Origin: Turneriella sp.
GTDB lineage: Bacteria > Spirochaetota > Leptospiria > Turneriellales > Turneriellaceae
NCBI GenBank assembly: GCA_019186965.1
Contig: JABARV010000003.1
Location: 1 to 64,000 of the forward strand
Direction: 5' to 3'
DNA length: 64,000 nt
This document shows positions 1 to 64,000 of this stretch, piece by piece. A model generated the notes under the pieces. It did no database searches, was not told the origin of the DNA, and worked only from the letters and a program-made list of their open reading frames with translations. Every line of letters begins with the position of its first letter. Position 1 is the first letter of the stretch. The position numbers and the translations under genes are program-made.

Positions 1-126
1 ACTATCAGACAGCATGATAGCACTTATGCCTATATATGTCAAAAAGCTTATAAAAGAAATAAGCAATGTTAAAAATTTTGGTCAAAAACAAGTATCTGTT
101 GTAAAGGCTGAGTTTTTCAACAGACT
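1..126. mobile_element. End of an insertion element interrupting narH (partial)
   Basis: Read on the minus strand, narH runs cleanly to about position 127 and then changes into TCTGTTGAAAAACTCAG, a sequence type seen at the terminal inverted repeats of several transposon families. The remaining 1-126 is AT-rich and matches no part of NarH. On the plus strand one frame is open from the left edge to a stop at 70-72 and another from position 2 to a stop at 148-150. Either could be the tail of a transposase, but too little is present to choose one or to name the family. The target duplication and the other end lie outside the window. The insertion itself is inference from the abrupt loss of homology. 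Confidence 0.6.
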
Positions 127-750
127 CCCATCTTCACCCCGCTTGTAAATCGCGCCAGAAGGGCACGACGCAACACACGCCGGGTTTAGGCAGTGGTTAC
201 AAATTCGGGGGAGATAAAAAAATGCCATGCGCTCCAACTGGAACATAGCTTCTTGTTCTGCTGGTGAAAGATCTTTCAAATTCGGATCGTTTCGGGCATA
301 GTCAGGAGTGCCGCTTAAATCGTCGTCCCAGTTTGGCCCCATCTTGATGTCGATGGGTTTTCCTGTAATTAGTGATACGGGACGTGCAGTCGGCTGGTCA
401 TCCCCCGCAGGGGACTCAATCAAATCAAGATACTTATAGGTAAAAGGCTCATAATAATCGTCAATCACCGGTAGATGCGGGTTATGAAAGATGTTCAATA
501 ATCCTTTCTGTTTTCCAGCGCCTTTGAGTTGAATGCCGTCCCCGTTTTTTTCCCAGCCACCCCTATAAATATTTTGGTTTTCCCATTTTGTTGGATAGCC
601 CGTGCCGGGCTTGGTTTCGACGTTATTCCACCACATATATTCGGCGCCCTTGCGATCAGTCCAAATATTTTTGCACGCAATGGAACAGGTATGGCAACCA
701 ATACACTTATCGAGATGAAAAACCATTGAAACTTGCGAACGAATATCCAT
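127..750 (-). pseudogene. narH: Nitrate reductase beta subunit NarH, 5' part only, cut by insertion
   Basis: The encoded 208 residues are a good match to the iron-sulfur subunit of membrane-bound nitrate reductase, which carries electrons from the NarI heme to NarG on the cytoplasmic face. The first ferredoxin motif has Cys16, 19, 22 and 26 (CIGCHTCSIACKNIW) and the second has Cys184, 187, 192 and 196 (CNHCLNPACVASCP). Normal NarH continues to roughly 490-510 residues with two more clusters. Here the frame leaves the family after ...KRGEDG and ends 14 codons later in foreign sequence. The start at 750 follows an AGGGAGG-like ribosome site, 28 bp after narG. If the rest of narH, narJ and narI lie beyond the element, the complex cannot be assembled normally. 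Confidence 0.75.
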
Positions 751-778
751 AACTTGCCTCCCTTAATAGCCTATCTCA

Positions 779-3700
779 TCAAAAGACGACCTTATCCATT
801 CTCTTAACCGTAACGTGCGTATCGCGTTGCGGAGCAATGGGGCCCCAGTAGTTGAAATGGTACGAAAACTGGCCATAACCGCCGCAAAGGTAGTTTGGTT
901 TCAGATGGATTCGTGTAAAACTATTGTGCCCACCGGCTCGTTTGTTTCCGCGTACCTGCGACTTTGGAATGCCAACGGTGCGCTCGGGTATATGGTACAC
1001 GATACACACACCCTTTGGGATACGCGAACTCACGCATGCACGCGTGCAGTAGACTCCGTGGTCGTTATAAACCTCGACCCAGTCATTGTCCTTGATACCC
1101 AAATCGGCAGCGTCTTTCTCGCTGAGCCAGCACGGTTCACAGCCGCGCGAAAGCGTCAGCATACGGTGGTTGTCCATATACGTTGAATGGATATGCCATT
1201 TTCCGTGGGGAGTGAGGCAATTTAAGACCTTTGCTTTTCCTTCTTTAAGTGTCTCCTTTAAATCGCCATAGACTTCGGGTTTTGGTGATGGCTTATACGT
1301 CGGAAGATGCTCACCGTACGCGATGTACATGTCGTGATCCAAATAAAAGTGCTGGCGTCCCGTTAGGGTTCGCCAAGGGACAAGCCGCTCGACATTGTAA
1401 GTGTATGCGGAATACGCCCTACCGTCATTCATCAACCCCGACCAGAGTGGCGATGTATTGTAGCGACGAGGCTGAGCCTGGAGGTCTGCGTAGCGAAAAC
1501 GGACGTCTTTGCTGCCCTCAGCCAAGTCTGCTAGTTTCAAACCGGTTCTCTTTTCTACATTTTCGTAAGCGCGAACGGTTAGCTCGCCATTCGTTAGCGT
1601 CGAAAGATGCAAGATTGCATTGAGCGCCGAGGTGTCTTCTTTTAAAGATGGATAAACTTTTCCATCAATTTTTTCAACCGGAAAGTGGTTGGATTCGAGC
1701 ATCTCGTTATATTCTTGCTCGCAGAGGTAGTGATTCCCGTGTGCCCCCAGTCCTTTGGTTTTGGCGTTCTCTCCCAAGGTAATAAACTTCTCGTAAAGTT
1801 TAGTGTAGTCGCGCCTGACGACAGCTAACTTGTGCATTGTCTTACCTAAGACTGGTTCGCATTCCCCTTTATACCAGTCCTTCACTGCCGGCTGGGTAAT
1901 CTCATCGGCCGAGTCATGCGATAGTGGCGAAGCAACAATATCGATCTGCAAATCGGGTAAATACTTTTTAGCCGCTTCGCTCGTTACCTTGGCCAGTTCT
2001 TTGAAGATGTTCCAGTCTGTCTTCGACTCCCAAACTGGCGCAATCGCAGCAGACAAGGGGTGGATAAATGAATGCAGGTCAGTACTATTCATGTCCGCTT
2101 TCTCATACCACGAGGCGGCGGGAAGAACGATGTCCGAATAGAGCGCCGATGAATCCATACGGAAATTCAGATCGACAACTAGATCCATTTTTCCTTTAGG
2201 CGCAATGTCGTGCCACTTCATCTCCTTTGTGTGCTGTTCTGAATCCTTCGCAATCAAATTACTGTGTGTACCCAAATAGTGTTCGAAAGCATACTCATGG
2301 CCTTTCATGCTGCCCGTAATGGCATTTCCCCGCCAGATATACCAAACCCTGGGGTGGTTTTCTTCGGCTTCTGGATCCGCAACCGAGTACTCAAGCTTCT
2401 TGGATTTTAGCTTCTCGAATACATAGTTTTTAATATCGTCGTCGCTCTTGGCTCCGTTAGCAATGGCTTCGCGGCCGAGATCTAGAGTATTCTGTTTGAA
2501 TTGCGGATAGTACGGCATCCAGCCGTTGCGTACCGAAGTTAAGATCGTATCGGCGGTATGCTTGGCCGTCATTTCATTTTCGGGAACCGTGTTATACTGT
2601 GAATATTGCCCATCATAACGGTACTGGCAGGTGTTGATGTAGTGCCAAAGAGGTGCCTGTTGAAGCCGACTGGCTGCATGCCAGTCTTTAGCAAAGGCAA
2701 TTGTCCCCCACGAATCGACGGGAGCCAATTTCTCTTGCCCCACATAGTGGTTAAGTCCCCCGCCATTTCTGCCTACACAGCCCGAAAGCATGAGTGCCAT
2801 CGCTCCGGCGCGGTACATCAAATTCGCGTGGTACCAATGGTTGATCCCCGCGCCAATGATAATCATGCACTTTCCTTCCGTCACCGCTGCAGTATTCGCC
2901 CACTCGCGAGCAAACTGGATAACTGTCTCGGAATCTACGCCTGTAAGAACCTCCTGCCACGCCGGGGTATAGGCGGCATTTTCGTCAGTATAGTCTTTGG
3001 GATAGTCTCCCGAAAGACCACGAGCGACTCCGTATTGCGCCATAATGAGATCGTAGACTGTCGCCACGGCGACTTTGCCGTGCGTCGTTTCAACGTATTT
3101 GGCCGGAACACCGCGGATTGCTTTCTTATCCAATCCAAATTCTGTAAATTCGGTATTCAATACCGCGTCATTACTCTTAAGGAGAGTCAGGAATGGGTTA
3201 TACGGGTTGTCGTCGGTTGAGTTTTCAAGCTTCATGTTCCACTTACCCAGCTCTTTACTCCAGCGGTGCCCCATTGCACCTTTGGGAACGACGAATTTTC
3301 CCGACTTCTCGTCGATATTGACAAATTTCCAGTCACCGTTTTCAATATCTTTAAATTGAGCCAGCTCGTTTGCGCGTAGAAGTCGGCCGGGCGTGTAATG
3401 GTCGCCTTCTTTATTTAAGACAACGAGGTAAGGGCTATCCGTATATTGTTTACAATATTTTAAGAAATACGGCGTCTGCTTTTCATGATGAAACTCTTTA
3501 AGAATAATATGCGAAACAGCCATCCAAAACGCGCCGTCGCTACCCGCATGCAGAGGTACCCACTGATCTGCGTACTTACAGACTTGGCTAAAGTCGGGTG
3601 AAAATACCACTGCCTTCGTACCGTTGTGTCGCGATTCGGCAAAGAAATGGCAGTCGGGCGTTCGCGTCATATTCAAGCAAGCACCCATATCTGCGATCAT

Positions 3701-4393
3701 TTTAGCATTGTACCAATCGGCGCTTTCACAGACATCGGTTTGCTCTCCCCAAATTTCTGGAAATGCCGTGGGCAAGTCGCAGTACCAATCGTAGAAACTG
3801 AGATTGACACCGCCAAAAAGTTGAAGAAACCGCGCACCCGACGCATAACTCAACATGGACATCGCAGGAATCGGCGAGAAACCAATTACGCGATCGGGGC
3901 CATATTTCATTGCCGTATAAAGATTCGCGGCGGCCATAAGTTCCATAACTTCATCCCAACTGACTCTTCTGAAGCCGCCCTTGCCTCGCGCATTCTGGTA
4001 TTTCTTGCGTTTCTCTGTATCTTTTTGTAAGGCTTCCCACGCTTTGAGCGGATCGCCTGTTTTTTCTTTTTCTGCGCGGTACGCATCAATCAATGCCCCG
4101 CGAATCAAGGGGTATTTGATGCGAAGCGGGCTATAAAGATACCAAGAGTAGGATATCCCCCTCTGGCAACCGCGTGGTTCGTAGGGTGGTAGATTGCTTT
4201 CGAGAAGTGGATAATCCAACTGCTGCGTTTCCCATACTACGATGCCGTCTTTAACGTGGATCTGCCACGAGCAACCGCCCGTACAATTCACTCCGTGGGT
4301 GCTTCTCACGATACGATCGTGCTGAAAGCGATTACGATAGAATTCTTCCCATTTGCGTGTTTCCGGGGAAATGATGTCTTTAATCCAGCCCAT
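779..4393 (-). CDS. narG: Respiratory nitrate reductase alpha subunit NarG
   Basis: This is the catalytic molybdopterin subunit (1204 aa, family usually about 1200-1250) that reduces nitrate to nitrite. The N-terminus has the FS0 ligands His33, Cys37, Cys41 and Cys76 in the [11 protein letters not shown] and EPRGCQRG contexts. The segment [20 protein letters not shown] places the Mo-ligand aspartate at about residue 206. No Tat motif is visible, and the start [18 protein letters not shown] is the usual cytoplasmic-type NarG start. It is preceded by AAGGAGAG at good spacing. narH follows after 28 bp and a diheme cytochrome precedes it, the order of Thermus narC-narG-narH. The reading frame is intact, so any defect would come from narH downstream. 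Confidence 0.95.
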
Positions 4394-4445
4394 ATAACTC
4401 TCCTTAAGCTTCAGTACATTCTTTACAACCTAAACCAAACATAAC

Positions 4446-5309
4446 TTATTGAGACTTCACCTGCCGATCGTAAATATCTTGGTTAACAGAGCCACGTTTT
4501 CGGCGAAATCCCAATAATGAATAAAATCCGAAAAGTATAATGACCCCTCCCGAACCCGCGCCAAACATGACCCAACCATATTCCCGTGGTTGTTGCATGG
4601 TATTTTCTTTATCCACAAGCTTCAAAAAGCCAATTAGCGCGTGAATTTCCTCATCTGAAATTGGTTTATTCTCAAACGCTGCATTCATCACCGGAAAGGG
4701 CGCATTGCTTAAAATAGCGCGTATGCCTTGTGCGCCGACTCTGGAATAGACAGTGGTTAGCTCTTTGGCGAGAATTCCACCCCCAAAGACCGCATGGCTC
4801 TCCACATTGTGGCATGAAATACAAGAAGGACCGCCGCCCGAAAAACGAATTTTTCCTTGAAAGAGGTCTTGCCCTCTCAAAATCTCTTCCGATGTTGCCT
4901 CGCGTGCAGCGCCGGTACCTGGTGGCGCAGATGGAGACTTTGCGGTATCTGCTTCTTTAATATACGCTAAAATCTCTCGAATTTGCGCATCAGAGAGCGT
5001 TTGATCTGGCATGACAATTTTGAACTCACCAAAGAGCGCTTTGGCTTCAGGATCGCCAGACTTGATAACTGTCTGTGATGACTTAATAAATTTTAAGAGC
5101 CAACTTTCCTGGCGGCGACTATTGACTCCTGCAAGATCAGGACCAACAAGACGGCCACCACCAATGTTGTGGCAGGCAACGCATCTTTGTTCAAAAATCG
5201 TTTTTCCAGCCCTCTCGGCGAAAACTATACCGCTGCCGGTTAATCCCCATGCGATAAAGCACACCCCAACAATACTCTTATAAATCGAGTAGCTCAAATT
5301 AAGCATCAT
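4446..5309 (-). CDS. Membrane diheme cytochrome c, NarC-like
   Basis: The predicted protein (287 aa from ATG 5309) has an N-terminal hydrophobic segment ending near VFAE and two CxxCH heme sites: CVACH in a GRLVGPDLAGV context and CISCH about 120 residues later. A C-terminal membrane helix (GWVMFGAGSGGVIILFGFYS) is followed by a basic tail. This fits two periplasmic class-I cytochrome c domains held to the inner membrane. The position immediately before narG, with 52 bp between, resembles the Thermus narC gene, whose product links quinol oxidation to periplasmic acceptors in the Nar complex. ATG 5309 is chosen over an upstream TTG at 5333 because GAGAGG lies 5 bp before it. A role with the divergent NXR-like enzyme is also possible. 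Confidence 0.85.
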   Translation of the reverse strand: MMLNLSYSIYKSIVGVCFIAWGLTGSGIVFAERAGKTIFEQRCVACHNIGGGRLVGPDLAGVNSRRQESWLLKFIKSSQTVIKSGDPEAKALFGEFKIVMPDQTLSDAQIREILAYIKEADTAKSPSAPPGTGAAREATSEEILRGQDLFQGKIRFSGGGPSCISCHNVESHAVFGGGILAKELTTVYSRVGAQGIRAILSNAPFPVMNAAFENKPISDEEIHALIGFLKLVDKENTMQQPREYGWVMFGAGSGGVIILFGFYSLLGFRRKRGSVNQDIYDRQVKSQ

Positions 5310-5341
5310 AAAAGCCTCTCGTACGTATTTCAAAAGTTAGT

Positions 5342-5372
5342 TTTATTCGTATAAAAAATTTATACGAATAAA
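5342..5372. promoter_or_regulatory. Perfect 14-bp inverted repeat, probable operator
   Basis: TTTATTCGTATAAA at 5342-5355 is followed by AAA and then its exact reverse complement TTTATACGAATAAA at 5359-5372. It lies in the divergent gap between two respiratory operons, 33 bp upstream of the cytochrome c start and 185 bp upstream of the other operon. No gene ends here, so a terminator role is unlikely. It does not match the FNR consensus TTGAT-N4-ATCAA. The regulator is not known from the sequence. Confidence 0.6.
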
Positions 5373-5491
5373 GCCATTAACACACACGTGAACCACACTA
5401 TGCACACCGTCAAGGAAAAAAGATAAATTGACCTTTTTGTATGGTATTTAGTTGACGCTCCCTTTCGTCGACCTGTTTGCCCTTAACTCGG

Positions 5492-5536
5492 CTGGAATGC
5501 CGCAAGAGGTTTTCCAGTAACTGAGATTACAGTTAC
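5492..5536 (+). promoter_or_regulatory. Paired stem-loops in the leader of the NXR-like operon
   Basis: Two short inverted repeats sit just before the ribosome site: CTGGAA 5492-5497 with TTCCAG 5512-5517, and GTAACTG 5517-5523 with CAGTTAC 5530-5536. They share one base and so could be alternative or stacked hairpins. The strong ribosome site TTAAGGAGG follows at about 5543-5551. It does not look like the known Moco RNA motif, and chance occurrence is possible given the short stems. Confidence 0.3.
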
Positions 5537-5556
5537 GACAGGTTAAGGAGGCGCTT

Positions 5557-8500
5557 ATGCCGCTGGAAAATAAACCCAAGAAGGAACTTTCCCCTATCGA
5601 CCGCGAAATGAGCCGCAGCGATTTTGTCAAAGGCACTGCGGCACTTACAGCTACACTTCTTTTGGCTTACTGTAAAAAAACGCCTCTGCGCTATTTTGAA
5701 CCGCTCCACATTGAAAATCCGCTTAAAGGCTATCCAAACCGTAACTGGGAAGAAGTCTACCGTAATATATTTAAGGAAGATTCCACTTTTGTATTCCTTT
5801 GCGCCCCCAACGACACGCATAACTGCCTTTTAAAAGCCTACGTCAAAAACGACGTTATTACGCGGATAGGCCCAACTTTTGGTTATGGTAAAGCGACAGA
5901 CCTCTACGGCAACAAGGCGTCGCACCGTTGGGATCCACGGATTTGCCAAAAAGGACTTGCGCTTGTTCGGCGCATCTACGGCGACCGGCGGATTAAAGGA
6001 GCGATGATACGCAAGGGGTTTAAAGATTGGGTAGATGCCGGATTTCCACGCGATGCTACTACGGGTAAACCCGACGCAAAGTATTTCCAACGTGGCAAAG
6101 ATAAATGGCAACGCATCGAATGGAAAGACGCGTACGCAATTTCTGCAAAAGCGCTACACAATATTTCCAAAGAATACACAGGTGAACAGGGATCCAAAAA
6201 ATTACTCGCACAAGGCTACGACGCCGATATGGTGAAAGCAACGCATGGAGCGGGTACGCAGGTTATCAAGGTGCGCGGTGGAATGGCGTTTTTAGGCTCT
6301 ACCCGTATTTTTGGTCTTTACCGTTTTGCGAACATGCTTGCGCTTCTGGATGCCAAGTTACGTGGTGTCGGTGCAGATAAAGCACTGGGTGCACGGGGAT
6401 GGGATAGCTTTTCGTGGCATACTGACCTTCCCCCGGGACATCCCATGGTCACTGGAATGCAGGCAAGTGATTTTGAGCTTTCTGCTGTCGAGTATTCCAA
6501 ACTCGCCATCGTCTGGGGAATGAATTGGATTACAACTAAAATGCCCGATTCGCACTGGCTCACAGAAGCACGGCTAAAGGGTACTAAAACAGTCACTGTG
6601 ACTGTTGAATATAGCGCAACAGCGTCTAAAACCGACGATGTGATAGTCATCCGTCCAGGTACAGACCCTGCATTCGCTTTGGGGCTTGCTCAGGTTATTA
6701 TTGCAAAAGAAAAATACGACAAAACCTTTGTCGAAAATAACACCGATCTCCCCTTCCTTGTACGCCTTGATACGTTAGATTTTTTGCGTCCTGAAGATTG
6801 TATCGACGATTACAAAGTAGTTCCTCCCCGTAATCTCGGCACTTTCAAGGCGGGAGAAAAACCACCCAAAATTTACGAACAGAAACAACAATACGCCCCT
6901 GAAAACTTACTCAGCGATTTTCAAGCGTTTGTCGTTGTAGACCAAAAAAGCGGCAAACTCGTTGCTGTAACACGCGACGATTGGGGACCGGGTTTTGCAA
7001 AGAAAAAAATCCATCCCGAACTAAATATAGACCAAACAGTAGCTTTAAAAAATGGAAAAAAAGTCAAGGTGCGCTCGGTCTTTGACCTCATGAAGCAATA
7101 CCTTGATGCAAATTTCACTCCTGCTAAAACAGCACAGGTCACGGGAACGACTGCGCAAGCAATCCAAAAACTTGCTCTCGAAATTGCTGCAAACCCTGAA
7201 ACAACACTTATCCTAACTGGTATGGGGCCAAACCAATTTTTTAACGCCGACCTTAAAGACCGCGCCATTTTCTTGGTTGCAGCGCTTACGCGCAATGTTG
7301 GTTTTCCCGGAGGAAACGTAGGCAGCTTTTCTGGAAACTACCGCTCTTCTCTTATTGGCGGAGAACCTGTTTATGCGACAGAAGATCCGTTTAATGTACA
7401 GACAAGAGCTGGCGGTAAGCTCAAAGTTAAAAAGTATTTGAAGTACGAATCACTACATTATTTTAATTACGGTGATAGACCACTACGTGCCGGTAACAAA
7501 CAGTTCACACCCGAAAACCACATGCCGACGCCAACGAAGGCTATGTGGCTCAACAATTCCAATTCGGTAATTGGTAACGCCAAATGGCACTACGACGTCG
7601 TCAACAACACGTTACCTAAACTCGAATTCATTGCTTATTCCGACTGGTGGTGGACAGGCTCGTGCGAGTATTCCGATATTGTTTACGGCGTCGATAGTTG
7701 GGCGGAATTCAAGGTGCCCGATATGTGCGCCTCGTACACAAATCCTTTCGTACAAATTTATCCCGAAACGCCAATAGACAGAATCTTCGACACAAAATCA
7801 GATATTGAAGTTATTGCACAAATTTCCAAAGCACTGGGAAAACTCATCGACGACGACCGCATGACCGACATGTGGAAATTCGCGTTAAATGGTGATGTTG
7901 GCGTATACCTACAACGAATTATTGATAATAGTCCCACGCTGCGTGAATACGATTTTGGTGAACTCCACACGAATGCCAAAAAGGGAATCCCCACGCTAAT
8001 GAATAACCGTACGTATCCCCGAATTTCGTCTTACGAACAAGCGAAAGGAGAAATACCTTGGTATACAAAGTCGGGCCGTTTGGAGTTTTATCGTCCCGAA
8101 AAAGAATTCCAAGAAAGTGGCGAAAATATAATTGTTTACCGAGAACCTATTGATTCAACGCCGCACGAACCGAATGTTATTGTTGCAACGCGGCACCCAG
8201 CAATCCGCCCACTATCTCCAGACGATTACGGTTTTAGCAAAAACGATCTTTCAACGGAAAGTAGACAGGTTAGAAACGTTATTGTTACGGTTAAAGAGCT
8301 TTTAGATTCTTCGCACCCATTGAAAGGCCGTGGTTTCACGCATGTCTACCACACCCCTAAATACCGCCATGGTGCGCACTCAACTCCTGTCGATACAGAC
8401 TACACATCGGTTTGGTTTGGGCCTTTCGGCGATATTTACCGCCACGATGCACGTATGCCATCGGTAGTCGAAGGTTACGTCGATATCAATCCTTTAGACG

Positions 8501-9054
8501 CAAAAGCATTGGGGGTTGAAGACGGCGATTACGTCTACATCGATGCCGATCCAGAAGATAGGCCGTACCGTGGTTACAAAAAAGGAAGCGAAGAATTTGA
8601 AGTTGCACGCCTGCTTTTACGTGCGCGTTACTATCCCGGTACACCGCGCGGTATTGCACGTACTTGGCACAATATGTACGGCGCGACTATTGGTAGTGTA
8701 AGAGGGCAAAAGGCAAGTAAAATTGGCCTTGCGAAAAATCCTGATACCAATTACCAGTCGATGTACCGTTATGGCAGCCACCAAAGTGCAACACGCGCAT
8801 GGATGCGCCCTACTTTGATGACAGACTCACTTGTGCATAAAGAGATGTTTGGGCAAAGTTTAGAAAAAGGGTTCGCTCCCGATATCCACTGCCCCAATGG
8901 AGCTCCCCGCGAAGCGTTTGTAAAAATTACAAAAGCGGAACACGGTGGTCTACAGGGTAAAATTTGGCGACCTGCTGCGCTTGGTTTTAGGCCCACATAC
9001 GAAAACCCTGCAATGCGCCGTTATTTGGTTGGCGGTTTTTTAAAAGTCGTTTAG
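5557..9054 (+). CDS. Molybdopterin oxidoreductase alpha subunit, NXR / type II DMSO reductase-like
   Basis: The 1165-residue protein is the catalytic subunit of a second Mo-enzyme, distinct from NarG. The N-terminus carries [21 protein letters not shown], a Tat-like signal in which the second Arg is Ser, ending in a lipobox-like cysteine (Cys39). The FS0 region reads Cys82-x3-Asp86-x3-Cys90 and Cys130, where NarG has His-Cys-Cys-Cys. The aspartate in place of one cysteine fits the NXR-type group. [13 protein letters not shown] puts the likely Mo-ligand aspartate at 290. The segment [15 protein letters not shown] is also familiar from Nitrospira-like NxrA. Substrate is uncertain: nitrite oxidation, nitrate reduction or another oxyanion. 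The start follows TTAAGGAGG, and the beta subunit begins 13 bp after the stop. Confidence 0.85.
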
Positions 9055-9067
9055 CTAAGGAGAGGTT

Positions 9068-10201
9068 ATGGCAAAAGTTAAAAACTGGCAAATTAAGCGC
9101 GAGATGGAATACCGCTACGAGCAAAACCGCCCGAAGCGGCAATGGGCAATCGTCTTTGACCTCAATAAGTGCATTGCCTGCCAAACGTGCACACTTGCCT
9201 GTAAAACGACATGGACAAGTGGCAAAGGGCAGGAGTACATGTTCTGGAACAATGTTGAAACCAAGCCATGGGGGGGCTTTCCCTTGGGGTGGGATGTCCA
9301 CGTTTTAGAAAAAATGGGTTCGCAAGAATGGGAAAAAAACAAATCCCTCGCAGGTAAAACAATTTTTGAAGCTGCTGAGGGCTCGGATGAAATTGCAGTA
9401 CATTTTGCCCCCGAAGATGAAGATTGGATGTACCCCAATATTGGCGAAGACGATGCCTCTGGAAATGTGCCCAGTGGGTGTGCATACGCATTACCGCACG
9501 ATAATTGGTTTTTTTATCTACCACGCACCTGTGCCCATTGCACTTACCCTGCATGCCTTGCCGCATGCCCACGCAAGGCAATTTATAAGCGCGAAGAGGA
9601 TGGTATCGTTGTTATCGACCAATCGCGCTGCAAGGGCTACCAAGAGTGTGTACGCGCATGCCCGTACAAGAAATCCATGTACAATCCGTATACGCGTATT
9701 AGCGAGAAATGTATTGGTTGCTACCCTGCTGTAGAACAAGGTAAGCAGCCGATGTGCGTACAAAACTGTATTGGTAAAATCCGTATTATGGGCTTTATCA
9801 GTACACCCGAGAATGCTCGTGAAGATAACCCCATCGATTATTTGGTACACAAGAAAAAACTGGCTCTGCCGCTTTATTCCCAGTTGGGTCTTGAACCGAA
9901 CATTTATTACGTACCACCCATCCATGTTGATACAAAATATTTAACACAGATGTTTGGTCCCAACGTCGGCGACGCTATCGAGAATTATAAAAAAATTCGC
10001 GACGATGCGGTTGCTCAGGGTCTATTCACACTCATGGGTTGTACCGATAAAATTATCCATAAATTTAAAGTGGATAAGCAACTTGTTACTGCATTCGATG
10101 AATCAGGTAGCGAAATTTTAACAGTTCCAACGTCGGAGCCTTTTATCGAACGTAAGAGCTACGATAAGTATATAGACACCACGCGTAACAATACACCGTA
10201 A
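9068..10201 (+). CDS. Iron-sulfur beta subunit, NxrB / type II DMSO reductase-like
   Basis: This 377-residue protein binds four iron-sulfur clusters that wire the alpha subunit to the heme subunit. Motif I is Cys35, 38, 41, 45 (CIACQTCTLACKTTW). Motif II is Cys155, 158, 163, 167. Motif III is Cys188, Tyr191, Cys194, Cys198 (CKGYQECVRACP), where Tyr replaces a cysteine and predicts a [3Fe-4S] cluster. Motif IV is Cys215, 218, 230, 234. The run ALPLYSQLGLEPNIYYVPP and the following QMFGPNVGDAIENYKK closely recall Nitrospira NxrB. There is no signal peptide, as expected if it is carried out by the alpha-subunit Tat signal. AAGGAGAGG precedes the start. Confidence 0.88.
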   Translation: MAKVKNWQIKREMEYRYEQNRPKRQWAIVFDLNKCIACQTCTLACKTTWTSGKGQEYMFWNNVETKPWGGFPLGWDVHVLEKMGSQEWEKNKSLAGKTIFEAAEGSDEIAVHFAPEDEDWMYPNIGEDDASGNVPSGCAYALPHDNWFFYLPRTCAHCTYPACLAACPRKAIYKREEDGIVVIDQSRCKGYQECVRACPYKKSMYNPYTRISEKCIGCYPAVEQGKQPMCVQNCIGKIRIMGFISTPENAREDNPIDYLVHKKKLALPLYSQLGLEPNIYYVPPIHVDTKYLTQMFGPNVGDAIENYKKIRDDAVAQGLFTLMGCTDKIIHKFKVDKQLVTAFDESGSEILTVPTSEPFIERKSYDKYIDTTRNNTP

Positions 10202-10214
10202 TCAAGGAGGATGT

Positions 10215-11081
10215 ATGAAGCGTTTTAAAAAAGTTTTAGTGCTTACAGGTATTGTTCTTACAGCATTACCGTTAAAAATAAATGCCGCCGATATTGAAGT
10301 TGCTCCTTCGTCAAAAAATCTATCCGGGATTGTCTCCGATATTGCTGACTGGAAAAATGCAAAGCTTGCAACTATATCTTTAACGGCGCAGCCCATGGCA
10401 TTGCCAAAACCCGATAAAACCCAAACAAAAGAAATACGCGTTCAGGCGCTTTCTGATGGCAAATTTATCCAGTTTCGTTTACAGTGGGAAGATAGCGAAA
10501 AGAGCGAAGCAGGTCCTTTGGGAAAATACTCAGATGGGGTGGCTCTACAGTTTCCAGCAATTGAAGGTAATCCACCGCCGGTCTTCATGGGGGCTAAAGG
10601 AAAACCAGTACATATTTTTCATTGGAAAGCGCAATACCAGAAAGATATTGAAAGAGGACGCAAAGAAGAAATTACCGACATTTATCCCAATGCCAATTTA
10701 GATATGTACACCATGGACTACAAGGATTACGGCAAACTGCACGAAATTTCGGAGTCCGCAAAGCGCCAATATATGCCAGGCCAAGCAGCAGGGAATCCTC
10801 AATCTTATTCTAAACTTGGTATAGACGAAATTTTAGCAGAAGGTTTTGGCACAAGCGCTGTTATGGAACAACACCTTTCCATGGCGTTTGCAGAATGGAA
10901 AAATGGTGTATGGACTGTTATCGTTACACGGCCACTTGAGTATAAAAAAGGATCAAAGTTAAAACCTGCGGGTAAAAATTTTATTGCCTTTGCTGTTTGG
11001 CAAGGCGGTAAAGGGGAAATAGGTTCGCGAAAGTCGCTCACAATGTCGTGGGTGCCGCTTGTTTTTAAACCCACAAAATAA
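10215..11081 (+). CDS. Heme-b gamma subunit, ethylbenzene-dehydrogenase / NxrC-like
   Basis: The protein (288 aa) begins with a Sec signal peptide, MKRFKKVLVLTGIVLTALPLK, probably cut after INA. The mature part is the beta-rich heme-b domain of the periplasmic gamma subunits of ethylbenzene dehydrogenase, selenate reductase and NXR. The typical stretch FMGAKGKPVHIFHWKA contains Met125, a good candidate axial heme ligand. A lysine near the C-terminus (SRKSLTMSW) is a candidate for the other ligand. It starts 13 bp after the beta gene behind AAGGAGG. In this family the subunit passes electrons to a soluble or membrane cytochrome c, so it supports a periplasmic location for the complex. Confidence 0.85.
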   Translation: MKRFKKVLVLTGIVLTALPLKINAADIEVAPSSKNLSGIVSDIADWKNAKLATISLTAQPMALPKPDKTQTKEIRVQALSDGKFIQFRLQWEDSEKSEAGPLGKYSDGVALQFPAIEGNPPPVFMGAKGKPVHIFHWKAQYQKDIERGRKEEITDIYPNANLDMYTMDYKDYGKLHEISESAKRQYMPGQAAGNPQSYSKLGIDEILAEGFGTSAVMEQHLSMAFAEWKNGVWTVIVTRPLEYKKGSKLKPAGKNFIAFAVWQGGKGEIGSRKSLTMSWVPLVFKPTK

Positions 11082-11090
11082 AATTTAACT

Positions 11091-11807
11091 ATGGAAGTCT
11101 TACAAAATAATTCTGCAGCAATACAAGAAGAACTACTCCAACACTGCTTGTTTCGGCTTGCGTCACAATTGTGTGGTTATCCCACAGTTGAAGCGTTTTT
11201 TGTGCTAAAAGAATTATTACAAGATGAAGCGATTGTTAAGCATTGTGAAATTGTTTCGCCCCATTGGCATAAAATTTCTCATTATTTAAAGCATACAAGT
11301 TTTGACTTACTTTGCCACGACTATATCGATATCTTCGACAGAAACGGGCATACGAACCCATTACACGAAAGTGAGTACGGACGTGCACGTATACTTGCAA
11401 AAGGAACAGAGCTTGCCGATATTGCTGGTTTCTATAAAGCTTTCGGCCTCAAATTTGGCACGCCTTCTAAAGACCGGGAAATGCACGACCATATTTCTGT
11501 TGAGCTTGAGTTTTATGCACACTTATTATTAAGCGAATGTTACGCAAAAATATCTACAGATGAAGAAGGGGTAAGTGTTATTAAAGACGCACGGCAAAAA
11601 TTTCTTACGGCGCATTTGGGTCGCTTCGTAACAGCAATTGCCGAGCGGGAACAAATTGCTGGGCATGAATTTTACGGTCATGTCTTTTTGTGGATTGCTG
11701 GCTTGGTTGCGGCTGAATGCGTACAGCTAAATATTACTCCCGAAAAACTCGAATGGATTCTTCCGCCTAAAAATGCCGATACCGTAATTACATGCGCCCT
11801 ACACTAA
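11091..11807 (+). CDS. TorD/NarJ-family molybdoenzyme maturation chaperone
   Basis: A 238-residue, helix-rich, Cys-poor cytoplasmic protein with the general layout of the TorD/DmsD/NarJ family. It includes an acidic loop (DYIDIFDRNGHTNPLHESEYGR) and a C-terminal GRFVTAIAE...HEFYGHVFLWIAGLV region. Such proteins bind the Tat signal or N-terminus of the catalytic subunit and hold back export until the Mo cofactor is inserted. The gene starts 9 bp after the gamma subunit and ends one base before the next start, so it belongs to the same transcript. The protein is recognised by pattern and context rather than by an invariant residue. Confidence 0.8.
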   Translation: MEVLQNNSAAIQEELLQHCLFRLASQLCGYPTVEAFFVLKELLQDEAIVKHCEIVSPHWHKISHYLKHTSFDLLCHDYIDIFDRNGHTNPLHESEYGRARILAKGTELADIAGFYKAFGLKFGTPSKDREMHDHISVELEFYAHLLLSECYAKISTDEEGVSVIKDARQKFLTAHLGRFVTAIAEREQIAGHEFYGHVFLWIAGLVAAECVQLNITPEKLEWILPPKNADTVITCALH

Positions 11808-11808
11808 A

Positions 11809-12528
11809 ATGAATTTTCTTCTTTTTGGTTTAATCGCGTTACTCTACTCACTCGTTGGTCATGCGGGAGCCTCTGGCTATATTGCCCTCATGGCGTTTTT
11901 AAATTTTCCAGGCGCGGAGATTAAACAAACTTCACTTTTTTTAAATTTAGTCGTATCAGGAGTCGCCAGTATCCAGTTTCTTTTGCGTGGCCACTATTCG
12001 ATGCGGCTTTTTCTCAGCTTTACTATTACCTCTGCCCCAGCGGCATACTTAACGGCACGCATGAATATTTCACCCGCAGCGTATAAAAGCATACTAGGAG
12101 TTTTTCTCTGTTATTCCGCATTATGGCTTATTTTTCTGCGTACCCCAAAAAATAATAACCCACTCAGAAGCTACCGTAGCTATTACCCCCCAGTGATTGG
12201 ACTTGTTATTGGCGCTGCTTCTGGCATCATAGGTGTTGGCGGAGGAATTTTTCTTTCGCCTGTTTTGGCACTTTTGCGTTGGGCGGACATGAAGACTATT
12301 TCGGGTACATCGGCGCTCTTTATTTTAGTAAATTCACTGTTTGCCTTCTTTGCCGAGATACAAAAAGCCGGTAATATAGTAAAAATTCCCGAATTAAGTA
12401 TCGTAGCTGCGGTGCTCGTTGGCGGCTTAATTGGCGCACGGCTCGGTAGCCACCATTTAAGCGATAACATTTTGCGCAAAATTCTTGGAATGGTACTCGC
12501 ACTTGCTGGGATAAAACAATTTATCTAA
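11809..12528 (+). CDS. TauE/SafE (TSUP) family membrane permease
   Basis: The 239-residue protein is almost entirely hydrophobic and has the internal duplication of the TSUP family. The first half begins LIALLYSLVGHAGASGYIALM and the second carries GLVIGAASGIIGVGGGIFLSP. Both have the Gly-rich re-entrant motif. Family members move sulfite, sulfoacetate or other small anions across the inner membrane. Its place as the last gene of the molybdoenzyme operon, one base after the chaperone gene, suggests it handles the substrate or product anion, for example nitrite. That is inference. The next gene, yajC, follows within about 25 bp without an obvious terminator. Confidence 0.85.
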   Translation: MNFLLFGLIALLYSLVGHAGASGYIALMAFLNFPGAEIKQTSLFLNLVVSGVASIQFLLRGHYSMRLFLSFTITSAPAAYLTARMNISPAAYKSILGVFLCYSALWLIFLRTPKNNNPLRSYRSYYPPVIGLVIGAASGIIGVGGGIFLSPVLALLRWADMKTISGTSALFILVNSLFAFFAEIQKAGNIVKIPELSIVAAVLVGGLIGARLGSHHLSDNILRKILGMVLALAGIKQFI

Positions 12529-12552
12529 GAGTCTCCTAAATATTGACGCAGT

Positions 12553-13008
12553 GTGTCAAGAATGCTTTCTGCCTTCATGAATGATTCAATGTTTACGGTT
12601 GCACAAGCCGCAGGCGTACCCGTCACAGGCGCTCCAAGCATAAGCACACCCCCCTCTGGCGCTCCGGCCAAAACGACAGCTACAACGACAACTCCTAATG
12701 GCGGTTCACACGCGCAGCAGCCCGACATGTCGAGCACTCTTTCGAGCTTTGCGCTCCCTGTGCTCATGATTGTGGTTTTCTACTTCTTGCTCATCCGTCC
12801 CCAGCAAAAACGAGAAAAAGAAAAGCGTAGGCAATTGAACGCAATGGAAAAAGGTGACCGTGTACTTACCGCTGGCGGCATCTACGGAACAATCGTTGGT
12901 ATTAAGCATGAAGAAAATTTAGCGATTGTCAAAATAGCAGACGACGTAAAAGTTGAAGTCGCAATTTCAACATTAAGCGGCGTAATAAGTAAAGATAAAA
13001 AAGCATAA
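12553..13008 (+). CDS. yajC: YajC, accessory subunit of the Sec translocon
   Basis: The protein has one membrane helix (LSSFALPVLMIVVFYFLLIRP) followed by the family signature RPQQKREKEKRRQLNAMEKGDRVLTAGGIYGTIVGI, which identifies YajC. An unusual Ala/Thr/Pro-rich segment of about 45 residues precedes the helix. The start is uncertain: GTG 12553 gives 151 aa, while ATG codons at 12562, 12577 and 12589 would shorten it, and none has a strong ribosome site. secD and secF lie just downstream, the usual yajC-secD-secF order with one extra gene between. Confidence 0.93.
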   Translation: MSRMLSAFMNDSMFTVAQAAGVPVTGAPSISTPPSGAPAKTTATTTTPNGGSHAQQPDMSSTLSSFALPVLMIVVFYFLLIRPQQKREKEKRRQLNAMEKGDRVLTAGGIYGTIVGIKHEENLAIVKIADDVKVEVAISTLSGVISKDKKA

Positions 13009-13022
13009 GTGAGCGACTGCGG

Positions 13023-13592
13023 TTGCGTTATTTAGTCGTACTTCTAATTTTTCTGTTTGCTGCGCCGTACGCGCAGTACGCAACGGCCATCTTTCAAACC
13101 GGTAGAAATCTGCTTTTAGCGCAAAACATTTTTGACGACAACATCGAAGTACCTACAACGCCACCCCAAAAAACTCCTGAAGAAAAAAATAGTTCCAAAA
13201 CCGATACGCCAAAGAAAAAAAAATCAGCTAAAACTAAGAAAAGTAAAAAGAATAAAAAGCGCAAAGTTACAAGCGACGAAACCACACAAAGTGTAGGTAA
13301 TCCCTATACTACCGCTGCGCTGGCATCTTCTTCGTACGAATGGGTTCCTGAAAGCAATCCTTTTACGCTAAGAACGCCTGCAAAGGGGATGGCCCCCGCT
13401 TTATCCAGCATACCACGGCCTGATGATACTGCCGTATCCCCTTTAACTACCACGGCGGATAAAGAAAAAACGCAAAGCCCAAATAATTCACGCCTGCCTT
13501 TGATGCAGGTTTTGATTGTCGCTGCGTTTGCAGTTGTATTTTTGATTTATCGTTTAAGTATCGGTCGTAAAATTAAAAGTAGAAAATACTAA
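13023..13592 (+). CDS. Signal-anchored Lys-rich membrane protein of unknown function
   Basis: I do not recognise a family. The 189-residue protein starts at TTG 13023 with a hydrophobic signal segment (LVVLLIFLFAAPYAQYA). A very basic stretch follows, rich in KKKKSAKTKKSKKNKK from about residue 60 to 85, then a Ser/Thr/Pro-rich linker. A single C-terminal helix (PLMQVLIVAAFAVVFLIYRLSI) ends in a basic tail. The layout recalls FliO-like or other bitopic proteins, but no motif proves it. It is wedged between yajC and secD with gaps of 14 and 9 bp, so it is probably co-transcribed with the Sec genes. Confidence 0.7.
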   Translation: MRYLVVLLIFLFAAPYAQYATAIFQTGRNLLLAQNIFDDNIEVPTTPPQKTPEEKNSSKTDTPKKKKSAKTKKSKKNKKRKVTSDETTQSVGNPYTTAALASSSYEWVPESNPFTLRTPAKGMAPALSSIPRPDDTAVSPLTTTADKEKTQSPNNSRLPLMQVLIVAAFAVVFLIYRLSIGRKIKSRKY

Positions 13593-13601
13593 GGAAAGCC
13601 T

Positions 13602-15494
13602 GTGAGTGTACAAGTTCGTTTCTTTTTGATTATCCTCGTAATCGGTTTATCGGTTGCGCTAATTTGGCCTAATATTGGGGAAAGGACAATTCGCCTTTAC
13701 GCGAATGAAACTTTTTCCGAAACAAAACGCGATGAAGTGCTTTCTCGCGCAGAGGCATACATAAAAGACCACTATAAAGGGAGATATACTCCAAAAATTG
13801 CAATGGGAAAACCCATTGGCAACCCTAAAGGCGTAGATGAAAAATATCTTAGCATTACGGGGAAATTTGTACAAGCAGCATTCTTGAACGAACTTAGCCG
13901 TATCGAAGGCGTGGATGCAGCCCGTATGGCGTTGGAACCAATGTGGGTGGAGCGTAATTTGAAGGCAAAGCCCTTCAAATTGGGGCTTGATTTGCAAGGA
14001 GGGATGAACCTTGTTCTGGAAGGCGATTTTGAAAAGGTCGCTGCCCGCATGAAAGAACTTTATCCACCAGAAATGGTCCAAGACCTCGAAAAGAAAAAAG
14101 AAGCAGAAAAAAACGCGGAAGAAAAAAAGTCAATCCAAGCAAAACTTGACTCTATCAAACAAGCAACCGATTTATCTCCCGAAAAGCGCAAGAGCGATAT
14201 GGAAGGGGTGTTACAAATCCTCTCTTCAAGGATTAACCAAACGGGAACATCCGAACCTTTAATTCGCCTCCAAGGGAACGAACAAATTGAAATATCCCTC
14301 CCTGGTGTTGCAAACCCCGACCAAGCTAAACAGCTCATCGCTTCAACCGCACGCGTTACGTACCACTTACACGATCCCCAAGGCGAAGAACAACGCTATA
14401 CGCAGCTTGCAAACTTAGATTTTGCTGAATACACCAAATTAGGTACTGATGTACAACGAGAAAAATTTCTTAAAAATCTTGCTGAGAAAATTAAAATGCC
14501 AAAAGCCTTCAGCCTTATGGTTATGTACGGTAAAAATCCCAACATTACGCATAAAGGGCAGCACCTCGAACCCGAAAGTTTTCTTGTAGTCGACAAAGAG
14601 CCCGTAATGACGGGAGAAGCGATGAGCCGGAACGTCTACGAAGACAGAAACCCCGAAGATGGGCGTATCGTTGTTTCTTTTGAACTAACGAGCGCGGGTG
14701 CGGATAAATTTGGAAAAATTACTTCTGAAAACCAAGGAAAGCTTCTTGCAATTGCAATCGACGATAAAATTCGTTCCGCGCCGCGTATACAAGGCCCCAT
14801 TTTGGGTGGGCGAGGACAAATTACGGGCGATTTTGACGTGCAAGAAGCGCGGGCGCTTGCCATTGTCATCCGCGAAGGAGCGCTTCCCGTTCCTCTCAAC
14901 ATTGTAGAGGAAAGGTCGGTAGGGCCAACCCTCGGCCAAGCCGCTATTGACGCAGGACTCAAGGCAATCTTTGTCGGCTTTATACTTGTTTTTGCGTATA
15001 TGCTCCTTTACTACCATGGCTCGGGGTTTATCGCAAGCGTTGGCCTTCTCATTAACCTACTCCTTATGGCGGCTATTTTTGCCCTCATGGATTTTACCAT
15101 TACCCTTCCCGGCCTTGCAGGGGTGGTGCTCACCATGGGTATGGCGGTAGACTCGAACGTAATTATTTACGAGCGTATCCGCGAAGAACTTGCGCGGGGG
15201 AAATCGGTGAAACTTGCCGTCGCTGCGGGGTTTGAACGCGCCTCGCTTACGATTATCGACGCGAACTTAACAACGCTTATTGCCGCGATCATCTTGGCGT
15301 CTAAATTAGGGGTTGGCCCTATTAAAGGGTTCGGTGTAACCCTTTTTATTGGAATTGTAACAACACTTTTTACGGCGCTTGTCGTTACACGCGCAATTAT
15401 GGAGTACCTTGCGTATTCGGTTGAAATCAAATCGCTTTCCATTGGTTTTGGTAAGCACCGAAAGGCAACAAAACTTGTAGGAGGTAAAGCGTGA
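13602..15494 (+). CDS. secD: Protein translocase subunit SecD
   Basis: SecD (630 aa) with SecF uses the proton gradient to help pull exported proteins through SecYEG from the periplasmic side. After the first helix a large periplasmic region follows, including a Lys/Glu-rich coiled-coil-like insert around residues 150-205. The membrane block has the family motifs VGPTLGQAAIDAGLKAIFVGF and GMAVDSNVIIYERIREELARGKSV. The start is GTG 13602 after AAGGAAAG. The stop overlaps the secF start (GTGA), which suggests coupled translation. Confidence 0.97.
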   Translation: MSVQVRFFLIILVIGLSVALIWPNIGERTIRLYANETFSETKRDEVLSRAEAYIKDHYKGRYTPKIAMGKPIGNPKGVDEKYLSITGKFVQAAFLNELSRIEGVDAARMALEPMWVERNLKAKPFKLGLDLQGGMNLVLEGDFEKVAARMKELYPPEMVQDLEKKKEAEKNAEEKKSIQAKLDSIKQATDLSPEKRKSDMEGVLQILSSRINQTGTSEPLIRLQGNEQIEISLPGVANPDQAKQLIASTARVTYHLHDPQGEEQRYTQLANLDFAEYTKLGTDVQREKFLKNLAEKIKMPKAFSLMVMYGKNPNITHKGQHLEPESFLVVDKEPVMTGEAMSRNVYEDRNPEDGRIVVSFELTSAGADKFGKITSENQGKLLAIAIDDKIRSAPRIQGPILGGRGQITGDFDVQEARALAIVIREGALPVPLNIVEERSVGPTLGQAAIDAGLKAIFVGFILVFAYMLLYYHGSGFIASVGLLINLLLMAAIFALMDFTITLPGLAGVVLTMGMAVDSNVIIYERIREELARGKSVKLAVAAGFERASLTIIDANLTTLIAAIILASKLGVGPIKGFGVTLFIGIVTTLFTALVVTRAIMEYLAYSVEIKSLSIGFGKHRKATKLVGGKA

Positions 15495-16447
15495 ATTTTC
15501 ATGTAATGCGGTTTCGGTGGATTAATATCACCGCCTCCATTTTAGTAATGGTAGCTTTGTTTGTCGTTACTTACAAAAAATTTGGCGGTTTCGCGCTCAG
15601 TATCGACTTTGCAGGTGGAATTAAGCTTGAGCTTACCCGTGTCGAAGGCTTAAACTTAGACAACTTACGTAATCTTTTTGAAAAGGAAAAAATAAGCGCT
15701 CTTGTGCAGCTTGTCGACAAAGCATCAGGGAATCGGATAAAAATAGAAATCGGCGGTAAAACACAGCAAGATTTAACCGCACGCGCAAACGCAGAAAAAG
15801 CAGATTTAGAAAAAGCTGGCTATCCTGTAAACGCAATCGACTACACAAAATATTTGATCCAAAAGAAATTGCTTTCGCCAAATGCCCCTAAAATTGAATT
15901 TTCTGCGGCAGAACAGGTAGGGCCAACTGTTGGGCAATACATGCAAAAAAATGCGATTTATTTAGTTTTGGTTGCCCTCCTCCTTATCACTATCTACGTT
16001 GCGTTTCGCTTCCGATTTAACTTTGCCCTTGGCGCCCTTTTATCTTCACTACACGATATTGTAATTACGATGGGGATTATCGGTGTATTGCAAATACCGC
16101 TTTCTGTGCCTGTAATTGCTGCGTTACTTACAATTTTAGGTTATTCGATAAACGATACAATTGTTATCTTCGACCGTATTCGCGAGAATATCCATGGTAA
16201 AGAAGATATTGGTATTGAACACGTCGTCGACAAATCAATTATGCAGTCTTTGACGCGTACGATTAACACAACAACAACGACACTTATTGCCATACTACCT
16301 ATTTATCTTTTAGGAGACGAAAGCCTCAAAGACTTGGCGGAAGTACTTCTTTACGGTATCGTAATCGGTACGTATTCATCCAACTTTGTCGCAGCGCCCA
16401 TTGTTGTAATATGGGATAACCTTATAAAACGGAGAAAAGCCGCATGA
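15491..16447 (+). CDS. secF: Protein translocase subunit SecF
   Basis: SecF (318 aa) pairs with SecD. Visible hallmarks are FALSIDFAGGIKLEL in the first periplasmic loop, EQVGPTVGQYMQKNAIYLVL at the start of the membrane block and LGYSINDTIVIFDRIRENIHGKE. The last matches the conserved ND-x-VVV-x-DRIREN segment. The GTG start at 15491 overlaps the secD stop and its own stop overlaps the start of pntAA. The export genes and the transhydrogenase genes are therefore likely on one message. Confidence 0.96.
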   Translation: MNFHVMRFRWINITASILVMVALFVVTYKKFGGFALSIDFAGGIKLELTRVEGLNLDNLRNLFEKEKISALVQLVDKASGNRIKIEIGGKTQQDLTARANAEKADLEKAGYPVNAIDYTKYLIQKKLLSPNAPKIEFSAAEQVGPTVGQYMQKNAIYLVLVALLLITIYVAFRFRFNFALGALLSSLHDIVITMGIIGVLQIPLSVPVIAALLTILGYSINDTIVIFDRIRENIHGKEDIGIEHVVDKSIMQSLTRTINTTTTTLIAILPIYLLGDESLKDLAEVLLYGIVIGTYSSNFVAAPIVVIWDNLIKRRKAA

Positions 16448-17571
16448 AACTTTTAGTTGCAAAAGAAACTTCTCAAGGAGAAAAGCGCGTCGCACTTATT
16501 CCCGAAAGCGTAAAAAAACTAAAAAGCAAAGGATTTACTATTGTTGTCGAAAAAGGTGCTGGGGAAGCATCTTTTATTAGCGACAAAGAATACGAAGAAG
16601 CGGGCGCCACACTTGCTTTGGCGCAAGACTTAAAAGACGCTGATGCAATCCTTAAGGTACGTCCCCCCGAAATAAAAGAAATTGACGGATATAAAGATGG
16701 CGCATGGCTTTTTGCAACGCTCGATCCCTTGCACCGCACCGATGCACTTAACGCTTACGAAAAGAAAAAACTGACTACCTTCGCCATGGAGTTTATTCCA
16801 CGCATTACTCTTGCACAGTCAATGGACGTTTTAAGCTCGATGGCATCGATTGCTGGTTACCGTGCGGTACTTTTGGCTTCGCAAGAATTTGGCCGCTTTT
16901 TTCCGATGCTTATGACCGCTGCGGGTACAATTCCTCCGGCAAAAGCGTTTGTGTTGGGCGCGGGTGTGGCAGGCTTACAAGCGATTGCGACGGCAAAGCG
17001 GTTGGGCGCAGTTGTTGAAGCGTTCGACGTGCGTGCTGCTGCAGCAGAGCAAGTTGAAAGTTTGGGCGCAAAGTTTGTTAAAATGGAAATTACGGAAAAC
17101 TTGCAAGACGACCAAGGGTATGCCAAAGAAGCATCGCCAGAATTTATCGCGAAACAAAAAGAGCTACTACACAAGCACATTGCTAAGTCGGACATCGTCA
17201 TCACCACCGCACAGATTTTTGGAAAGAAGGCGCCTATCCTCATCGAAGACTATATGGTCAAAAGCATGAAACCCGGCTCGGTAATTGTCGACTTGGCATC
17301 TGAAACAGGGGGTAACTGCACTCTTACTAAACACGGCGAAACTGTTGAAGTAAACGGCGTTAAAATTTTGGCGCCTGCAAACATTACCTCAACGATGGCG
17401 AGTGCTGCCAGCCGTATGCTTTCCAAAAATATGGAAAACTTACTCACGTACCTTTTTGAGAACGGCTCTTTAGTGCACGATTTTGCAACCGATGAAATTT
17501 TAAAAAGAAGTATCGTCACCCGTGATGGCACGACCGTTTCTGAAATTGTAAAAAAGGCAACTGGTCGATGA
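16444..17571 (+). CDS. pntA: Proton-translocating transhydrogenase, NAD-binding subunit alpha-1
   Basis: This is domain I of the membrane transhydrogenase (375 aa), the soluble part that binds NAD(H). It begins MKLLVAKETSQGEKRVALIPESVKKL like alanine dehydrogenase. The Rossmann motif is VLGAGVAGLQAIATAKRLGAVVEAFDVR. It ends before any membrane segment, so this is the three-polypeptide form known from Rhodospirillum, not the E. coli two-subunit form. The ATG overlaps the secF stop by four bases, and the next subunit follows after 25 bp. Confidence 0.95.
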   Translation: MKLLVAKETSQGEKRVALIPESVKKLKSKGFTIVVEKGAGEASFISDKEYEEAGATLALAQDLKDADAILKVRPPEIKEIDGYKDGAWLFATLDPLHRTDALNAYEKKKLTTFAMEFIPRITLAQSMDVLSSMASIAGYRAVLLASQEFGRFFPMLMTAAGTIPPAKAFVLGAGVAGLQAIATAKRLGAVVEAFDVRAAAAEQVESLGAKFVKMEITENLQDDQGYAKEASPEFIAKQKELLHKHIAKSDIVITTAQIFGKKAPILIEDYMVKSMKPGSVIVDLASETGGNCTLTKHGETVEVNGVKILAPANITSTMASAASRMLSKNMENLLTYLFENGSLVHDFATDEILKRSIVTRDGTTVSEIVKKATGR

Positions 17572-17596
17572 AAAACAACGATAAATAGGAGTTCAA

Positions 17597-17935
17597 ATGG
17601 ATACGCTAGGTCCCCTCTACATCTTTATTTTGGCGGCGTTCGTGGGTTATACCGTAATCCACAAAGTGCCCCCCCTTTTGCACACGCCGCTTATGGCTGC
17701 AACGAACGCGATTTCGGCGATTTCGGTCGTGGGAGCGATTATTGTCGCTGGAATGGATCACAGTAACCCCGACACATCGACGTGGGCAATTATTATGGCG
17801 GTCACTGCCGTCGCAGCAGCGATGACAAACGTCGTAGGCGGTTTTTTGATTACAGACCGGATGCTTAAAATGTTTAAAAAGGAAAAAGCGCCAGAAACTA
17901 CAAAAGACACAAATAAAGCAGAAGGTGCAAAATGA
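17597..17935 (+). CDS. pntAB: Transhydrogenase membrane subunit alpha-2
   Basis: A small membrane protein (112 aa) with three to four helices: GPLYIFILAAFVGYTVIHKVPPLLHTPLMAATNAISAISVVGAI and VGGFLITDRMLKMF are typical of the alpha-2 subunit. It forms part of the proton channel with PntB. The start has TAGGAG at normal spacing. The last codons overlap the pntB start by four bases. Confidence 0.95.
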   Translation: MDTLGPLYIFILAAFVGYTVIHKVPPLLHTPLMAATNAISAISVVGAIIVAGMDHSNPDTSTWAIIMAVTAVAAAMTNVVGGFLITDRMLKMFKKEKAPETTKDTNKAEGAK

Positions 17936-19368
17936 TAGACAACTACGTCCGCAAGTTTTTTAGCTCCTTTTTAGGCGACCAAGACATTACGCTGATTATT
18001 GGCATTGCGTACCTTATTGCCTCGGTCTTCTTTATTTTCGGCCTTAAGTTTATGAACTCTCCGCGTACAGCGCGTCGGGGAATGTTTATGGCCGAAATTG
18101 GTATGGGGCTTGCAATTGTAACAACGCTCCTCGACCAAGAAATCGTTACTCTTGATTGGATTTTAGTCGGCCTTTTTATCGGTACTATTGCAGGCTATAT
18201 TATGGCGATTTATACGCCAATGACCGCTATGCCGCAGCGGACTGCACTTTCGCACGCGTTTGGCGCCCTTGCAGCGGGGCTTGTTGGGGTAACTAAATAC
18301 TATACCAACCACGTTGCAGGCGATGCCCACGGGCTTATGATTGCCGTAGGTTTGGAAGTTGTATTGGGTGGTTTAACATTTACCGGTTCTATGGTTGCGT
18401 TTGGTAAACTCCAAGGAGTTCTACCCGGTGCGCCAATCCGTTACAAAGGCCAAAACTTGGTCAACGTTTTAGTCATTGCTGTTCTTGTAGGCTCTTTAGG
18501 TTACCTTATTTACGATCCTTCGCAATCGATGCTTTTCTATGTTCTTGCTGTTGTTTCACTTGTTTTTGGAGTAAGCCTCGTTTTACCCATTGGCGCTGCG
18601 GACATGCCTGTCGTTATGTCACTCTTAAACGCATACGCAGGGCTTGCGGGTTGTGCAACGGGTTTTGCCTTGAACAACAACGTACTTATCATTGCAGGTG
18701 CGTTAGACGGTGCGTCGGGGGTAATCCTCTCGATTATTATGACAAAGGCGATGAACCGTTCAATGACAAACGTCCTTTTCGGCGGTTTTGGCGCAGTTCA
18801 GGCTAGCGCCGAAGCGCACGAAGTGAAAGGTTCAATCAAAAGCCAAAGCGCCGAAGAAGCGGCGGCAATCCTCGACATCGCCAACTCTATTGTTATCGTT
18901 CCGGGGTATGGAATGGCTGTATCGCAAGCACAGCATAGCAGTAAAAAGCTTGTGGACTACCTCCTTAAAAAAGGTAAAAACGTGCGCTTTGCAATCCACC
19001 CTGTTGCTGGCCGTATGCCCGGCCACATGAACGTACTTCTTGCCGAAGCTGGCGTGGATTACGATCTTTTGTGCGATATGGAGTCGATTAACGACGATTT
19101 TGCCAGAACCGATGTTTCGATTGTTATTGGGGCAAACGACGTTGTAAACCCTGCGGCCAAAGAAGATAAATCGAGTCCTATTTACGGCATGCCAATCCTC
19201 AATGTGGACAACTCGCGCACAGTCATGGTTTTAAAGCGTGGAATGAGCCCTGGATTCTCGGGGATTGAAAACGAACTTTTTTACAAAGACAACTGTGTAA
19301 TGGTTTTTGGTGATGCGAAAAAAACCCTTGATGGGTTTGTAACAAGTTTACAAGAACTCGACGCATAG
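17932..19368 (+). CDS. pntB: Transhydrogenase beta subunit, proton channel and NADP-binding
   Basis: PntB (478 aa) contributes most of the membrane domain and the NADP(H)-binding domain III. The complex makes NADPH from NADH using the proton gradient. That is useful next to a glutathione cluster, which depends on NADPH. Nine or so helices fill residues 15-280. Domain III carries the diagnostic VIVPGYGMAVSQAQH and the late motif KRGMSPGFSGIENELF. The ATG overlaps the pntAB stop. A large hairpin terminator lies just after the stop. Confidence 0.97.
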   Translation: MIDNYVRKFFSSFLGDQDITLIIGIAYLIASVFFIFGLKFMNSPRTARRGMFMAEIGMGLAIVTTLLDQEIVTLDWILVGLFIGTIAGYIMAIYTPMTAMPQRTALSHAFGALAAGLVGVTKYYTNHVAGDAHGLMIAVGLEVVLGGLTFTGSMVAFGKLQGVLPGAPIRYKGQNLVNVLVIAVLVGSLGYLIYDPSQSMLFYVLAVVSLVFGVSLVLPIGAADMPVVMSLLNAYAGLAGCATGFALNNNVLIIAGALDGASGVILSIIMTKAMNRSMTNVLFGGFGAVQASAEAHEVKGSIKSQSAEEAAAILDIANSIVIVPGYGMAVSQAQHSSKKLVDYLLKKGKNVRFAIHPVAGRMPGHMNVLLAEAGVDYDLLCDMESINDDFARTDVSIVIGANDVVNPAAKEDKSSPIYGMPILNVDNSRTVMVLKRGMSPGFSGIENELFYKDNCVMVFGDAKKTLDGFVTSLQELDA

Positions 19369-19385
19369 GTTATATTTGAGAAGGT

Positions 19386-19455
19386 CTAAAAAGTCGAAAA
19401 TTTTGTATTTTTTGGGGCATAGCCCCAAAAAATACAAAAAATTTTAACTTTTTAG
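19386..19455. terminator. Large bidirectional hairpin terminator
   Basis: An exact 18-bp stem (19401-19418 with 19422-19439) closes on GGGGC-ATA-GCCCC and has T-rich flanks on both strands. The pairing continues outwards with few mismatches (CTAAAAAGT on the left, ACTTTTTAG on the right), giving about 33 bp. It lies between the convergent pntB and ssb genes and should stop transcription from both sides. Confidence 0.9.
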
Positions 19456-19504
19456 GCTGAATAATAGGCGCGCTAGCGACTTATTAAACAGCCCCAAAGT
19501 GTAC

Positions 19505-19873
19505 TTACGCCGCCTCTTTGACGAATTCGGCTTCGGGACGGCGCTTCAAATCAGAAACGCTGAGAGCCCGTGCAATAAGCTTAAACTTCGAACACTTCTT
19601 TCCCGACGCGTCTTCCCATCGGTCTTGCTTTAATGTCCCTTGGACAAGTATCTCCATACCTTTCTTTAGGCGTGGCGCGTGGAAATCAGCAAGTTTTTCC
19701 CAAACTTCTACATCAAGGAAGTTTGCAGTTGAACCACTGGCATCTGTCTTGGCGTATGTGTTATACGCAAGAGTAAACGTCATCACCAGTTTTCCTGTCG
19801 ATGTTGTTTTTAGCTGTGGGTCACGCACCAAACGTCCCATAAATTGTTGGAAACTCATTCTTGAACTTTTCAT
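19505..19873 (-). CDS. ssb: Single-stranded DNA-binding protein, short form without acidic tip
   Basis: The 122-residue protein is an OB-fold SSB: FMGRLVRDPQLKTTSTGKLVMTFTLAYNT and FLDVEVWEKLADFHAPRLKKGMEILVQGTL are family landmarks, followed by DRWEDASGKKCSKFKLIA. It ends RPEAEFVKEAA and lacks the long linker and acidic D-D-x-x-F tail that the main replication SSB uses to recruit partners. It may therefore be a second, specialised SSB or a lineage-specific short form. GGAG precedes the ATG at 19873. Its upstream region holds a 41-bp element that recurs at 48062-48102. Confidence 0.88.
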   Translation of the reverse strand: MKSSRMSFQQFMGRLVRDPQLKTTSTGKLVMTFTLAYNTYAKTDASGSTANFLDVEVWEKLADFHAPRLKKGMEILVQGTLKQDRWEDASGKKCSKFKLIARALSVSDLKRRPEAEFVKEAA

Positions 19874-19909
19874 TTTTTTTCTCCATTTTTTTCTTTGAGG
19901 ATTACCCTC

Positions 19910-19950
19910 TATATATTAAATACCAGAAAACACCCAAATTTTCTCACTTT
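19910..19950 (-). promoter_or_regulatory. Shared 41-bp upstream element, copy A (before ssb)
   Basis: Read towards ssb, this sequence is identical at 39 of 41 positions to 48062-48102, which lies upstream of an unrelated gene in the same relative orientation. The core is TTTTCTGGTATTTAATATAT. Further upstream both copies also have TTTTTTTGCCAAAA. The AT-rich end could include a -10 box. The element ends 36 bp before the ssb start. Confidence 0.65.
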
Positions 19951-20037
19951 GGTAAAAAAAAGTCCAAATTTTGGCAAAAAAATGTAATTTTTTTCAAAAA
20001 AAGTGCAAAAGTACAAAAAAAATGTATATTTGTGCCA

Positions 20038-20295
20038 ATGGAGCACAAATTAATCCTTTACCACTTTGATGGCTGTGGCCCGTGCCGCCGCGTCAAAGAT
20101 ACGCTCAAAGAACTCCATTTGGATATCGAATGGCGCGACATACGCGAAAGTGAAGAGGCGATGGAAGAACTTTTGCGTGTTGGTAAAATGCAACAGGTCC
20201 CATGCCTTTTCATCGACGGCAAACCCCTCTACGAATCAAGCGCTATTATCCGTTGGCTACGCGAAAATTACGGTGCAAAGGCGGTAGCTCCATAG
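20038..20295 (+). CDS. Glutaredoxin-like protein with CGPC active site
   Basis: The 85-residue protein has a thioredoxin fold of glutaredoxin size. The active site is HFDGCGPCRRVKDTL near residue 13, the cis-proline loop is QQVPCLFIDGKPLYES and the C-terminal helix is SAIIRWLRENYG. CGPC is the thioredoxin-type dithiol motif on a glutaredoxin-like frame. ATG 20038 is chosen because the upstream sequence is AT-rich intergenic DNA. It opens the thiol cluster and divides its promoter region with ssb. It is likely a disulfide or glutathione-mixed-disulfide reductase, but substrates are unknown. Confidence 0.85.
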   Translation: MEHKLILYHFDGCGPCRRVKDTLKELHLDIEWRDIRESEEAMEELLRVGKMQQVPCLFIDGKPLYESSAIIRWLRENYGAKAVAP

Positions 20296-20304
20296 TAGAA
20301 AAGT

Positions 20305-20535
20305 ATGATCTCCCCCGCAGAAATTGAAGCCATTATAAAAGAAAAATTACCAGATGCCCAGGTCGAGGTGTTAAACCCTTTAGGAGACGGATTGCACTTT
20401 GAGGCAACAGTGGTATCAGCACAATTTGTGGGATTACCGCTTATAAAACAGCATAAGCTTGTCATGGGAGCTTTAGAAAAAGCGCTCCAAGGAAAGCTAC
20501 ACGCACTACAATTAAAAACAAAAAAACCGGAGTAA
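20305..20535 (+). CDS. bolA: BolA-family protein
   Basis: A 76-residue BolA/IbaG-type protein: MISPAEIEAIIKEKLPDAQVEV, then DGLHFEATVVSAQFVGLPLIKQHKLVMGAL, which holds the conserved His of the family. BolA proteins pair with CGFS glutaredoxins to form a [2Fe-2S] bridged heterodimer. That partner is encoded 3 bp downstream, a classic arrangement. It ends TKKPE, with no extra domain. Confidence 0.92.
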   Translation: MISPAEIEAIIKEKLPDAQVEVLNPLGDGLHFEATVVSAQFVGLPLIKQHKLVMGALEKALQGKLHALQLKTKKPE

Positions 20536-20538
20536 AAA

Positions 20539-20850
20539 ATGACGATTGAAGAAATCAAAGAAAAAATAGCCGAAGATGTCAAAACAAATCCTATTGTGCT
20601 TTTTATGAAGGGTTCAAAAGAATTTCCGCAATGCGGCTTTTCTGCGCGTGTGGTTCAAATTTTAAATTCACACAACGCCGACTACGTTACCCGCGACGTT
20701 CTTGCAGATCCCGTACTGCGCGATGCAATCAAAGAATTTTCCGATTGGCCTACCCTACCCCAACTTTATGTTAAAGGCGAATTTATCGGTGGGTGCGATA
20801 TCGTAACAGAAATGAACGAGCAAGGAGAGCTCGAATCTCTTCTAAAGTAA
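20539..20850 (+). CDS. grxD: Monothiol glutaredoxin (CGFS type), Fe-S cluster carrier
   Basis: The protein (103 aa) has [23 protein letters not shown] with the single-cysteine CGFS site, the [19 protein letters not shown] segment and a C-terminal helix ending LESLLK. This is the Grx4/Grx5 family that carries [2Fe-2S] clusters with glutathione as a ligand, and it works with BolA. The genes for making glutathione follow at once. AACCGGAGT supplies the ribosome site. Confidence 0.95.
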
Positions 20851-20852
20851 CT

Positions 20853-22094
20853 TTGAACATTTTGCTGCAAAATAAAATTATTACAGCGCTTCCTCGCATT
20901 GAAGAATGGCTTCTATCTTTAGAAAAAGATGCGCCGCTTTATATGTCGGCGGATATCCGCGATGCAGAATTTAAAATTGCTTCCATTGATGCAAATTTAT
21001 ACCCTGCAGGGTTTAACAACCTTGATTCCAGTTTTTACGCTTTGGCGGTAAAGGAACTTAAAGCGGCGTTATCTAAAAAAAACATCACCCAAGGTGCGCA
21101 TTTGCTTCTTGTGTCAGAAGAGCACACACGCAACCTCTTTTATTTAGAAAATATCCATGTCCTTAAGACCCTTTTGGAAAACGCAGGTTACAAAATAACT
21201 GTAACAACAGCGTTTGAACTTGAAGGCGCTCTTTATGCAAATACGTTTGCGCACCTGCAAAGTGCAAGCGGAAATATCGTTAGCCTTTTAAACCCTACGG
21301 AGGCGAAAGCGCACTTGAATAATTTTTCTGCAATTGTTATGAACCACGACTCTTCTGCGGGCACGCCCCAGTGGCTTCAAGAAACTTCTCTGCCAACGCT
21401 TCCTACGTGGCGTGCTGGTTGGCATACGCGTAGCAAAGCACGGCATTTTTTCCACTATGCCAATTTGGCCGCAGAGTTAGGAAAAATTGTTGGAGTCGAT
21501 CCGTGGTTTTTATCTCCTCTGGGTACGCGCATTGCCGGTATCGATATCAACGAAGATATTTCGCGTGAAAAAGTTGCGCACGAAGCGGAGGTACTCCTTA
21601 AAGAAATCCAAAAAAAATATACCGAATACCATATAACCGAGAAACCGTTTGTGTTTCTTAAATCTGACCATGGAACATACGGGATGGCAATGCTATCTTT
21701 CGATAACGCTTCTGAAATTAAGGAAATCAACCGCAAAGAAAAAAACAAACTCTTCAAGGGTAAAAGCTCCGTCGTGGTTAAAAACTATCTAGTCCAAGAA
21801 GGAGTTCCGACTACCGTTAAAGACGGCGCCTATTTTGCCGAAAGCGTTGTTATGCTTGCAAACAACCACTTCATCGGAAAATTTGCGCGTGTTAACGAGC
21901 AAAAAGACGCACGCTCAAGTTTAAACAGCACAGGAATGTTTTTTAAACCAATTCCCCTTAGTGAATGTGGGGACGATGCGACAAAAGTCGCTACGCTAAT
22001 TACTCGCATGGCAGGGATTGCGCTCCAAAGAGAAATTGAAGAACTCAATAGCCCAAATATGCAAAACGTTTTTGAATCTCCGCAAGCACGTTAA
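20853..22094 (+). CDS. gshA: Glutamate-cysteine ligase, Acidithiobacillus-type
   Basis: This enzyme makes gamma-glutamylcysteine, the first step of glutathione synthesis. The sequence belongs to the ATP-grasp-like family first named from Acidithiobacillus ferrooxidans, not the E. coli type. Typical pieces are PLYMSADIRDAEFKIASID, NLYPAGFNNL, VDPWFLSPLG and VFLKSDHGTYGMAM. TTG 20853 gives MNILLQNKIITALPRIEEWL, about 413 aa, and is preferred over GTG 20793, which would run 58 bp into the grxD gene. The ribosome site is weak either way. gshB follows after 11 bp. Confidence 0.88.
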   Translation: MNILLQNKIITALPRIEEWLLSLEKDAPLYMSADIRDAEFKIASIDANLYPAGFNNLDSSFYALAVKELKAALSKKNITQGAHLLLVSEEHTRNLFYLENIHVLKTLLENAGYKITVTTAFELEGALYANTFAHLQSASGNIVSLLNPTEAKAHLNNFSAIVMNHDSSAGTPQWLQETSLPTLPTWRAGWHTRSKARHFFHYANLAAELGKIVGVDPWFLSPLGTRIAGIDINEDISREKVAHEAEVLLKEIQKKYTEYHITEKPFVFLKSDHGTYGMAMLSFDNASEIKEINRKEKNKLFKGKSSVVVKNYLVQEGVPTTVKDGAYFAESVVMLANNHFIGKFARVNEQKDARSSLNSTGMFFKPIPLSECGDDATKVATLITRMAGIALQREIEELNSPNMQNVFESPQAR

Positions 22095-22105
22095 AAATTT
22101 ATCGG

Positions 22106-23074
22106 ATGGAACTCGCATTTCTTATCGATAGTCCAGAAAAACTGCACGTTGAAAAAGATACTTCAATTGCCCTTATGCTCGAAGCTGAGTCGCGTGGCCA
22201 CAGAGTTTTTATTTTAGAACGTGGCGACTTAACACTCAATGACGGAAAACTTTTTTTACGCGCCCGCAAGGTAAAAGTTTTCGACAACCCCAAAAAACCG
22301 TTTGAATTTTTTTCGTACGAAGAGCGTGCAGCGTCTTTTTTTGACATTATTTTTATCCGTACAGACCCCCCCTTCAATAGCGAATACCTAACAGACACAT
22401 GGCTTCTTTCTCATGCTGCGTTCGCCGAAGCACCAAAGGAAAAACAACCATTGGTGCTAAATAACCCCAGCGGTCTTCGAGAGATTAACGAAAAAATTTG
22501 GGCAGCACGCTTTTGCGAATTTACTCCGCCTACTTTAATTACAAGTAATATTGAAGCGTACCGCGCATTTTTAAAAAAATATAAAACTATCGTCGCCAAA
22601 CCCACCGATGGCTTTGGTGGCTCTGCAGTTTTTATTGTAAGAGATGGCGATAAAAATGCAGCAGTTGTTTTTGAAACCCTCCAAAAACTTAGCCACACTC
22701 TTATCATTCAAGCATACCTTCCCGCTGCGGTGGAAGGCGATAAAAGGATACTTCTTGTCAACGGGGATATTTTGGGCGCCGTTTTACGCCACCATGCAGG
22801 AGATGACCATAGAAATAATTTTGCATCTGGTGGGAAAGCCCTTGAAACGACAATCACAGAAGGTGACCGCAAAATTTGTGCTGCGTTAAAACCGTACTTA
22901 CTCGAGCATGGAATTTTTTTTGCAGGGATTGATATCATTGGCGGAAAGTTAATTGAAGTTAATGTAACTTCCCCTACTTGCTTGCGGGAAATGCAGTGCT
23001 TCTATAAAGAAAATTTAGCAGAAAAAGTTTTAGTAGCCGCAGAAGAAATGGCGCAAAAAAAACATGGTAGATAA
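22106..23074 (+). CDS. gshB: Glutathione synthetase
   Basis: GshB (322 aa) adds glycine to gamma-glutamylcysteine. The start MELAFLIDSPEKLHVEKDTS, the IFIRTDPPFNSEYL segment and the ATP-grasp parts VAKPTDGFGGSAVFIV and FFAGIDIIGGKLIEVNVTSP are standard for the bacterial enzyme. It overlaps the next gene by 11 bp. It completes a two-gene glutathione pathway beside two glutaredoxins and a glyoxalase-II-like gene. Confidence 0.95.
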   Translation: MELAFLIDSPEKLHVEKDTSIALMLEAESRGHRVFILERGDLTLNDGKLFLRARKVKVFDNPKKPFEFFSYEERAASFFDIIFIRTDPPFNSEYLTDTWLLSHAAFAEAPKEKQPLVLNNPSGLREINEKIWAARFCEFTPPTLITSNIEAYRAFLKKYKTIVAKPTDGFGGSAVFIVRDGDKNAAVVFETLQKLSHTLIIQAYLPAAVEGDKRILLVNGDILGAVLRHHAGDDHRNNFASGGKALETTITEGDRKICAALKPYLLEHGIFFAGIDIIGGKLIEVNVTSPTCLREMQCFYKENLAEKVLVAAEEMAQKKHGR

Positions 23075-23993
23075 ACTATACGCATTAGAGATTTCTGCCT
23101 TGCGGAAAAAATATGCGAACAACTTTGAAGCTCTTAAAGAGATAAATTTAAAAATTCGGCAAGGCGATTTTTTTGCTTTACTGGGCCCAAACGGTGCGGG
23201 TAAATCGACGCTTATTGGCATTCTCGCGTCTCTTGTTCTTAAAACTTCGGGAAAGGTAAAAATTTTCGACGCGGATATTGATAAAGACCTTGCACGCGCA
23301 AAATCGTATTTGGGGCTTGTTCCACAAGAATTCAACTTGAGCCAGTTCGAGACGCCAATGCAAATTTTGGTAAACCAAGCGGGCTATTATGGTATTCCTC
23401 CTAAAATTGCTAAAACGCGTGCTGAAAAATATTTAAGGAACCTTGGAATTTTTGATAAAGCAAACATGCAGGCGCGTATGCTTTCGGGTGGAATGAAAAG
23501 GCGCCTCATGATTGCACGCGCCCTTATACACGAACCTAAAATACTTATTCTGGACGAACCTACCGCAGGGGTTGATATTGAACTAAGAAAACTTATTTGG
23601 AATTTTTTAAGTTCGTTAAATAAAAATGGTACAACGATTATCCTCACCACGCACTACTTAGAAGAAGCGGAAAATTTATGCCGTAATATTGCAATAATCG
23701 ACAAAGGTGAAATTATCACCAACACTTCGATGAGGAAACTTTTAGGAGATTTAAACGAACAAACGTACATTGTAGAGTTTAGAAAGCCTCTTACCCAAAT
23801 ACCAAACACAAAGGAATTTATTTTTAAAAGTATAGATAGCACAACCCTCGAAGTTACCGTATCTCGCGAACAAGATATGAACACACTCTTCAATTTTTTC
23901 TCTAAAAGAAAAATTATTGTCGAAAATATCCGCGAAAAAGCAAATCGCCTCGAACAATTATTTTTAAATCTCACTGAAAAAACTGTCGTATGA
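23064..23993 (+). CDS. ABC-2 type transporter ATP-binding protein, YadG-like
   Basis: The 309-residue ATPase has all working motifs: Walker A GPNGAGKST, Q-loop VPQEFNLS, signature LSGGMKRRLMIARAL, Walker B ILILDEP and switch histidine TTHYLEEAE. A C-terminal regulatory tail of about 90 residues follows. With the downstream permease (overlap of four bases) it forms an export system of the YadGH/DrrAB kind. The cargo is not evident. The overlap with gshB puts it in the glutathione operon, so an exported thiol or conjugate is a possibility only. Confidence 0.93.
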   Translation: MVDKLYALEISALRKKYANNFEALKEINLKIRQGDFFALLGPNGAGKSTLIGILASLVLKTSGKVKIFDADIDKDLARAKSYLGLVPQEFNLSQFETPMQILVNQAGYYGIPPKIAKTRAEKYLRNLGIFDKANMQARMLSGGMKRRLMIARALIHEPKILILDEPTAGVDIELRKLIWNFLSSLNKNGTTIILTTHYLEEAENLCRNIAIIDKGEIITNTSMRKLLGDLNEQTYIVEFRKPLTQIPNTKEFIFKSIDSTTLEVTVSREQDMNTLFNFFSKRKIIVENIREKANRLEQLFLNLTEKTVV

Positions 23994-24772
23994 AAATATC
24001 TAAAGCAGACTTTATCGGGTTTTATACAATTTTACGTAAAGAATACATCCGCATTGTACGCATTTGGTCGCAAACACTGCTTCCCCCCGTTATCAACGTA
24101 GCGCTCTACCTTCTTATCTTCGGCGCCTTCATGGGGGAACGCATTGGGCAAGTGGGAAAAGACTCGTACGCAAATTTTATTATTCCAGGACTTATTCTCA
24201 TGGCGGTAATTACAAACGCATACGGTAACGTCTCGAGTTCATTTTTTAGCCAAAAGTTCCAACGAAGTATCGAAGAAATTTTAGTTTCCCCTATTCCCGA
24301 ATGGCTAATTGTTTTGGGGTTTGCCTTTGGCGGGATTGTACGCGGAGGCCTTGTTGCACTTCTTGTCTTTTTTGTCATTCTCATCGCGCCTGGACTAAAA
24401 TTGCATTTAGAAAATCCCGTTTTAGCGCTTCTCATCCTTTTTTTGATTGCCGCATTTTTTTCATTGGGAGGACTTTTAAACGCGATGCTCGCAAAAAAAT
24501 TTGACGATGTAAGCTTTATCCCCAGCTTTGTTCTAACCCCGCTAACCTACCTTGGCGGAATTTTTTACCCTCTTACAAGCCTTCCTGAATTTTGGCAAAA
24601 CATTGCAATGGCAAACCCTGTGCAGCACATGGTAAGCTCTCTTAGGTACGCATTTTTGGGGACATCCGATTTACCGCTTTGGCCATCTATTGTTATTCTA
24701 ACAGCTGGCAACATTCTTCTTTTCTACGCTTCGCTACGCTATTTGAAGCGTGGTTTAGGCATGAGAAATTAG
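23990..24772 (+). CDS. ABC-2 type permease, YadH-like
   Basis: A 260-residue, six-helix ABC-2 membrane protein beginning FYTILRKEYIRIVRIWSQTLLPPVINVALYLLIFG, as in YadH. The conserved late segment SFVLTPLTYLGGIFYPLTSLPEFWQ is present. It is the membrane partner of the ATPase encoded just before, with start and stop overlapping as ATGA. The next gene begins 35 bp after its stop. Confidence 0.93.
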   Translation: MKISKADFIGFYTILRKEYIRIVRIWSQTLLPPVINVALYLLIFGAFMGERIGQVGKDSYANFIIPGLILMAVITNAYGNVSSSFFSQKFQRSIEEILVSPIPEWLIVLGFAFGGIVRGGLVALLVFFVILIAPGLKLHLENPVLALLILFLIAAFFSLGGLLNAMLAKKFDDVSFIPSFVLTPLTYLGGIFYPLTSLPEFWQNIAMANPVQHMVSSLRYAFLGTSDLPLWPSIVILTAGNILLFYASLRYLKRGLGMRN

Positions 24773-24807
24773 CTGACGCTTCGCTTGGCTTTGGAGGATA
24801 CGCTCAA

Positions 24808-25590
24808 ATGCAAATTTTACGCTGGCAGGTTGGAAACTCTTTAAAAAACTACCAGTACATTGTTGCCGATGCGCAAAAAAATGCGTTTCTCATTGACCCC
24901 CTCGATTTAGAGGAAATTGAAAAAGTTGTCGTACGCGAAAATTTACGCTTGAAAACAATTTTAATAACACACGAACACCACGACCACGCAGCACGAGCAC
25001 ACGAAATACAAGATAAATTTTCTGTACCCATTTACGCTTCAACCGAGGCTGCGCCTTACATAACCGGTAGTGTTACCCCTACGCACGATAAAGCAGTAAT
25101 ACAAAACAAAACCGACTTACGCGCCATTGTGCATAAAACCCCAGGGCACACCGCTGGACACTTGGCGTACGAAATTGGCGGATTTCTTTTTTGTGGGGAT
25201 GCACTTTTTCACGGCGGCTGCGGTAACTGCAAGTCGGCAAGCGCCAACTTAGACGAGCAGTACAAAACAATCAACGAGCGCTTGCAACTTCTTTCACCCG
25301 ACCTTATCGTAATGCCGGGACACTACTACGCAATGCGCAACCTTGACTTTGCGCTTTTTATTGAACCGGAAAATAAGCGCGCTCATGAAATGCGATCGCG
25401 TATCCAAAGCGATGCCGATGAAATGCAGCACCAATCCACGCTAAAACTTGAAAGGGAGTACAACCCCTTTATGCGCACTCCATTACGCAATATCCGCGCA
25501 CGTGTGGCGCAGCTTATAGAAAAAGATTTAAGCGAAATTTCAGATAGCGCGGTATTTAAAGAAATTCGTACTTTACGCGATTCGTGGTAA
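24808..25590 (+). CDS. Metallo-beta-lactamase fold hydrolase, glyoxalase II-like
   Basis: The 260-residue protein has the binuclear-metal motif THEHHDHAA (His55, His57, Asp59, His60), then TPGHTAGH with His114 and CGDALFHGGCGNC with Asp131. The last resembles the GDTLFSGGCGR of hydroxyacylglutathione hydrolase. The segment VMPGHYYAMRNLDFAL and the late EYNPFMRTP also recall GloB. Such enzymes free glutathione from lactoylglutathione, which fits the gshA-gshB neighbours. ATG 24808 follows GGAGGA. It is longer at the C-terminus than E. coli GloB, so a related thioesterase or persulfide dioxygenase role cannot be excluded. Confidence 0.8.
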   Translation: MQILRWQVGNSLKNYQYIVADAQKNAFLIDPLDLEEIEKVVVRENLRLKTILITHEHHDHAARAHEIQDKFSVPIYASTEAAPYITGSVTPTHDKAVIQNKTDLRAIVHKTPGHTAGHLAYEIGGFLFCGDALFHGGCGNCKSASANLDEQYKTINERLQLLSPDLIVMPGHYYAMRNLDFALFIEPENKRAHEMRSRIQSDADEMQHQSTLKLEREYNPFMRTPLRNIRARVAQLIEKDLSEISDSAVFKEIRTLRDSW

Positions 25591-25592
25591 AG

Positions 25593-26192
25593 TTATAATT
25601 TATCGTCGTAGTCTTCTTTTGAGAGCTTCTCCAGAAGTTCATTTTTACGCGCATCGTCTAAATGGGGCGGATGCACCTCGGCAGTCGCTTGTCTTTTTCT
25701 ACGGCTACGGATAAAAAGTGCGACAACACCTGCGCACAAAATACCGCCTAAAATAGAAAAAATTGCAAGGTAATTTGTTTCAGGAACAGTTAAAATTTGC
25801 GAACCAAAGCCATCGCGAAATTTTTCCAGCATATACGCATAGTCGTTTTGCCGCGCCATTCGAAAAGCTTCGTTCTTTTCTACAATGGGCCCAAAACCAT
25901 TACGAAACCCCGCTAAAATCTCTGCGTCGCTTTTCCCTTCAAGGAGTAGTTTATCCAGTGCATCGCGTGCAGGCCAAGCGTTGCAGTGCCCCGTATGGTT
26001 ACAATTGTGTAGTGGCATGTTGCATCCACAGGTGCACATAAGTTTGTGCGAGAGGCTATCAAACCTTTTAAGAAGCTCTGGATCGGTGAGGCGGCTGTGT
26101 ACGCTATGCGCCATAAGCGAAGAAACAAACAAAAAGGGAGCCAAAATAAAAGTAAAGTGTGCTACTTGCCAGAAACGAAAGAATAAGCGCAT
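25593..26192 (-). CDS. CcmH-like cytochrome c maturation protein
   Basis: After a signal segment (FTFILAPFLFVSSLMAHS), a short helical domain contains LMCTCGCNMPLHNCNHTGHCNAWPARDALDKLL...SDAEILAGFRNGFG. The second half is the known CcmH pattern, in which a Cys pair reduces apocytochrome c. This version has five cysteines rather than a lone CxxC. A membrane helix (LAIFSILGGILCAGVVALFI) and a charged tail follow. ATG 26192 (199 aa) is chosen because the longer frame to 26270 would overlap the upstream gene. No other ccm gene is nearby. The gene is convergent with the hydrolase gene, 2 bp apart. Confidence 0.75.
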   Translation of the reverse strand: MRLFFRFWQVAHFTFILAPFLFVSSLMAHSVHSRLTDPELLKRFDSLSHKLMCTCGCNMPLHNCNHTGHCNAWPARDALDKLLLEGKSDAEILAGFRNGFGPIVEKNEAFRMARQNDYAYMLEKFRDGFGSQILTVPETNYLAIFSILGGILCAGVVALFIRSRRKRQATAEVHPPHLDDARKNELLEKLSKEDYDDKL

Positions 26193-26242
26193 AGCATCTT
26201 CACTTAAAAAACAAGACAGGGGATAAACTGTTATTTGAAAGG

Positions 26243-26929
26243 CTATGGAGTATTTTTTTGGGCAAGCCACGCATCCACTTCCTGCTGTTTTTGCTTTAAA
26301 CGTAGAAGGTGGTTTGCTGTAAAAACAGTGTAATCAATATCACCCGCTAAAATATCCGAGCGAATTGTTTCAAGTCCGGGCATATCAATTTCAAAGTTAT
26401 ACGACGACGCTTCAAGCGCAAGGTCGCGCGATTTTTTCCAATACTGCATCGATTCACGGTAATAGCCTTCTGCAACCGCGAATGAATTTTTTAGCTCTGG
26501 AGCAAAATCAAGGTTATAAAAATAAAGGTGTCGTTTATCAAAGAGCGAACCTAAACGTAAATACGAACGCATAATCTGTAAATTGATATGCATGTGCATA
26601 AGCAACCGATACTTATGGTACTCTTGCGGATTATGGATAAGGCATAGCGCTTCACGTGGATGGCGAAATTTTTTTTCTAACGCAATTTTAAGAAAAAAAA
26701 TGTTGCGACGAATCTCTTCTTGTTGCGATAGCTGCTTTAAACTATACAAGAGAAAAAAATCTTCCACAAATTGCGGTTGCCATTGGTGCAACCTTTTGGG
26801 AATCCAATCGGAAAATTTTGTAAACATTCCCGATTGGTCGTAATAGTAATCTAAACGTAGGGTAGCCGAAACGGGTAATGAAAAGCTAAAAAAAGCAAAT
26901 ACAGCTACCGTTTTTAGACGCCATCCCAC
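26243..26929 (-). CDS. Exported protein of unknown function, Tyr/His-rich helical
   Basis: I do not recognise this 228-residue protein. It begins with a signal peptide (LKTVAVFAFFSFSLPVSA) with likely cleavage before TLRLDYYYDQSG. The mature part is rich in Tyr, Phe, His and Arg and is predicted to be helical, for example EIRRNIFFLKIALEKKFRHPREALCLI and SFAVAEGYYRESMQYWKKSRDLALEAS. The latter could be a TPR-like helix pair. It lies between the BrkB fusion gene (54 bp upstream) and the ccmH-like gene, all on the minus strand, so an operon is likely. Confidence 0.7.
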   Translation of the reverse strand: MGWRLKTVAVFAFFSFSLPVSATLRLDYYYDQSGMFTKFSDWIPKRLHQWQPQFVEDFFLLYSLKQLSQQEEIRRNIFFLKIALEKKFRHPREALCLIHNPQEYHKYRLLMHMHINLQIMRSYLRLGSLFDKRHLYFYNLDFAPELKNSFAVAEGYYRESMQYWKKSRDLALEASSYNFEIDMPGLETIRSDILAGDIDYTVFTANHLLRLKQKQQEVDAWLAQKNTP

Positions 26930-26983
26930 ACCCGTAGTATCGACAAAATCTTTAATAAGCGTTAAAGTTATCTATGCTAATCG

Positions 26984-29362
26984 CTAATTTTTTACCTTAG
27001 AAGATGCCTGCATTAAATCAGACAGGGTAACTTTACGAAAAATTTTACTCCGGTTCTCTTCGAGCTTATCAAAATACGCTTTGACAGTGTTCATAAATGG
27101 ATTACGGTTACTGTAACTGGGTATTGAATAATCCGAAGGGTCGAGGTCTTCAACCAGCGCCCCAATTTCAATGCGGTCGGGATTCATCGCAAGGAGCCAA
27201 AATTGGCCATCGCCTTGCGTCACGTACCCGCGTTTTTTAAGTCGCTCCATAATAAAGGAAAACTCTTCTTGATCGCCAGCGCAATGTTCAATGAGCGACT
27301 TTGTCGAACAATCTACTTTACCCGTGTTAAAGCTTTGCGCTAAACGGTGGAGTAGACTAATACCATACCAAAGCTGCCTTTTTTGTTTTTCGTCATCCAG
27401 TTTTTTTTGGTTAAGCTTTAACAAAAAGGGATACTGTACAAAAAAAGCAAGTTCCGCGCCAAAAAGCATGATAAGGGACGAAATATAAAGCATAAGCAGC
27501 GTTAATGGAACAAGAGCAAGTGTTCCATAAAGCGCCGCTGTACCTTTAGAAAAATGCGTCACGTAATACTTATATACAACCAAGAAAATAACCCATGCTA
27601 TCGACGTTGTTGCCGCGCCTGCAGAAGCAGCTTTCGTCGACACCTTTGTATACGGAATTATTTTATAGATAAGGAAAAAAAGCAAAAAGATTACCGTAAA
27701 AGGAATAACGATATTTCCTAATGCTGAGATGAGTCTTCGCCAAAATGGCGATTTTTGTAGTATGCTAAACTCTCGTGAAGACAATTTATCGTTGGATATC
27801 TGCTGTGAAATCATATAATAATTATCGCCGACGATGATGAAGCGATTTTCTTTTGGAAAAAACCGTACTGCACGCAAAACTTCGGAGGTACTTATATTGG
27901 CAGCATGCCACTGTATCGTACCGTCGGGTAAAAACTGGGAATAGCGCACAAGCCCATCGTACCCCACAGCAACAGCTGTGCCATCGGTTGCAACTGCTAC
28001 GTCTTCAAAAAACATTGTTTGCACCATTTGTACACGTTCCCAAGAAATCCCGCTGTTGCGTGTAACAAACATCGCTCCTGCTTCGCCGACGATATACCCT
28101 GCTTTTGGGGTTACGGCAATTCCTGTAAAAGAAACATTTTGGTTTTGTACGGCGTTAAGAATTTGGGTATACGGCTTAAAGGTCGCTCCGTTATCTTCTG
28201 TTATTAAAGCGGTATTTCCATCCCCCACTAAAACCCATGCACCGCTTGGTAGTCTCGATATTTGCCTTAGAGCTCTTGTTACCCCTGGTTGGTAAGAGGG
28301 AACCCAAGTTTTTCCAGCGTCTTGCGAACGTAAAATTAAACCCTCTGCACCTATTATAATTACATCTCGGTTACTTAAAAAGTGGATGTGCCTAAAAGCA
28401 ACTTCGACCGCATGGTCGCGGCGTTGTCTATAAAATTTTTTAGCGTAAAATGTCTTTCCGTTATCGTTACTATACAAAAGAATTCCGTTTCCGGTAATAA
28501 TAAACTCGCGCATACCCTGCTGCGCGTAGTCGACAAATGTTGAATCTCTAAGTTCTTTTTTTTGCACTCGCGCTGCGTGTTCGTACACTTCCTTTCTATC
28601 TATTGGAATAACTTCGTTACGCATTGCGTTAAAAACAACTGGCTCGTTATTGACTTGTAAATCAATAGCGTTTAAAATATTTTTTTCACGAAAAGGTTTT
28701 CCTTTTTCATTTTCAACCAAAAGCAAATGCTGATCTCCTAAAATTTGTACCGAACCGCCCGTTACGCGCACTTGCACCAAATTGGGTGAGGCAAACTGTT
28801 TTACGAGCCACTGTGCAGAACTTATACCAACACCGAGAACCACAGGCCCAAAAATGACAACCATCATAAATCCGCCTATTTTTTGGACTATTGGACGCTT
28901 TCTATCCACGCGCCATATCCTGTTGATTGCATCTTCAATGTTTCTAAGTACGCTTGTCGCAGAGAACATAAGCACAAGCAAGCCAATGCCTCCTATCGCG
29001 CCTGCGTTTTTTAGTAGGTTGCGGATAACTCCAAAGTAAGGCTCTAAATCTACCTGCATTCCACTTAAACGCGCCATATCATTGAATTGCTCAAAATATT
29101 CTTCGATGTTGATAAAACGCGCTCCAACCATCATAATAACAACAAGCGTAGGCACAAAGCTTACAACAATTGCATAACTAATGGACGCGCTCCGTAGGAG
29201 TACTTCGTCATCAAGAAATTTTTTTGCCGAAGTTATGACAAATTGGATTGTCGATTGCAGCCTTTTCTGAAATTTTTTCGTTTCATCGAAATTACCGGAT
29301 AACGTATCGAACACAAAATTTTTTACCCGATTTATAAAAGTAGCAACGCCTATTTTCACCAT
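26984..29362 (-). CDS. BrkB/YihY membrane protein with inserted Asp-box beta-propeller
   Basis: The 792-residue protein has the six-helix YihY/BrkB core split in two. Helices 1-3 lie around residues 55-185 (SISYAIVVSFVPTL, GGIGLLVLMFSATSVLRNIEDAINRIW). Helices 4-6 come after about residue 540 (FTVIFLLFFLIYKIIPYTK, LYGTLALVPLTLLMLYISSL). Between them about 330 residues carry four Asp-box (BNR) repeats, SNDNGKTF, SQDAGKTW, TEDNGATF and TRNSGISW, like Ycf48 or sialidase propellers. With the N-terminus inside, the propeller would face the periplasm. A winged-helix-like cytoplasmic tail ends the protein. ATG 29362 is preceded by AGAGG. Function is unknown. Confidence 0.88.
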   Translation of the reverse strand: MVKIGVATFINRVKNFVFDTLSGNFDETKKFQKRLQSTIQFVITSAKKFLDDEVLLRSASISYAIVVSFVPTLVVIMMVGARFINIEEYFEQFNDMARLSGMQVDLEPYFGVIRNLLKNAGAIGGIGLLVLMFSATSVLRNIEDAINRIWRVDRKRPIVQKIGGFMMVVIFGPVVLGVGISSAQWLVKQFASPNLVQVRVTGGSVQILGDQHLLLVENEKGKPFREKNILNAIDLQVNNEPVVFNAMRNEVIPIDRKEVYEHAARVQKKELRDSTFVDYAQQGMREFIITGNGILLYSNDNGKTFYAKKFYRQRRDHAVEVAFRHIHFLSNRDVIIIGAEGLILRSQDAGKTWVPSYQPGVTRALRQISRLPSGAWVLVGDGNTALITEDNGATFKPYTQILNAVQNQNVSFTGIAVTPKAGYIVGEAGAMFVTRNSGISWERVQMVQTMFFEDVAVATDGTAVAVGYDGLVRYSQFLPDGTIQWHAANISTSEVLRAVRFFPKENRFIIVGDNYYMISQQISNDKLSSREFSILQKSPFWRRLISALGNIVIPFTVIFLLFFLIYKIIPYTKVSTKAASAGAATTSIAWVIFLVVYKYYVTHFSKGTAALYGTLALVPLTLLMLYISSLIMLFGAELAFFVQYPFLLKLNQKKLDDEKQKRQLWYGISLLHRLAQSFNTGKVDCSTKSLIEHCAGDQEEFSFIMERLKKRGYVTQGDGQFWLLAMNPDRIEIGALVEDLDPSDYSIPSYSNRNPFMNTVKAYFDKLEENRSKIFRKVTLSDLMQASSKVKN

Positions 29363-29435
29363 AAGTTTAACCTCTAAGCACAAAGCAGCGTGTCACTATT
29401 TATTTTGGTATTGCCCCTTAAGGCCAGGCCGGGAG

Positions 29436-29460
29436 GAGCCTCATGCGCCAACTCGCTGGA
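29436..29460 (+). repeat. Short intergenic repeat, copy 1
   Basis: TGCGCCAACTCGCTGGA at 29444-29460, preceded by GAGCCT, is found again at 40059-40075, also preceded by GAGCCT. This copy lies in the 145-bp gap between the divergent BrkB-type gene and the ExbB-like gene. It does not form a long stem here, unlike copy 2. Nothing else is evident in this gap. Confidence 0.5.
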
Positions 29461-29507
29461 ACTATTTTCACGGTTGCCGGTCAGAGTCAAAAATCAAAAA
29501 TTGCGGT

Positions 29508-30128
29508 ATGCATAATTTTAACTCGTACCTCGCGCAAGGAATTGGCGGCTTACCAAGCTCTCTCATTTCTATCATCCTTATTATTGTTTCGGTTTTGATG
29601 CTTACCATTGCATTAGAACGCGGTTACATCCTCTTTCGATTAAACGCCCCCCTAAACCACGAAGAAGCACGTGCGTTTTTAAAGTTAATCCGCGAAAAAA
29701 AATTCGATGATGCAAAAATATTTTGTGCAAACAAAACACACCCTGCTTTTCGAACCCTTGTTAGAATTTTAGAGAACCGTACGAACACCTCAGATATTTT
29801 GTCGCTTGCAAAAGAAGAAATCCTTATTGAACAAAATTCATTAGAACGCTTTACTTCTTTTCTAGGAACAACGACTACTTTAGCCCCCATGCTTGGGCTT
29901 TTGGGTACGGTCACAGGAATGATTAAAGCCTTTAGCGCTTTTGCGCAAGCAAGCAGCCATTCTGGCCAGCTTACCATTGGTATCCACGAAGCGCTCATCA
30001 CTACAACTTTAGGACTAATGATTGCGATTCCCGCTCTTGTTTTTTTTAACTTCTACGTAAGGCGCACGAATCTCCTTATGGATGAGTGCGAGCACCTGGT
30101 TGAGCAAACACTCAAAGAAATTCAATAA
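29508..30128 (+). CDS. MotA/TolQ/ExbB proton channel family protein
   Basis: The 206-residue protein has an N-terminal helix (LPSSLISIILIIVSVLMLTIALERGYIL), a cytoplasmic loop and then the conserved pair FLGTTTTLAPMLGLLGTVTGMIKAF and HEALITTTLGLMIAIPALVFFNFYVRR. These make the proton channel with an ExbD/TolR partner, encoded immediately after with a one-base overlap. The complex powers a TonB- or TolA-like protein across the periplasm. A TonB-like gene lies far away at 47 kb. The ribosome site is weak. Confidence 0.93.
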   Translation: MHNFNSYLAQGIGGLPSSLISIILIIVSVLMLTIALERGYILFRLNAPLNHEEARAFLKLIREKKFDDAKIFCANKTHPAFRTLVRILENRTNTSDILSLAKEEILIEQNSLERFTSFLGTTTTLAPMLGLLGTVTGMIKAFSAFAQASSHSGQLTIGIHEALITTTLGLMIAIPALVFFNFYVRRTNLLMDECEHLVEQTLKEIQ

Positions 30129-30526
30129 TGTTACGTACACGTAAACGGTTATCTCTGCGTACAGGGATTGAGCTTGCCCCTTTTGTAGATATCCTTTTTC
30201 TTTTGGTTACTTACTTTTTGATGAATGCAACCCTCGCTAATAATCCCGCGATAAAAATTGAACTCCCTAAATCGGATACTTCACAGGCTGCGGAGACACA
30301 ACCTCTGGTAGTTCTTATCAACCAAGACAACCAAATTTATGTCAACGAGCGCAACGTACCGCTTAAAGATTTAGGAAAAAGAGTCGTTGGGTTACTCAAA
30401 GATAAAGAAAAAGACCAAGTGATTATCCGTGGCGATAAACGTTCATCGTACCAAGTCGTTATTTCTGTAATGGACGAACTCAACAAGGCAGGGGTCACGC
30501 GTTTTAACCTTGCGACCGACAAGTAA
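30128..30526 (+). CDS. ExbD/TolR family protein
   Basis: A 132-residue protein with one helix, GIELAPFVDILFLLVTYFLM, carrying the essential proton-path aspartate (Asp21). A periplasmic domain with the ExbD/TolR fold follows, including VIIRGDKRSSYQVVISVMDELNKAGVTRFNLAT. It works with the ExbB-like protein encoded before it (ATG overlapping the stop codon). The next gene starts directly after its stop. Confidence 0.93.
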   Translation: MLRTRKRLSLRTGIELAPFVDILFLLVTYFLMNATLANNPAIKIELPKSDTSQAAETQPLVVLINQDNQIYVNERNVPLKDLGKRVVGLLKDKEKDQVIIRGDKRSSYQVVISVMDELNKAGVTRFNLATDK

Positions 30527-32602
30527 ATGGATTGGCGCTTCTCCATAGGCGCAAGAGATATACTTTTTCGCTCTGCCGCTTTTTTGTGGGGATTTACTTT
30601 TTTTCTTTTTTTTCGCTACCTTTTAGAAAAATTTTTCCCCTATTTTCGCGGCATATTTCCTCTTACGCTTTTTGCACTACTCCTTTTTGGAATTGCATTT
30701 CTCGCCGCTGCGCTCTATAAAGTCCAAGGGCGTATTCGCTGGAAGCTATTTATTTTGGGAACGTTAGTGTCTTTTGCCGTCGGCGCATGCATTATTACGC
30801 TTTTCACCTATTTCCATACAAAAACCGCATTACTCTACTTTCCCATTCCGCTTATTTTGCTTTCGTTGTATTTATGGTACGAGTTATCCCGATACGCATT
30901 TTCATTCCATACAGTTAAACCTTACCTCATTGTAGGGATTATTGTTTCTTTATTTGTCGGGCGTTACTTGGAAAATCCGCTTTGGGCAATTATACTTTCT
31001 CTTGCCGTTATCGCTTTTACGCGTACGCAACCGCAGCGCGAATTTACCATAGTACACGAGCGATTACTTACGTTACGCCAACTTATTGATTTTTTACGAT
31101 ACCTGTTCCTGGCGCAAGCATTCCATTCTATTTTAGAGCTTAACCGAGAACATTTACTTTACATACTTATCATCTGTGCAATTGGTTTTGTTTTGCCGCT
31201 ACTTATACAAAAATTTGGAACCCTGCGCCCACGTATCCAACAAGGGCTTACCACACTACCGATTATTTTTAGCGCAATCGCTTTTATTTTTAACCTTTTA
31301 CCTTACCCCTACGTCGGCGCAATAGCATATTTACTCCTTGCGCTATGGGAAGCGATTTATTTTGGAAAATCCCATGAAATTTATTTAAGGCGAGAAAAAA
31401 TTCTTGCAGGGCTTGCAATTTTTAGTGCAATTCTCGCTTACTACATTGCATCCGAATGGATGCAAATTCTTTTAGGTATACTAATACTAATCTTTTTAAG
31501 CGGGATTCTTTTTAATATCGCAAAAAAATGGCGCAGAACGATTACGGCTTTATTTAGTATCGCAGTACTCCTATGGGGGTATGCAGTACAAGAAAAATAT
31601 TCTAACTCGGTTACTCGCGTTTTTTTTCGCTCCCCCCCTTTACGCATACATAAGCCACAACTACCAGATGTTGGGCTTATAACGGCAATCCTAACAGAAA
31701 GGCAAAATTTATCGCAGCGCCTCTACACCAATATCCTACCACATGAATTGTACCTCGACAATGCATGGCAAAAGCAAAATATTGGAACGTTCGATGCAAA
31801 CCCGGCTTTTTTAACTTTGCGTTTCATTTACGAATGTTATGTCCTTAAAGAAGACCGTGTTTATATTTTAGACGAAAAAAGCTTAGAGCACTACGCAGAG
31901 CCTTTAGCGCTTGTTTCGCTGAGTAAATTATTCAATTTTTTTGGCCGCTGCAACTTATTTATTACAGATGGAAAAACCCTGCGGAGCATAAAAAATCTTG
32001 GACAAATTTTATCGACAACACCTGCACAAATCGCAAGCACCATTACTTTAGAAAACGCACCGCTTTTATTGAGCCTTGCCCGCGCCGAAAAAAGGTACGA
32101 TTTAACAAACGAGGCATATTTACTTTACGAACAGGTGTTTCCTTTTTATAAAAATGATACTGACTTTTTACGTGAGCTTTCGGCGCTTGCCGCTACTCGT
32201 GGGCTGCTCGACCGCCAAATCGAAATTTTAAATCTTGTAGTCCAGAACGCAAAAGACAACACCCTCTACGATAAAAAAATGCTAATGGAACTTTATGCGC
32301 TCAAAAACGATAAAAAGAAAAGTGCAGCCATGGCATACGAAATTCTCGCTGCCGACACAGGTGAATCCTCTCTTGCCATTTATGCTTTTCTCCAAAAATT
32401 GTTTTCTGAACCTTTCGACCGCTACGAGATGGAAGCGTTGTACCGTAAGATTTCGACTTACAAACCTAAAACAGACTTGGAAGAACTCAAACTTGACGGT
32501 TTAAAACGGTTGGTCGAAGAGCAAATGAAACAAAACCCTACTGGAGATTTAAAATTTAGGGACGAAAACCACCGCCAAGAATTTATTACGTTCCCTGAGT
32601 AA
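30527..32602 (+). CDS. Large polytopic membrane protein with C-terminal TPR-like region
   Basis: I do not recognise a named family. The 691-residue protein has about ten to twelve hydrophobic segments over residues 15-365. A soluble region then begins KYSNSVTRVFFRSPPLRIHK. From about residue 510 it has helical pairs with TPR character (LLLSLARAEKRYDLTNEAYLLYEQV and LLDRQIEILNLVVQNAKDN). It starts directly after the ExbD stop and is probably translated with it. A membrane protein attached to a proton-channel pair suggests an energised envelope process, which is inference. It ends 2 bp from the convergent rhomboid gene. Confidence 0.75.
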   Translation: MDWRFSIGARDILFRSAAFLWGFTFFLFFRYLLEKFFPYFRGIFPLTLFALLLFGIAFLAAALYKVQGRIRWKLFILGTLVSFAVGACIITLFTYFHTKTALLYFPIPLILLSLYLWYELSRYAFSFHTVKPYLIVGIIVSLFVGRYLENPLWAIILSLAVIAFTRTQPQREFTIVHERLLTLRQLIDFLRYLFLAQAFHSILELNREHLLYILIICAIGFVLPLLIQKFGTLRPRIQQGLTTLPIIFSAIAFIFNLLPYPYVGAIAYLLLALWEAIYFGKSHEIYLRREKILAGLAIFSAILAYYIASEWMQILLGILILIFLSGILFNIAKKWRRTITALFSIAVLLWGYAVQEKYSNSVTRVFFRSPPLRIHKPQLPDVGLITAILTERQNLSQRLYTNILPHELYLDNAWQKQNIGTFDANPAFLTLRFIYECYVLKEDRVYILDEKSLEHYAEPLALVSLSKLFNFFGRCNLFITDGKTLRSIKNLGQILSTTPAQIASTITLENAPLLLSLARAEKRYDLTNEAYLLYEQVFPFYKNDTDFLRELSALAATRGLLDRQIEILNLVVQNAKDNTLYDKKMLMELYALKNDKKKSAAMAYEILAADTGESSLAIYAFLQKLFSEPFDRYEMEALYRKISTYKPKTDLEELKLDGLKRLVEEQMKQNPTGDLKFRDENHRQEFITFPE

Positions 32603-32604
32603 AT

Positions 32605-33435
32605 TTAAGTTTTAGGGCGATTCATCTTTTCTGAAGCTGCCCTCAAAAATTGTTTTTCTTCTGGGCTAAGGCTTTTCATGCCCCCGCGTGAAATTTTATC
32701 TAAAATGGCATCTATCTGTATTTCTAAATTTTTGGCGTTTACATCTATATTTGTGTTACTTTGGAAGCGTTGTGTCTTTTTTTGCTGTAACAATTGCTGC
32801 AAAAGCACAAACGGACGGTTAAGGCGGTGTGGTTCGCCGCCTGTTAAAAGCAAAATAAGCCCTGCGCACACAAGACCACCTACATGGCCTGCTGCCGACA
32901 ACACAAAAGGAGCTGAAGAAACTGCGTAAAGGATTGCTATTACACCCGTAATTAACGCAACGTATTTCATCCGGAGCGGGAACAAAAAGAAAAACCATAC
33001 CTGCCTATCGGGCCAATAGATTGCGTACGCGATAAGGAGCGCCAACACTATTCCTGTCGAATTAGAAAAAGTATCCGTACGCATCGCGGGAAACGCTGCA
33101 CCCAAAGCAAGAAACGTGGCGCTCGACGCAAGCGCACATAAAATATAGAAGCGTAAAAAAACACCCCGCCCCCAGCGCTGCTCCAACTCCGAGCCAAACA
33201 TCCAAAGAGCAAGCATGTTAAAAAGTAGTTGGAATGGATTTAAATGCACAAGCGTTGCGGTAAATAAACGCCACACTTGGGCATCTGGAAAAATTGAACT
33301 GAAATTAAGTTCAAAGAGGTTGGCAAGCTGAGAATTGTGTAAAAGAATTTTTTCGACAATTATTGCCGTGCATAGCGCTATCTGCATCCAGACTAAGCGT
33401 ATTACTGTCCAGCTTGCACGCGGCATCGAATACAT
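32605..33435 (-). CDS. Rhomboid-family membrane protein with altered active site
   Basis: The 276-residue protein has the six-helix rhomboid layout. It includes VWRLFTATLVHLNPFQLLFNM and FGSELEQRWG, and the late His motif AAGHVGGLVCAG with His184. The usual GxSG box reads FSNSTGIVLALL, so threonine (Thr127) stands where the nucleophilic serine is expected. It may be an inactive rhomboid-like protein or use Ser126. The C-terminus has the soluble tail IDAILDKISRGGMKSLSPEEKQFL, seen on many bacterial rhomboids. Its ATG directly follows the stop of the DctQ-like gene. Confidence 0.85.
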   Translation of the reverse strand: MYSMPRASWTVIRLVWMQIALCTAIIVEKILLHNSQLANLFELNFSSIFPDAQVWRLFTATLVHLNPFQLLFNMLALWMFGSELEQRWGRGVFLRFYILCALASSATFLALGAAFPAMRTDTFSNSTGIVLALLIAYAIYWPDRQVWFFFLFPLRMKYVALITGVIAILYAVSSAPFVLSAAGHVGGLVCAGLILLLTGGEPHRLNRPFVLLQQLLQQKKTQRFQSNTNIDVNAKNLEIQIDAILDKISRGGMKSLSPEEKQFLRAASEKMNRPKT

Positions 33436-33900
33436 TTATGCCTCGTAAATTGGCTTATGTTGGATGACAAACAACTCTAATAAAATTTTTAGCCAAATGA
33501 GGATAAGAAGTGGTAAGTAAAGAAACGCAACCATTGGCCTATAATCGACTGTCAAATAGCGTATTGCAATCGCAATAAAAGCTCCAAAGAAAACAATTCC
33601 CAAAAAAGCAACAAGCCGCTGTACTATTTTTTTAGCCTTTTCGCCCAATACATTATTTAAAACTTCAATTTTGAGCGTCTCTCCACGGCTAATTGCAATA
33701 GAGCCTCCTAAAAAAGCCGAAACGACCATAAAATGCGATGGATACTGCGAGAGTAAATCAACAAGACCGACTGCCCACGCCGTAGAAGAAAACATACGCA
33801 CAAGGATAATCGTAAGCGATGTAAGTAGTAGTAGAGACACAGAAATGGCAGCCAAATATAGCTCGGCTTTACGTAGAGCGGTAAGAATATTCACTTTCAA
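33436..33900 (-). CDS. TRAP-type small permease (DctQ-like), orphan
   Basis: The 154-residue protein has four hydrophobic helices with the DctQ spacing. The characteristic stretch after helix 2 is FLGGSIAISRGETLKIEVLNNVLGEKAKKIVQRLVAF. DctQ proteins form the small membrane subunit of sodium-driven TRAP carriers together with the large DctM and a periplasmic DctP. Neither partner gene lies in this window. The gene sits 50 bp after the E1-alpha gene on the same strand, which might point to a 2-oxo or carboxylic acid substrate, but that is speculation. Confidence 0.7.
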   Translation of the reverse strand: MKVNILTALRKAELYLAAISVSLLLLTSLTIILVRMFSSTAWAVGLVDLLSQYPSHFMVVSAFLGGSIAISRGETLKIEVLNNVLGEKAKKIVQRLVAFLGIVFFGAFIAIAIRYLTVDYRPMVAFLYLPLLILIWLKILLELFVIQHKPIYEA

Positions 33901-33950
33901 GGGACAACTGATAGAAAGAGTTAATCTGTCGAGGAGTAAAAAGGTAAAAT

Positions 33951-34907
33951 TTATGCAAATACAGATGCCTGCATTTCTTCGTAACTAAGCTCGGGCGAAG
34001 TTTCTGCAAAATTTACGGCGTCTATAATTTGCTCCTCTATTTTTGCCCCCACCGCCTCAAGCTGTGCGTCGGTAAAGCCGCACTTTTTTAATTTGGCGTG
34101 GGTTGTATCCAAGGGATCTTTTTCTTTCATTTTTTCAAGTTCGCCTTCAGGGCGATATTTTGCCGGATCGGACATAGAATGCCCACGGAAACGGTACGTA
34201 ATCATTTCAAGCAGTGTTGGTCCCAAACCTGCACGCGCACGTGTAACTGCTTTTTTTACTGTTTGGTACACTTTCTCGACGCTAAGCGCATCGATGCGTT
34301 CCGAGACCATATTAAACGCCTTTGCCTTTGCCGTTAAATCGTGCGTCGGTTGCGAACGGTAAAGTGGAGTTCCCATTGCGTATAAATTATTTTCGATGAT
34401 AAAAACAACGGGAAGGTTCCAAAGCGAGGCGTAAGTTAAACCTTCGTAAAAACCGCCGATGTTGGTTCCCCCTTCCCCCACAAAACACAGGGTTACTCCA
34501 TGGTCTTTACGGTATTTGGAGGCAAACGCAAGACCCGTTGCAACCGCGACGTGGCCACCAACGATGCCGTGCCCTCCCATAAAATTAAGATCGCGAGAGA
34601 AAAAATGCATCGAGCCACCCAACCCTTTCGAGCAACCTGTGCTTTTTCCAAAAAGTTCCGCCATCGCCTCCCGAGGGGAGATCCCCCGTGCAAGTGCATG
34701 CCCGTGTTCGCGGTACGTCGCAATTACGTAATCGTGCGCTTCCAAATTTTGGATTGCGCCAACGGCCACAGGCTCTTCACCAATGTAAAGGTGACAAAAC
34801 CCACGGATTTTCCCCGTTGCATACGCTTTAGCCGCTGCTTCTTCAAAACGGCGTATAAGGAGCATTTTTTCGTACATCGTAAATAACCTATCTTTTTGGT
34901 TTTGCAT
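33951..34907 (-). CDS. pdhA: Pyruvate (or 2-oxoacid) dehydrogenase E1 component, alpha subunit
   Basis: The 318-residue protein is an E1-alpha subunit: MLLIRRFEEAAAKAYATGKIRGFCHLYIGEE, then GGHGIVGGHVAVATGLAFA. The thiamine-diphosphate motif is GEGGTNIGGFYEGLTYASLWNLPVVFIIENN. The phosphorylation-loop-like MITYRFRGHSMSDPAKYR is also present. It decarboxylates pyruvate or a related oxoacid with an E1-beta partner, not encoded nearby. ATG 34907 is preferred to 34976 because GAAAGGGGAC precedes it and homologues start MQNQKDRLFTMYEKM-like. Substrate cannot be fixed from sequence. Confidence 0.9.
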   Translation of the reverse strand: MQNQKDRLFTMYEKMLLIRRFEEAAAKAYATGKIRGFCHLYIGEEPVAVGAIQNLEAHDYVIATYREHGHALARGISPREAMAELFGKSTGCSKGLGGSMHFFSRDLNFMGGHGIVGGHVAVATGLAFASKYRKDHGVTLCFVGEGGTNIGGFYEGLTYASLWNLPVVFIIENNLYAMGTPLYRSQPTHDLTAKAKAFNMVSERIDALSVEKVYQTVKKAVTRARAGLGPTLLEMITYRFRGHSMSDPAKYRPEGELEKMKEKDPLDTTHAKLKKCGFTDAQLEAVGAKIEEQIIDAVNFAETSPELSYEEMQASVFA

Positions 34908-35045
34908 TTTGTCCCCTTTCGGACGAAAGAAAGAGCGCAAATCTGTTGGCCAGCGATTTAACGAGGGTGCGGACACCCATTTAACGACTTATAAACTGCA
35001 AAAAGCGCTCATTGAAGAGACATAGTCCATCCGATATTTAACTAT

Positions 35046-36053
35046 ATGCGAAAAATATCGCTATTACTTTTTTTAGCATTTTTTACGGCATCTGAGGCAC
35101 AATCGCCACGCCACCAAAAAGTTGACCAACAAGGAAATTCTACAGAGAACTTTAGCGCACGCGGCCTTCGTTTGTATTTGTCTGCGAATAAGCTCCGTTT
35201 TGCAAAAAATGAGGATATCCTTTTTAACCTTACTCTTGTAAACGAAGGGCCTTACCCTATTACGCTTTACCTACACGAAAATCCTTTGAAAAATTTTACG
35301 GTAATCGCTCGCGACCAAAAAGGAAAATCTTTCAACGTCAAAGAAGAAATGTATTACCGCGGGACATCCGACTGGCGCGACACACATTTTACACGCTACA
35401 CGGGAGAAACATACCCGATGCGTAAACTTATCCTACATTCAGGAGAGAAATTTGAGAAAAAAGTTTCTCTTAAAGATTACGTCGACTGGGATACATTTTC
35501 AGAAAATTTAAAAAATTTGGATATAACCGCTTTTTTTTATCCAAACCCTGTTCAAGCGCAAAGATACAATATAGCTTCTGCAACATCGCTCCAAATAATC
35601 TATGACCAAAGCCGCGAAATAATCCAAGAAAAAGATAACTCAACAGATGCAAGTACAGAGTTACCAAGCGTTAGCGCACGGGAAATTATCTACCTAATGC
35701 TTTCTGCAGAGTATACAAAAAACTGGGCAGAGTACTTTAAGTATATTTCACTCAAAGACATTATCCGCGACTACCCCGAATACTCCAGACTTTATACAGC
35801 CGATTCTACCGAAGAACGCGCTAAAGCCCTACGTGAGTTTCGCAAGTATTTAAGTGGACGCGGGGCACACCACCTTCTTAAGTTTCGTATATTGGGCGGA
35901 GAATCCCGAGAAAACGGTGAAATTGCACAAGTACGCGTACGTGCGCGGCGCGATGTCGAAGGCTTTGAACGCGATTATATGACAACATATTATTTGACGA
36001 GGCGCGATACAATTTGGCAAGTTACTGGTATTGAGTCGCGTCTTGCAGAATAG
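35046..36053 (+). CDS. Exported protein of unknown function
   Basis: I do not recognise this 335-residue protein. A signal peptide (ISLLLFLAFFTASEAQS) is followed by a domain of about 160 residues with alternating strands: RGLRLYLSANKLRFAKNEDI, FNLTLVNEGPYPITLYLHE and MRKLILHSGEKFEKKVSL. This has the style of an immunoglobulin-like or BsuPI-type fold. The second half (SAREIIYLMLSAEYTKNWAEYFKYISL to the end) resembles the NTF2/SnoaL-type layout, helices then strands. It stands alone between the divergent E1-alpha gene and fliM. Confidence 0.7.
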   Translation: MRKISLLLFLAFFTASEAQSPRHQKVDQQGNSTENFSARGLRLYLSANKLRFAKNEDILFNLTLVNEGPYPITLYLHENPLKNFTVIARDQKGKSFNVKEEMYYRGTSDWRDTHFTRYTGETYPMRKLILHSGEKFEKKVSLKDYVDWDTFSENLKNLDITAFFYPNPVQAQRYNIASATSLQIIYDQSREIIQEKDNSTDASTELPSVSAREIIYLMLSAEYTKNWAEYFKYISLKDIIRDYPEYSRLYTADSTEERAKALREFRKYLSGRGAHHLLKFRILGGESRENGEIAQVRVRARRDVEGFERDYMTTYYLTRRDTIWQVTGIESRLAE

Positions 36054-36106
36054 GTAAAGTGCATGAAAGATAATAAAATACGAAAACTCATTGCGGAGCA
36101 AAACAC

Positions 36107-37138
36107 ATGACTGATTTATTATCGCAAGACGAAATAGACCAACTCCTCACTGCTATCTCTTCGGGAGACGCACAAACCGAAGAGTTTTCTGCAACGCAAG
36201 CCGAGCAAAAAAAAGTCAAAATTTACGATTTTAAACGTCCTGATAAATTTTCAAAAGACCAAATACGTACTGTGCAAATGATGCACGAGACGTTTGCGCG
36301 TTTAACCACAACCGCGCTTTCTGCAAAATTACGCGCAATGGTTGGCGTACACGTACAGTCGGTGGATCAGCTTACGTACGAAGAATTTATCCGCTCAATC
36401 CCAAACCCCACAACGCTTTCGCTTATCAACATGGATCCATTAAAAGGGTCTGCGATATTGGAAGTTGACCCGCAAATTACATTTACCATTATAGAACGCC
36501 TTTTTGGAGGTATGGGGGATATTAGTAAAAAAATAGCACGAGAATTGACCGATATCGAGATGTCGGTAATCGAAGGTATTATCGTCCATATTTTAGGTAA
36601 CCTCCGCGAAGCTTGGTCTACGGTTATCGATTTACGCCCACGCTTGGGAACCATTGAAACAAATCCCCAATTTGCACAAATTGTTCCCCCCAACGAAATG
36701 GTGATGCTCATTACCCTCGAAACCAAAATTGGAGAAGCCGAAGGAATGATGAACCTGTGTATCCCCTACATCACCATTGAGCCAATCATCCAAAAACTTT
36801 CAGCGCAGTACTGGTTCTCGTCCATCCGCCGTGGCGAAAGCGATATTAACCGCACAATGATCCAAAGTCGCCTCGACAACGTGCAGGTCCAAGTTTCTGT
36901 AGAAATTGGCGTAGTTAACTTAGGGTTCAACGATATAATGAACCTGAAAGTAGGCAATATTATTAAAATGCCCAAAACCACCGTCCGCGAAGAGTTTATT
37001 TTCAAGGTGGAAGAGCGCGCTAAATTTAAATGCCGCCCTGGGCGTATTGGTTCACGGCTTGCTGTACAAATTGGCGAAGCGGTTATCGATACGCCAGACG
37101 AACTACTCATCGGCACACGCGACGAAGAAGAAACTTAA
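36107..37138 (+). CDS. fliM: Flagellar motor switch protein FliM
   Basis: FliM (343 aa) forms the C-ring with FliG and FliN and binds phosphorylated CheY. The N-terminal CheY-binding peptide is LLSQDEIDQLLTAI. The middle domain includes RPDKFSKDQIRTVQMMHETFARL and ERLFGGMGDISKKIARELTDIE. The SpoA/FliN-like C-terminal domain includes VEIGVVNLGFNDIMNLKVGNIIKM. It is complete. No other flagellar gene is in the window, so it lies outside a main motility operon. Its presence implies the organism is motile by flagella. Confidence 0.97.
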   Translation: MTDLLSQDEIDQLLTAISSGDAQTEEFSATQAEQKKVKIYDFKRPDKFSKDQIRTVQMMHETFARLTTTALSAKLRAMVGVHVQSVDQLTYEEFIRSIPNPTTLSLINMDPLKGSAILEVDPQITFTIIERLFGGMGDISKKIARELTDIEMSVIEGIIVHILGNLREAWSTVIDLRPRLGTIETNPQFAQIVPPNEMVMLITLETKIGEAEGMMNLCIPYITIEPIIQKLSAQYWFSSIRRGESDINRTMIQSRLDNVQVQVSVEIGVVNLGFNDIMNLKVGNIIKMPKTTVREEFIFKVEERAKFKCRPGRIGSRLAVQIGEAVIDTPDELLIGTRDEEET

Positions 37139-37223
37139 GATTTCCTAAGCCAAAAAGAAGTTTCCAGCCTGTTTCGAAAATCTTCTTTAATATATTACGG
37201 GTAGAGAAACTTAGGCTAAAGTA

Positions 37224-38558
37224 ATGAAAAAATTTTATATTGAAACCTACGGCTGCCAAATGAACGAATACGATTCGTTACTGGCGAGTAAAATTCTGGA
37301 AAACGACGCAACACCTACGCAAAGCGCAACGGAAGCAGATATCATCCTTATTAATACCTGCGCAGTACGCGAGAATGCACACCAAAAGGTATATAACCGC
37401 CTACGCGAGCTGGGGCACCTGCATAAGAAGGGAGCCAAAATTGGCGTCTTGGGGTGTATGGCGCAAAACTTGCGCGAAGATTTACTTTACGAAAATTTAC
37501 CAATTGATTTTATTATGGGACCCGATGGTTTACGCAACCTTGCTTCTGCCATTCAAGATGCACCTACACACGACGAAAAAAAACATAGCTTCCTCACCCT
37601 TTCGCGTACAGAAACCTACGATGATATCGTACCATCTTTCGAGCACCACATGCGCGACAGAGAAAACAAAACGACTGCATTCGTTACTATACAGCGCGGG
37701 TGCAATAATTTTTGCGCGTTTTGCGTAGTTCCGTATACGCGTGGGCGCGAACGCTCCCGCCCTGCCGAAAGCATTGCAGACGAGGTAAAAAAACTCGTCG
37801 AGCGCGGCGTCAAGTCTGTTGTCCTTTTAGGGCAAAACGTCAATTCGTACGCATACGAATCGTTCCGTTTTGTCAATTTAATTGAAATACTACTACAAAA
37901 AACACAAATCGAACGAATTTATTTTACTTCCCCGCATCCTAAAGATTTCCCTATTGAACTTATAGATTTAATGGCGCACGAGCCACGCTTTTGCAACCAA
38001 GTCCACTTACCCCTCCAAGCAGGGTCGGATGCAACCCTCAAGAGAATGAAGAGGAACTATACCCGAGCCGAATTTTTAAAAATTGTAGAAAATATACGTA
38101 CGCGTGTTGAAGACGTAGCAATTTCAACAGATACCATCGTTGGCTTTCCCGGAGAAAGCGACGCCGATTTTCGCGAGACACTTGACGCCATGGAATTGGC
38201 AGATTTTGACTCCGCCTTTATGTTTGCGTATTCTGAACGCAAAGGAACAATCGCCAAGCGCCTTTATCCAGACGACGTTCCCGAAGAAGAAAAAAAGGCA
38301 CGGCTTGCAGAACTCATTGATAGGCAACTCAAAAGGTCTTTGCGGAACAACAAACGCTACATAGGCCGAGTTGTCGACGCGATGGTTGAAACTCCTTCTC
38401 GGCGGAATGTACAGGAATTTGTCGCACGTATGACAAATGGGCGTAAGGTTATTTTTCTACCCGATTCCTCTTTGAAAACCACCCCTGGCGAACATGTACG
38501 CTTAAAAATCTTTGACGCGACAAGCCAAACGCTAAAGGGTAGTGTTGTCCATGGCTGA
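37224..38558 (+). CDS. miaB: tRNA-2-methylthio-N6-isopentenyladenosine synthase MiaB
   Basis: MiaB (444 aa) is a radical-SAM methylthiotransferase that modifies A37 of tRNAs. The N-terminal cluster ligands lie in YIETYGCQMNEYDS, LINTCAVRENAHQ and LGCMAQNL. The radical-SAM motif is RGCNNFCAFCVVPYTRGRERSR. The C-terminal TRAM domain ends near HVRLKIFDATSQTLKGSV. All six expected cysteines are present. The end overlaps the start region of the following ATPase gene. Confidence 0.97.
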   Translation: MKKFYIETYGCQMNEYDSLLASKILENDATPTQSATEADIILINTCAVRENAHQKVYNRLRELGHLHKKGAKIGVLGCMAQNLREDLLYENLPIDFIMGPDGLRNLASAIQDAPTHDEKKHSFLTLSRTETYDDIVPSFEHHMRDRENKTTAFVTIQRGCNNFCAFCVVPYTRGRERSRPAESIADEVKKLVERGVKSVVLLGQNVNSYAYESFRFVNLIEILLQKTQIERIYFTSPHPKDFPIELIDLMAHEPRFCNQVHLPLQAGSDATLKRMKRNYTRAEFLKIVENIRTRVEDVAISTDTIVGFPGESDADFRETLDAMELADFDSAFMFAYSERKGTIAKRLYPDDVPEEEKKARLAELIDRQLKRSLRNNKRYIGRVVDAMVETPSRRNVQEFVARMTNGRKVIFLPDSSLKTTPGEHVRLKIFDATSQTLKGSVVHG

Positions 38559-39324
38559 TGCAATACTTCGCTTTGAAAATGTAGCTTACCATACAGCTAC
38601 CGCTCGGGATACGATTGAAAATATTAGTTTTTCTCTCGAACGTGGAAAAGGACTTCTTGTATCGGGCCCCGAAGGTAGCGGAAAAAGCCAAATAATGTCG
38701 CTTATCCTTGGCCGCAATTTACCGCATTCGGGAACAATTTTTTTTTATGGAAACCAAATTACGCAAAGACGTACTGAGGAAATGGAAATGCTACGCTTTT
38801 CGATCGGCTACGTTGCTGAAAATTTAGGCCTTATCAATAACCTCTCTGTTCTTGAAAACATTATACTTCCTTTACGCTACCACACCGTGCTCAAAGAAGA
38901 TGAACTTATAGCTGCGGCAAACATTTGGCTTGAAAGGTACGAGCTCAAACATAAAGAGCACATCCGTCCCGTTGCACTTTCTGCTTCTGAGGCGATGCGT
39001 ACTGCGCTTATACGTGCGCTTATTGTAGAACCTAAAATTCTTCTCCTTGACGGTGTTTTTGACGGGGGATGTCCCCTTGCCTCCCGTTACCTACAAGACC
39101 TTTTGTTTGAAGACATTCGGCTCCGTAATATTGGCTTTATTATTACCACGTACTTTCCTTTCTTTTTTGAAGGCCGTGATTTACAATTTTTGTTGCTTTA
39201 CCGAGGACGTGCGGTATTCCAAGGTGCCATCGCAGATATAAAAACTACAGACAATGAATTTGCCGTACAATACCGTACCCTCAATAAACTTGGACCAATG
39301 AAACCTTTTAATAAAGATCTTTAA
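38551..39324 (+). CDS. Mla-type ABC ATP-binding protein with degenerate catalytic motifs
   Basis: The 257-residue protein has an ABC ATPase frame resembling MlaF. Walker A is present as GPEGSGKSQ (39-47). The Q-loop reads YVAENLG with Glu90 in the Gln place. The signature is LSASEAMR instead of LSGGQ. Walker B is ILLLDGVF with Gly168 where the catalytic Glu belongs, and the switch His is replaced (ITTYFPFF, Tyr201). It can probably bind ATP but hydrolyse it poorly. ATG 38551 overlaps the end of miaB by 8 bases, and mlaD follows after 8 bp. No MlaE permease gene is between or near them. Confidence 0.8.
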   Translation: MADAILRFENVAYHTATARDTIENISFSLERGKGLLVSGPEGSGKSQIMSLILGRNLPHSGTIFFYGNQITQRRTEEMEMLRFSIGYVAENLGLINNLSVLENIILPLRYHTVLKEDELIAAANIWLERYELKHKEHIRPVALSASEAMRTALIRALIVEPKILLLDGVFDGGCPLASRYLQDLLFEDIRLRNIGFIITTYFPFFFEGRDLQFLLLYRGRAVFQGAIADIKTTDNEFAVQYRTLNKLGPMKPFNKDL

Positions 39325-39332
39325 AGTATACT

Positions 39333-40046
39333 ATGAAATTTGAACGTAACGATATATTCACAGGACTTTTTGTCATTGTTGGAGTGGTATTTGCGCTTAC
39401 GGTAATTTTATTTATCGCAGGGTACGGTTTTTTCGATAACAGGACAGAGTACTGGATTCGGTTTGAAAAACTTGCAGGTGTAAAAAAAGGGACTCCCATC
39501 CGTATCAAGAATTTTACCATTGGAGAAGTCTCCGAAGTAATCCCTATTTACGGGAGCGATTTAACGTTTAAAGCAAAGGCACGTATCAACCACGAATTTG
39601 TTATCTACCAAGGAACAAAATTAACGATTACCAACCAAAATGTTATTGGGGATGCAGTTATCGATTTAACTCCCTCTTTAGTTAAGAAATACATCCTAAA
39701 AGAAAACGATACCCTCTTTGCTACAAATTTTGTAAATTTAGAGCAAATGGTAGACCAAATTTCAAATTTGGTGGCTACTATAAATAAACTTGTAGAAACG
39801 TTTACTGCGCTTACAGGCGACAACAAAGAAGATGTAAAAATGATTCTTACAAACCTCAACGGGTCGATTGCCAAAGTCAATGGCCTTTTAGGCGCTTCGC
39901 AGGGAGAAATCTTAGCGATTATGCGCAACATCCGTAATACCTCGGTAACTTTGGAGAGAGTTACAAAAAAGCTTGAAAAAGACCCTATGGGATTTCTGGG
40001 GTCTAAAAATACTTCCGAACCGTCGCACAGCGCCGCACTGCCATAG
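39333..40046 (+). CDS. mlaD: MlaD/MCE-family lipid-binding protein
   Basis: The 237-residue protein has an N-terminal membrane helix (DIFTGLFVIVGVVFALTVILFIAGYGFF) and one MCE domain (YWIRFEKLAGVKKGTPIRIKNFTIGEVSEVIPI to GDAVIDLTPS). A C-terminal helical region (ISNLVATINKLVETFTAL) follows. MCE proteins form hexameric rings or tubes that carry phospholipids between inner and outer membranes. It follows the ATPase gene directly, as in mla operons, but the permease is missing here. A hairpin lies 5 bp after the stop. Confidence 0.9.
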   Translation: MKFERNDIFTGLFVIVGVVFALTVILFIAGYGFFDNRTEYWIRFEKLAGVKKGTPIRIKNFTIGEVSEVIPIYGSDLTFKAKARINHEFVIYQGTKLTITNQNVIGDAVIDLTPSLVKKYILKENDTLFATNFVNLEQMVDQISNLVATINKLVETFTALTGDNKEDVKMILTNLNGSIAKVNGLLGASQGEILAIMRNIRNTSVTLERVTKKLEKDPMGFLGSKNTSEPSHSAALP

Positions 40047-40051
40047 CAAAA

Positions 40052-40085
40052 GAGCCTGTGCGCCAACTCGCTGGAGCACAGGTTC
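40052..40085 (+). repeat. Intergenic repeat copy 2 in a hairpin, possible terminator
   Basis: GAGCCTGTGC (40052-40061) pairs with GCACAGGTTC (40076-40085), ten pairs including one G-U. The loop contains most of TGCGCCAACTCGCTGGA (40059-40075), a 17-mer also found at 29444-29460. A T-run (ATTTTTGG) follows about 10 bp later. It may end the mlaD transcript, but the shared loop sequence points to a repeat or RNA element as well. Confidence 0.5.
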
Positions 40086-40111
40086 CAAAGTAATTTTTGG
40101 GAAGACACACT

Positions 40112-41665
40112 GTGAGCAAATATCGATATATACGCATGCGCCGATTTATCGTTTTATCTTTTTTAGTAATACTTTCCCTTTGGGCACAAGAAAAAGCAAC
40201 CCCTCTTGGAGACACAATTAATTCTCGTTACGACGAATTAGCTCCCGTTCTTTCTCCCGACGGGAATACACTCTACTTTTGCCGCGAGGGACATCCCGAA
40301 AATATTGGCGTTGCAACATTGTCTAATGGTGCAAGCGTTCTACGCGATGACCAAGATATTTGGGTCAGCTACAAACTTGCAAACGGAACCTGGACTGAGA
40401 CAAAACATATTAAGGCGGCGTTTAACTCAGTAAATTACGATTTTCCTATAGGCACCTCCGCTGACGGAAAAACGCTCTACATCGGCAATACATACCACCG
40501 CAATGGACAAGTTAGTCCAGGCGTTTCAAAAACGTATTTACGCAAAGGCAAATGGAGTTATCCTGAACCTTTGCGGATACACAATTTCTACAACGAAGCC
40601 AATTTAGTAAACTATTCCCTTTCCGCCGATGAACGCACACTCATCCTTAACGTGCAGAGAAAAGATACCATTGGAAAAATGGATTTGTATGTTAGCTTTT
40701 TGCAACCGGACGATACTTGGTCAGAACCTCTCAATTTAGGACGTGAAATAAATTCTCCCTTCATGGAAGTAACTCCTTTTTTAGCGGCAGACAACAAAAC
40801 GCTTTATTTTGCCTCAAATAGGCCCGGTGGGTATGGCCAATTCGACATGTACATGTCGCGCCGTCTGGATAATTCTTGGACGCACTGGACGGAGCCTCTT
40901 AATTTAGGGCCTAAAATTAATACCGCAGGAAACGACATCAACTACATCATTGCTCCTTCTGGAGATTATGCTATATTTGCCTCCGATACCCCCAGCAAAG
41001 GGAAAGACCTTTACCGTATTTCACTTCCCGAAGAAGTACGGCCCGATAAGTCGGTAATTGTTTATGGGCGTGTTGTAAATAAAAACGGTGAAGGAATCCA
41101 ATCCCGTGTCGTGTTTGAAAGGCTAAGCGACGGCGCCCTTTTAGCGCGTACCGAGACCAACGAAAACGGCGAATTCAAAATCCAGCTTCCTTTAGACGAA
41201 GTGTATGGAATACACGCTGAATCAGGCGGATTTCTACCGCAAAGTGCGAATATCGACCTCACGAATAAATCTACCAGAGAAACCCCTATCGAGCTAACGA
41301 TGTACCCACTCAAAGCAGGTTCTAAAATGCCAATCAACAACCTTTTTTTTAAAAAAGGTTCATACAACTTATCAAGAGCATCGTACGCAGAACTTAACCG
41401 CCTTACAAAAATTTTTAAGAAATATCCTCATTTAAAAATTGAAATTGGTGGGCACACCGATAATACAGGCACTCCCAAAAGCAATATGAATTTATCCAAA
41501 AACCGCGCACGTGCGGTTATGGATTATTTAATTGAAGCGGGAATACCGCGAAATAACATAAAGGCTGTAGGTTATGGACAAGAGCGCCCTGTAGCGACTA
41601 ACGCCACTGCGGCAGGTAAAAAGAGAAACCGCCGCGTTGAACTAACGATTTTATCTACCGAGTAG
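40112..41665 (+). CDS. PD40 beta-propeller protein with C-terminal OmpA domain
   Basis: From GTG 40112 the protein has 517 residues. A signal peptide (FIVLSFLVILSLWAQ) is followed by PD40/TolB-like repeats: ELAPVLSPDGNTLYFCREG, VTPFLAADNKTLYFASNRPGG and IAPSGDYAIFASDTP. Then comes a carboxypeptidase-regulatory-like domain (VIVYGRVVNKNGEGIQSRVVFE) and an OmpA-type peptidoglycan-binding domain (IEIGGHTDNTGTPKSNMNLSKNRA, AVGYGQERPV). It probably tethers the outer envelope to the cell wall. GGGAAG precedes GTG 40112. ATG 40136 is an alternative start just before the signal sequence. Confidence 0.88.
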   Translation: MSKYRYIRMRRFIVLSFLVILSLWAQEKATPLGDTINSRYDELAPVLSPDGNTLYFCREGHPENIGVATLSNGASVLRDDQDIWVSYKLANGTWTETKHIKAAFNSVNYDFPIGTSADGKTLYIGNTYHRNGQVSPGVSKTYLRKGKWSYPEPLRIHNFYNEANLVNYSLSADERTLILNVQRKDTIGKMDLYVSFLQPDDTWSEPLNLGREINSPFMEVTPFLAADNKTLYFASNRPGGYGQFDMYMSRRLDNSWTHWTEPLNLGPKINTAGNDINYIIAPSGDYAIFASDTPSKGKDLYRISLPEEVRPDKSVIVYGRVVNKNGEGIQSRVVFERLSDGALLARTETNENGEFKIQLPLDEVYGIHAESGGFLPQSANIDLTNKSTRETPIELTMYPLKAGSKMPINNLFFKKGSYNLSRASYAELNRLTKIFKKYPHLKIEIGGHTDNTGTPKSNMNLSKNRARAVMDYLIEAGIPRNNIKAVGYGQERPVATNATAAGKKRNRRVELTILSTE

Positions 41666-41671
41666 GTATAA

Positions 41672-41830
41672 TTATTTAGACGCTTTTTTTTCTACAAACT
41701 TCACATGCTTACGAATTTTAGGATCGTATTTCATGACTTCAAGTTTGCCGCCTTGTGCTTTTTTGTTGCGGGTTGTCGTGTAGAAGTATCCCGTGCCCGC
41801 AGTCGATTCGAGTTTAACAATTTCGCGCAT
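41672..41830 (-). CDS. rpmG: Ribosomal protein L33, zinc-free type
   Basis: Reading the minus strand from ATG 41830 gives a 52-residue protein beginning [20 protein letters not shown], followed by [20 protein letters not shown] and a basic tail [12 protein letters not shown]. This is bacterial L33. It lacks the two CxxC pairs of the zinc-binding form. It is convergent with the OmpA-family gene, with 6 bp between the stops, and divergent from the Gld-like ABC operon. Confidence 0.95.
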
Positions 41831-41923
41831 GGGTGCTAAAACGGTGCTAACGATGGGCTGTAAACGCGAATTTGTGATAATACTTTAGGCTTGACGATAG
41901 ATTTTTGTTATTAACCTCGCATC

Positions 41924-42859
41924 ATGATTGCGGTCAATTCATTAGAAAAAAAATTCGGGCCGTATAAACCCGTACAACAAATTAGCTTTTCTATCGGCAA
42001 AGGCGAGGTCGTCGCGCTTTTAGGCCCCAACGGCGCAGGAAAAACAACAACAATGCGTATGCTCACCGGCTATTACGAACCCTCGGGGGGTGAAGTCAAA
42101 ATCGGTGGGTACGATGTCGTAAGAAACCGAAAAGAAGTCCAAAAGATGGTGGGCTACCTTCCCGAAGGCGCAAACTCATACCCCGATATGCTTGTCGGGG
42201 AGTTCCTGGAATTTATTGCCCAAAGCCGTTCCCTAACTAAAGAAGAAACAGAAAAAGGGATACAAAAGGCGGTCAAAGTTACTGATTTAGGCGATAAACT
42301 CCTTGTACCCATTATGCAGCTATCCAAAGGTTACAAACAACGCGTTGGGCTTGCGGCAGCGCTCTTACACGACCCACAGGTCTTGATTCTCGATGAGCCC
42401 ACCTCTGGCCTTGACCCCAACCAAATCCACGAGATTCGCCAGCTTATACGCGACTTAGCCAAAGAAAAGACAATTATCCTCAGCACACACATCCTTAAAG
42501 AGGTCGAAGATACCTGCGAACGCGCAATCATCATCAACAATGGGCGCATTGTCCTGGACGACAAACTGGCAAATATCCAACGCAAAAAAGAAGGCCACGA
42601 AACATGGGAATTTGCTCTTAAAGGTAATAAAGAAGGTGTACGAGCAAAAATTGAAGCGCTTCTTACAAACGGAGAAAACGTACGCGTGCTTTCTGCATCC
42701 GACGCCGAAACAAGGTTTGTTGCCGAAACGCATAGTGGCTTTAACGAAAAACTCTTTGATTTGTGCGTTACCGAAAAGTGGACTCTACGCGAGCTATTTG
42801 TAGAGAAGCAAAGCATCGAAGATGTATTCGCAGAACTTACACTCAAGCAAAAAGGATAA
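41924..42859 (+). CDS. ABC transporter ATP-binding protein, GldA/NosF-like
   Basis: A 311-residue ATPase with intact motifs: GPNGAGKTT, a Q-loop region reading YLPEGANSYPDM, QLSKGYKQRVGLAAALL, LILDEPTSGLD and STHILKEVE. The C-terminal 90 residues form the usual regulatory tail. With the next three genes it makes the GldA-GldF-GldG-DUF4340 set found in gliding Bacteroidetes but also in many non-gliding bacteria. The substrate of that system is not known. The next gene follows after 3 bp. Confidence 0.93.
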   Translation: MIAVNSLEKKFGPYKPVQQISFSIGKGEVVALLGPNGAGKTTTMRMLTGYYEPSGGEVKIGGYDVVRNRKEVQKMVGYLPEGANSYPDMLVGEFLEFIAQSRSLTKEETEKGIQKAVKVTDLGDKLLVPIMQLSKGYKQRVGLAAALLHDPQVLILDEPTSGLDPNQIHEIRQLIRDLAKEKTIILSTHILKEVEDTCERAIIINNGRIVLDDKLANIQRKKEGHETWEFALKGNKEGVRAKIEALLTNGENVRVLSASDAETRFVAETHSGFNEKLFDLCVTEKWTLRELFVEKQSIEDVFAELTLKQKG

Positions 42860-42862
42860 AAA

Positions 42863-43612
42863 ATGCAGTTACTCAGCAAAATAGATATCAACGTTCAAAA
42901 CGTTAAAACGGTATTCCGAAGAGAATTTGCCAATTATTTCAATACACCCATCGGGTATATCTTCTTAGGAATTTTTACCCTCCTTATAAACTTCCTCTTC
43001 TTTTTTATTACACGCTACTTCGACCGAGGTTATTCCCTCCAAGGGCTTTTCGATATGCTGAAGCTGGTGTACCTCGCATTTATTCCCGTCATCACAATGC
43101 GGCTTTGGGCAGAAGAGCGCCGCAGCGGAACAGTAGAACTTTTGCTTACCCTTCCCTTTAGCGAAATTGAACTTATTTTAGGAAAGTACTTTTCTGCATT
43201 CCTCTTTTTGGGGATTGCCTTAGCCACTACGCTGCTACTTCCACTCATGACCTATTACGTTAGCTCTCCCGACACAATGGTAGTCGTTGGCTCGTACTTG
43301 GGCGCATGGCTTTCGGGCTCTGCGTATATCGCATTGGGGCTTTACATCTCGTGGCTTACCCGCGACCAAATTAGCGCATTCCTCCTCAGTTTTTTAGCAT
43401 GCCTTTTTATTTACCTTTTAGGATACCAACCCGTACTCCAGTTCTTTGGGCCATTTAAAGAACTTTTAGGATTTCTTTCTGTATCTTGGCATGCCGATTC
43501 GCTTTCGGCAGGTATTCTCGATACACGCGACATTCTCTACTACATTTCTTTTGCCGCACTGTTTTTATACCTCAACAAGGTAAGCATCCAAAATTTTAGG
43601 CGAGGCAACTAA
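42863..43612 (+). CDS. ABC-2 permease, GldF-like
   Basis: The 249-residue membrane protein has six helices: TVFRREFANYFNTPIGYIFLGIFTLLINFLFFFI, the conserved MRLWAEERRSGTVELLLTLPFSE, and ILDTRDILYYISFAALFLYLN. This is the pattern of the GldF/ABC-2 family. It is encoded 3 bp after the ATPase gene, and its stop codon shares one base with the start of the GldG-like gene. Confidence 0.93.
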   Translation: MQLLSKIDINVQNVKTVFRREFANYFNTPIGYIFLGIFTLLINFLFFFITRYFDRGYSLQGLFDMLKLVYLAFIPVITMRLWAEERRSGTVELLLTLPFSEIELILGKYFSAFLFLGIALATTLLLPLMTYYVSSPDTMVVVGSYLGAWLSGSAYIALGLYISWLTRDQISAFLLSFLACLFIYLLGYQPVLQFFGPFKELLGFLSVSWHADSLSAGILDTRDILYYISFAALFLYLNKVSIQNFRRGN

Positions 43613-45282
43613 TGGATTCAATTAAAAATTTTCTTTCTTCGCGTCGCACAACAACAGTCCTTTCCGTTCTGTTTTTCTTCGCGTTTAGCTACTTAAGCTA
43701 CGGACTTTTTATCCGTTTTGACGTTTCAGCAACGGGAGCGCTACGTATTTCCGAAAGTTCAAAAAAGCTAATGCGCACTCTTCCCGAAAAAGCAACGATT
43801 GAACTTTTCGTCTCGAACGATTTACCCGACGAAGCAATTTTAGTTGCGCGTAAAGTGCGCGACTTCATCCAAGAATACGTCAACGCTTCACGGGGACGCG
43901 TTAAGCTTGTCGTTTTAGACCCCGACAACGACAAAAGCGCACAAGGTCGCGCAAACGACTTGCATGTCCAGCAGTTAGATTTACGCGTTGGCGGCACAAA
44001 AAAAGCACAGGCGCAAGCTATTTATTTTGGCCTTGCGATTTCGTACGGCACCCAGTCAGAAGCCCTAAGTAACCTTATCACGCTTTACGAACAACAAGAT
44101 TTGGAGAACCAACTTACTGCAAAACTTTTTAAGATGGTAAAGCCAAATGAAAAGCGTGTCGGATTTCTATCGGGACACGGCCAATTTAATCTTAAAAGGG
44201 ACAGAAATCCCACTTCACTCTCCGTTTTTGCCGAGAAAATTTCTGCATTCTACGGCGATATTATGGAGGTTAACACCGCAAGCGCAGACGTTCCCGTTGA
44301 AGTTTCAACGCTACTTGTTGTACAACCCGACAATTTAACCCCTGTCGATAAATTTCGCCTCGACCAATTTATTATGCGCGGGGGTAACCTCATCGTTGCA
44401 GCCTCTGGAATGGATGTCAACTTTAGCCAGCAATTTATGGCAGCACCAGGAAATCCGAGTTTGGCAGAGTTTCTTAAAAAATACGGGATTGAGCTGAGTG
44501 CTGACATGGTAAACGAGCCAAAACCCAATTTTTACATCCCCTTTGTACAGCCTGTAAATGCATTCCAAATGGCAAAATTACCGTACCCTCCGTGGGTGTT
44601 GGTACCACGTGCAAATATGAGCCAAGAAAACCTTGCCTCCAAAGGGAACGCTGCCTTTGTTCTTCCTTACGTAAGCAGTATCAAAACGAATGCACAGCTT
44701 CTTCCAACAGGCGCTGGCCAGTTTAAGGTAGATATCCTCGCCAAATCAAGTGCAGAGGCATGGGCGCAGGCGAATTTTGCATTCCTTGCCCCTGACAAAA
44801 TGGAAGAGCTTCTAAACGCCACGAAGCAAAACGTGGGGGTGCATAACTTGGCTGTTATGGTTCAGGGGCGTTTCCATAGCCAGTTTGCCGACGGAAAAGA
44901 TTTACCTAAAGAGGCGCCTAAGTCGTACCTAAAACAATCCGAAAAAGAAAGCCGCATTCTTGTCGTAGGGACGCCTTACGCCTTTAGCAACATGGTCGCT
45001 ATTTTAAACGAAATGACGGGAGCGCCGCTTGTCGAAGAAAATCTAAAACTCCTTTTTTCGGCTATCGACATAATGAACGGAAACGAAGACCTTGTTGGCC
45101 TTCGAAAAAAATCGTCGCCGGCAATAAAAGCAAAACTTGTTACCGAGGGCACACGTAAATTTTTAACCCTACTCGCCTTTTTAATACCGCTTATTGTTAT
45201 CGGTGTTTTTGGCGCGTACAGGCTCACGCGGCGCACCAAAGCACAAACAAGCGAAAACATAGCTAAAGTAACTGAGGAATAA
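43612..45282 (+). CDS. GldG-like ABC transporter auxiliary protein
   Basis: The 556-residue protein has an N-terminal helix (TTVLSVLFFFAFSYLSYGLFI) and a long extracytoplasmic region with the ABC_transp_aux features: KAQAQAIYFGLAISYGTQSE, KRVGFLSGHGQF and QFIMRGGNLIVAASGMDVN. A C-terminal helix (FLTLLAFLIPLIVIGVFGAYRL) and a basic tail end it. It belongs with the preceding ATPase and permease and the following DUF4340 protein. Translation is probably coupled to the permease (TAATG). Confidence 0.92.
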   Translation: MDSIKNFLSSRRTTTVLSVLFFFAFSYLSYGLFIRFDVSATGALRISESSKKLMRTLPEKATIELFVSNDLPDEAILVARKVRDFIQEYVNASRGRVKLVVLDPDNDKSAQGRANDLHVQQLDLRVGGTKKAQAQAIYFGLAISYGTQSEALSNLITLYEQQDLENQLTAKLFKMVKPNEKRVGFLSGHGQFNLKRDRNPTSLSVFAEKISAFYGDIMEVNTASADVPVEVSTLLVVQPDNLTPVDKFRLDQFIMRGGNLIVAASGMDVNFSQQFMAAPGNPSLAEFLKKYGIELSADMVNEPKPNFYIPFVQPVNAFQMAKLPYPPWVLVPRANMSQENLASKGNAAFVLPYVSSIKTNAQLLPTGAGQFKVDILAKSSAEAWAQANFAFLAPDKMEELLNATKQNVGVHNLAVMVQGRFHSQFADGKDLPKEAPKSYLKQSEKESRILVVGTPYAFSNMVAILNEMTGAPLVEENLKLLFSAIDIMNGNEDLVGLRKKSSPAIKAKLVTEGTRKFLTLLAFLIPLIVIGVFGAYRLTRRTKAQTSENIAKVTEE

Positions 45283-45283
45283 A

Positions 45284-46231
45284 ATGGAAAGAAAAAAGAA
45301 AAATACCATCCTTTTGGGAGTTGTCGCGTTTACTTTCCTTTTGGGTTTTTTGGTAAACGATCCATTCCTTATCTTTGAAAAAAGTTACGAAAAGTCAAAG
45401 CCTGTAATTACATCACGTATCGAACACGTAAAAAAGATTACTGTCATCGACGGCACATCCAAACGGATTTTTACCCGTACTACAGACGGCTGGCTTCTTG
45501 AGGATGCCGCCTCTGGAGGTGGAGTACGTGCGGACACAGGAAAAATTGAATCCAGTCTTAAAAACTTGTTCGACGCACGCCGTTACCAAGAAGTTTCCTC
45601 TAATAAAGAAAAAGAAGGCGAATACGAAGTACGCGATCAAGATTTTAAAATTATTTTAGAAGGCGAAGGTGCACAAAAAATTGCCGAAGCCTATTTAGGT
45701 AAATACTCCCCCTCGGGAAGTTCGAGTTTTATTCGCCTTGCGGGCGAAAGCGCAGTTTTTAGCGTAAAGGGTTTTCTTAAAGGGGATTGGAACCAAGACT
45801 TAGATTTATACCGCGATCGTTCTGTTTTGCATATTGCAAAGGAAAATATTAAGGAGATCGAAGTAAAAGGAAAAACAAATTTTACGCTTAAAGCAAACGT
45901 TAAGGGCGAACTCATTTTAGATCCCCCACGTGCAACCGATGCACAACGCGCCTCTGCATTTGCCTCTGAGTTGGCTGATTTCAATGGGCATAAGTTTTAC
46001 CGCGAAGCAAACCTTCCCCCACACTACGGAAAAATTAAAATCGTTTTGAGCGCAGGGATTACTAAAGAGATAGACTTTTACGGCCCTACAAAAAACGACG
46101 AGTTTGTAGTAAAATCAACCGACACACGTGAACCTGTAACTATTGGAAAATCGAAAATTGACGTATTCTTTCCGCGTGTGGAAGACATGGTTGATAAAAC
46201 GGGTTCAATTAACGTGGCTCCTCCAAAGTGA
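45284..46231 (+). CDS. DUF4340 family protein of the GldG operon
   Basis: The 315-residue protein has one N-terminal helix (NTILLGVVAFTFLLGFLVNDPFLIF) and then a beta-rich region with the DUF4340 style: ITVIDGTSKRIFTRTTDGWLLEDAA, DTGKIESSLKNLFDARRYQE and IKEIEVKGKTNFTLKANVKG. It follows the GldG-like gene with a 1-bp gap. The family always accompanies such ABC sets. Its role is not established. Confidence 0.85.
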   Translation: MERKKKNTILLGVVAFTFLLGFLVNDPFLIFEKSYEKSKPVITSRIEHVKKITVIDGTSKRIFTRTTDGWLLEDAASGGGVRADTGKIESSLKNLFDARRYQEVSSNKEKEGEYEVRDQDFKIILEGEGAQKIAEAYLGKYSPSGSSSFIRLAGESAVFSVKGFLKGDWNQDLDLYRDRSVLHIAKENIKEIEVKGKTNFTLKANVKGELILDPPRATDAQRASAFASELADFNGHKFYREANLPPHYGKIKIVLSAGITKEIDFYGPTKNDEFVVKSTDTREPVTIGKSKIDVFFPRVEDMVDKTGSINVAPPK

Positions 46232-47031
46232 TGCAAACACAAAAATACAATCGCTTGAGGAAATTACTCCTACTTCCTTTGCTTTTTACCCTAACGCCAC
46301 TAATTGCGTGCGGGCGTGCAAAGGCTCTTGCCGAAGAAGGCGTCATTCGGCTTGAACAAGGCAAACAAACATCTGCATTAGAACTTTTCGATCGCGCTCT
46401 GCGTAGTGACCCTAAAGAACCGCTTGCCCTTTTTGGAAAAGGAATTTTGCTCTCTGAGGAGCAAATCACAGAAGAAATTGCGCGTGCTATGCTAATCCAA
46501 GCAGCGCAGCAGGAAGCGTTACCAGAAAAATTTCGTGCACAAGCGTATTTACGTATAGCCGAACTTGCAGCGACGCATAACGAACGAGACACTGTGTTGC
46601 AAAACTTGGCCAAAATTTCTGCTGCAAGCCCTGCTGTAGACAAAAATGTTGTTCGACGGATGACCACGCTTTATTTGCAACTAAAAGAAAAAAACCGTGC
46701 GCGAGAGATACTCACACTATACCGCGAAAACCATAAAGCGGAGAGCGAAGTCGATTATACGCTTTTTCGTCTTTATGCTCTCGATTTAAAAGATTTTAAA
46801 GCCGCTGCTAAACTTTGTGCCAAAGTCAACTGGAAAGAAAAAGTTCCTGAAAAATATGGCTTAAACTGCGCTCGTATTTTTGCCGCCGTAAATGACTTTC
46901 CCGCTGCACTCGAACTTATCGACGGGTATATAGCCCGTAAAGGTAACGCTACGGAAAAACAAGTAAGTGAGCTACGTGAGAATATTGTCCGCAAACGTGG
47001 AAAATTTGAGCCTAACGAAGCGGATTTCTGA
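46231..47031 (+). CDS. TPR-repeat lipoprotein
   Basis: From ATG 46231 the protein has 266 residues. A lipoprotein signal ends LPLLFTLTPLIACGRAK, with the lipobox L-I-A-C. Several TPR-like helix pairs follow: EGVIRLEQGKQTSALELFDRAL, FRAQAYLRIAELAATHNERD and YALDLKDFKAAAKLCAKVN. Such proteins are scaffolds. It overlaps the DUF4340 stop (TGATG) and its end overlaps the TonB-like gene, so it is part of the same operon and may act with the ABC set or with TonB. Confidence 0.85.
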   Translation: MQTQKYNRLRKLLLLPLLFTLTPLIACGRAKALAEEGVIRLEQGKQTSALELFDRALRSDPKEPLALFGKGILLSEEQITEEIARAMLIQAAQQEALPEKFRAQAYLRIAELAATHNERDTVLQNLAKISAASPAVDKNVVRRMTTLYLQLKEKNRAREILTLYRENHKAESEVDYTLFRLYALDLKDFKAAAKLCAKVNWKEKVPEKYGLNCARIFAAVNDFPAALELIDGYIARKGNATEKQVSELRENIVRKRGKFEPNEADF

Positions 47032-47887
47032 CGCTGCGTTTGCGCGTTTTTTTACTGCAATCGTTTCACTTTTAATCCTTTCGGCGCTTTTTTTAAAACT
47101 TGATTTACGCTCTCTTCTTTTTGCCGAGCACAAAATCCTCACGAATAAGGACGAAACCATCATCCATGCTCTTTTAGAAAACTCGCATATTGAAAAAATA
47201 AAGAAGAAAAAAACGCCCAAATTTCTCTCTGACAAAGATTCGGAAGCACGTGGCGATCTTACAAAAGAAAAAGGCTTTGAATCCATTTCTAACGATTACG
47301 TTCTTTCTCCCGGAAGCCAAGAAACCATCCATTCGAGAATTATTACCGCAAAGGAATATAAGCGCATTTTGGCCTCAAACGCTTCGCGTGTGCGTATTAC
47401 TTTCCAGACCCGCGAAAAAAAGCAAACAGAAACTCCCTCTGAAAAAATGCGTATCCCTGCGTACTATAACTGGCGGAATGATTTCGCCCTCTCGTGGGAC
47501 TACGCAGGAAGACCAACAATCCCCACCGTACGTTACGCGCACTATAGTTATTTTCGTGCGATGATTAATAAAATACAAAGCGTTTGGGCTCCTCCGGGTG
47601 GCGATCCTTACCCTACATTCGGCGATTCGTACCATAGGATGGGGCCAACCTCGGGCTATATGCGATTTTCAACGTACCCCAGCCAAGATATCTATATCCA
47701 GTTTTTACTCGATGAAAACGGGGTTGTGCGCGACGCAAAGCTTGTTTCTTCTCTGGGATTCCAGTCTTTGGATAAATCGTGCATTGAAGCGCTTTATGCT
47801 GCGCATGATTTTGGCCCTCCGCCTGCAGAGCTCATGGAGGACGGGAAGTTGATTATTCCTTTTATTTTTAGGATTATTGTGCGCTAA
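47006..47887 (+). CDS. TonB-family energy transducer
   Basis: The protein starts with a short cytoplasmic part and one helix (FFTAIVSLLILSALFLKLDL). A basic, periplasm-spanning linker and a C-terminal TonB domain follow: YFRAMINKIQSVWAPPG, then IYIQFLLDENGVVRDAKLVSSLGFQSLDKSCIEAL and PFIFRI. TonB passes proton-channel energy to outer-membrane transporters. TTG 47006 (293 aa, preceded by GGAAAA) is preferred; GTG starts at 46967, 46976 or 46997 would overlap the TPR gene further. ExbB/ExbD-like partners are encoded at 29.5 kb. Confidence 0.85.
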   Translation: MSLTKRISDAAFARFFTAIVSLLILSALFLKLDLRSLLFAEHKILTNKDETIIHALLENSHIEKIKKKKTPKFLSDKDSEARGDLTKEKGFESISNDYVLSPGSQETIHSRIITAKEYKRILASNASRVRITFQTREKKQTETPSEKMRIPAYYNWRNDFALSWDYAGRPTIPTVRYAHYSYFRAMINKIQSVWAPPGGDPYPTFGDSYHRMGPTSGYMRFSTYPSQDIYIQFLLDENGVVRDAKLVSSLGFQSLDKSCIEALYAAHDFGPPPAELMEDGKLIIPFIFRIIVR

Positions 47888-47949
47888 AACATAGTCTTCG
47901 ACTTTACTTGTCTCTTACCACTGCGTGGAGGCTATAATAGCATAGGATT

Positions 47950-48011
47950 TCCATAGCTATGCAAAACTATAGCTATGGATTTTCATTGCTATATATCTTA
48001 AGATAGCTATG
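47950..48011. repeat. Cluster of ATAGCTATG repeats with a hairpin
   Basis: ATAGCTATG occurs exactly at 47953-47961, 47969-47977 and 48003-48011, with further partial copies between and beside them. The first two form an 11-bp perfect inverted repeat (47950-47960 with 47969-47979, 8-nt loop) followed by ATTTTC, so this part could terminate the tonB-like transcript. The third copy is unexplained. The rest of 47888-48061 holds no gene that I can see. Confidence 0.5.
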
Positions 48012-48061
48012 GAATTTCGTAGCTAAAACAACTTTTTCCCAAAAATTGTATTTTTTTGCCA

Positions 48062-48102
48062 AAAGTGAGAAAATTTGCGCGTTTTCTGGTATTTAATATA
48101 TA
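48062..48102 (+). promoter_or_regulatory. Shared 41-bp upstream element, copy B
   Basis: This sequence matches copy A (19910-19950, minus strand) at 39 of 41 bases, again reading towards the gene it precedes, whose start is 54 bp downstream. The core is TTTTCTGGTATTTAATATAT and TTTTTTTGCCAAAA comes before it. It is likely a promoter or regulator site common to both genes. Confidence 0.65.
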
Positions 48103-48108
48103 AGGGGA

Positions 48109-48136
48109 GGATTGAAATTTGCATAAAAATCAATCC
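48109..48136 (+). promoter_or_regulatory. Short inverted repeat in the leader of the 48.2-kb gene
   Basis: GGATTGA at 48109-48115 pairs with TCAATCC at 48130-48136 across a 14-nt loop, between the shared element and the ribosome site TTAAGGGGG. It could be an operator for autoregulation or a leader hairpin. The stem is short, so chance is possible. Confidence 0.35.
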
Positions 48137-48156
48137 CACTCATTTAAGGGGGAAAA

Positions 48157-48693
48157 ATGAAATGTAGAAAACAGCCAAAATTTTTGGAAAAGCGAGCAGT
48201 TAAAATTACAAGCGTTTTGGAGGTGCACCTTGCGGCGCGGCGGTGGGTGCGGATTATCACTTTAGCGGCGGGACGCGGCCAAACGCTTTCGACGATGACG
48301 CGCTTTTGTGTACTACGCCTTGCACGGAAGATCAACCTACGCTGGACGCCGGTTCTAAAGAGGGCACACGGGGTGACGAAATCGGAAATGCAAAAAACAG
48401 ATGGAGTGCATCGCCACGTGATGTGCCTTTATGGAGAAGATGAAATGCTTGTTCGTCTGGCTTCGATGCGTCTTAGGATTACGATGTCGGCGTTTATACG
48501 CCTTGCGTTGGAGCTATTCTTGGAGCGGTTAGCTATGGAAAAACAGAGCTCAAGATTCATTACCAACGAAAATCTCAAGTGGCAGTCGATACGCTTCATC
48601 GAAAAATACATACCACACGTACAAAACCTCTTCGCACGCCCCGACACGCACCGTTTCAGCTGGCTTAATTTCGCCGCGTGTACGTACTGGTAA
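48157..48693 (+). CDS. Small basic protein with two ribbon-helix-helix-like modules, unknown
   Basis: The 178-residue Arg-rich protein shows two similar modules: SVLEVHLAARRWVRIITLAAGRGQTLSTMTRFCVLRLA (about 19-56) and HVMCLYGEDEMLVRLASMRLRITMSAFIRLALELFL (about 88-123). Each reads as a short strand, a helix, a turn with Thr/Ser and a second helix, the layout of ribbon-helix-helix DNA-binding domains. The pattern vaguely recalls the DUF1564 proteins of Leptospira, but I cannot confirm this. The start follows TTAAGGGGG. The strongly Arg-rich composition differs from its neighbours. A DNA-binding regulator is a guess. Confidence 0.6.
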   Translation: MKCRKQPKFLEKRAVKITSVLEVHLAARRWVRIITLAAGRGQTLSTMTRFCVLRLARKINLRWTPVLKRAHGVTKSEMQKTDGVHRHVMCLYGEDEMLVRLASMRLRITMSAFIRLALELFLERLAMEKQSSRFITNENLKWQSIRFIEKYIPHVQNLFARPDTHRFSWLNFAACTYW

Positions 48694-48731
48694 TAAATAC
48701 TACAATCTAGTACTAAACTAGTTGATTTAAA

Positions 48732-49616
48732 TTAGCCTGCTTTAAGTAGTTCTGCCATTGCAGCATCACGCTTTTCTTTATTAGGAGGCGTTCCGTGCCA
48801 GTCAGGATTATTTTCCATAAAGGATACACCTTTACCTAAAACTGTTTTAAAAAGAATAATTTTAGGTCTTTCGCTATTTTCCAAGGACCAGGAAAATGCA
48901 TCGCCAATCGCGCTAAAGTCATGCCCGTCGGCTATACGTACATCCCAACCAAAACTTGCAAATTTTTTGTCGAGCGGTTCAACTCCCATAACATGCTCTA
49001 CTTTTCCATCGATTTGGATATTATTGAAATCTAAAAATGGGTGCAGGTTCGTAAGTTTATTGTGTGAAGCTGCCATCGCTGCCTCCCACGTCATTCCTTC
49101 TTGGCATTCTCCATCGGACATACCCAAAAAGACGCGCCCGCTATTTTTTTGTACGCGCAGGCCCAAAGCAAGCCCACTTGCGTTAGCAAGTCCTTGGCCT
49201 AAAGAACCGCTTGAATTTTCGACCAACGGCAAAAATTTTGTCGAAGGATGCCCTTGTAAGCGCGACCCTAACGCACGAAAAGTTGCAAGCTCTTCTTCTT
49301 CTATTTGTCCACGGAGTGCCATCGCACTATAACGAACCGCACACACATGCCCATTACTTATAAGCAGGTGGTCTCTATTTTCTGTATCAAATTTCAAAAC
49401 TTTAAAATAGAGGTACGCATAAATATCGGCTAGCCCCAAAGGGCCACCTGGATGGCCAGAGTTTGCGCGGTGTATCATTTCAATTACATTTTGGCGTATC
49501 CGTGCCGCCAAAAACTCCAAATCATCTACAGACACGTCCGCACTTTTTTTAGCTTGGATGCCCTTAAGCCGCTCTTTATCTTTTTCGCTACCAACAATAA
49601 AATTCAAATTACCCAT
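48732..49616 (-). CDS. Transketolase, N-terminal (ThDP-binding) subunit
   Basis: The 294-residue protein is the N-terminal half of transketolase as a separate polypeptide: IRQNVIEMIHRANSGHPGGPLGLADIYAYLYF, then GSLGQGLANASGLALGL, GMSDGECQEGMTWEAAMAASH and the metal-binding FNNIQIDGKVEHVM. It ends at NNPDWHGTPPNKEKRDAAM, the natural domain border. The C-terminal subunit that completes the enzyme is not in the window. Transketolase moves two-carbon units in the pentose phosphate pathway. The upstream gene lies 2 bp away on the same strand. Confidence 0.93.
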   Translation of the reverse strand: MGNLNFIVGSEKDKERLKGIQAKKSADVSVDDLEFLAARIRQNVIEMIHRANSGHPGGPLGLADIYAYLYFKVLKFDTENRDHLLISNGHVCAVRYSAMALRGQIEEEELATFRALGSRLQGHPSTKFLPLVENSSGSLGQGLANASGLALGLRVQKNSGRVFLGMSDGECQEGMTWEAAMAASHNKLTNLHPFLDFNNIQIDGKVEHVMGVEPLDKKFASFGWDVRIADGHDFSAIGDAFSWSLENSERPKIILFKTVLGKGVSFMENNPDWHGTPPNKEKRDAAMAELLKAG

Positions 49617-49618
49617 TT

Positions 49619-50983
49619 TTATTTTCCTGATTGTGCAACAGTATTACGTAAGAGTTCTAACGAATCTTCGATTTCTCCGACATCCGAACCGTCTTTTTTC
49701 TCTCCCAGGCTCCAACGGTGTGCTAAAGGACGCACAAGGGTAAAAAGGAGGGGAAATTTTTCGCGCGGCGGCATCTCGAGAGCGACATACGAATTGTTTT
49801 CCAATCCAACGGCTGAAAAATCGAAAAGATCTAAAAATAGCTGAAGTTGGAGTTTCATCAACCTTTCGACGCTTGCCCGTTGGTACACGAGGTTTATACT
49901 TTCTCCCCATTTTTTCTTCTCGTCGTTATCGCGTGCATACGAAGCATAGATAGCTTTGAGGTAGCGTTTTTGTAAAACGCCCGCGTTATCGCTTTCACTC
50001 AGCGATTTGCGTAGCGACAAAACTAGGTCTTCGTAAAGAAGCGGCTCTCCCGAGGAGTCTTTAAAAAAATCTATTTTTTCGGTTTGCCAAAGTTGCCAAA
50101 TAACCGATGTATCCAGCGCAAATTCAATACTTTCTTTTACGTCAGGTACGTTATCTGCGTTTTGTAGGGCTGCGGATTTTATACGCGCCAACTCTTCAGG
50201 AGTAAGTCCGACAAACTGGTTTACCAACTCGTGGAAAGGCAAAGCCTGTGCAAAACTTACAGGGATTGTGTTACTCAACAAAATTCTAACTTTAGAATTG
50301 GGATTTTTCTTATGCGCTTCAGCAAGTGCTGTCCCCAAGTTTTTTCCAATTTCTGTAAGTAGTTTTGTACGTTCGTTTAAAGAGAGGTTTACTTTAGTAG
50401 ATTTAAAAGCGGGCAAAACAAAGTTTATGGTTTCTTTTGTAGAAAAAATTTCTGCTAAGGTATTCATCTGCGCAACAAGACACTTTACTGCCTCTGGCGT
50501 CGAATCGCTATAACGCACCGCAGAGGATTCTGGAATTGCCCGCATCGATAAAATACGTAATCCAACTTTCTTATTTTCAAAACCAAGAACCTGCAAGGAC
50601 TTAAAGTATCGCTCTACGACCTTCACTTTGTCTAAACGAACATTGCAACCTGGATCGAATAAGTCCAGTCCTTGGAGGGGATACTCTGCGTTGGTTAAGT
50701 GATTTCCTACGTAAAAATTAATAGGTACGGGAAGAATTCTTTGCCCGCTACCTTCTTTAAAAATGCCCAATTTTTGCACCAGCATGTTGTAATCGTACCG
50801 TGAAACATAACCGGCAGAAACGCTAAATATTGTTTCTTGCATCCGCCTCGTATACTTAATGGGCGCCGAGGGAGACTGTATCGAGAGGTTTTTAAAACTC
50901 TCCCGAGTAAAAAATGAAACAACAATGAAAATTGCTAACGCGCCTAAAATAAGCACGAGCAGGGAACCTAAAGCCTTACGCAT
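49619..50983 (-). CDS. Signal-anchored protein of unknown function
   Basis: I do not recognise this 454-residue protein. It has an N-terminal helix (LGSLLVLILGALAIFIVVSFF), so most of it is outside the cytoplasm, either anchored or cleaved. The body is mixed with long charged helices (TKLLTEIGKNLGTALAEAHKK, VLQKRYLKAIYASYARDNDEKKK). No catalytic motif or repeat stands out. It starts divergently from the pseudopilin gene, 77 bp away, and ends 2 bp before the transketolase-N start. Confidence 0.7.
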   Translation of the reverse strand: MRKALGSLLVLILGALAIFIVVSFFTRESFKNLSIQSPSAPIKYTRRMQETIFSVSAGYVSRYDYNMLVQKLGIFKEGSGQRILPVPINFYVGNHLTNAEYPLQGLDLFDPGCNVRLDKVKVVERYFKSLQVLGFENKKVGLRILSMRAIPESSAVRYSDSTPEAVKCLVAQMNTLAEIFSTKETINFVLPAFKSTKVNLSLNERTKLLTEIGKNLGTALAEAHKKNPNSKVRILLSNTIPVSFAQALPFHELVNQFVGLTPEELARIKSAALQNADNVPDVKESIEFALDTSVIWQLWQTEKIDFFKDSSGEPLLYEDLVLSLRKSLSESDNAGVLQKRYLKAIYASYARDNDEKKKWGESINLVYQRASVERLMKLQLQLFLDLFDFSAVGLENNSYVALEMPPREKFPLLFTLVRPLAHRWSLGEKKDGSDVGEIEDSLELLRNTVAQSGK

Positions 50984-51060
50984 AGGCTATACCTCAGACG
51001 ATGCACGCAAAGCAAAGCATTTTCTACTTGTCGCCAAGGGCTGGTTTTTCAAGCGGAGGA

Positions 51061-51498
51061 ATGAAAGTAAATAAAATAAGAAAACGTAAAGGGTTTACCC
51101 TTATAGAACTCATGGTGGTTCTCGTTATTTTAGGCGGGCTTATGGCCGTTCTTTTGACGGTACTTAGGGACGATAAAGCATCGCGGGCAAAAGCAGAAGT
51201 AGAACTAAAGGTCACGTACTCAAAAATCCAATTTGCGCTTTTTGAATTTAAAAACAAGTATGGCCGTTATCCAACAGAAGAAGAAGGTCTATCCGCTCTT
51301 GTCACCCAGCCTCCTGGTCTTGAAGGTTGGAGTGGTCCCTATATGGATAAGCGATATTTACTCGACCCATGGAAAAATAAGTTTAAATACACTATTGAAG
51401 GCAGCAAAGCAAAAATTGTTAGTCTTGGTGCAGATGGGCGTGAAGGCGGCGAAAAAGACGACGCCGATATTGATTTAGATACTGTCCTCGACCGATAA
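51061..51498 (+). CDS. gspG: GspG-like major pseudopilin, orphan
   Basis: The 145-residue protein has a class III signal, KIRKRKG before FTLIELMVVLVILGGLMAVLL, cut by a prepilin peptidase. The type II secretion pseudopilin body follows: FEFKNKYGRYPTEEEGLSALV, GPYMDKRYLLDPWKNKF and SLGADGREGGEKDDADI (the calcium-loop region). GspG forms the pseudopilus of type II secretion. No other gsp gene is nearby. GGAGGA abuts ATG 51061 with almost no spacer, which is unusual. An in-frame ATG at 51001 would add an odd 20-residue lead. Confidence 0.9.
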   Translation: MKVNKIRKRKGFTLIELMVVLVILGGLMAVLLTVLRDDKASRAKAEVELKVTYSKIQFALFEFKNKYGRYPTEEEGLSALVTQPPGLEGWSGPYMDKRYLLDPWKNKFKYTIEGSKAKIVSLGADGREGGEKDDADIDLDTVLDR

Positions 51499-51545
51499 AG
51501 TTTAGCTATTGGGGCGGTCGATGATAATATTGGCCGTTTATCCCC

Positions 51546-51848
51546 ATGCAACAATACAGAGTTAAAACCTTAATCGCGATGGAGCGCGGTGGCTCCTTCG
51601 TCCACCGTAATGAATTTCTCCACAGCGAAGCTTTTTCAATTCTAGACGAAGCTATCGAATTTTGTAATAAGGACATGCAAGCAAAAATAGAACACGGCAA
51701 CTATTTTCGCTCCCAAATTTACGGTTTTGATTTAGTCCGTTACCGAAATGTTTGTGAGCAAAATATATACATCGCGTACCGGATCCAAATCCAAAGCGTC
51801 AACAGGCCACTTATCGAAAAAGATTTTGAAGCTTTAACGTATATTTGA
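51546..51848 (+). CDS. Hypothetical protein of 100 residues
   Basis: I do not recognise this small soluble protein. It begins MQQYRVKTLIAMERGGSFVH and is mixed helix and strand, with YFRSQIYGFDLVRYRNVCEQNIYIAYRIQIQSV in the second half. Composition and codon use look like the neighbours, and it sits between gspG and hisD on the same strand (47 and 19 bp gaps), which supports a real gene. It has no signal peptide or obvious site. Confidence 0.6.
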   Translation: MQQYRVKTLIAMERGGSFVHRNEFLHSEAFSILDEAIEFCNKDMQAKIEHGNYFRSQIYGFDLVRYRNVCEQNIYIAYRIQIQSVNRPLIEKDFEALTYI

Positions 51849-51867
51849 TATATTACCAAAAATCTTT

Positions 51868-53232
51868 ATGGCCAAAAAATTTATCCGTACCGAAAGATTT
51901 TCTGATTTAACCGCTGACGAAAAAAAAGAACTTTTTACCCATAGAGTATTAGATATTGCAGAAGTAAAACACACTGTAATTGAACCATTAGCGGCAGAGT
52001 TTCGAAAAAATTCTTTGCGCGCTTTTGAAGACGCCGTTAAAAAATACGATAAATTTTTACCCAGTACTTTTATTTTAAAAGAGGATGACCTCAAGGTTGC
52101 GTACGAACGCACGCTCGCGCACGATTCAAACACCATAGAAGCTTTTCGTAAAGCTGCAGCAAACATTACAGAGTTCCACGAAAAACAAATCCAAAACGGG
52201 TTTGAAACCCAAATTGCTGGCAACACTCTTGGGATGCGTTTTATTCCCTTTGGTAGTGTCGCTCTTTACGTTCCAGGCGGTAAAGCGCTCTACCCTTCAA
52301 CAGCGCTTATGGGGATTATCCCTGCGCGTCTTGCGGGGGTTAAAAATATTCTACTTATAACTCCGCCAAACCCAGAGACCAAACGCGTTGCCGATATTGT
52401 ACTGGCATGCGCATACATCGCAGGTGCGACGCACGTACTCCAGGCTGGTGGCGCACAGGCAATTTTTGCTGCAGCATTTGGTATTCCCGAACTTGGCATT
52501 TTACCTGTCGATTTTATTTACGGCCCAGGAAATATCTTTGTCGCCTCTGCAAAAGCGTATGTTGCGGGAGAAAACCTATGCGGGATTGATTCTTTTGCAG
52601 GCCCAAGCGAAGTTGTTATTATTGCAGACGAAACTGCAAACCCTCGTTTTGTCGCGCACGATTTAATGGCGCAGGCAGAACACGACGAAAACGCGCAAGC
52701 AATCCTTATTACCACGTCGCCGCGCTTAGCTGCTACAGTCGAAGATGAAATTATCGATGCGCTTAAAAAAAGAGACGAAGACGAAAAACGAAAAGCAATT
52801 ACCCTTGCGGCAATGGAGCGCAACGGGCGTATTCTGCTTGTCGACACATTAAACGAAGCGATAGAAATTTCAAATAAATACGCACCCGAACATTTAGAAA
52901 TCCAAACAGCGCAAAACGAAATTTTACTCGCTGCAGTAAAGGCGGCAGGTAGCGTCTTTGTTGGTGATTATGCACCTGTTGCTGCCGGCGATTATTATTC
53001 TGGAACAAACCATATTTTACCTACAGCTGGGGCAGCGCGTTTTTCTTCTGGGGTAAGCGTTTTTTCTTTCTACCGCCGTATAACGTACCAAAAACTAACC
53101 CACGCAGGGCTTTTCGCGGGTAAAGACGCGATCAGTCTCATGTCTAAAGCAGAAGGTTTGTTTGCAGAGCACGGTTACTCAGTACTTACGCGCTTTGAAG
53201 AAGACTCAATAGTTAATCCCCAAAAGCCCTAA
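51868..53232 (+). CDS. hisD: Histidinol dehydrogenase
   Basis: HisD (454 aa) oxidises histidinol to histidine in two NAD-dependent steps. Landmarks are PFGSVALYVPGGKALYPSTALMGIIPA, VDFIYGPGNIFVASAKAYV, IDSFAGPSEVVIIAD, the zinc and catalytic region MAQAEHDENAQAILIT, and YAPVAAGDYYSGTNHILPT. The protein is full length. It stands apart from other his genes, and its 3' end overlaps the convergent pyrB by 27 bp. Confidence 0.97.
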   Translation: MAKKFIRTERFSDLTADEKKELFTHRVLDIAEVKHTVIEPLAAEFRKNSLRAFEDAVKKYDKFLPSTFILKEDDLKVAYERTLAHDSNTIEAFRKAAANITEFHEKQIQNGFETQIAGNTLGMRFIPFGSVALYVPGGKALYPSTALMGIIPARLAGVKNILLITPPNPETKRVADIVLACAYIAGATHVLQAGGAQAIFAAAFGIPELGILPVDFIYGPGNIFVASAKAYVAGENLCGIDSFAGPSEVVIIADETANPRFVAHDLMAQAEHDENAQAILITTSPRLAATVEDEIIDALKKRDEDEKRKAITLAAMERNGRILLVDTLNEAIEISNKYAPEHLEIQTAQNEILLAAVKAAGSVFVGDYAPVAAGDYYSGTNHILPTAGAARFSSGVSVFSFYRRITYQKLTHAGLFAGKDAISLMSKAEGLFAEHGYSVLTRFEEDSIVNPQKP

Positions 53233-54135
53233 AATAAGAGCCATCCGCACGTAAAGGCCATTGTGCGCTTCTTCAAAATACGCCGCCGATGGATGGTTAT
53301 CCAAATCGGTTGATACCTCACTTAAACGCGGTAATGGATGCATAATTGCAATATGCGGTTGGCATTTTTCGATAAGAGCGTGGTCGACAATATACGCATC
53401 TTTAAATTTTTCATATTCACGGTGGTCGATAAAACGTTCTTCTTGAATGCGTGTGATATAGCCAACATCAACTTCTTTAATTGCATCGATGGACGAAGTC
53501 TTCAAATAAGAAATTTTTGAGTTGTCTAAAAATTTCTGGTATTTTTCTGGAAGTTGGAGTTCATCGGGCGCGACAAAAACCATCGCTGCACCAAAATGCG
53601 CAAGTAATTGTACCAAGGAGTGGATTGTCCTTCCATAACGGATGTCTCCCACAAACGCAATACGCAACGGCTTTTTTGTTAAAAAACCGCGCTTAAAAAT
53701 TGTATAAAGATCCAAAAGTCCTTGCGTGGGATGCTCCCCTGCTCCATCGCCTGCATTCATCACCGGAATTTTTATACTCTGCGCAGCCAAAGCAGACGCA
53801 CCTTCGACCGAGTGGCGTATTGCACAAATATCGCTGTACGATTCCACCATTTTGAGCGTATCGAAAAGAGTTTCACCTTTTGCAAGAGAAGAAAACTGCA
53901 TCCCTACGGCAGAAATAACACGCCCCCCTAAGCGGTGCATCGCCGCTTCAAAAGAAAGACGCGTACGTGTCGAAGGTTCAAAAAAAAGCGTCGCAAGAAT
54001 GTAATCGTCGAGTAATTTTAAGTTCCGTTTTGTTTCTAACGCTTTTTCCAGCTTTTCGCTAAGCGCAATGATGTCTAAAAGATCTTCTTTAGAAAATTGC
54101 GACGCCGAAAGAATCGACTGTTTTTTCCAGCTCAT
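53206..54135 (-). CDS. pyrB: Aspartate carbamoyltransferase catalytic subunit
   Basis: PyrB (309 aa) joins carbamoyl phosphate and aspartate in pyrimidine synthesis. The carbamoyl-phosphate motif FFEPSTRTRLSFEAAMHRLGG and the aspartate-side HPTQGLLDLYTI are intact, as is IAIMHPLPRLSEVS. No PyrI regulatory subunit is adjacent. Its start overlaps the end of the upstream SpoIIE-type gene by 4 bp, and its last codons overlap the end of hisD on the other strand. Confidence 0.97.
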   Translation of the reverse strand: MSWKKQSILSASQFSKEDLLDIIALSEKLEKALETKRNLKLLDDYILATLFFEPSTRTRLSFEAAMHRLGGRVISAVGMQFSSLAKGETLFDTLKMVESYSDICAIRHSVEGASALAAQSIKIPVMNAGDGAGEHPTQGLLDLYTIFKRGFLTKKPLRIAFVGDIRYGRTIHSLVQLLAHFGAAMVFVAPDELQLPEKYQKFLDNSKISYLKTSSIDAIKEVDVGYITRIQEERFIDHREYEKFKDAYIVDHALIEKCQPHIAIMHPLPRLSEVSTDLDNHPSAAYFEEAHNGLYVRMALILGLLGINY

Positions 54136-56768
54136 AAGCCTTCCATAGCAGCTTTAAGTTTAGAAATTTTATCGTTATGCGGAAAGAATTTGATTAAAAA
54201 TGAGATTACATTCTCCGCTTCTGTCTTGCGCTTCATTAAAATTTGTAAATCGACTAAATTTAGTAAATTTTTCTCATGCCGAATAGCGCGTGCAAAAAGC
54301 CTTTCTGAAAAATCGAGGGCTTCGGTATACTCTCCCGCAAGTTTATACCCAAACGCCGCAAGGTATAAAAACTCCGTTTCCATAGGGTATAGCTCAGAAA
54401 ACCTTTTCGCCCACTCCGCGGCCTTTGCGTACTGCTTCATTTGGAAAAGCCAGCGGATTGCATAATGCATTTCTGTCGCGTTGTGTTTATGTTTTTCAAA
54501 AATTGCTTCAAGGTTATCAGCGGTAAGCGGTGAATCTTTAGATTTTAAGTTTGACTTAAAATTTTCGATAGCTTCTGAATTTTCTAACCGTATGGGTGCT
54601 CTACGGTTTTTGGGGGCATGGTATTCAATACGTATAAACGAGAGATCATCGCTCAAATCTCCCGTTTTCTTTAGCTCTTCAAACAGCTTAGACAAATCGC
54701 CGTTTGCCTTTTCGACGTGCCGCAAAATAAGAGTTTCGTCTTCGTTAATAATCCTTTGGCCTTCATGGTCGATTCCCAAAATGAGATCGTCGCGACCGTC
54801 CGACCCCATAATTACGACGTCGTTATCTTCTAAGTAAAATGTTTTTACTTGGATATTGTTGTTATCTACCAATGTTCCTAATTTCCGTAGCGCTAAATCT
54901 TCATCTGTAAAAGTCGCCTTTCCACTTCGATAAAGTACCGTCCAGGGATGCTCTGCATTGATGTAGTACATAACTCCCGCTTCATCGTCAATAGCGGCAA
55001 GAACAACCGAAACGAGCATTGAACCATCGAAACTTTCAAAAACGCGGTGGAGTTCTAAAAACGCCGCACGAAGCCATGTTTCAGGAGCAACATTGCGTGC
55101 AAAAGAAGTGTTGCGCGTTCTTTCTGTGATACTTGCAAAAACGGAACCTAAAACAAGCGCTCCCCCTGCGCCTTGCATTGATTTTCCCATTGCGTCAGCG
55201 TTTAGCGCAACGGTAAATTTTCGCCCACGCAATTCAATAGAGTGCGCAATACACATATCGCCGCCAATATCACGGCTCCAACGCCTAAACGAAAATTCTT
55301 TTTTCTCTTTTACAAAAAATTCAACTTTTGTATAATCGCTCTCGACGCGATTTAATGACAAAGGTTCAATAAGAAGCGAAGTTAAAAAGTAATCCCCATC
55401 TTGCTGTGTTTTTAATTCTTGCACCCTTGTGAGCGACTCTTTAAGCTCGTGCGTGCGTTCTTCTACTTTTTTCTCCAAATTTCGGTTTAGGTCTTCTACT
55501 TCTTTGTGCACCCTTACAAATTGGTTTGCCAAAATTAAAGCAAGCGACATAAGAAAAGCAAAAACCACATAACTTGTAATACGGGGGATATTGATGATAC
55601 CATAGTAAATAAGATTATCAATCACTAAGGAACCAAGTAAAAAGAGAAAACCAACCATTATTGCACGCGCATTTTTATCGCGCTTGATAATTTTATAGAC
55701 AACAATAGAAAAGGAAATCACAAGAAAGAGCGGCATTACGTACTTAAGAAAAATTTTTTCATTCAGGTTTGCCCATATAAGTGGGTTATCTACAAAAGCT
55801 TCGGTTACAATTAGTCCCAAAATGACCACAAGCAATCCGTACACAACCCAATGTGCACAACGGAACAGCTTAATTTCTTTGACTTGGAAAAATTCGCGTA
55901 TATAGAAATAAAAAGCAGGAAAAAGCAGGTGTAACATAATGTATTCAGTCCTCTTTAATGCTAAAAAATTTGAGGAGACTGCATACTTTACTTGGCTTTG
56001 CAAAAATTGGTAGAGCACTAAAATAAAAATAAAAAAACTAAAATAGAGGTACGATTTTTCCTGTGGACGCCTAATAAAAAGAAAAAGAAAGTATATCCCA
56101 AACGTCAAATAACACGCCAAAAAGACAAGAGCCAAAACATCTTCTAAAATAAGTTCACGGTTTAAATTTGCAGAATCGCCGATAGATACCCTATCGCGTA
56201 TTACACCGTACTCGTTGCCAAAAAAAACACGTACTTTAATAAGAATAATGTTTTTTTCTAAAGGGCGTAGTAACGACGTAGGAATGTCGTAAACACGTAC
56301 TTTATCCCATGCGTGGTCAAAGCGTGACTGGCTACCGCTTTGACCAATAAGGATACCGTTAAGGTATACCTCGTCACCGTCGTTAATTTTACCCAAGCGT
56401 AGCGCAAGGGTTGCCCGTGGATTAGAAGGCGCAATAAAAGATTTTGTATACCAAAACACTGCGCCTGGCTTTTGCAACCCAAATTCATTAAACAAATTTG
56501 AAGGCACCGCCACTGGTTTAAATTTATCTGGCACCAATTCATTCCTTTTGTTTCCTCTGAGTCTTGCGCTTGAAAACTCCATCGGCGTAACGGCTTGGTC
56601 TGTTGCAAACCAGACGGGAGTTCCTTCTTTTGGATTTATATTTTCGAGCGATACTACTTCTTTTATATTTCCCATGTCGATAACTTGGACGGGGAAATTT
56701 GGTGCAGCTAAAACTTGGGTTGTAAGCAAAAGTATAGCGAAAAATCCGGTTTGGTGAATAAGACGCAT
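54132..56768 (-). CDS. 7TM receptor with SpoIIE-type PP2C phosphatase and TPR tail
   Basis: The 878-residue protein has a signal peptide, a periplasmic jelly-roll-like sensor ([33 protein letters not shown]) and seven helices over about 205-425 (7TMR-DISM style). A coiled coil ([21 protein letters not shown]) leads to a SpoIIE phosphatase. The phosphatase has metal-binding Asp residues in [29 protein letters not shown] and [11 protein letters not shown]. About 150 C-terminal residues form TPR-like helices ([20 protein letters not shown]). It probably controls an anti-anti-sigma factor by dephosphorylation in reply to an outside signal. pyrB overlaps its end. Confidence 0.9.
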
Positions 56769-56859
56769 AAATGTTTCTTTTGCTTACCTTCCATCCTGTC
56801 AAGCGGAAGAGTATTCCAAAACGCTTGCCCCCATGTTTCGTTTTTGGGTAACGTCGCTA

Positions 56860-57060
56860 ATGAAGGCCGGTATACATCCTGTTTATGAAGAAGCGCTTAT
56901 ACGTTGCGCTTGCGGTGCAGAACATAAAACGCGCTCAACTAAAAAAGAAATTTTTGTGGAAATTTGCTCTAACTGCCACCCATTTTTCACTGGCAAAACA
57001 AAACTTGTCGATACTGCAGGCCGCGTCGACAAATTTAAGAAAAAATACAAAATGAAATAA
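56860..57060 (+). CDS. rpmE: Ribosomal protein L31, zinc-binding type
   Basis: ATG 56860 gives a 66-residue L31 starting [21 protein letters not shown]. The zinc ligands are CAC and [24 protein letters not shown]. An upstream in-frame start would add nine residues not seen in L31. It ends in a basic tail and converges with the methyltransferase gene, 7 bp apart. The zinc-binding L31 occurs alongside a zinc-free L33 in the same window. Confidence 0.95.
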
Positions 57061-57067
57061 TTTTTGT

Positions 57068-58420
57068 CTATTCGACTTTTTCAAGAACAGTAACCGTTTC
57101 AAAATGGTGCGTCCAAGGAAAAAAGTCGAATAGCTGTATTTTTTTGACGCGCCAACCTTCTTCCTGAAGGTACCCTAAATCACGAGCCATCGTCGACGCG
57201 TTGCACGATGAATAAATAATAGTCCCTGCGAATGTATCCAACGCGCTTTCACGTAACTTACTCCACACAGCATGCGTTAACCCCGCACGTGGGGGGTTAA
57301 CTAAAAGCACCTTGGGGTTGTGTTCTTTTACAGCTTTTAAAAAATTTTCTCCTATGCGATCGGGTAAAAAAAGGTCAACGCTAAAATAATTCTCAGCAAA
57401 CCCAGAAGCCAAATTTTCTCCATTTTGCGAAGTAAAAACCACCTCTTGAATATCAGAGGCAGTAAGGATATCTGCGGCAAGGATACTTAAATCGAATACT
57501 TGCGAAAGCATGCGCGAAATAAATCCAAAACCAGAAAAAAGTTCGAGAACGTGTAATTTTTTACCAGATACTTTAGGCATATATTCGGCAATCGTCGAAA
57601 GCCAACGCGGCAAAATTTGCAAATTAACTTGAAAAAATTGTGTCACTAAAAAGTCGATATGCGTTTTTGAATTAGGTGGCCAGTTAACTGTATAACGCAT
57701 CTTAGTATTACGCTCATCTTTCGAGTTTAAAACAGTAAATATAGTTGTCTTGTCGCTATTTTGTCGAATACGCACAGCACGCACTGCAACAGGAAATTTG
57801 GGGAATTTTTTACGAATCGACTTTTCGTCAAAAATAAGGCAGCCGTGCTCAGGAAAAGGATACGTATGGTACGACAAGGGTTCATAAAAGCCGTACACCC
57901 CAAACTTGTTGATATGCACTTGGATATGGTTGCGGTAGTGTAACCTTTCTGTTTCGGAAGGATAGTCTACGTCGAGCGTATCTATTACAATTTTATGGTG
58001 TGTTAGCTGTGTACGCAACCACTCTTCTTTATACTTCAGAGAATCTTTATAACTTAAATGCCGCATTTTGCAGCCACCGCAGCGTAAAAAATGCGCACAC
58101 TCCGATTCCACACGGCTCTGTGAGAGTGAAAATAGCGCCCAAGTGTCGTGGGAAAAATTCTGTTCGCCAACTTTTTCTGGAAAGGCATTTGCCACTTCTT
58201 CCTGAGACGCAAGAACACCGTATGCAACCTTGGATTTTACTTTTGCTAACCGCGCAACAAAATGCTCCCCCGGCAAAACTCCCCAAATAAAAAAAACATG
58301 CGGCTTGAATTTTTCTTTTAATGTTTCATCGGCAAAATACGAAAGACCAACGCCTTCGTTTACAAAATGGTGGCACTTAAGTTCGACAAGTGCTCCCGGT
58401 TTGAAACGCCGGATATCCAA
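57068..58420 (-). CDS. RlmD/TrmA-family RNA (uracil-5-)-methyltransferase
   Basis: The 450-residue enzyme has an N-terminal TRAM-like region and the cluster motif CAHFLRCGGCKMRHLSY, typical of the RlmD/RlmC group. The SAM-binding segment is VLELFSGFGFISRMLSQ. The catalytic parts are VLLVNPPRAGLTHAVW and IYSSCNASTMARDLGYL, the latter with the nucleophilic cysteine. It methylates a uridine in rRNA or tRNA. Which one cannot be decided here. It lies 6 bp downstream of purH on the minus strand. Confidence 0.9.
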   Translation of the reverse strand: MDIRRFKPGALVELKCHHFVNEGVGLSYFADETLKEKFKPHVFFIWGVLPGEHFVARLAKVKSKVAYGVLASQEEVANAFPEKVGEQNFSHDTWALFSLSQSRVESECAHFLRCGGCKMRHLSYKDSLKYKEEWLRTQLTHHKIVIDTLDVDYPSETERLHYRNHIQVHINKFGVYGFYEPLSYHTYPFPEHGCLIFDEKSIRKKFPKFPVAVRAVRIRQNSDKTTIFTVLNSKDERNTKMRYTVNWPPNSKTHIDFLVTQFFQVNLQILPRWLSTIAEYMPKVSGKKLHVLELFSGFGFISRMLSQVFDLSILAADILTASDIQEVVFTSQNGENLASGFAENYFSVDLFLPDRIGENFLKAVKEHNPKVLLVNPPRAGLTHAVWSKLRESALDTFAGTIIYSSCNASTMARDLGYLQEEGWRVKKIQLFDFFPWTHHFETVTVLEKVE

Positions 58421-58426
58421 AATAAC

Positions 58427-59989
58427 CTAGTGGCGAAAATGCCGCATTCCCGTAAAAATAAGCGCTATACCATGTTCGTCAGCGGCGGCAATACTCTCTG
58501 CGTCTTTAATCGAACCGCCTGGTTGAACTATACCTGCAACACCAATTTGCGCACAGGCGTCGACGCTATCCCTAAAAGGGAAAAACGCTTCCGATGCCAT
58601 TACCGAACCTTTAAGGGATAAATTTGCCTCAGCGGCTTTTTTTTGCGCAATATGGATTGCATCGATACGGCTCATTTGCCCTGCACCAATTGCGAGGGTA
58701 CGCCCTCCACGCGCAAAAACAACAGTGTTCGATTTTACAAATTTAGCGACACGGAACGCGAACTCCAAATCGCGGAGCATTTCTGCATCGGGGTCTTTTT
58801 TAGAAACGGTTTTAAGCACCGATTTATCCCAAAGAGGAAAATCTTGGCTTTGCAAAAGATAGCCTCCTGCTCCAGGTACAGAACGTAAATCGTGGATATT
58901 CTGGTTGTTCGCACGGCCAAAATCTACCTGAATAAGCCGTAAATTTTTCTTCGCTTGAAGAAGGTGTAATGTATCGCTCTCAAATTCTGGCGCGATGATA
59001 AGTTCAAAAAAATGTGGAGATAATTTTTGTGCAGCTTCCAAAGTTAAGCGTCTATTAAAAACAACAATGCCGCCAAAAAAACTCACAGGGTCTGTGTCCA
59101 TTGCATATTGTAAAATCTGCGCTTGGTTTTCACCCATAGCAACCCCACACGGGTTTGTGTGCTTAAAAATTGCACACACGGGTGAAACGAAATCGGATGC
59201 AAGGCGTATTGCAATACCTAAATCCAGGATGTTATTAAAAGAGAGCTCTTTACCCGCAAGCTGTTTCCACGTTTTGTCGCTTTCTTTTTCAAGAAGGTAC
59301 GACGCACTCTGGTGTGGATTTTCTCCGTAACGCAACGGCTGCGCCTCATAGAGCTGTAGCGAAACGGTTTTACCCGATGCACCATTTTTTACCGATAGCT
59401 TTTGCAGGTATTGAGTAATCGCCGCGTCGTATTCAGCGGTGCGACGGTAGGCAGCGAGGCGGCATTTTTCGCGGAACGCCCGCGGTATCTTACCATCTTC
59501 CTTTGCAAAAATTTCTAAAAACTCAGGGTACTGTTGCGGAGAAACCAACACCGTAAGTGTCTCTGCATTTTTTGCCGCCGATCGGATCATCGCAGGGCCG
59601 CCGATGTCGATATTTTCGACGGCTTCGTCGAACGTAGTGTCAGCTTTTGCAGTGACGCTCTCAAATGGATATAAATTAACAACGACTAAATCGAAGAGTT
59701 TGATGCCATGCTTTTCAATAGCCGCTATGTGTTCTGGGAGAGAGCGTTTTGCTAAAAAGCCTCCATGCACTTTGGGATGCAGCGTCTTCACGCGGCCATC
59801 CATCATTTCGGGAAAGCCTGTATAGTCTTCGACAGCGGTAACAGAAAGTCCTTCTCCTTTTAGGTACTTCAATGTGCCACCCGTAGAATAAAGCTCTACA
59901 TTTTTTGCTGCAAGGGCACGCGCTAAAACGCCGAGACCTGTTTTATCAGAAACCGAAAGAAGCGCACGTTTTATGGGTTGTAAATCCAA
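58427..59989 (-). CDS. purH: Bifunctional AICAR transformylase / IMP cyclohydrolase PurH
   Basis: PurH (520 aa) carries out the last two steps of IMP synthesis. The N-terminal cyclohydrolase domain has [47 protein letters not shown] and [15 protein letters not shown]. The transformylase domain has [30 protein letters not shown] and [19 protein letters not shown]. All landmarks are intact. Most of the window's minus-strand genes here (dapF, purH, methyltransferase) form a loose run and may share a transcript. Confidence 0.98.
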
Positions 59990-60046
59990 ATGAATGTCCT
60001 ATGTGTAAACGCCGCCATCGTAATGGCGATGGCGACGGCGTAATCA

Positions 60047-60916
60047 TCAAATCAATAACGTCTGGCCGTCAAAGACATCCTTGCAGGGACCAGTCATATA
60101 AACATGGTTGTCTTTTTCTGACCAATAAATTTCGAGAATTCCCCCCGGCATTTCGACCTTCGCCTTACGCTTTATTTTACCTGCAAGAACCCCTGCAACA
60201 ACCGATGCACACGCACCCGTACCCGAAGCCAAAGTTTCGCCAACACCACGTTGCCAAACGCGTTGTTTAATGTGGTCTTCGTCGATCATCTGGATAAAAT
60301 GGACGTTTGTCCTGTTGGGGAAAAGTGAATAGTTTTCGATAAGTGGGCCGTATTTAGCTACGGGAAAATTATCTACATCTTCAACCCATATAACAACGTG
60401 TGGATTACCCATCGAAAGCGCCATAAATTCAAAAGTATTATGGTCTTCGAGATAAATTTTTTCTTTTAAGACTTTTTTTTCTTCTTCCCCTGCTGCACAC
60501 TGCATAGGAATTTTGGCACGCTCTAAAATAGGCTCTCCCATATCGGCTTTAACGCGGTAAACCCGACCATCGCGCACCATTAAAATACAAGGAATAATTC
60601 CGCGCAGCGTTTGTACGTTAATTTCTTGTTTCTTGGTATTTCCACGATCGTATAAATACTTACCCAAGCAGCGGATTGCGTTACCGCACATCTCGGCTTC
60701 TGAGCCGTCGGGGTTAAAAATCCGGATTTGGAAATCTGCTTCGCTTTTGTTGTCTGGCTTCATGATAAGCACAAGCCCATCCGCGCCAACGCCGTAGTGG
60801 CGATCACACAAAAGCCGCGCAGCCCGCTGCGGATTTTTGGGAGAATCTTCTGTAAAGAGGTAATCGTTACCTAAACCTTCAAGTTTTGCAAAGCGTAATG
60901 CCTTAGAACCACTCAT
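60047..60916 (-). CDS. dapF: Diaminopimelate epimerase
   Basis: DapF (289 aa) converts LL- to meso-diaminopimelate for lysine and cell-wall synthesis. The two catalytic cysteines lie in GSEAEMCGNAIRCLGKYL and ASGTGACASVVAG. FAKLEGLGNDYLF at the start and MGNPHVVIWVED in the middle are standard. GGAGCTCC precedes the ATG at 60916. It is 57 bp upstream of purH and divergent from the sigma-like gene. Confidence 0.97.
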   Translation of the reverse strand: MSGSKALRFAKLEGLGNDYLFTEDSPKNPQRAARLLCDRHYGVGADGLVLIMKPDNKSEADFQIRIFNPDGSEAEMCGNAIRCLGKYLYDRGNTKKQEINVQTLRGIIPCILMVRDGRVYRVKADMGEPILERAKIPMQCAAGEEEKKVLKEKIYLEDHNTFEFMALSMGNPHVVIWVEDVDNFPVAKYGPLIENYSLFPNRTNVHFIQMIDEDHIKQRVWQRGVGETLASGTGACASVVAGVLAGKIKRKAKVEMPGGILEIYWSEKDNHVYMTGPCKDVFDGQTLLI

Positions 60917-61014
60917 TTGGAGCTCCTTTTTTTGGTATTTTGGGATATTTTGTTAAAACTGTTGCAATTTTTTGTAACTTTTGTAGTTTGCCGACAATAA
61001 TAGAGCCAATTATT

Positions 61015-61902
61015 GTGATTGAGACTGCGTTTCAAGCCTTATTTACTTCTTACAAGACATCTGCTGCGGCAGGCAAAGAAAACCCTATACCCTCGCAACT
61101 GCACCTTATGGTGTATAACTATGCACGGGTTCGCCACGGGCAAACAAGCGACGTCGCTGCTGATTTTTACTTATTTGTTGCACAAAAACTTGAAGGTATT
61201 TTAAGCCGCTACGATACCGAGAAGCTACCTTTTTACCAGTATATGGCGAGTATGCTCAATTTCGAGTTTACCCATTTCCTTAGGCGGCGTCGCCTACCGC
61301 GCACGCATATCCAAGTACTATCTGTCGAAGAACTTAAAGAAAAACGTGTCGAGCTCACCGACCGCCAAAAAAATGAAGACGATAGCCTTTTAGAGGAAAT
61401 TCTTCAATATATTCCCCCGCAAGAAAGGCTATATAGCAAGATAGCCCTCGCCACCTCTTTAACGTATAAAGAGCTTAAAGGACTCATCGCAGAAAAGCGA
61501 AAAAGTGGTGCTACCGGTTGGGAAACTTTACGGGCATACCGTGAATACTTACGTTTTATAGAGAAAAAGCGGCATACTGTCTCACATAAACGTGCGGAGG
61601 TGCTTAAGGCGCTTTCGCATATCGAACACGATATCCTAAATGCGCGTGGCGACGCTTTGGTTAAACTCAAAAAGCGAAAAGAGGCCGCTGAAAAAAAGTT
61701 TTTTTCCATCGACACCCGCATTCCTATACGTATCGTGGCGGCCACGCTTGGCGATTCGGTTGCTACCGCACAAAGGCGGCTTAAAAAAGTCGCGGTGGCG
61801 CTTAAAAAGGCCTGGCTTTTGCGGGAAAAACAAAAGTTAAATGGCCCGCGCCAAAATAAAAAACGAATAGAAAAAAAAGGGAAAACAAAAGGAAATCGGT
61901 GA
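61015..61902 (+). CDS. Divergent sigma-70-like protein
   Basis: The protein (295 aa from GTG 61015) resembles an ECF-like sigma factor only in outline. A region-2-like stretch reads DVAADFYLFVAQKLEGILSRY, then LPFYQYMASMLNFEFTHFLRRRRL. A C-terminal helix-turn-helix of region-4 style reads RIVAATLGDSVATAQRRLKKVAVAL. Between them lies an unusually long charged linker with helical repeats (YKELKGLIAEKRKSGA, RAEVLKALSHIEHDILNARG). The tail is very basic. The longer frame from 60940 would add 25 hydrophobic residues and seems less likely. The next gene follows after 18 bp. Confidence 0.6.
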   Translation: MIETAFQALFTSYKTSAAAGKENPIPSQLHLMVYNYARVRHGQTSDVAADFYLFVAQKLEGILSRYDTEKLPFYQYMASMLNFEFTHFLRRRRLPRTHIQVLSVEELKEKRVELTDRQKNEDDSLLEEILQYIPPQERLYSKIALATSLTYKELKGLIAEKRKSGATGWETLRAYREYLRFIEKKRHTVSHKRAEVLKALSHIEHDILNARGDALVKLKKRKEAAEKKFFSIDTRIPIRIVAATLGDSVATAQRRLKKVAVALKKAWLLREKQKLNGPRQNKKRIEKKGKTKGNR

Positions 61903-61920
61903 CACAAAAAACGAGGCAAT

Positions 61921-62637
61921 TTGAAAATAGATAAAACCAAAGTAAAAAAGGCGGCAAAGCCCAAGCCTACAGGAATTCGTAAACGCCAATCGAATACAAT
62001 CGTAAAAAAAGAAAAATCTACAGCCATAGTTAAAAAAGCCAAAAGAATAAAACCCAAAGAAATTCCCACCCCTACCAAACATTGGGCAGAAGAAAACCGT
62101 ACTTCGGTTTATGCGTCGACTCCTTTAGTCGATGAATTTATAATCCAAAACGCGTGGAGTATTTTAGGAGACGAAGAATATGTCCTGGACGACGAGGTAT
62201 GGAACACGCTTTACAACCGCATCAAGTTACAGCTTCTTAAAACAACATACTCCTTCCGTGTAGAAAGCGAAGGAGCGACGCTCTCTCCTTATGCAGTAAC
62301 TCCCATGCCTGCATTCCGTTCAGAAAGCGCCCCTGGGTATTTGCAATCAGGTAGCTTTACAATTTTACGGCCCGAATTACCGGGAATTATTTTCGATTTA
62401 AAAATCTCGACAGCCGAAGACGCCCTTTTTCTCGATTGGCGGCTTTTGCGTAAAGACTTGAAAGTGGGCACTGGACATATTGCTCTCTACATCGATGGCA
62501 TCCTCGTAGAGGCGGCCAACTTTCAACAAGGCCAATGCCGTTTGGCAATCGAAAGGGAAGATATTGGCGACGCGGTATTCTACTTTCTCGATGCGGATAC
62601 AGGCTACCAAGCTAAAATTTTGGAGTTTAACATCTAA
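61921..62637 (+). CDS. Protein of unknown function with Lys-rich N-terminus
   Basis: The 238-residue protein starts at TTG 61921 (GAGG just before). The first 50 residues are strongly basic and Lys/Pro-rich (VKKAAKPKPTGIRKRQSN). A compact domain follows: STPLVDEFIIQNAWSILGDEEYVLDDEVW, then GYLQSGSFTILRPELPGIIFDLKISTAEDALFLDWRLL and GHIALYIDGILVEAANF. No family is recognised. It lies between the sigma-like gene and slyD with an 18-bp gap and a 1-bp overlap, so it may be an adaptor or partner of the former. Confidence 0.65.
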   Translation: MKIDKTKVKKAAKPKPTGIRKRQSNTIVKKEKSTAIVKKAKRIKPKEIPTPTKHWAEENRTSVYASTPLVDEFIIQNAWSILGDEEYVLDDEVWNTLYNRIKLQLLKTTYSFRVESEGATLSPYAVTPMPAFRSESAPGYLQSGSFTILRPELPGIIFDLKISTAEDALFLDWRLLRKDLKVGTGHIALYIDGILVEAANFQQGQCRLAIEREDIGDAVFYFLDADTGYQAKILEFNI

Positions 62638-63110
62638 TGCAGGTCGCACGCAACAAAGTCATTACCCTTCAATACGAAGTTTCCGAAAAAGGCAAAAACA
62701 AACTCGAAGACGGTACACTCGACTATTTACACGGCTTCAAAAACCTTATGCCTGCTTTGGAAAAATTCCTCACCGATAAAAAAGAAGGATTTTCTGGAAA
62801 AGTCGAAATGGCACCAAAAGATGCGTTTGGTGAAATTGACCCTCATTTAAAAATGGAAATCCCTAAAAGCCAATTTGAAAATCCGCAAGAGATTAAAGAA
62901 GGTATGCAAATTGAATTAGAAAGTGAAGAAGGTGGAATTATCCCTGCGTTAGTTACAAAAATTGACAACGAGATAATCCACGTAAACGGAAACCATCCTT
63001 ATGCAGGAAAAACAATTACGTTCGACGTAAAAATTTTAAAAATTCGCGACGCCTCTCCAGAAGAACTTGCACACGGCCATGCACACGGTGCGCACGGCCA
63101 CCACCATTAA
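62637..63110 (+). CDS. slyD: SlyD-like FKBP-type peptidyl-prolyl isomerase
   Basis: The 157-residue protein has the SlyD arrangement: VITLQYEVSEKGKNKLEDG and YLHGFKNLMPALEKFL, the inserted flap domain (VEMAPKDAFGEIDPHLKMEI), and VNGNHPYAGKTITFDVKIL. The C-terminus HGHAHGAHGHHH is a metal-binding His tail, known from nickel-handling SlyD proteins. It speeds prolyl isomerisation and chaperones folding. Its start shares a base with the previous stop, and its stop overlaps the stop of the convergent terC-like gene. Confidence 0.94.
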   Translation: MQVARNKVITLQYEVSEKGKNKLEDGTLDYLHGFKNLMPALEKFLTDKKEGFSGKVEMAPKDAFGEIDPHLKMEIPKSQFENPQEIKEGMQIELESEEGGIIPALVTKIDNEIIHVNGNHPYAGKTITFDVKILKIRDASPEELAHGHAHGAHGHHH

Positions 63111-64000
63111 TCTTTTTCTTCGTGTATATGTGGGGTTTTTACTTTAATAAAAAATGCTGCAACAAAAATAAATAAAATCGCAAGACTCGTTTGCCAATTT
63201 TGTATATGGTAAACTTCAATTTTAAGCGTATCCTGCGCGGCTTCAAAAGTCATTTTGCAGCCGACAATAAGGACCGCAAGCATCGCAGCAGCTTCTAATT
63301 GGGGAAATTTTTCTAAAAGTTTAACAAACTTCTTTGCAAAGATACGCAAACAAGTTACTCCAAAAAATGCTCCCCAAAAAAGGACCCAAAAATCACGGGT
63401 TATGGCAACCCCTGCGCCAATTGAGTCAAACGAAAAGAGGATATCCGTCCACTCGACAGCGATAATTGCCGCCAAAATCGCATGGCCTTTCCAGCGAAAC
63501 CGCGATACCTCAAGACCCTCTTCGGGAATGGCCGCTTTATTACGCGGTTTCAAATGCCGCCAATACCTATAAATGGAATACGCAAAAAGTGGCAGGAAAA
63601 AAAACCAGACAGGAATCGCGAAGCTAAATACTTGGATAGATTCGTTAGAGGCAAAAAACACCAAAGACATTGCACTTAAAAAAAGTACGTCCAAGACCAA
63701 AACTAAAATCGCCCGTACAAAAAAAATAAAGCCCATGTTCACAAGGTAAAATCCACCTATGGCCATTATCCATTTTTGTTCGAGGATAAATCCTGCTGCG
63801 ATAAGAAAAATAAAACGGAACAAATGGGCGCCCCACACCCCCCACAAGAGCGCCTTTTCCGCATCTTCTGGCGGTAAGTGGCGCACTTGAATTGCAAGCA
63901 CGGTCGCGTTATCAACCCCCAAAATCCCTTCTAAAAACGCGAGGGTAAGCACTGTAAGTAACCCACTTGCCAAAAAAAGCTCTGAGGCACTTCCCGATGT
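63107..64000 (-). CDS. TerC-family integral membrane protein (start outside the window)
   Basis: At least 288 residues are visible, and the frame stays open to the right edge, so the true start is probably beyond it. The TerC signature LTLAFLEGILGVDNATVLAIQ and the second acidic motif AIIAVEWTDILFSFDSIGAG are present within seven to nine helices. TerC proteins bind or move metal ions, and some protect secreted metalloenzymes. An alternative start TTG 63973 would cut the first helix. The last bases overlap slyD on the other strand. Confidence 0.9.
   Translation of the reverse strand, partial: TSGSASELFLASGLLTVLTLAFLEGILGVDNATVLAIQVRHLPPEDAEKALLWGVWGAHLFRFIFLIAAGFILEQKWIMAIGGFYLVNMGFIFFVRAILVLVLDVLFLSAMSLVFFASNESIQVFSFAIPVWFFFLPLFAYSIYRYWRHLKPRNKAAIPEEGLEVSRFRWKGHAILAAIIAVEWTDILFSFDSIGAGVAITRDFWVLFWGAFFGVTCLRIFAKKFVKLLEKFPQLEAAAMLAVLIVGCKMTFEAAQDTLKIEVYHIQNWQTSLAILFIFVAAFFIKVKTPHIHEEKD

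Follow-up and report, generated by a model that had tools for sequence, protein, structure and literature searches.

A Ycf48-like beta-propeller inserted into a YihY/BrkB membrane protein is conserved in a large spirochaete clade

Main

Membrane proteins of the YihY/BrkB family are common in bacteria (present in 10 of the 14 control genomes that we searched), and we found no established biochemical function for YihY proteins in the literature searched. A 64,000-nucleotide stretch of a Turneriella sp. genome (contig JABARV010000003.1; hereafter the window) contains a member of this family in which the membrane core appears to be interrupted by a soluble beta-propeller. This raises the questions of whether such a composite protein is real, how widely it occurs and what a propeller could contribute to a YihY/BrkB protein. 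The original prediction, made from the sequence of the window, correctly recognized a BrkB core with a Ycf48-like propeller, but it overlooked a C-terminal Rrf2-fold domain. The search for the same architecture that it had proposed reveals a conserved trait of a large spirochaete clade, a spread that it had not foreseen. Here we describe this architecture and weigh what it might do. Our preferred reading is a tentative one, to which we assign a probability of about 0.42: an envelope YihY/BrkB protein with a built-in periplasmic docking propeller, in which the core would handle lipid and the C-terminal domain would provide dimerization or protein contact.

One reading frame encodes four domains

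The protein is ordered as a first BrkB half with three transmembrane (TM) helices, the propeller insert, a second BrkB half with three TM helices and the C-terminal Rrf2-fold domain. The frame stays open upstream of the ATG as far as a TTG at 29383, giving 799 aa, and residues are numbered here from that TTG (seven higher than a count from the ATG). The ribosome-binding site was read directly from the nucleotide sequence.

26984..29362, (-): whole gene, 792 aa, a single open frame with an ATG start
29371..29375, (-): Shine-Dalgarno sequence AGAGG, 8 nt upstream of the ATG
28790..29251, (-): BrkB/YihY half 1, residues 45-198, TM1-TM3 (PF03631 first half; hydropathy)
27749..28789, (-): inserted Ycf48-like seven-bladed beta-propeller, residues 199-545 (PF14870; AlphaFold; Foldseek)
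28448..28471, (-): Asp-box 1, SNDNGKTF (305-312)
28304..28327, (-): Asp-box 2, SQDAGKTW (353-360)
28178..28201, (-): Asp-box 3, TEDNGATF (395-402)
28040..28063, (-): Asp-box 4, TRNSGISW (441-448)
27419..27748, (-): BrkB/YihY half 2, residues 546-655, TM4-TM6 (PF03631 second half, E 1.6e-21; hydropathy)
26987..27418, (-): C-terminal Rrf2-fold winged-helix domain, residues 656-799, predicted to be cytoplasmic (TIGR00738, 4cic, Foldseek)

The PF03631 profile (Virul_fac_BrkB) matches in two pieces, profile positions 2-135 and 147-257, with an E value of 5e-39 for the whole protein. Its score of 134.8 bits against a curated cut-off of 33.7, with both halves covered, places the protein in the YihY/BrkB family, and a Pfam search found it to be the sole BrkB protein of its genome. 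Hydropathy analysis identified three hydrophobic segments on each side of the insert (TM1-TM3 at residues 68-86, 123-141 and 169-187; TM4-TM6 at 558-576, 585-603 and 622-640), in agreement with the predicted insertion between helices 3 and 4 of a six-helix core. This two-half core is the one found in Escherichia coli YihY and YhjD and in Bordetella BrkB (family PF03631, with the older name RNase BN); what differs here is the propeller of about 345 residues between TM3 and TM4. Family-wide conserved positions are kept in the core, which is also the slower-evolving part, with 77/76% identity to a genus mate versus 54% for the propeller. A Foldseek search with the model of a homologue (G143, see below) found no similar solved structure for the six-helix core.

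That the protein is an artefact of two genes fused during assembly or annotation, a possibility raised at the outset, is refuted: the architecture occupies one frame in about 70 Spirochaetota genomes, including a near-complete relative whose two-contig assembly (G005) carries the gene on a 4.38-Mb contig, GC content is uniform across all four domains (0.39-0.42), and we found nothing in favour of a join. Because the architecture is kept in many independent genomes, chance and assembly error are ruled out, and it is near-certain that the architecture is real and conserved.

The insert is a predicted periplasmic propeller

Between the BrkB halves, the protein matches the Ycf48 family profile PF14870 (E 7e-16; 58.7 bits against a cut-off of 27). 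The first AlphaFold model, built from a 22-sequence alignment, has a mean pLDDT of 80, dropping to about 65 at some places in the membrane region; it shows an all-beta domain at about residues 200-543 with a pLDDT of about 90 and, as read from secondary structure, seven blades. Structure prediction, which had been suggested as a check, thus does show a propeller. The best Foldseek matches are to Ycf48 (5ojr; E 3e-11, TM score 0.72 on the target), and sequence searches agree that Ycf48 is nearest, including its D1-peptide-bound structures. The count of four Asp-box repeats was exact (starting at residues 305, 353, 395 and 441), and the placement of the domain between the halves holds, but its length is about 345 rather than about 330 residues. 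The conserved propeller positions are the Asp-box and glycine turns, and no candidate catalytic set was seen among them. These conserved residues are structural, which makes catalysis there unlikely, and the propeller is therefore probably non-catalytic, as judged from sequence conservation.

Loops presumed to lie inside are richer in Lys and Arg (1.9, 2.9, 1.3 and 1.5 per 10 residues) than those outside (1.1, 1.2 and 0.7). By this measure, the propeller lies in the periplasm and the two protein ends in the cytoplasm. With the hydropathy profile, this charge bias predicts six TM helices with cytoplasmic termini, as expected of the family, and it supports the periplasmic side originally proposed; the propeller almost certainly faces that compartment.

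Similar to the photosystem II assembly factor Ycf48/HCF136 (PF14870), the insert is a seven-bladed Asp-box propeller. Ycf48/HCF136 is, however, a free-standing exported protein or lipoprotein of photosynthetic organisms, whereas here the domain is internal to a spirochaete membrane protein. To our knowledge, no photosystem is expected in such a host. The protein might nevertheless be an assembly factor, in line with the assembly platform suggested by the original prediction, in which the propeller would bind nascent or unassembled membrane-protein segments as Ycf48/HCF136 does and BrkB would be the anchor and platform. The nearest relative in both fold and sequence, D1-peptide-bound structures included, favours this reading, as does the fact that propellers commonly bind peptides. 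We nonetheless consider it doubtful: Ycf48 is a separate protein rather than one embedded in a conserved membrane core, the core here keeps strongly conserved residues that a mere anchor would not need, and there is no conserved client gene nearby.

The Rrf2-fold domain lacks DNA-contact residues

Residues 656-799 resemble the Rrf2 family (TIGR00738, E 4e-5; PDB 4cic, E 1e-4 by phmmer). In the model of G143, a homologue without the propeller (pLDDT 81), the C-terminal region matches CymR and IscR (Foldseek probability 1.00, TM score 0.6-0.7 on the target, E about 5e-3); this model and 4cic together indicate the winged-helix fold with a long C-terminal helix that typifies Rrf2 proteins. The best NCBIfam match of the whole protein is PRK04214/NF003256, a 412-position model of BrkB fused to a C-terminal domain (E 1.6e-43). 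It has the same layout of core plus C-terminal winged helix, which also occurs in propeller-less spirochaete homologues, but the score is 149 bits against a cut-off of 500, and our protein additionally contains the propeller.

A periplasmic propeller, a membrane core and a cytoplasmic Rrf2-fold domain in one chain could be read as a transmembrane sensor, in which ligand binding by the propeller in the periplasm would be relayed across the six helices to a winged-helix transcription output. Although the fold is shared with the Rrf2 regulators IscR and CymR, their functional residues are not. Across 59 BrkB C-terminal domains, the positions of IscR S40, Y41 and R59, which we take to be DNA contacts, are mostly acidic or otherwise altered, the Fe-S cysteines C92, C98 and C104 are absent, and the mean charge of the helix-turn-helix (HTH) and wing is -1.8 versus +3. 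The absence of DNA-contact residues and Fe-S cysteines makes a relay from sensor to transcription unlikely. Moreover, in the G143 protein the propeller is missing and the C-terminal domain is present, and several proteins of family f6 (about 640 aa) show the reverse, ending after the core with the propeller kept and the C-terminal domain lost. Such separate losses disfavour an obligatory sensor-to-output relay. The sensor role suggested by the original prediction therefore appears improbable: the one domain that could plausibly serve as its output has no DNA-contact residues, and its loss is independent of that of the propeller. By sequence, the C-terminal domain is probably a dimerization or docking fold and not a transcription factor; in our preferred docking reading, it would serve dimerization or protein contact in the cytoplasm rather than DNA binding.

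A single insertion fits the core phylogeny

A whole-protein profile search identified about 70 full-length propeller-BrkB proteins among 393 sampled Spirochaetota genomes, counting those in which a single frame runs through the insert and both core halves. Some match occurs in 45 of the 48 sampled genomes of the window's class; the full-length proteins occur in this class and in families f12, f23, f31, f35, f39, f41 and f46. Other Spirochaetota mostly have an ordinary BrkB, which often measures about 430 aa and carries the same C-terminal domain, and most of these members match PF03631 as one unbroken piece. A scan of genome contigs matched only close relatives, in most cases metagenome bins that carry the label Leptospiraceae, Spirochaetes or Turneriella parva, and tblastn against plasmids outside the phylum matched BrkB and YCF48 only separately, with no combined protein. 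In the open-access literature searched, we found no description of a propeller within BrkB, just as the original prediction knew of no example; the architecture is apparently undescribed so far and may be listed in domain-architecture databases, which, like subscription journals, lay outside that search.

In a tree of the core only, all propeller-bearing proteins fall in one clade (SH-aLRT/UFBoot 68.6/84), which is consistent with a single insertion event, at moderate support. Inside this clade, the 468-aa G143 protein passes directly from TM3 to TM4; the propeller is gone, and the core and C-terminal domain are kept. G143 is sister to G085 (99.9/100) and has the same gene order. This clean loss indicates that the core persists without the propeller, which is an add-on module.

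The same loss, together with the faster evolution of the propeller relative to the core, would fit a largely neutral decoration that was inserted once and kept by inertia. However, the propeller is retained across deeply diverged families, at identities down to 14-20%, with the Asp-box and glycine-turn positions conserved, and G143 is the one clean loss found among about 70 proteins. We therefore give neutral retention little weight compared with a docking function.

Other departures from the ordinary BrkB layout were also seen. A 587-aa open reading frame (ORF) in a family f14 genome (L142, G055) encodes a Brachyspira-like BrkB in which an extra segment of about 115 residues interrupts the second core half, an insertion site that differs from that of the window protein. 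Three homologues (L143, L144 and L133; families f34 and f16) have long N-terminal extensions in ORFs of about 600-750 aa.

Neighbouring genes are not conserved

Two genes lie downstream of the propeller-BrkB gene.

26243..26929, (-): exported protein of 228 aa, outside the system (335/393 spirochaete genomes have homologues)
25593..26270, (-): CcmH-domain protein, adjacency not conserved (Pfam; locus comparison)

Both had been put forward as genomic partners, and neither bears this out. The CcmH-like gene lies beside propeller-BrkB in no other locus examined. The exported protein adjoins brkB in several Turneriellaceae, yet its gene is spirochaete-wide, mostly unlinked and usually elsewhere in the genome. 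Comparison of 40 loci found no neighbour conserved clade-wide, so the gene neighbourhood points to no partner; ATP-grasp and methyltransferase genes recur only within a family, f5. A TonB-C-like gene is convergent to propeller-BrkB in f12, f23, f31, f35, f39 and f46 (for example, L101:5484-6368 and syntenic loci), and ExbB/ExbD genes are divergent to it in the window (29508-30526); the proximity is probably coincidental in each case. After ExbB/ExbD follows a 691-aa multi-span membrane protein (30527-32602, +) without a Pfam match.

The 228-aa protein is helical, gave no Pfam or PDB match and has homologues even in genomes of about 0.9 Mb, although the listed members of family f49 lack one. 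It looks like an uncharacterized spirochaete-wide gene; a tie to periplasmic flagella would be a guess.

Probable lipid handling without a requirement for LPS

The E. coli BrkB-family protein YhjD co-purifies with LptB and binds lipopolysaccharide (LPS) core-lipid A in vitro, and the envelope is perturbed when YhjD is lost (PMC3219608). This work makes a lipid-handling role plausible for the BrkB core, whose substrate would not be LPS, or not LPS alone. A narrower role, as an accessory dedicated to LPS transport and linked to the export of lipid A, would draw on the same YhjD study and on a gene directly upstream of propeller-BrkB, on the same strand, in two relatives; the genes belong to one family (c48), of which the scanned member matched LptA/LptD_N. 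This role is contradicted as a general explanation by the distribution of LpxC. At least 20 carriers of at least 90% completeness lack an LpxC match (among them G053, G065, G085, G092, G104, G139, G147 and G167), and f14 genomes, which are Brachyspira-like by inference, have LpxC and no such propeller. Propeller-BrkB is thus not restricted to LPS makers, LPS is not the general substrate, and we regard the narrower role as very improbable.

In our preferred docking reading, a Ycf48-type seven-bladed propeller would have been acquired at the periplasmic TM3-TM4 junction of a YihY/BrkB protein. The core would continue to do the family's envelope job, most likely lipid handling at the inner membrane by analogy with YhjD, and the propeller may recruit or position a partner for it. 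A possible parallel exists on plasmids of Pseudomonas, Paraburkholderia, Vibrio, Azoarcus and Aromatoleum, in which YCF48-related genes adjoin MMPL/RND transporters, with DUF1302/DUF1329. These Pseudomonadota likewise pair a Ycf48-type propeller with an inner-membrane transporter, but as separate genes and with an unrelated transporter family, and the analogy is one of adjacency on a handful of plasmids. Propeller-BrkB could be the in-cis counterpart of these stand-alone proteins. A sixth example, from a Rhizobium plasmid (L158:5659-9459), has no MMPL/RND neighbour in view; this 1266-aa protein matches PF14870 in seven stretches and so apparently strings together several Ycf48-type propellers.

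A more specific and unlikely extension is an all-in-one, LPS-independent envelope lipid exporter, in which the core would move lipid, the propeller would dock a trans-periplasmic carrier or hand the lipid over, and the Rrf2-fold domain would hold the dimer. If true, such a role would open the YihY/BrkB family as a whole to functional study. More generally, a large, soluble and probably partner-binding periplasmic domain, together with a relative that shares the gene order and has naturally lost this domain, provides bait in the search for partners of the family. A docking role would also support the view that propellers of the Ycf48 type partner membrane machines in general and are not a speciality of photosynthesis.
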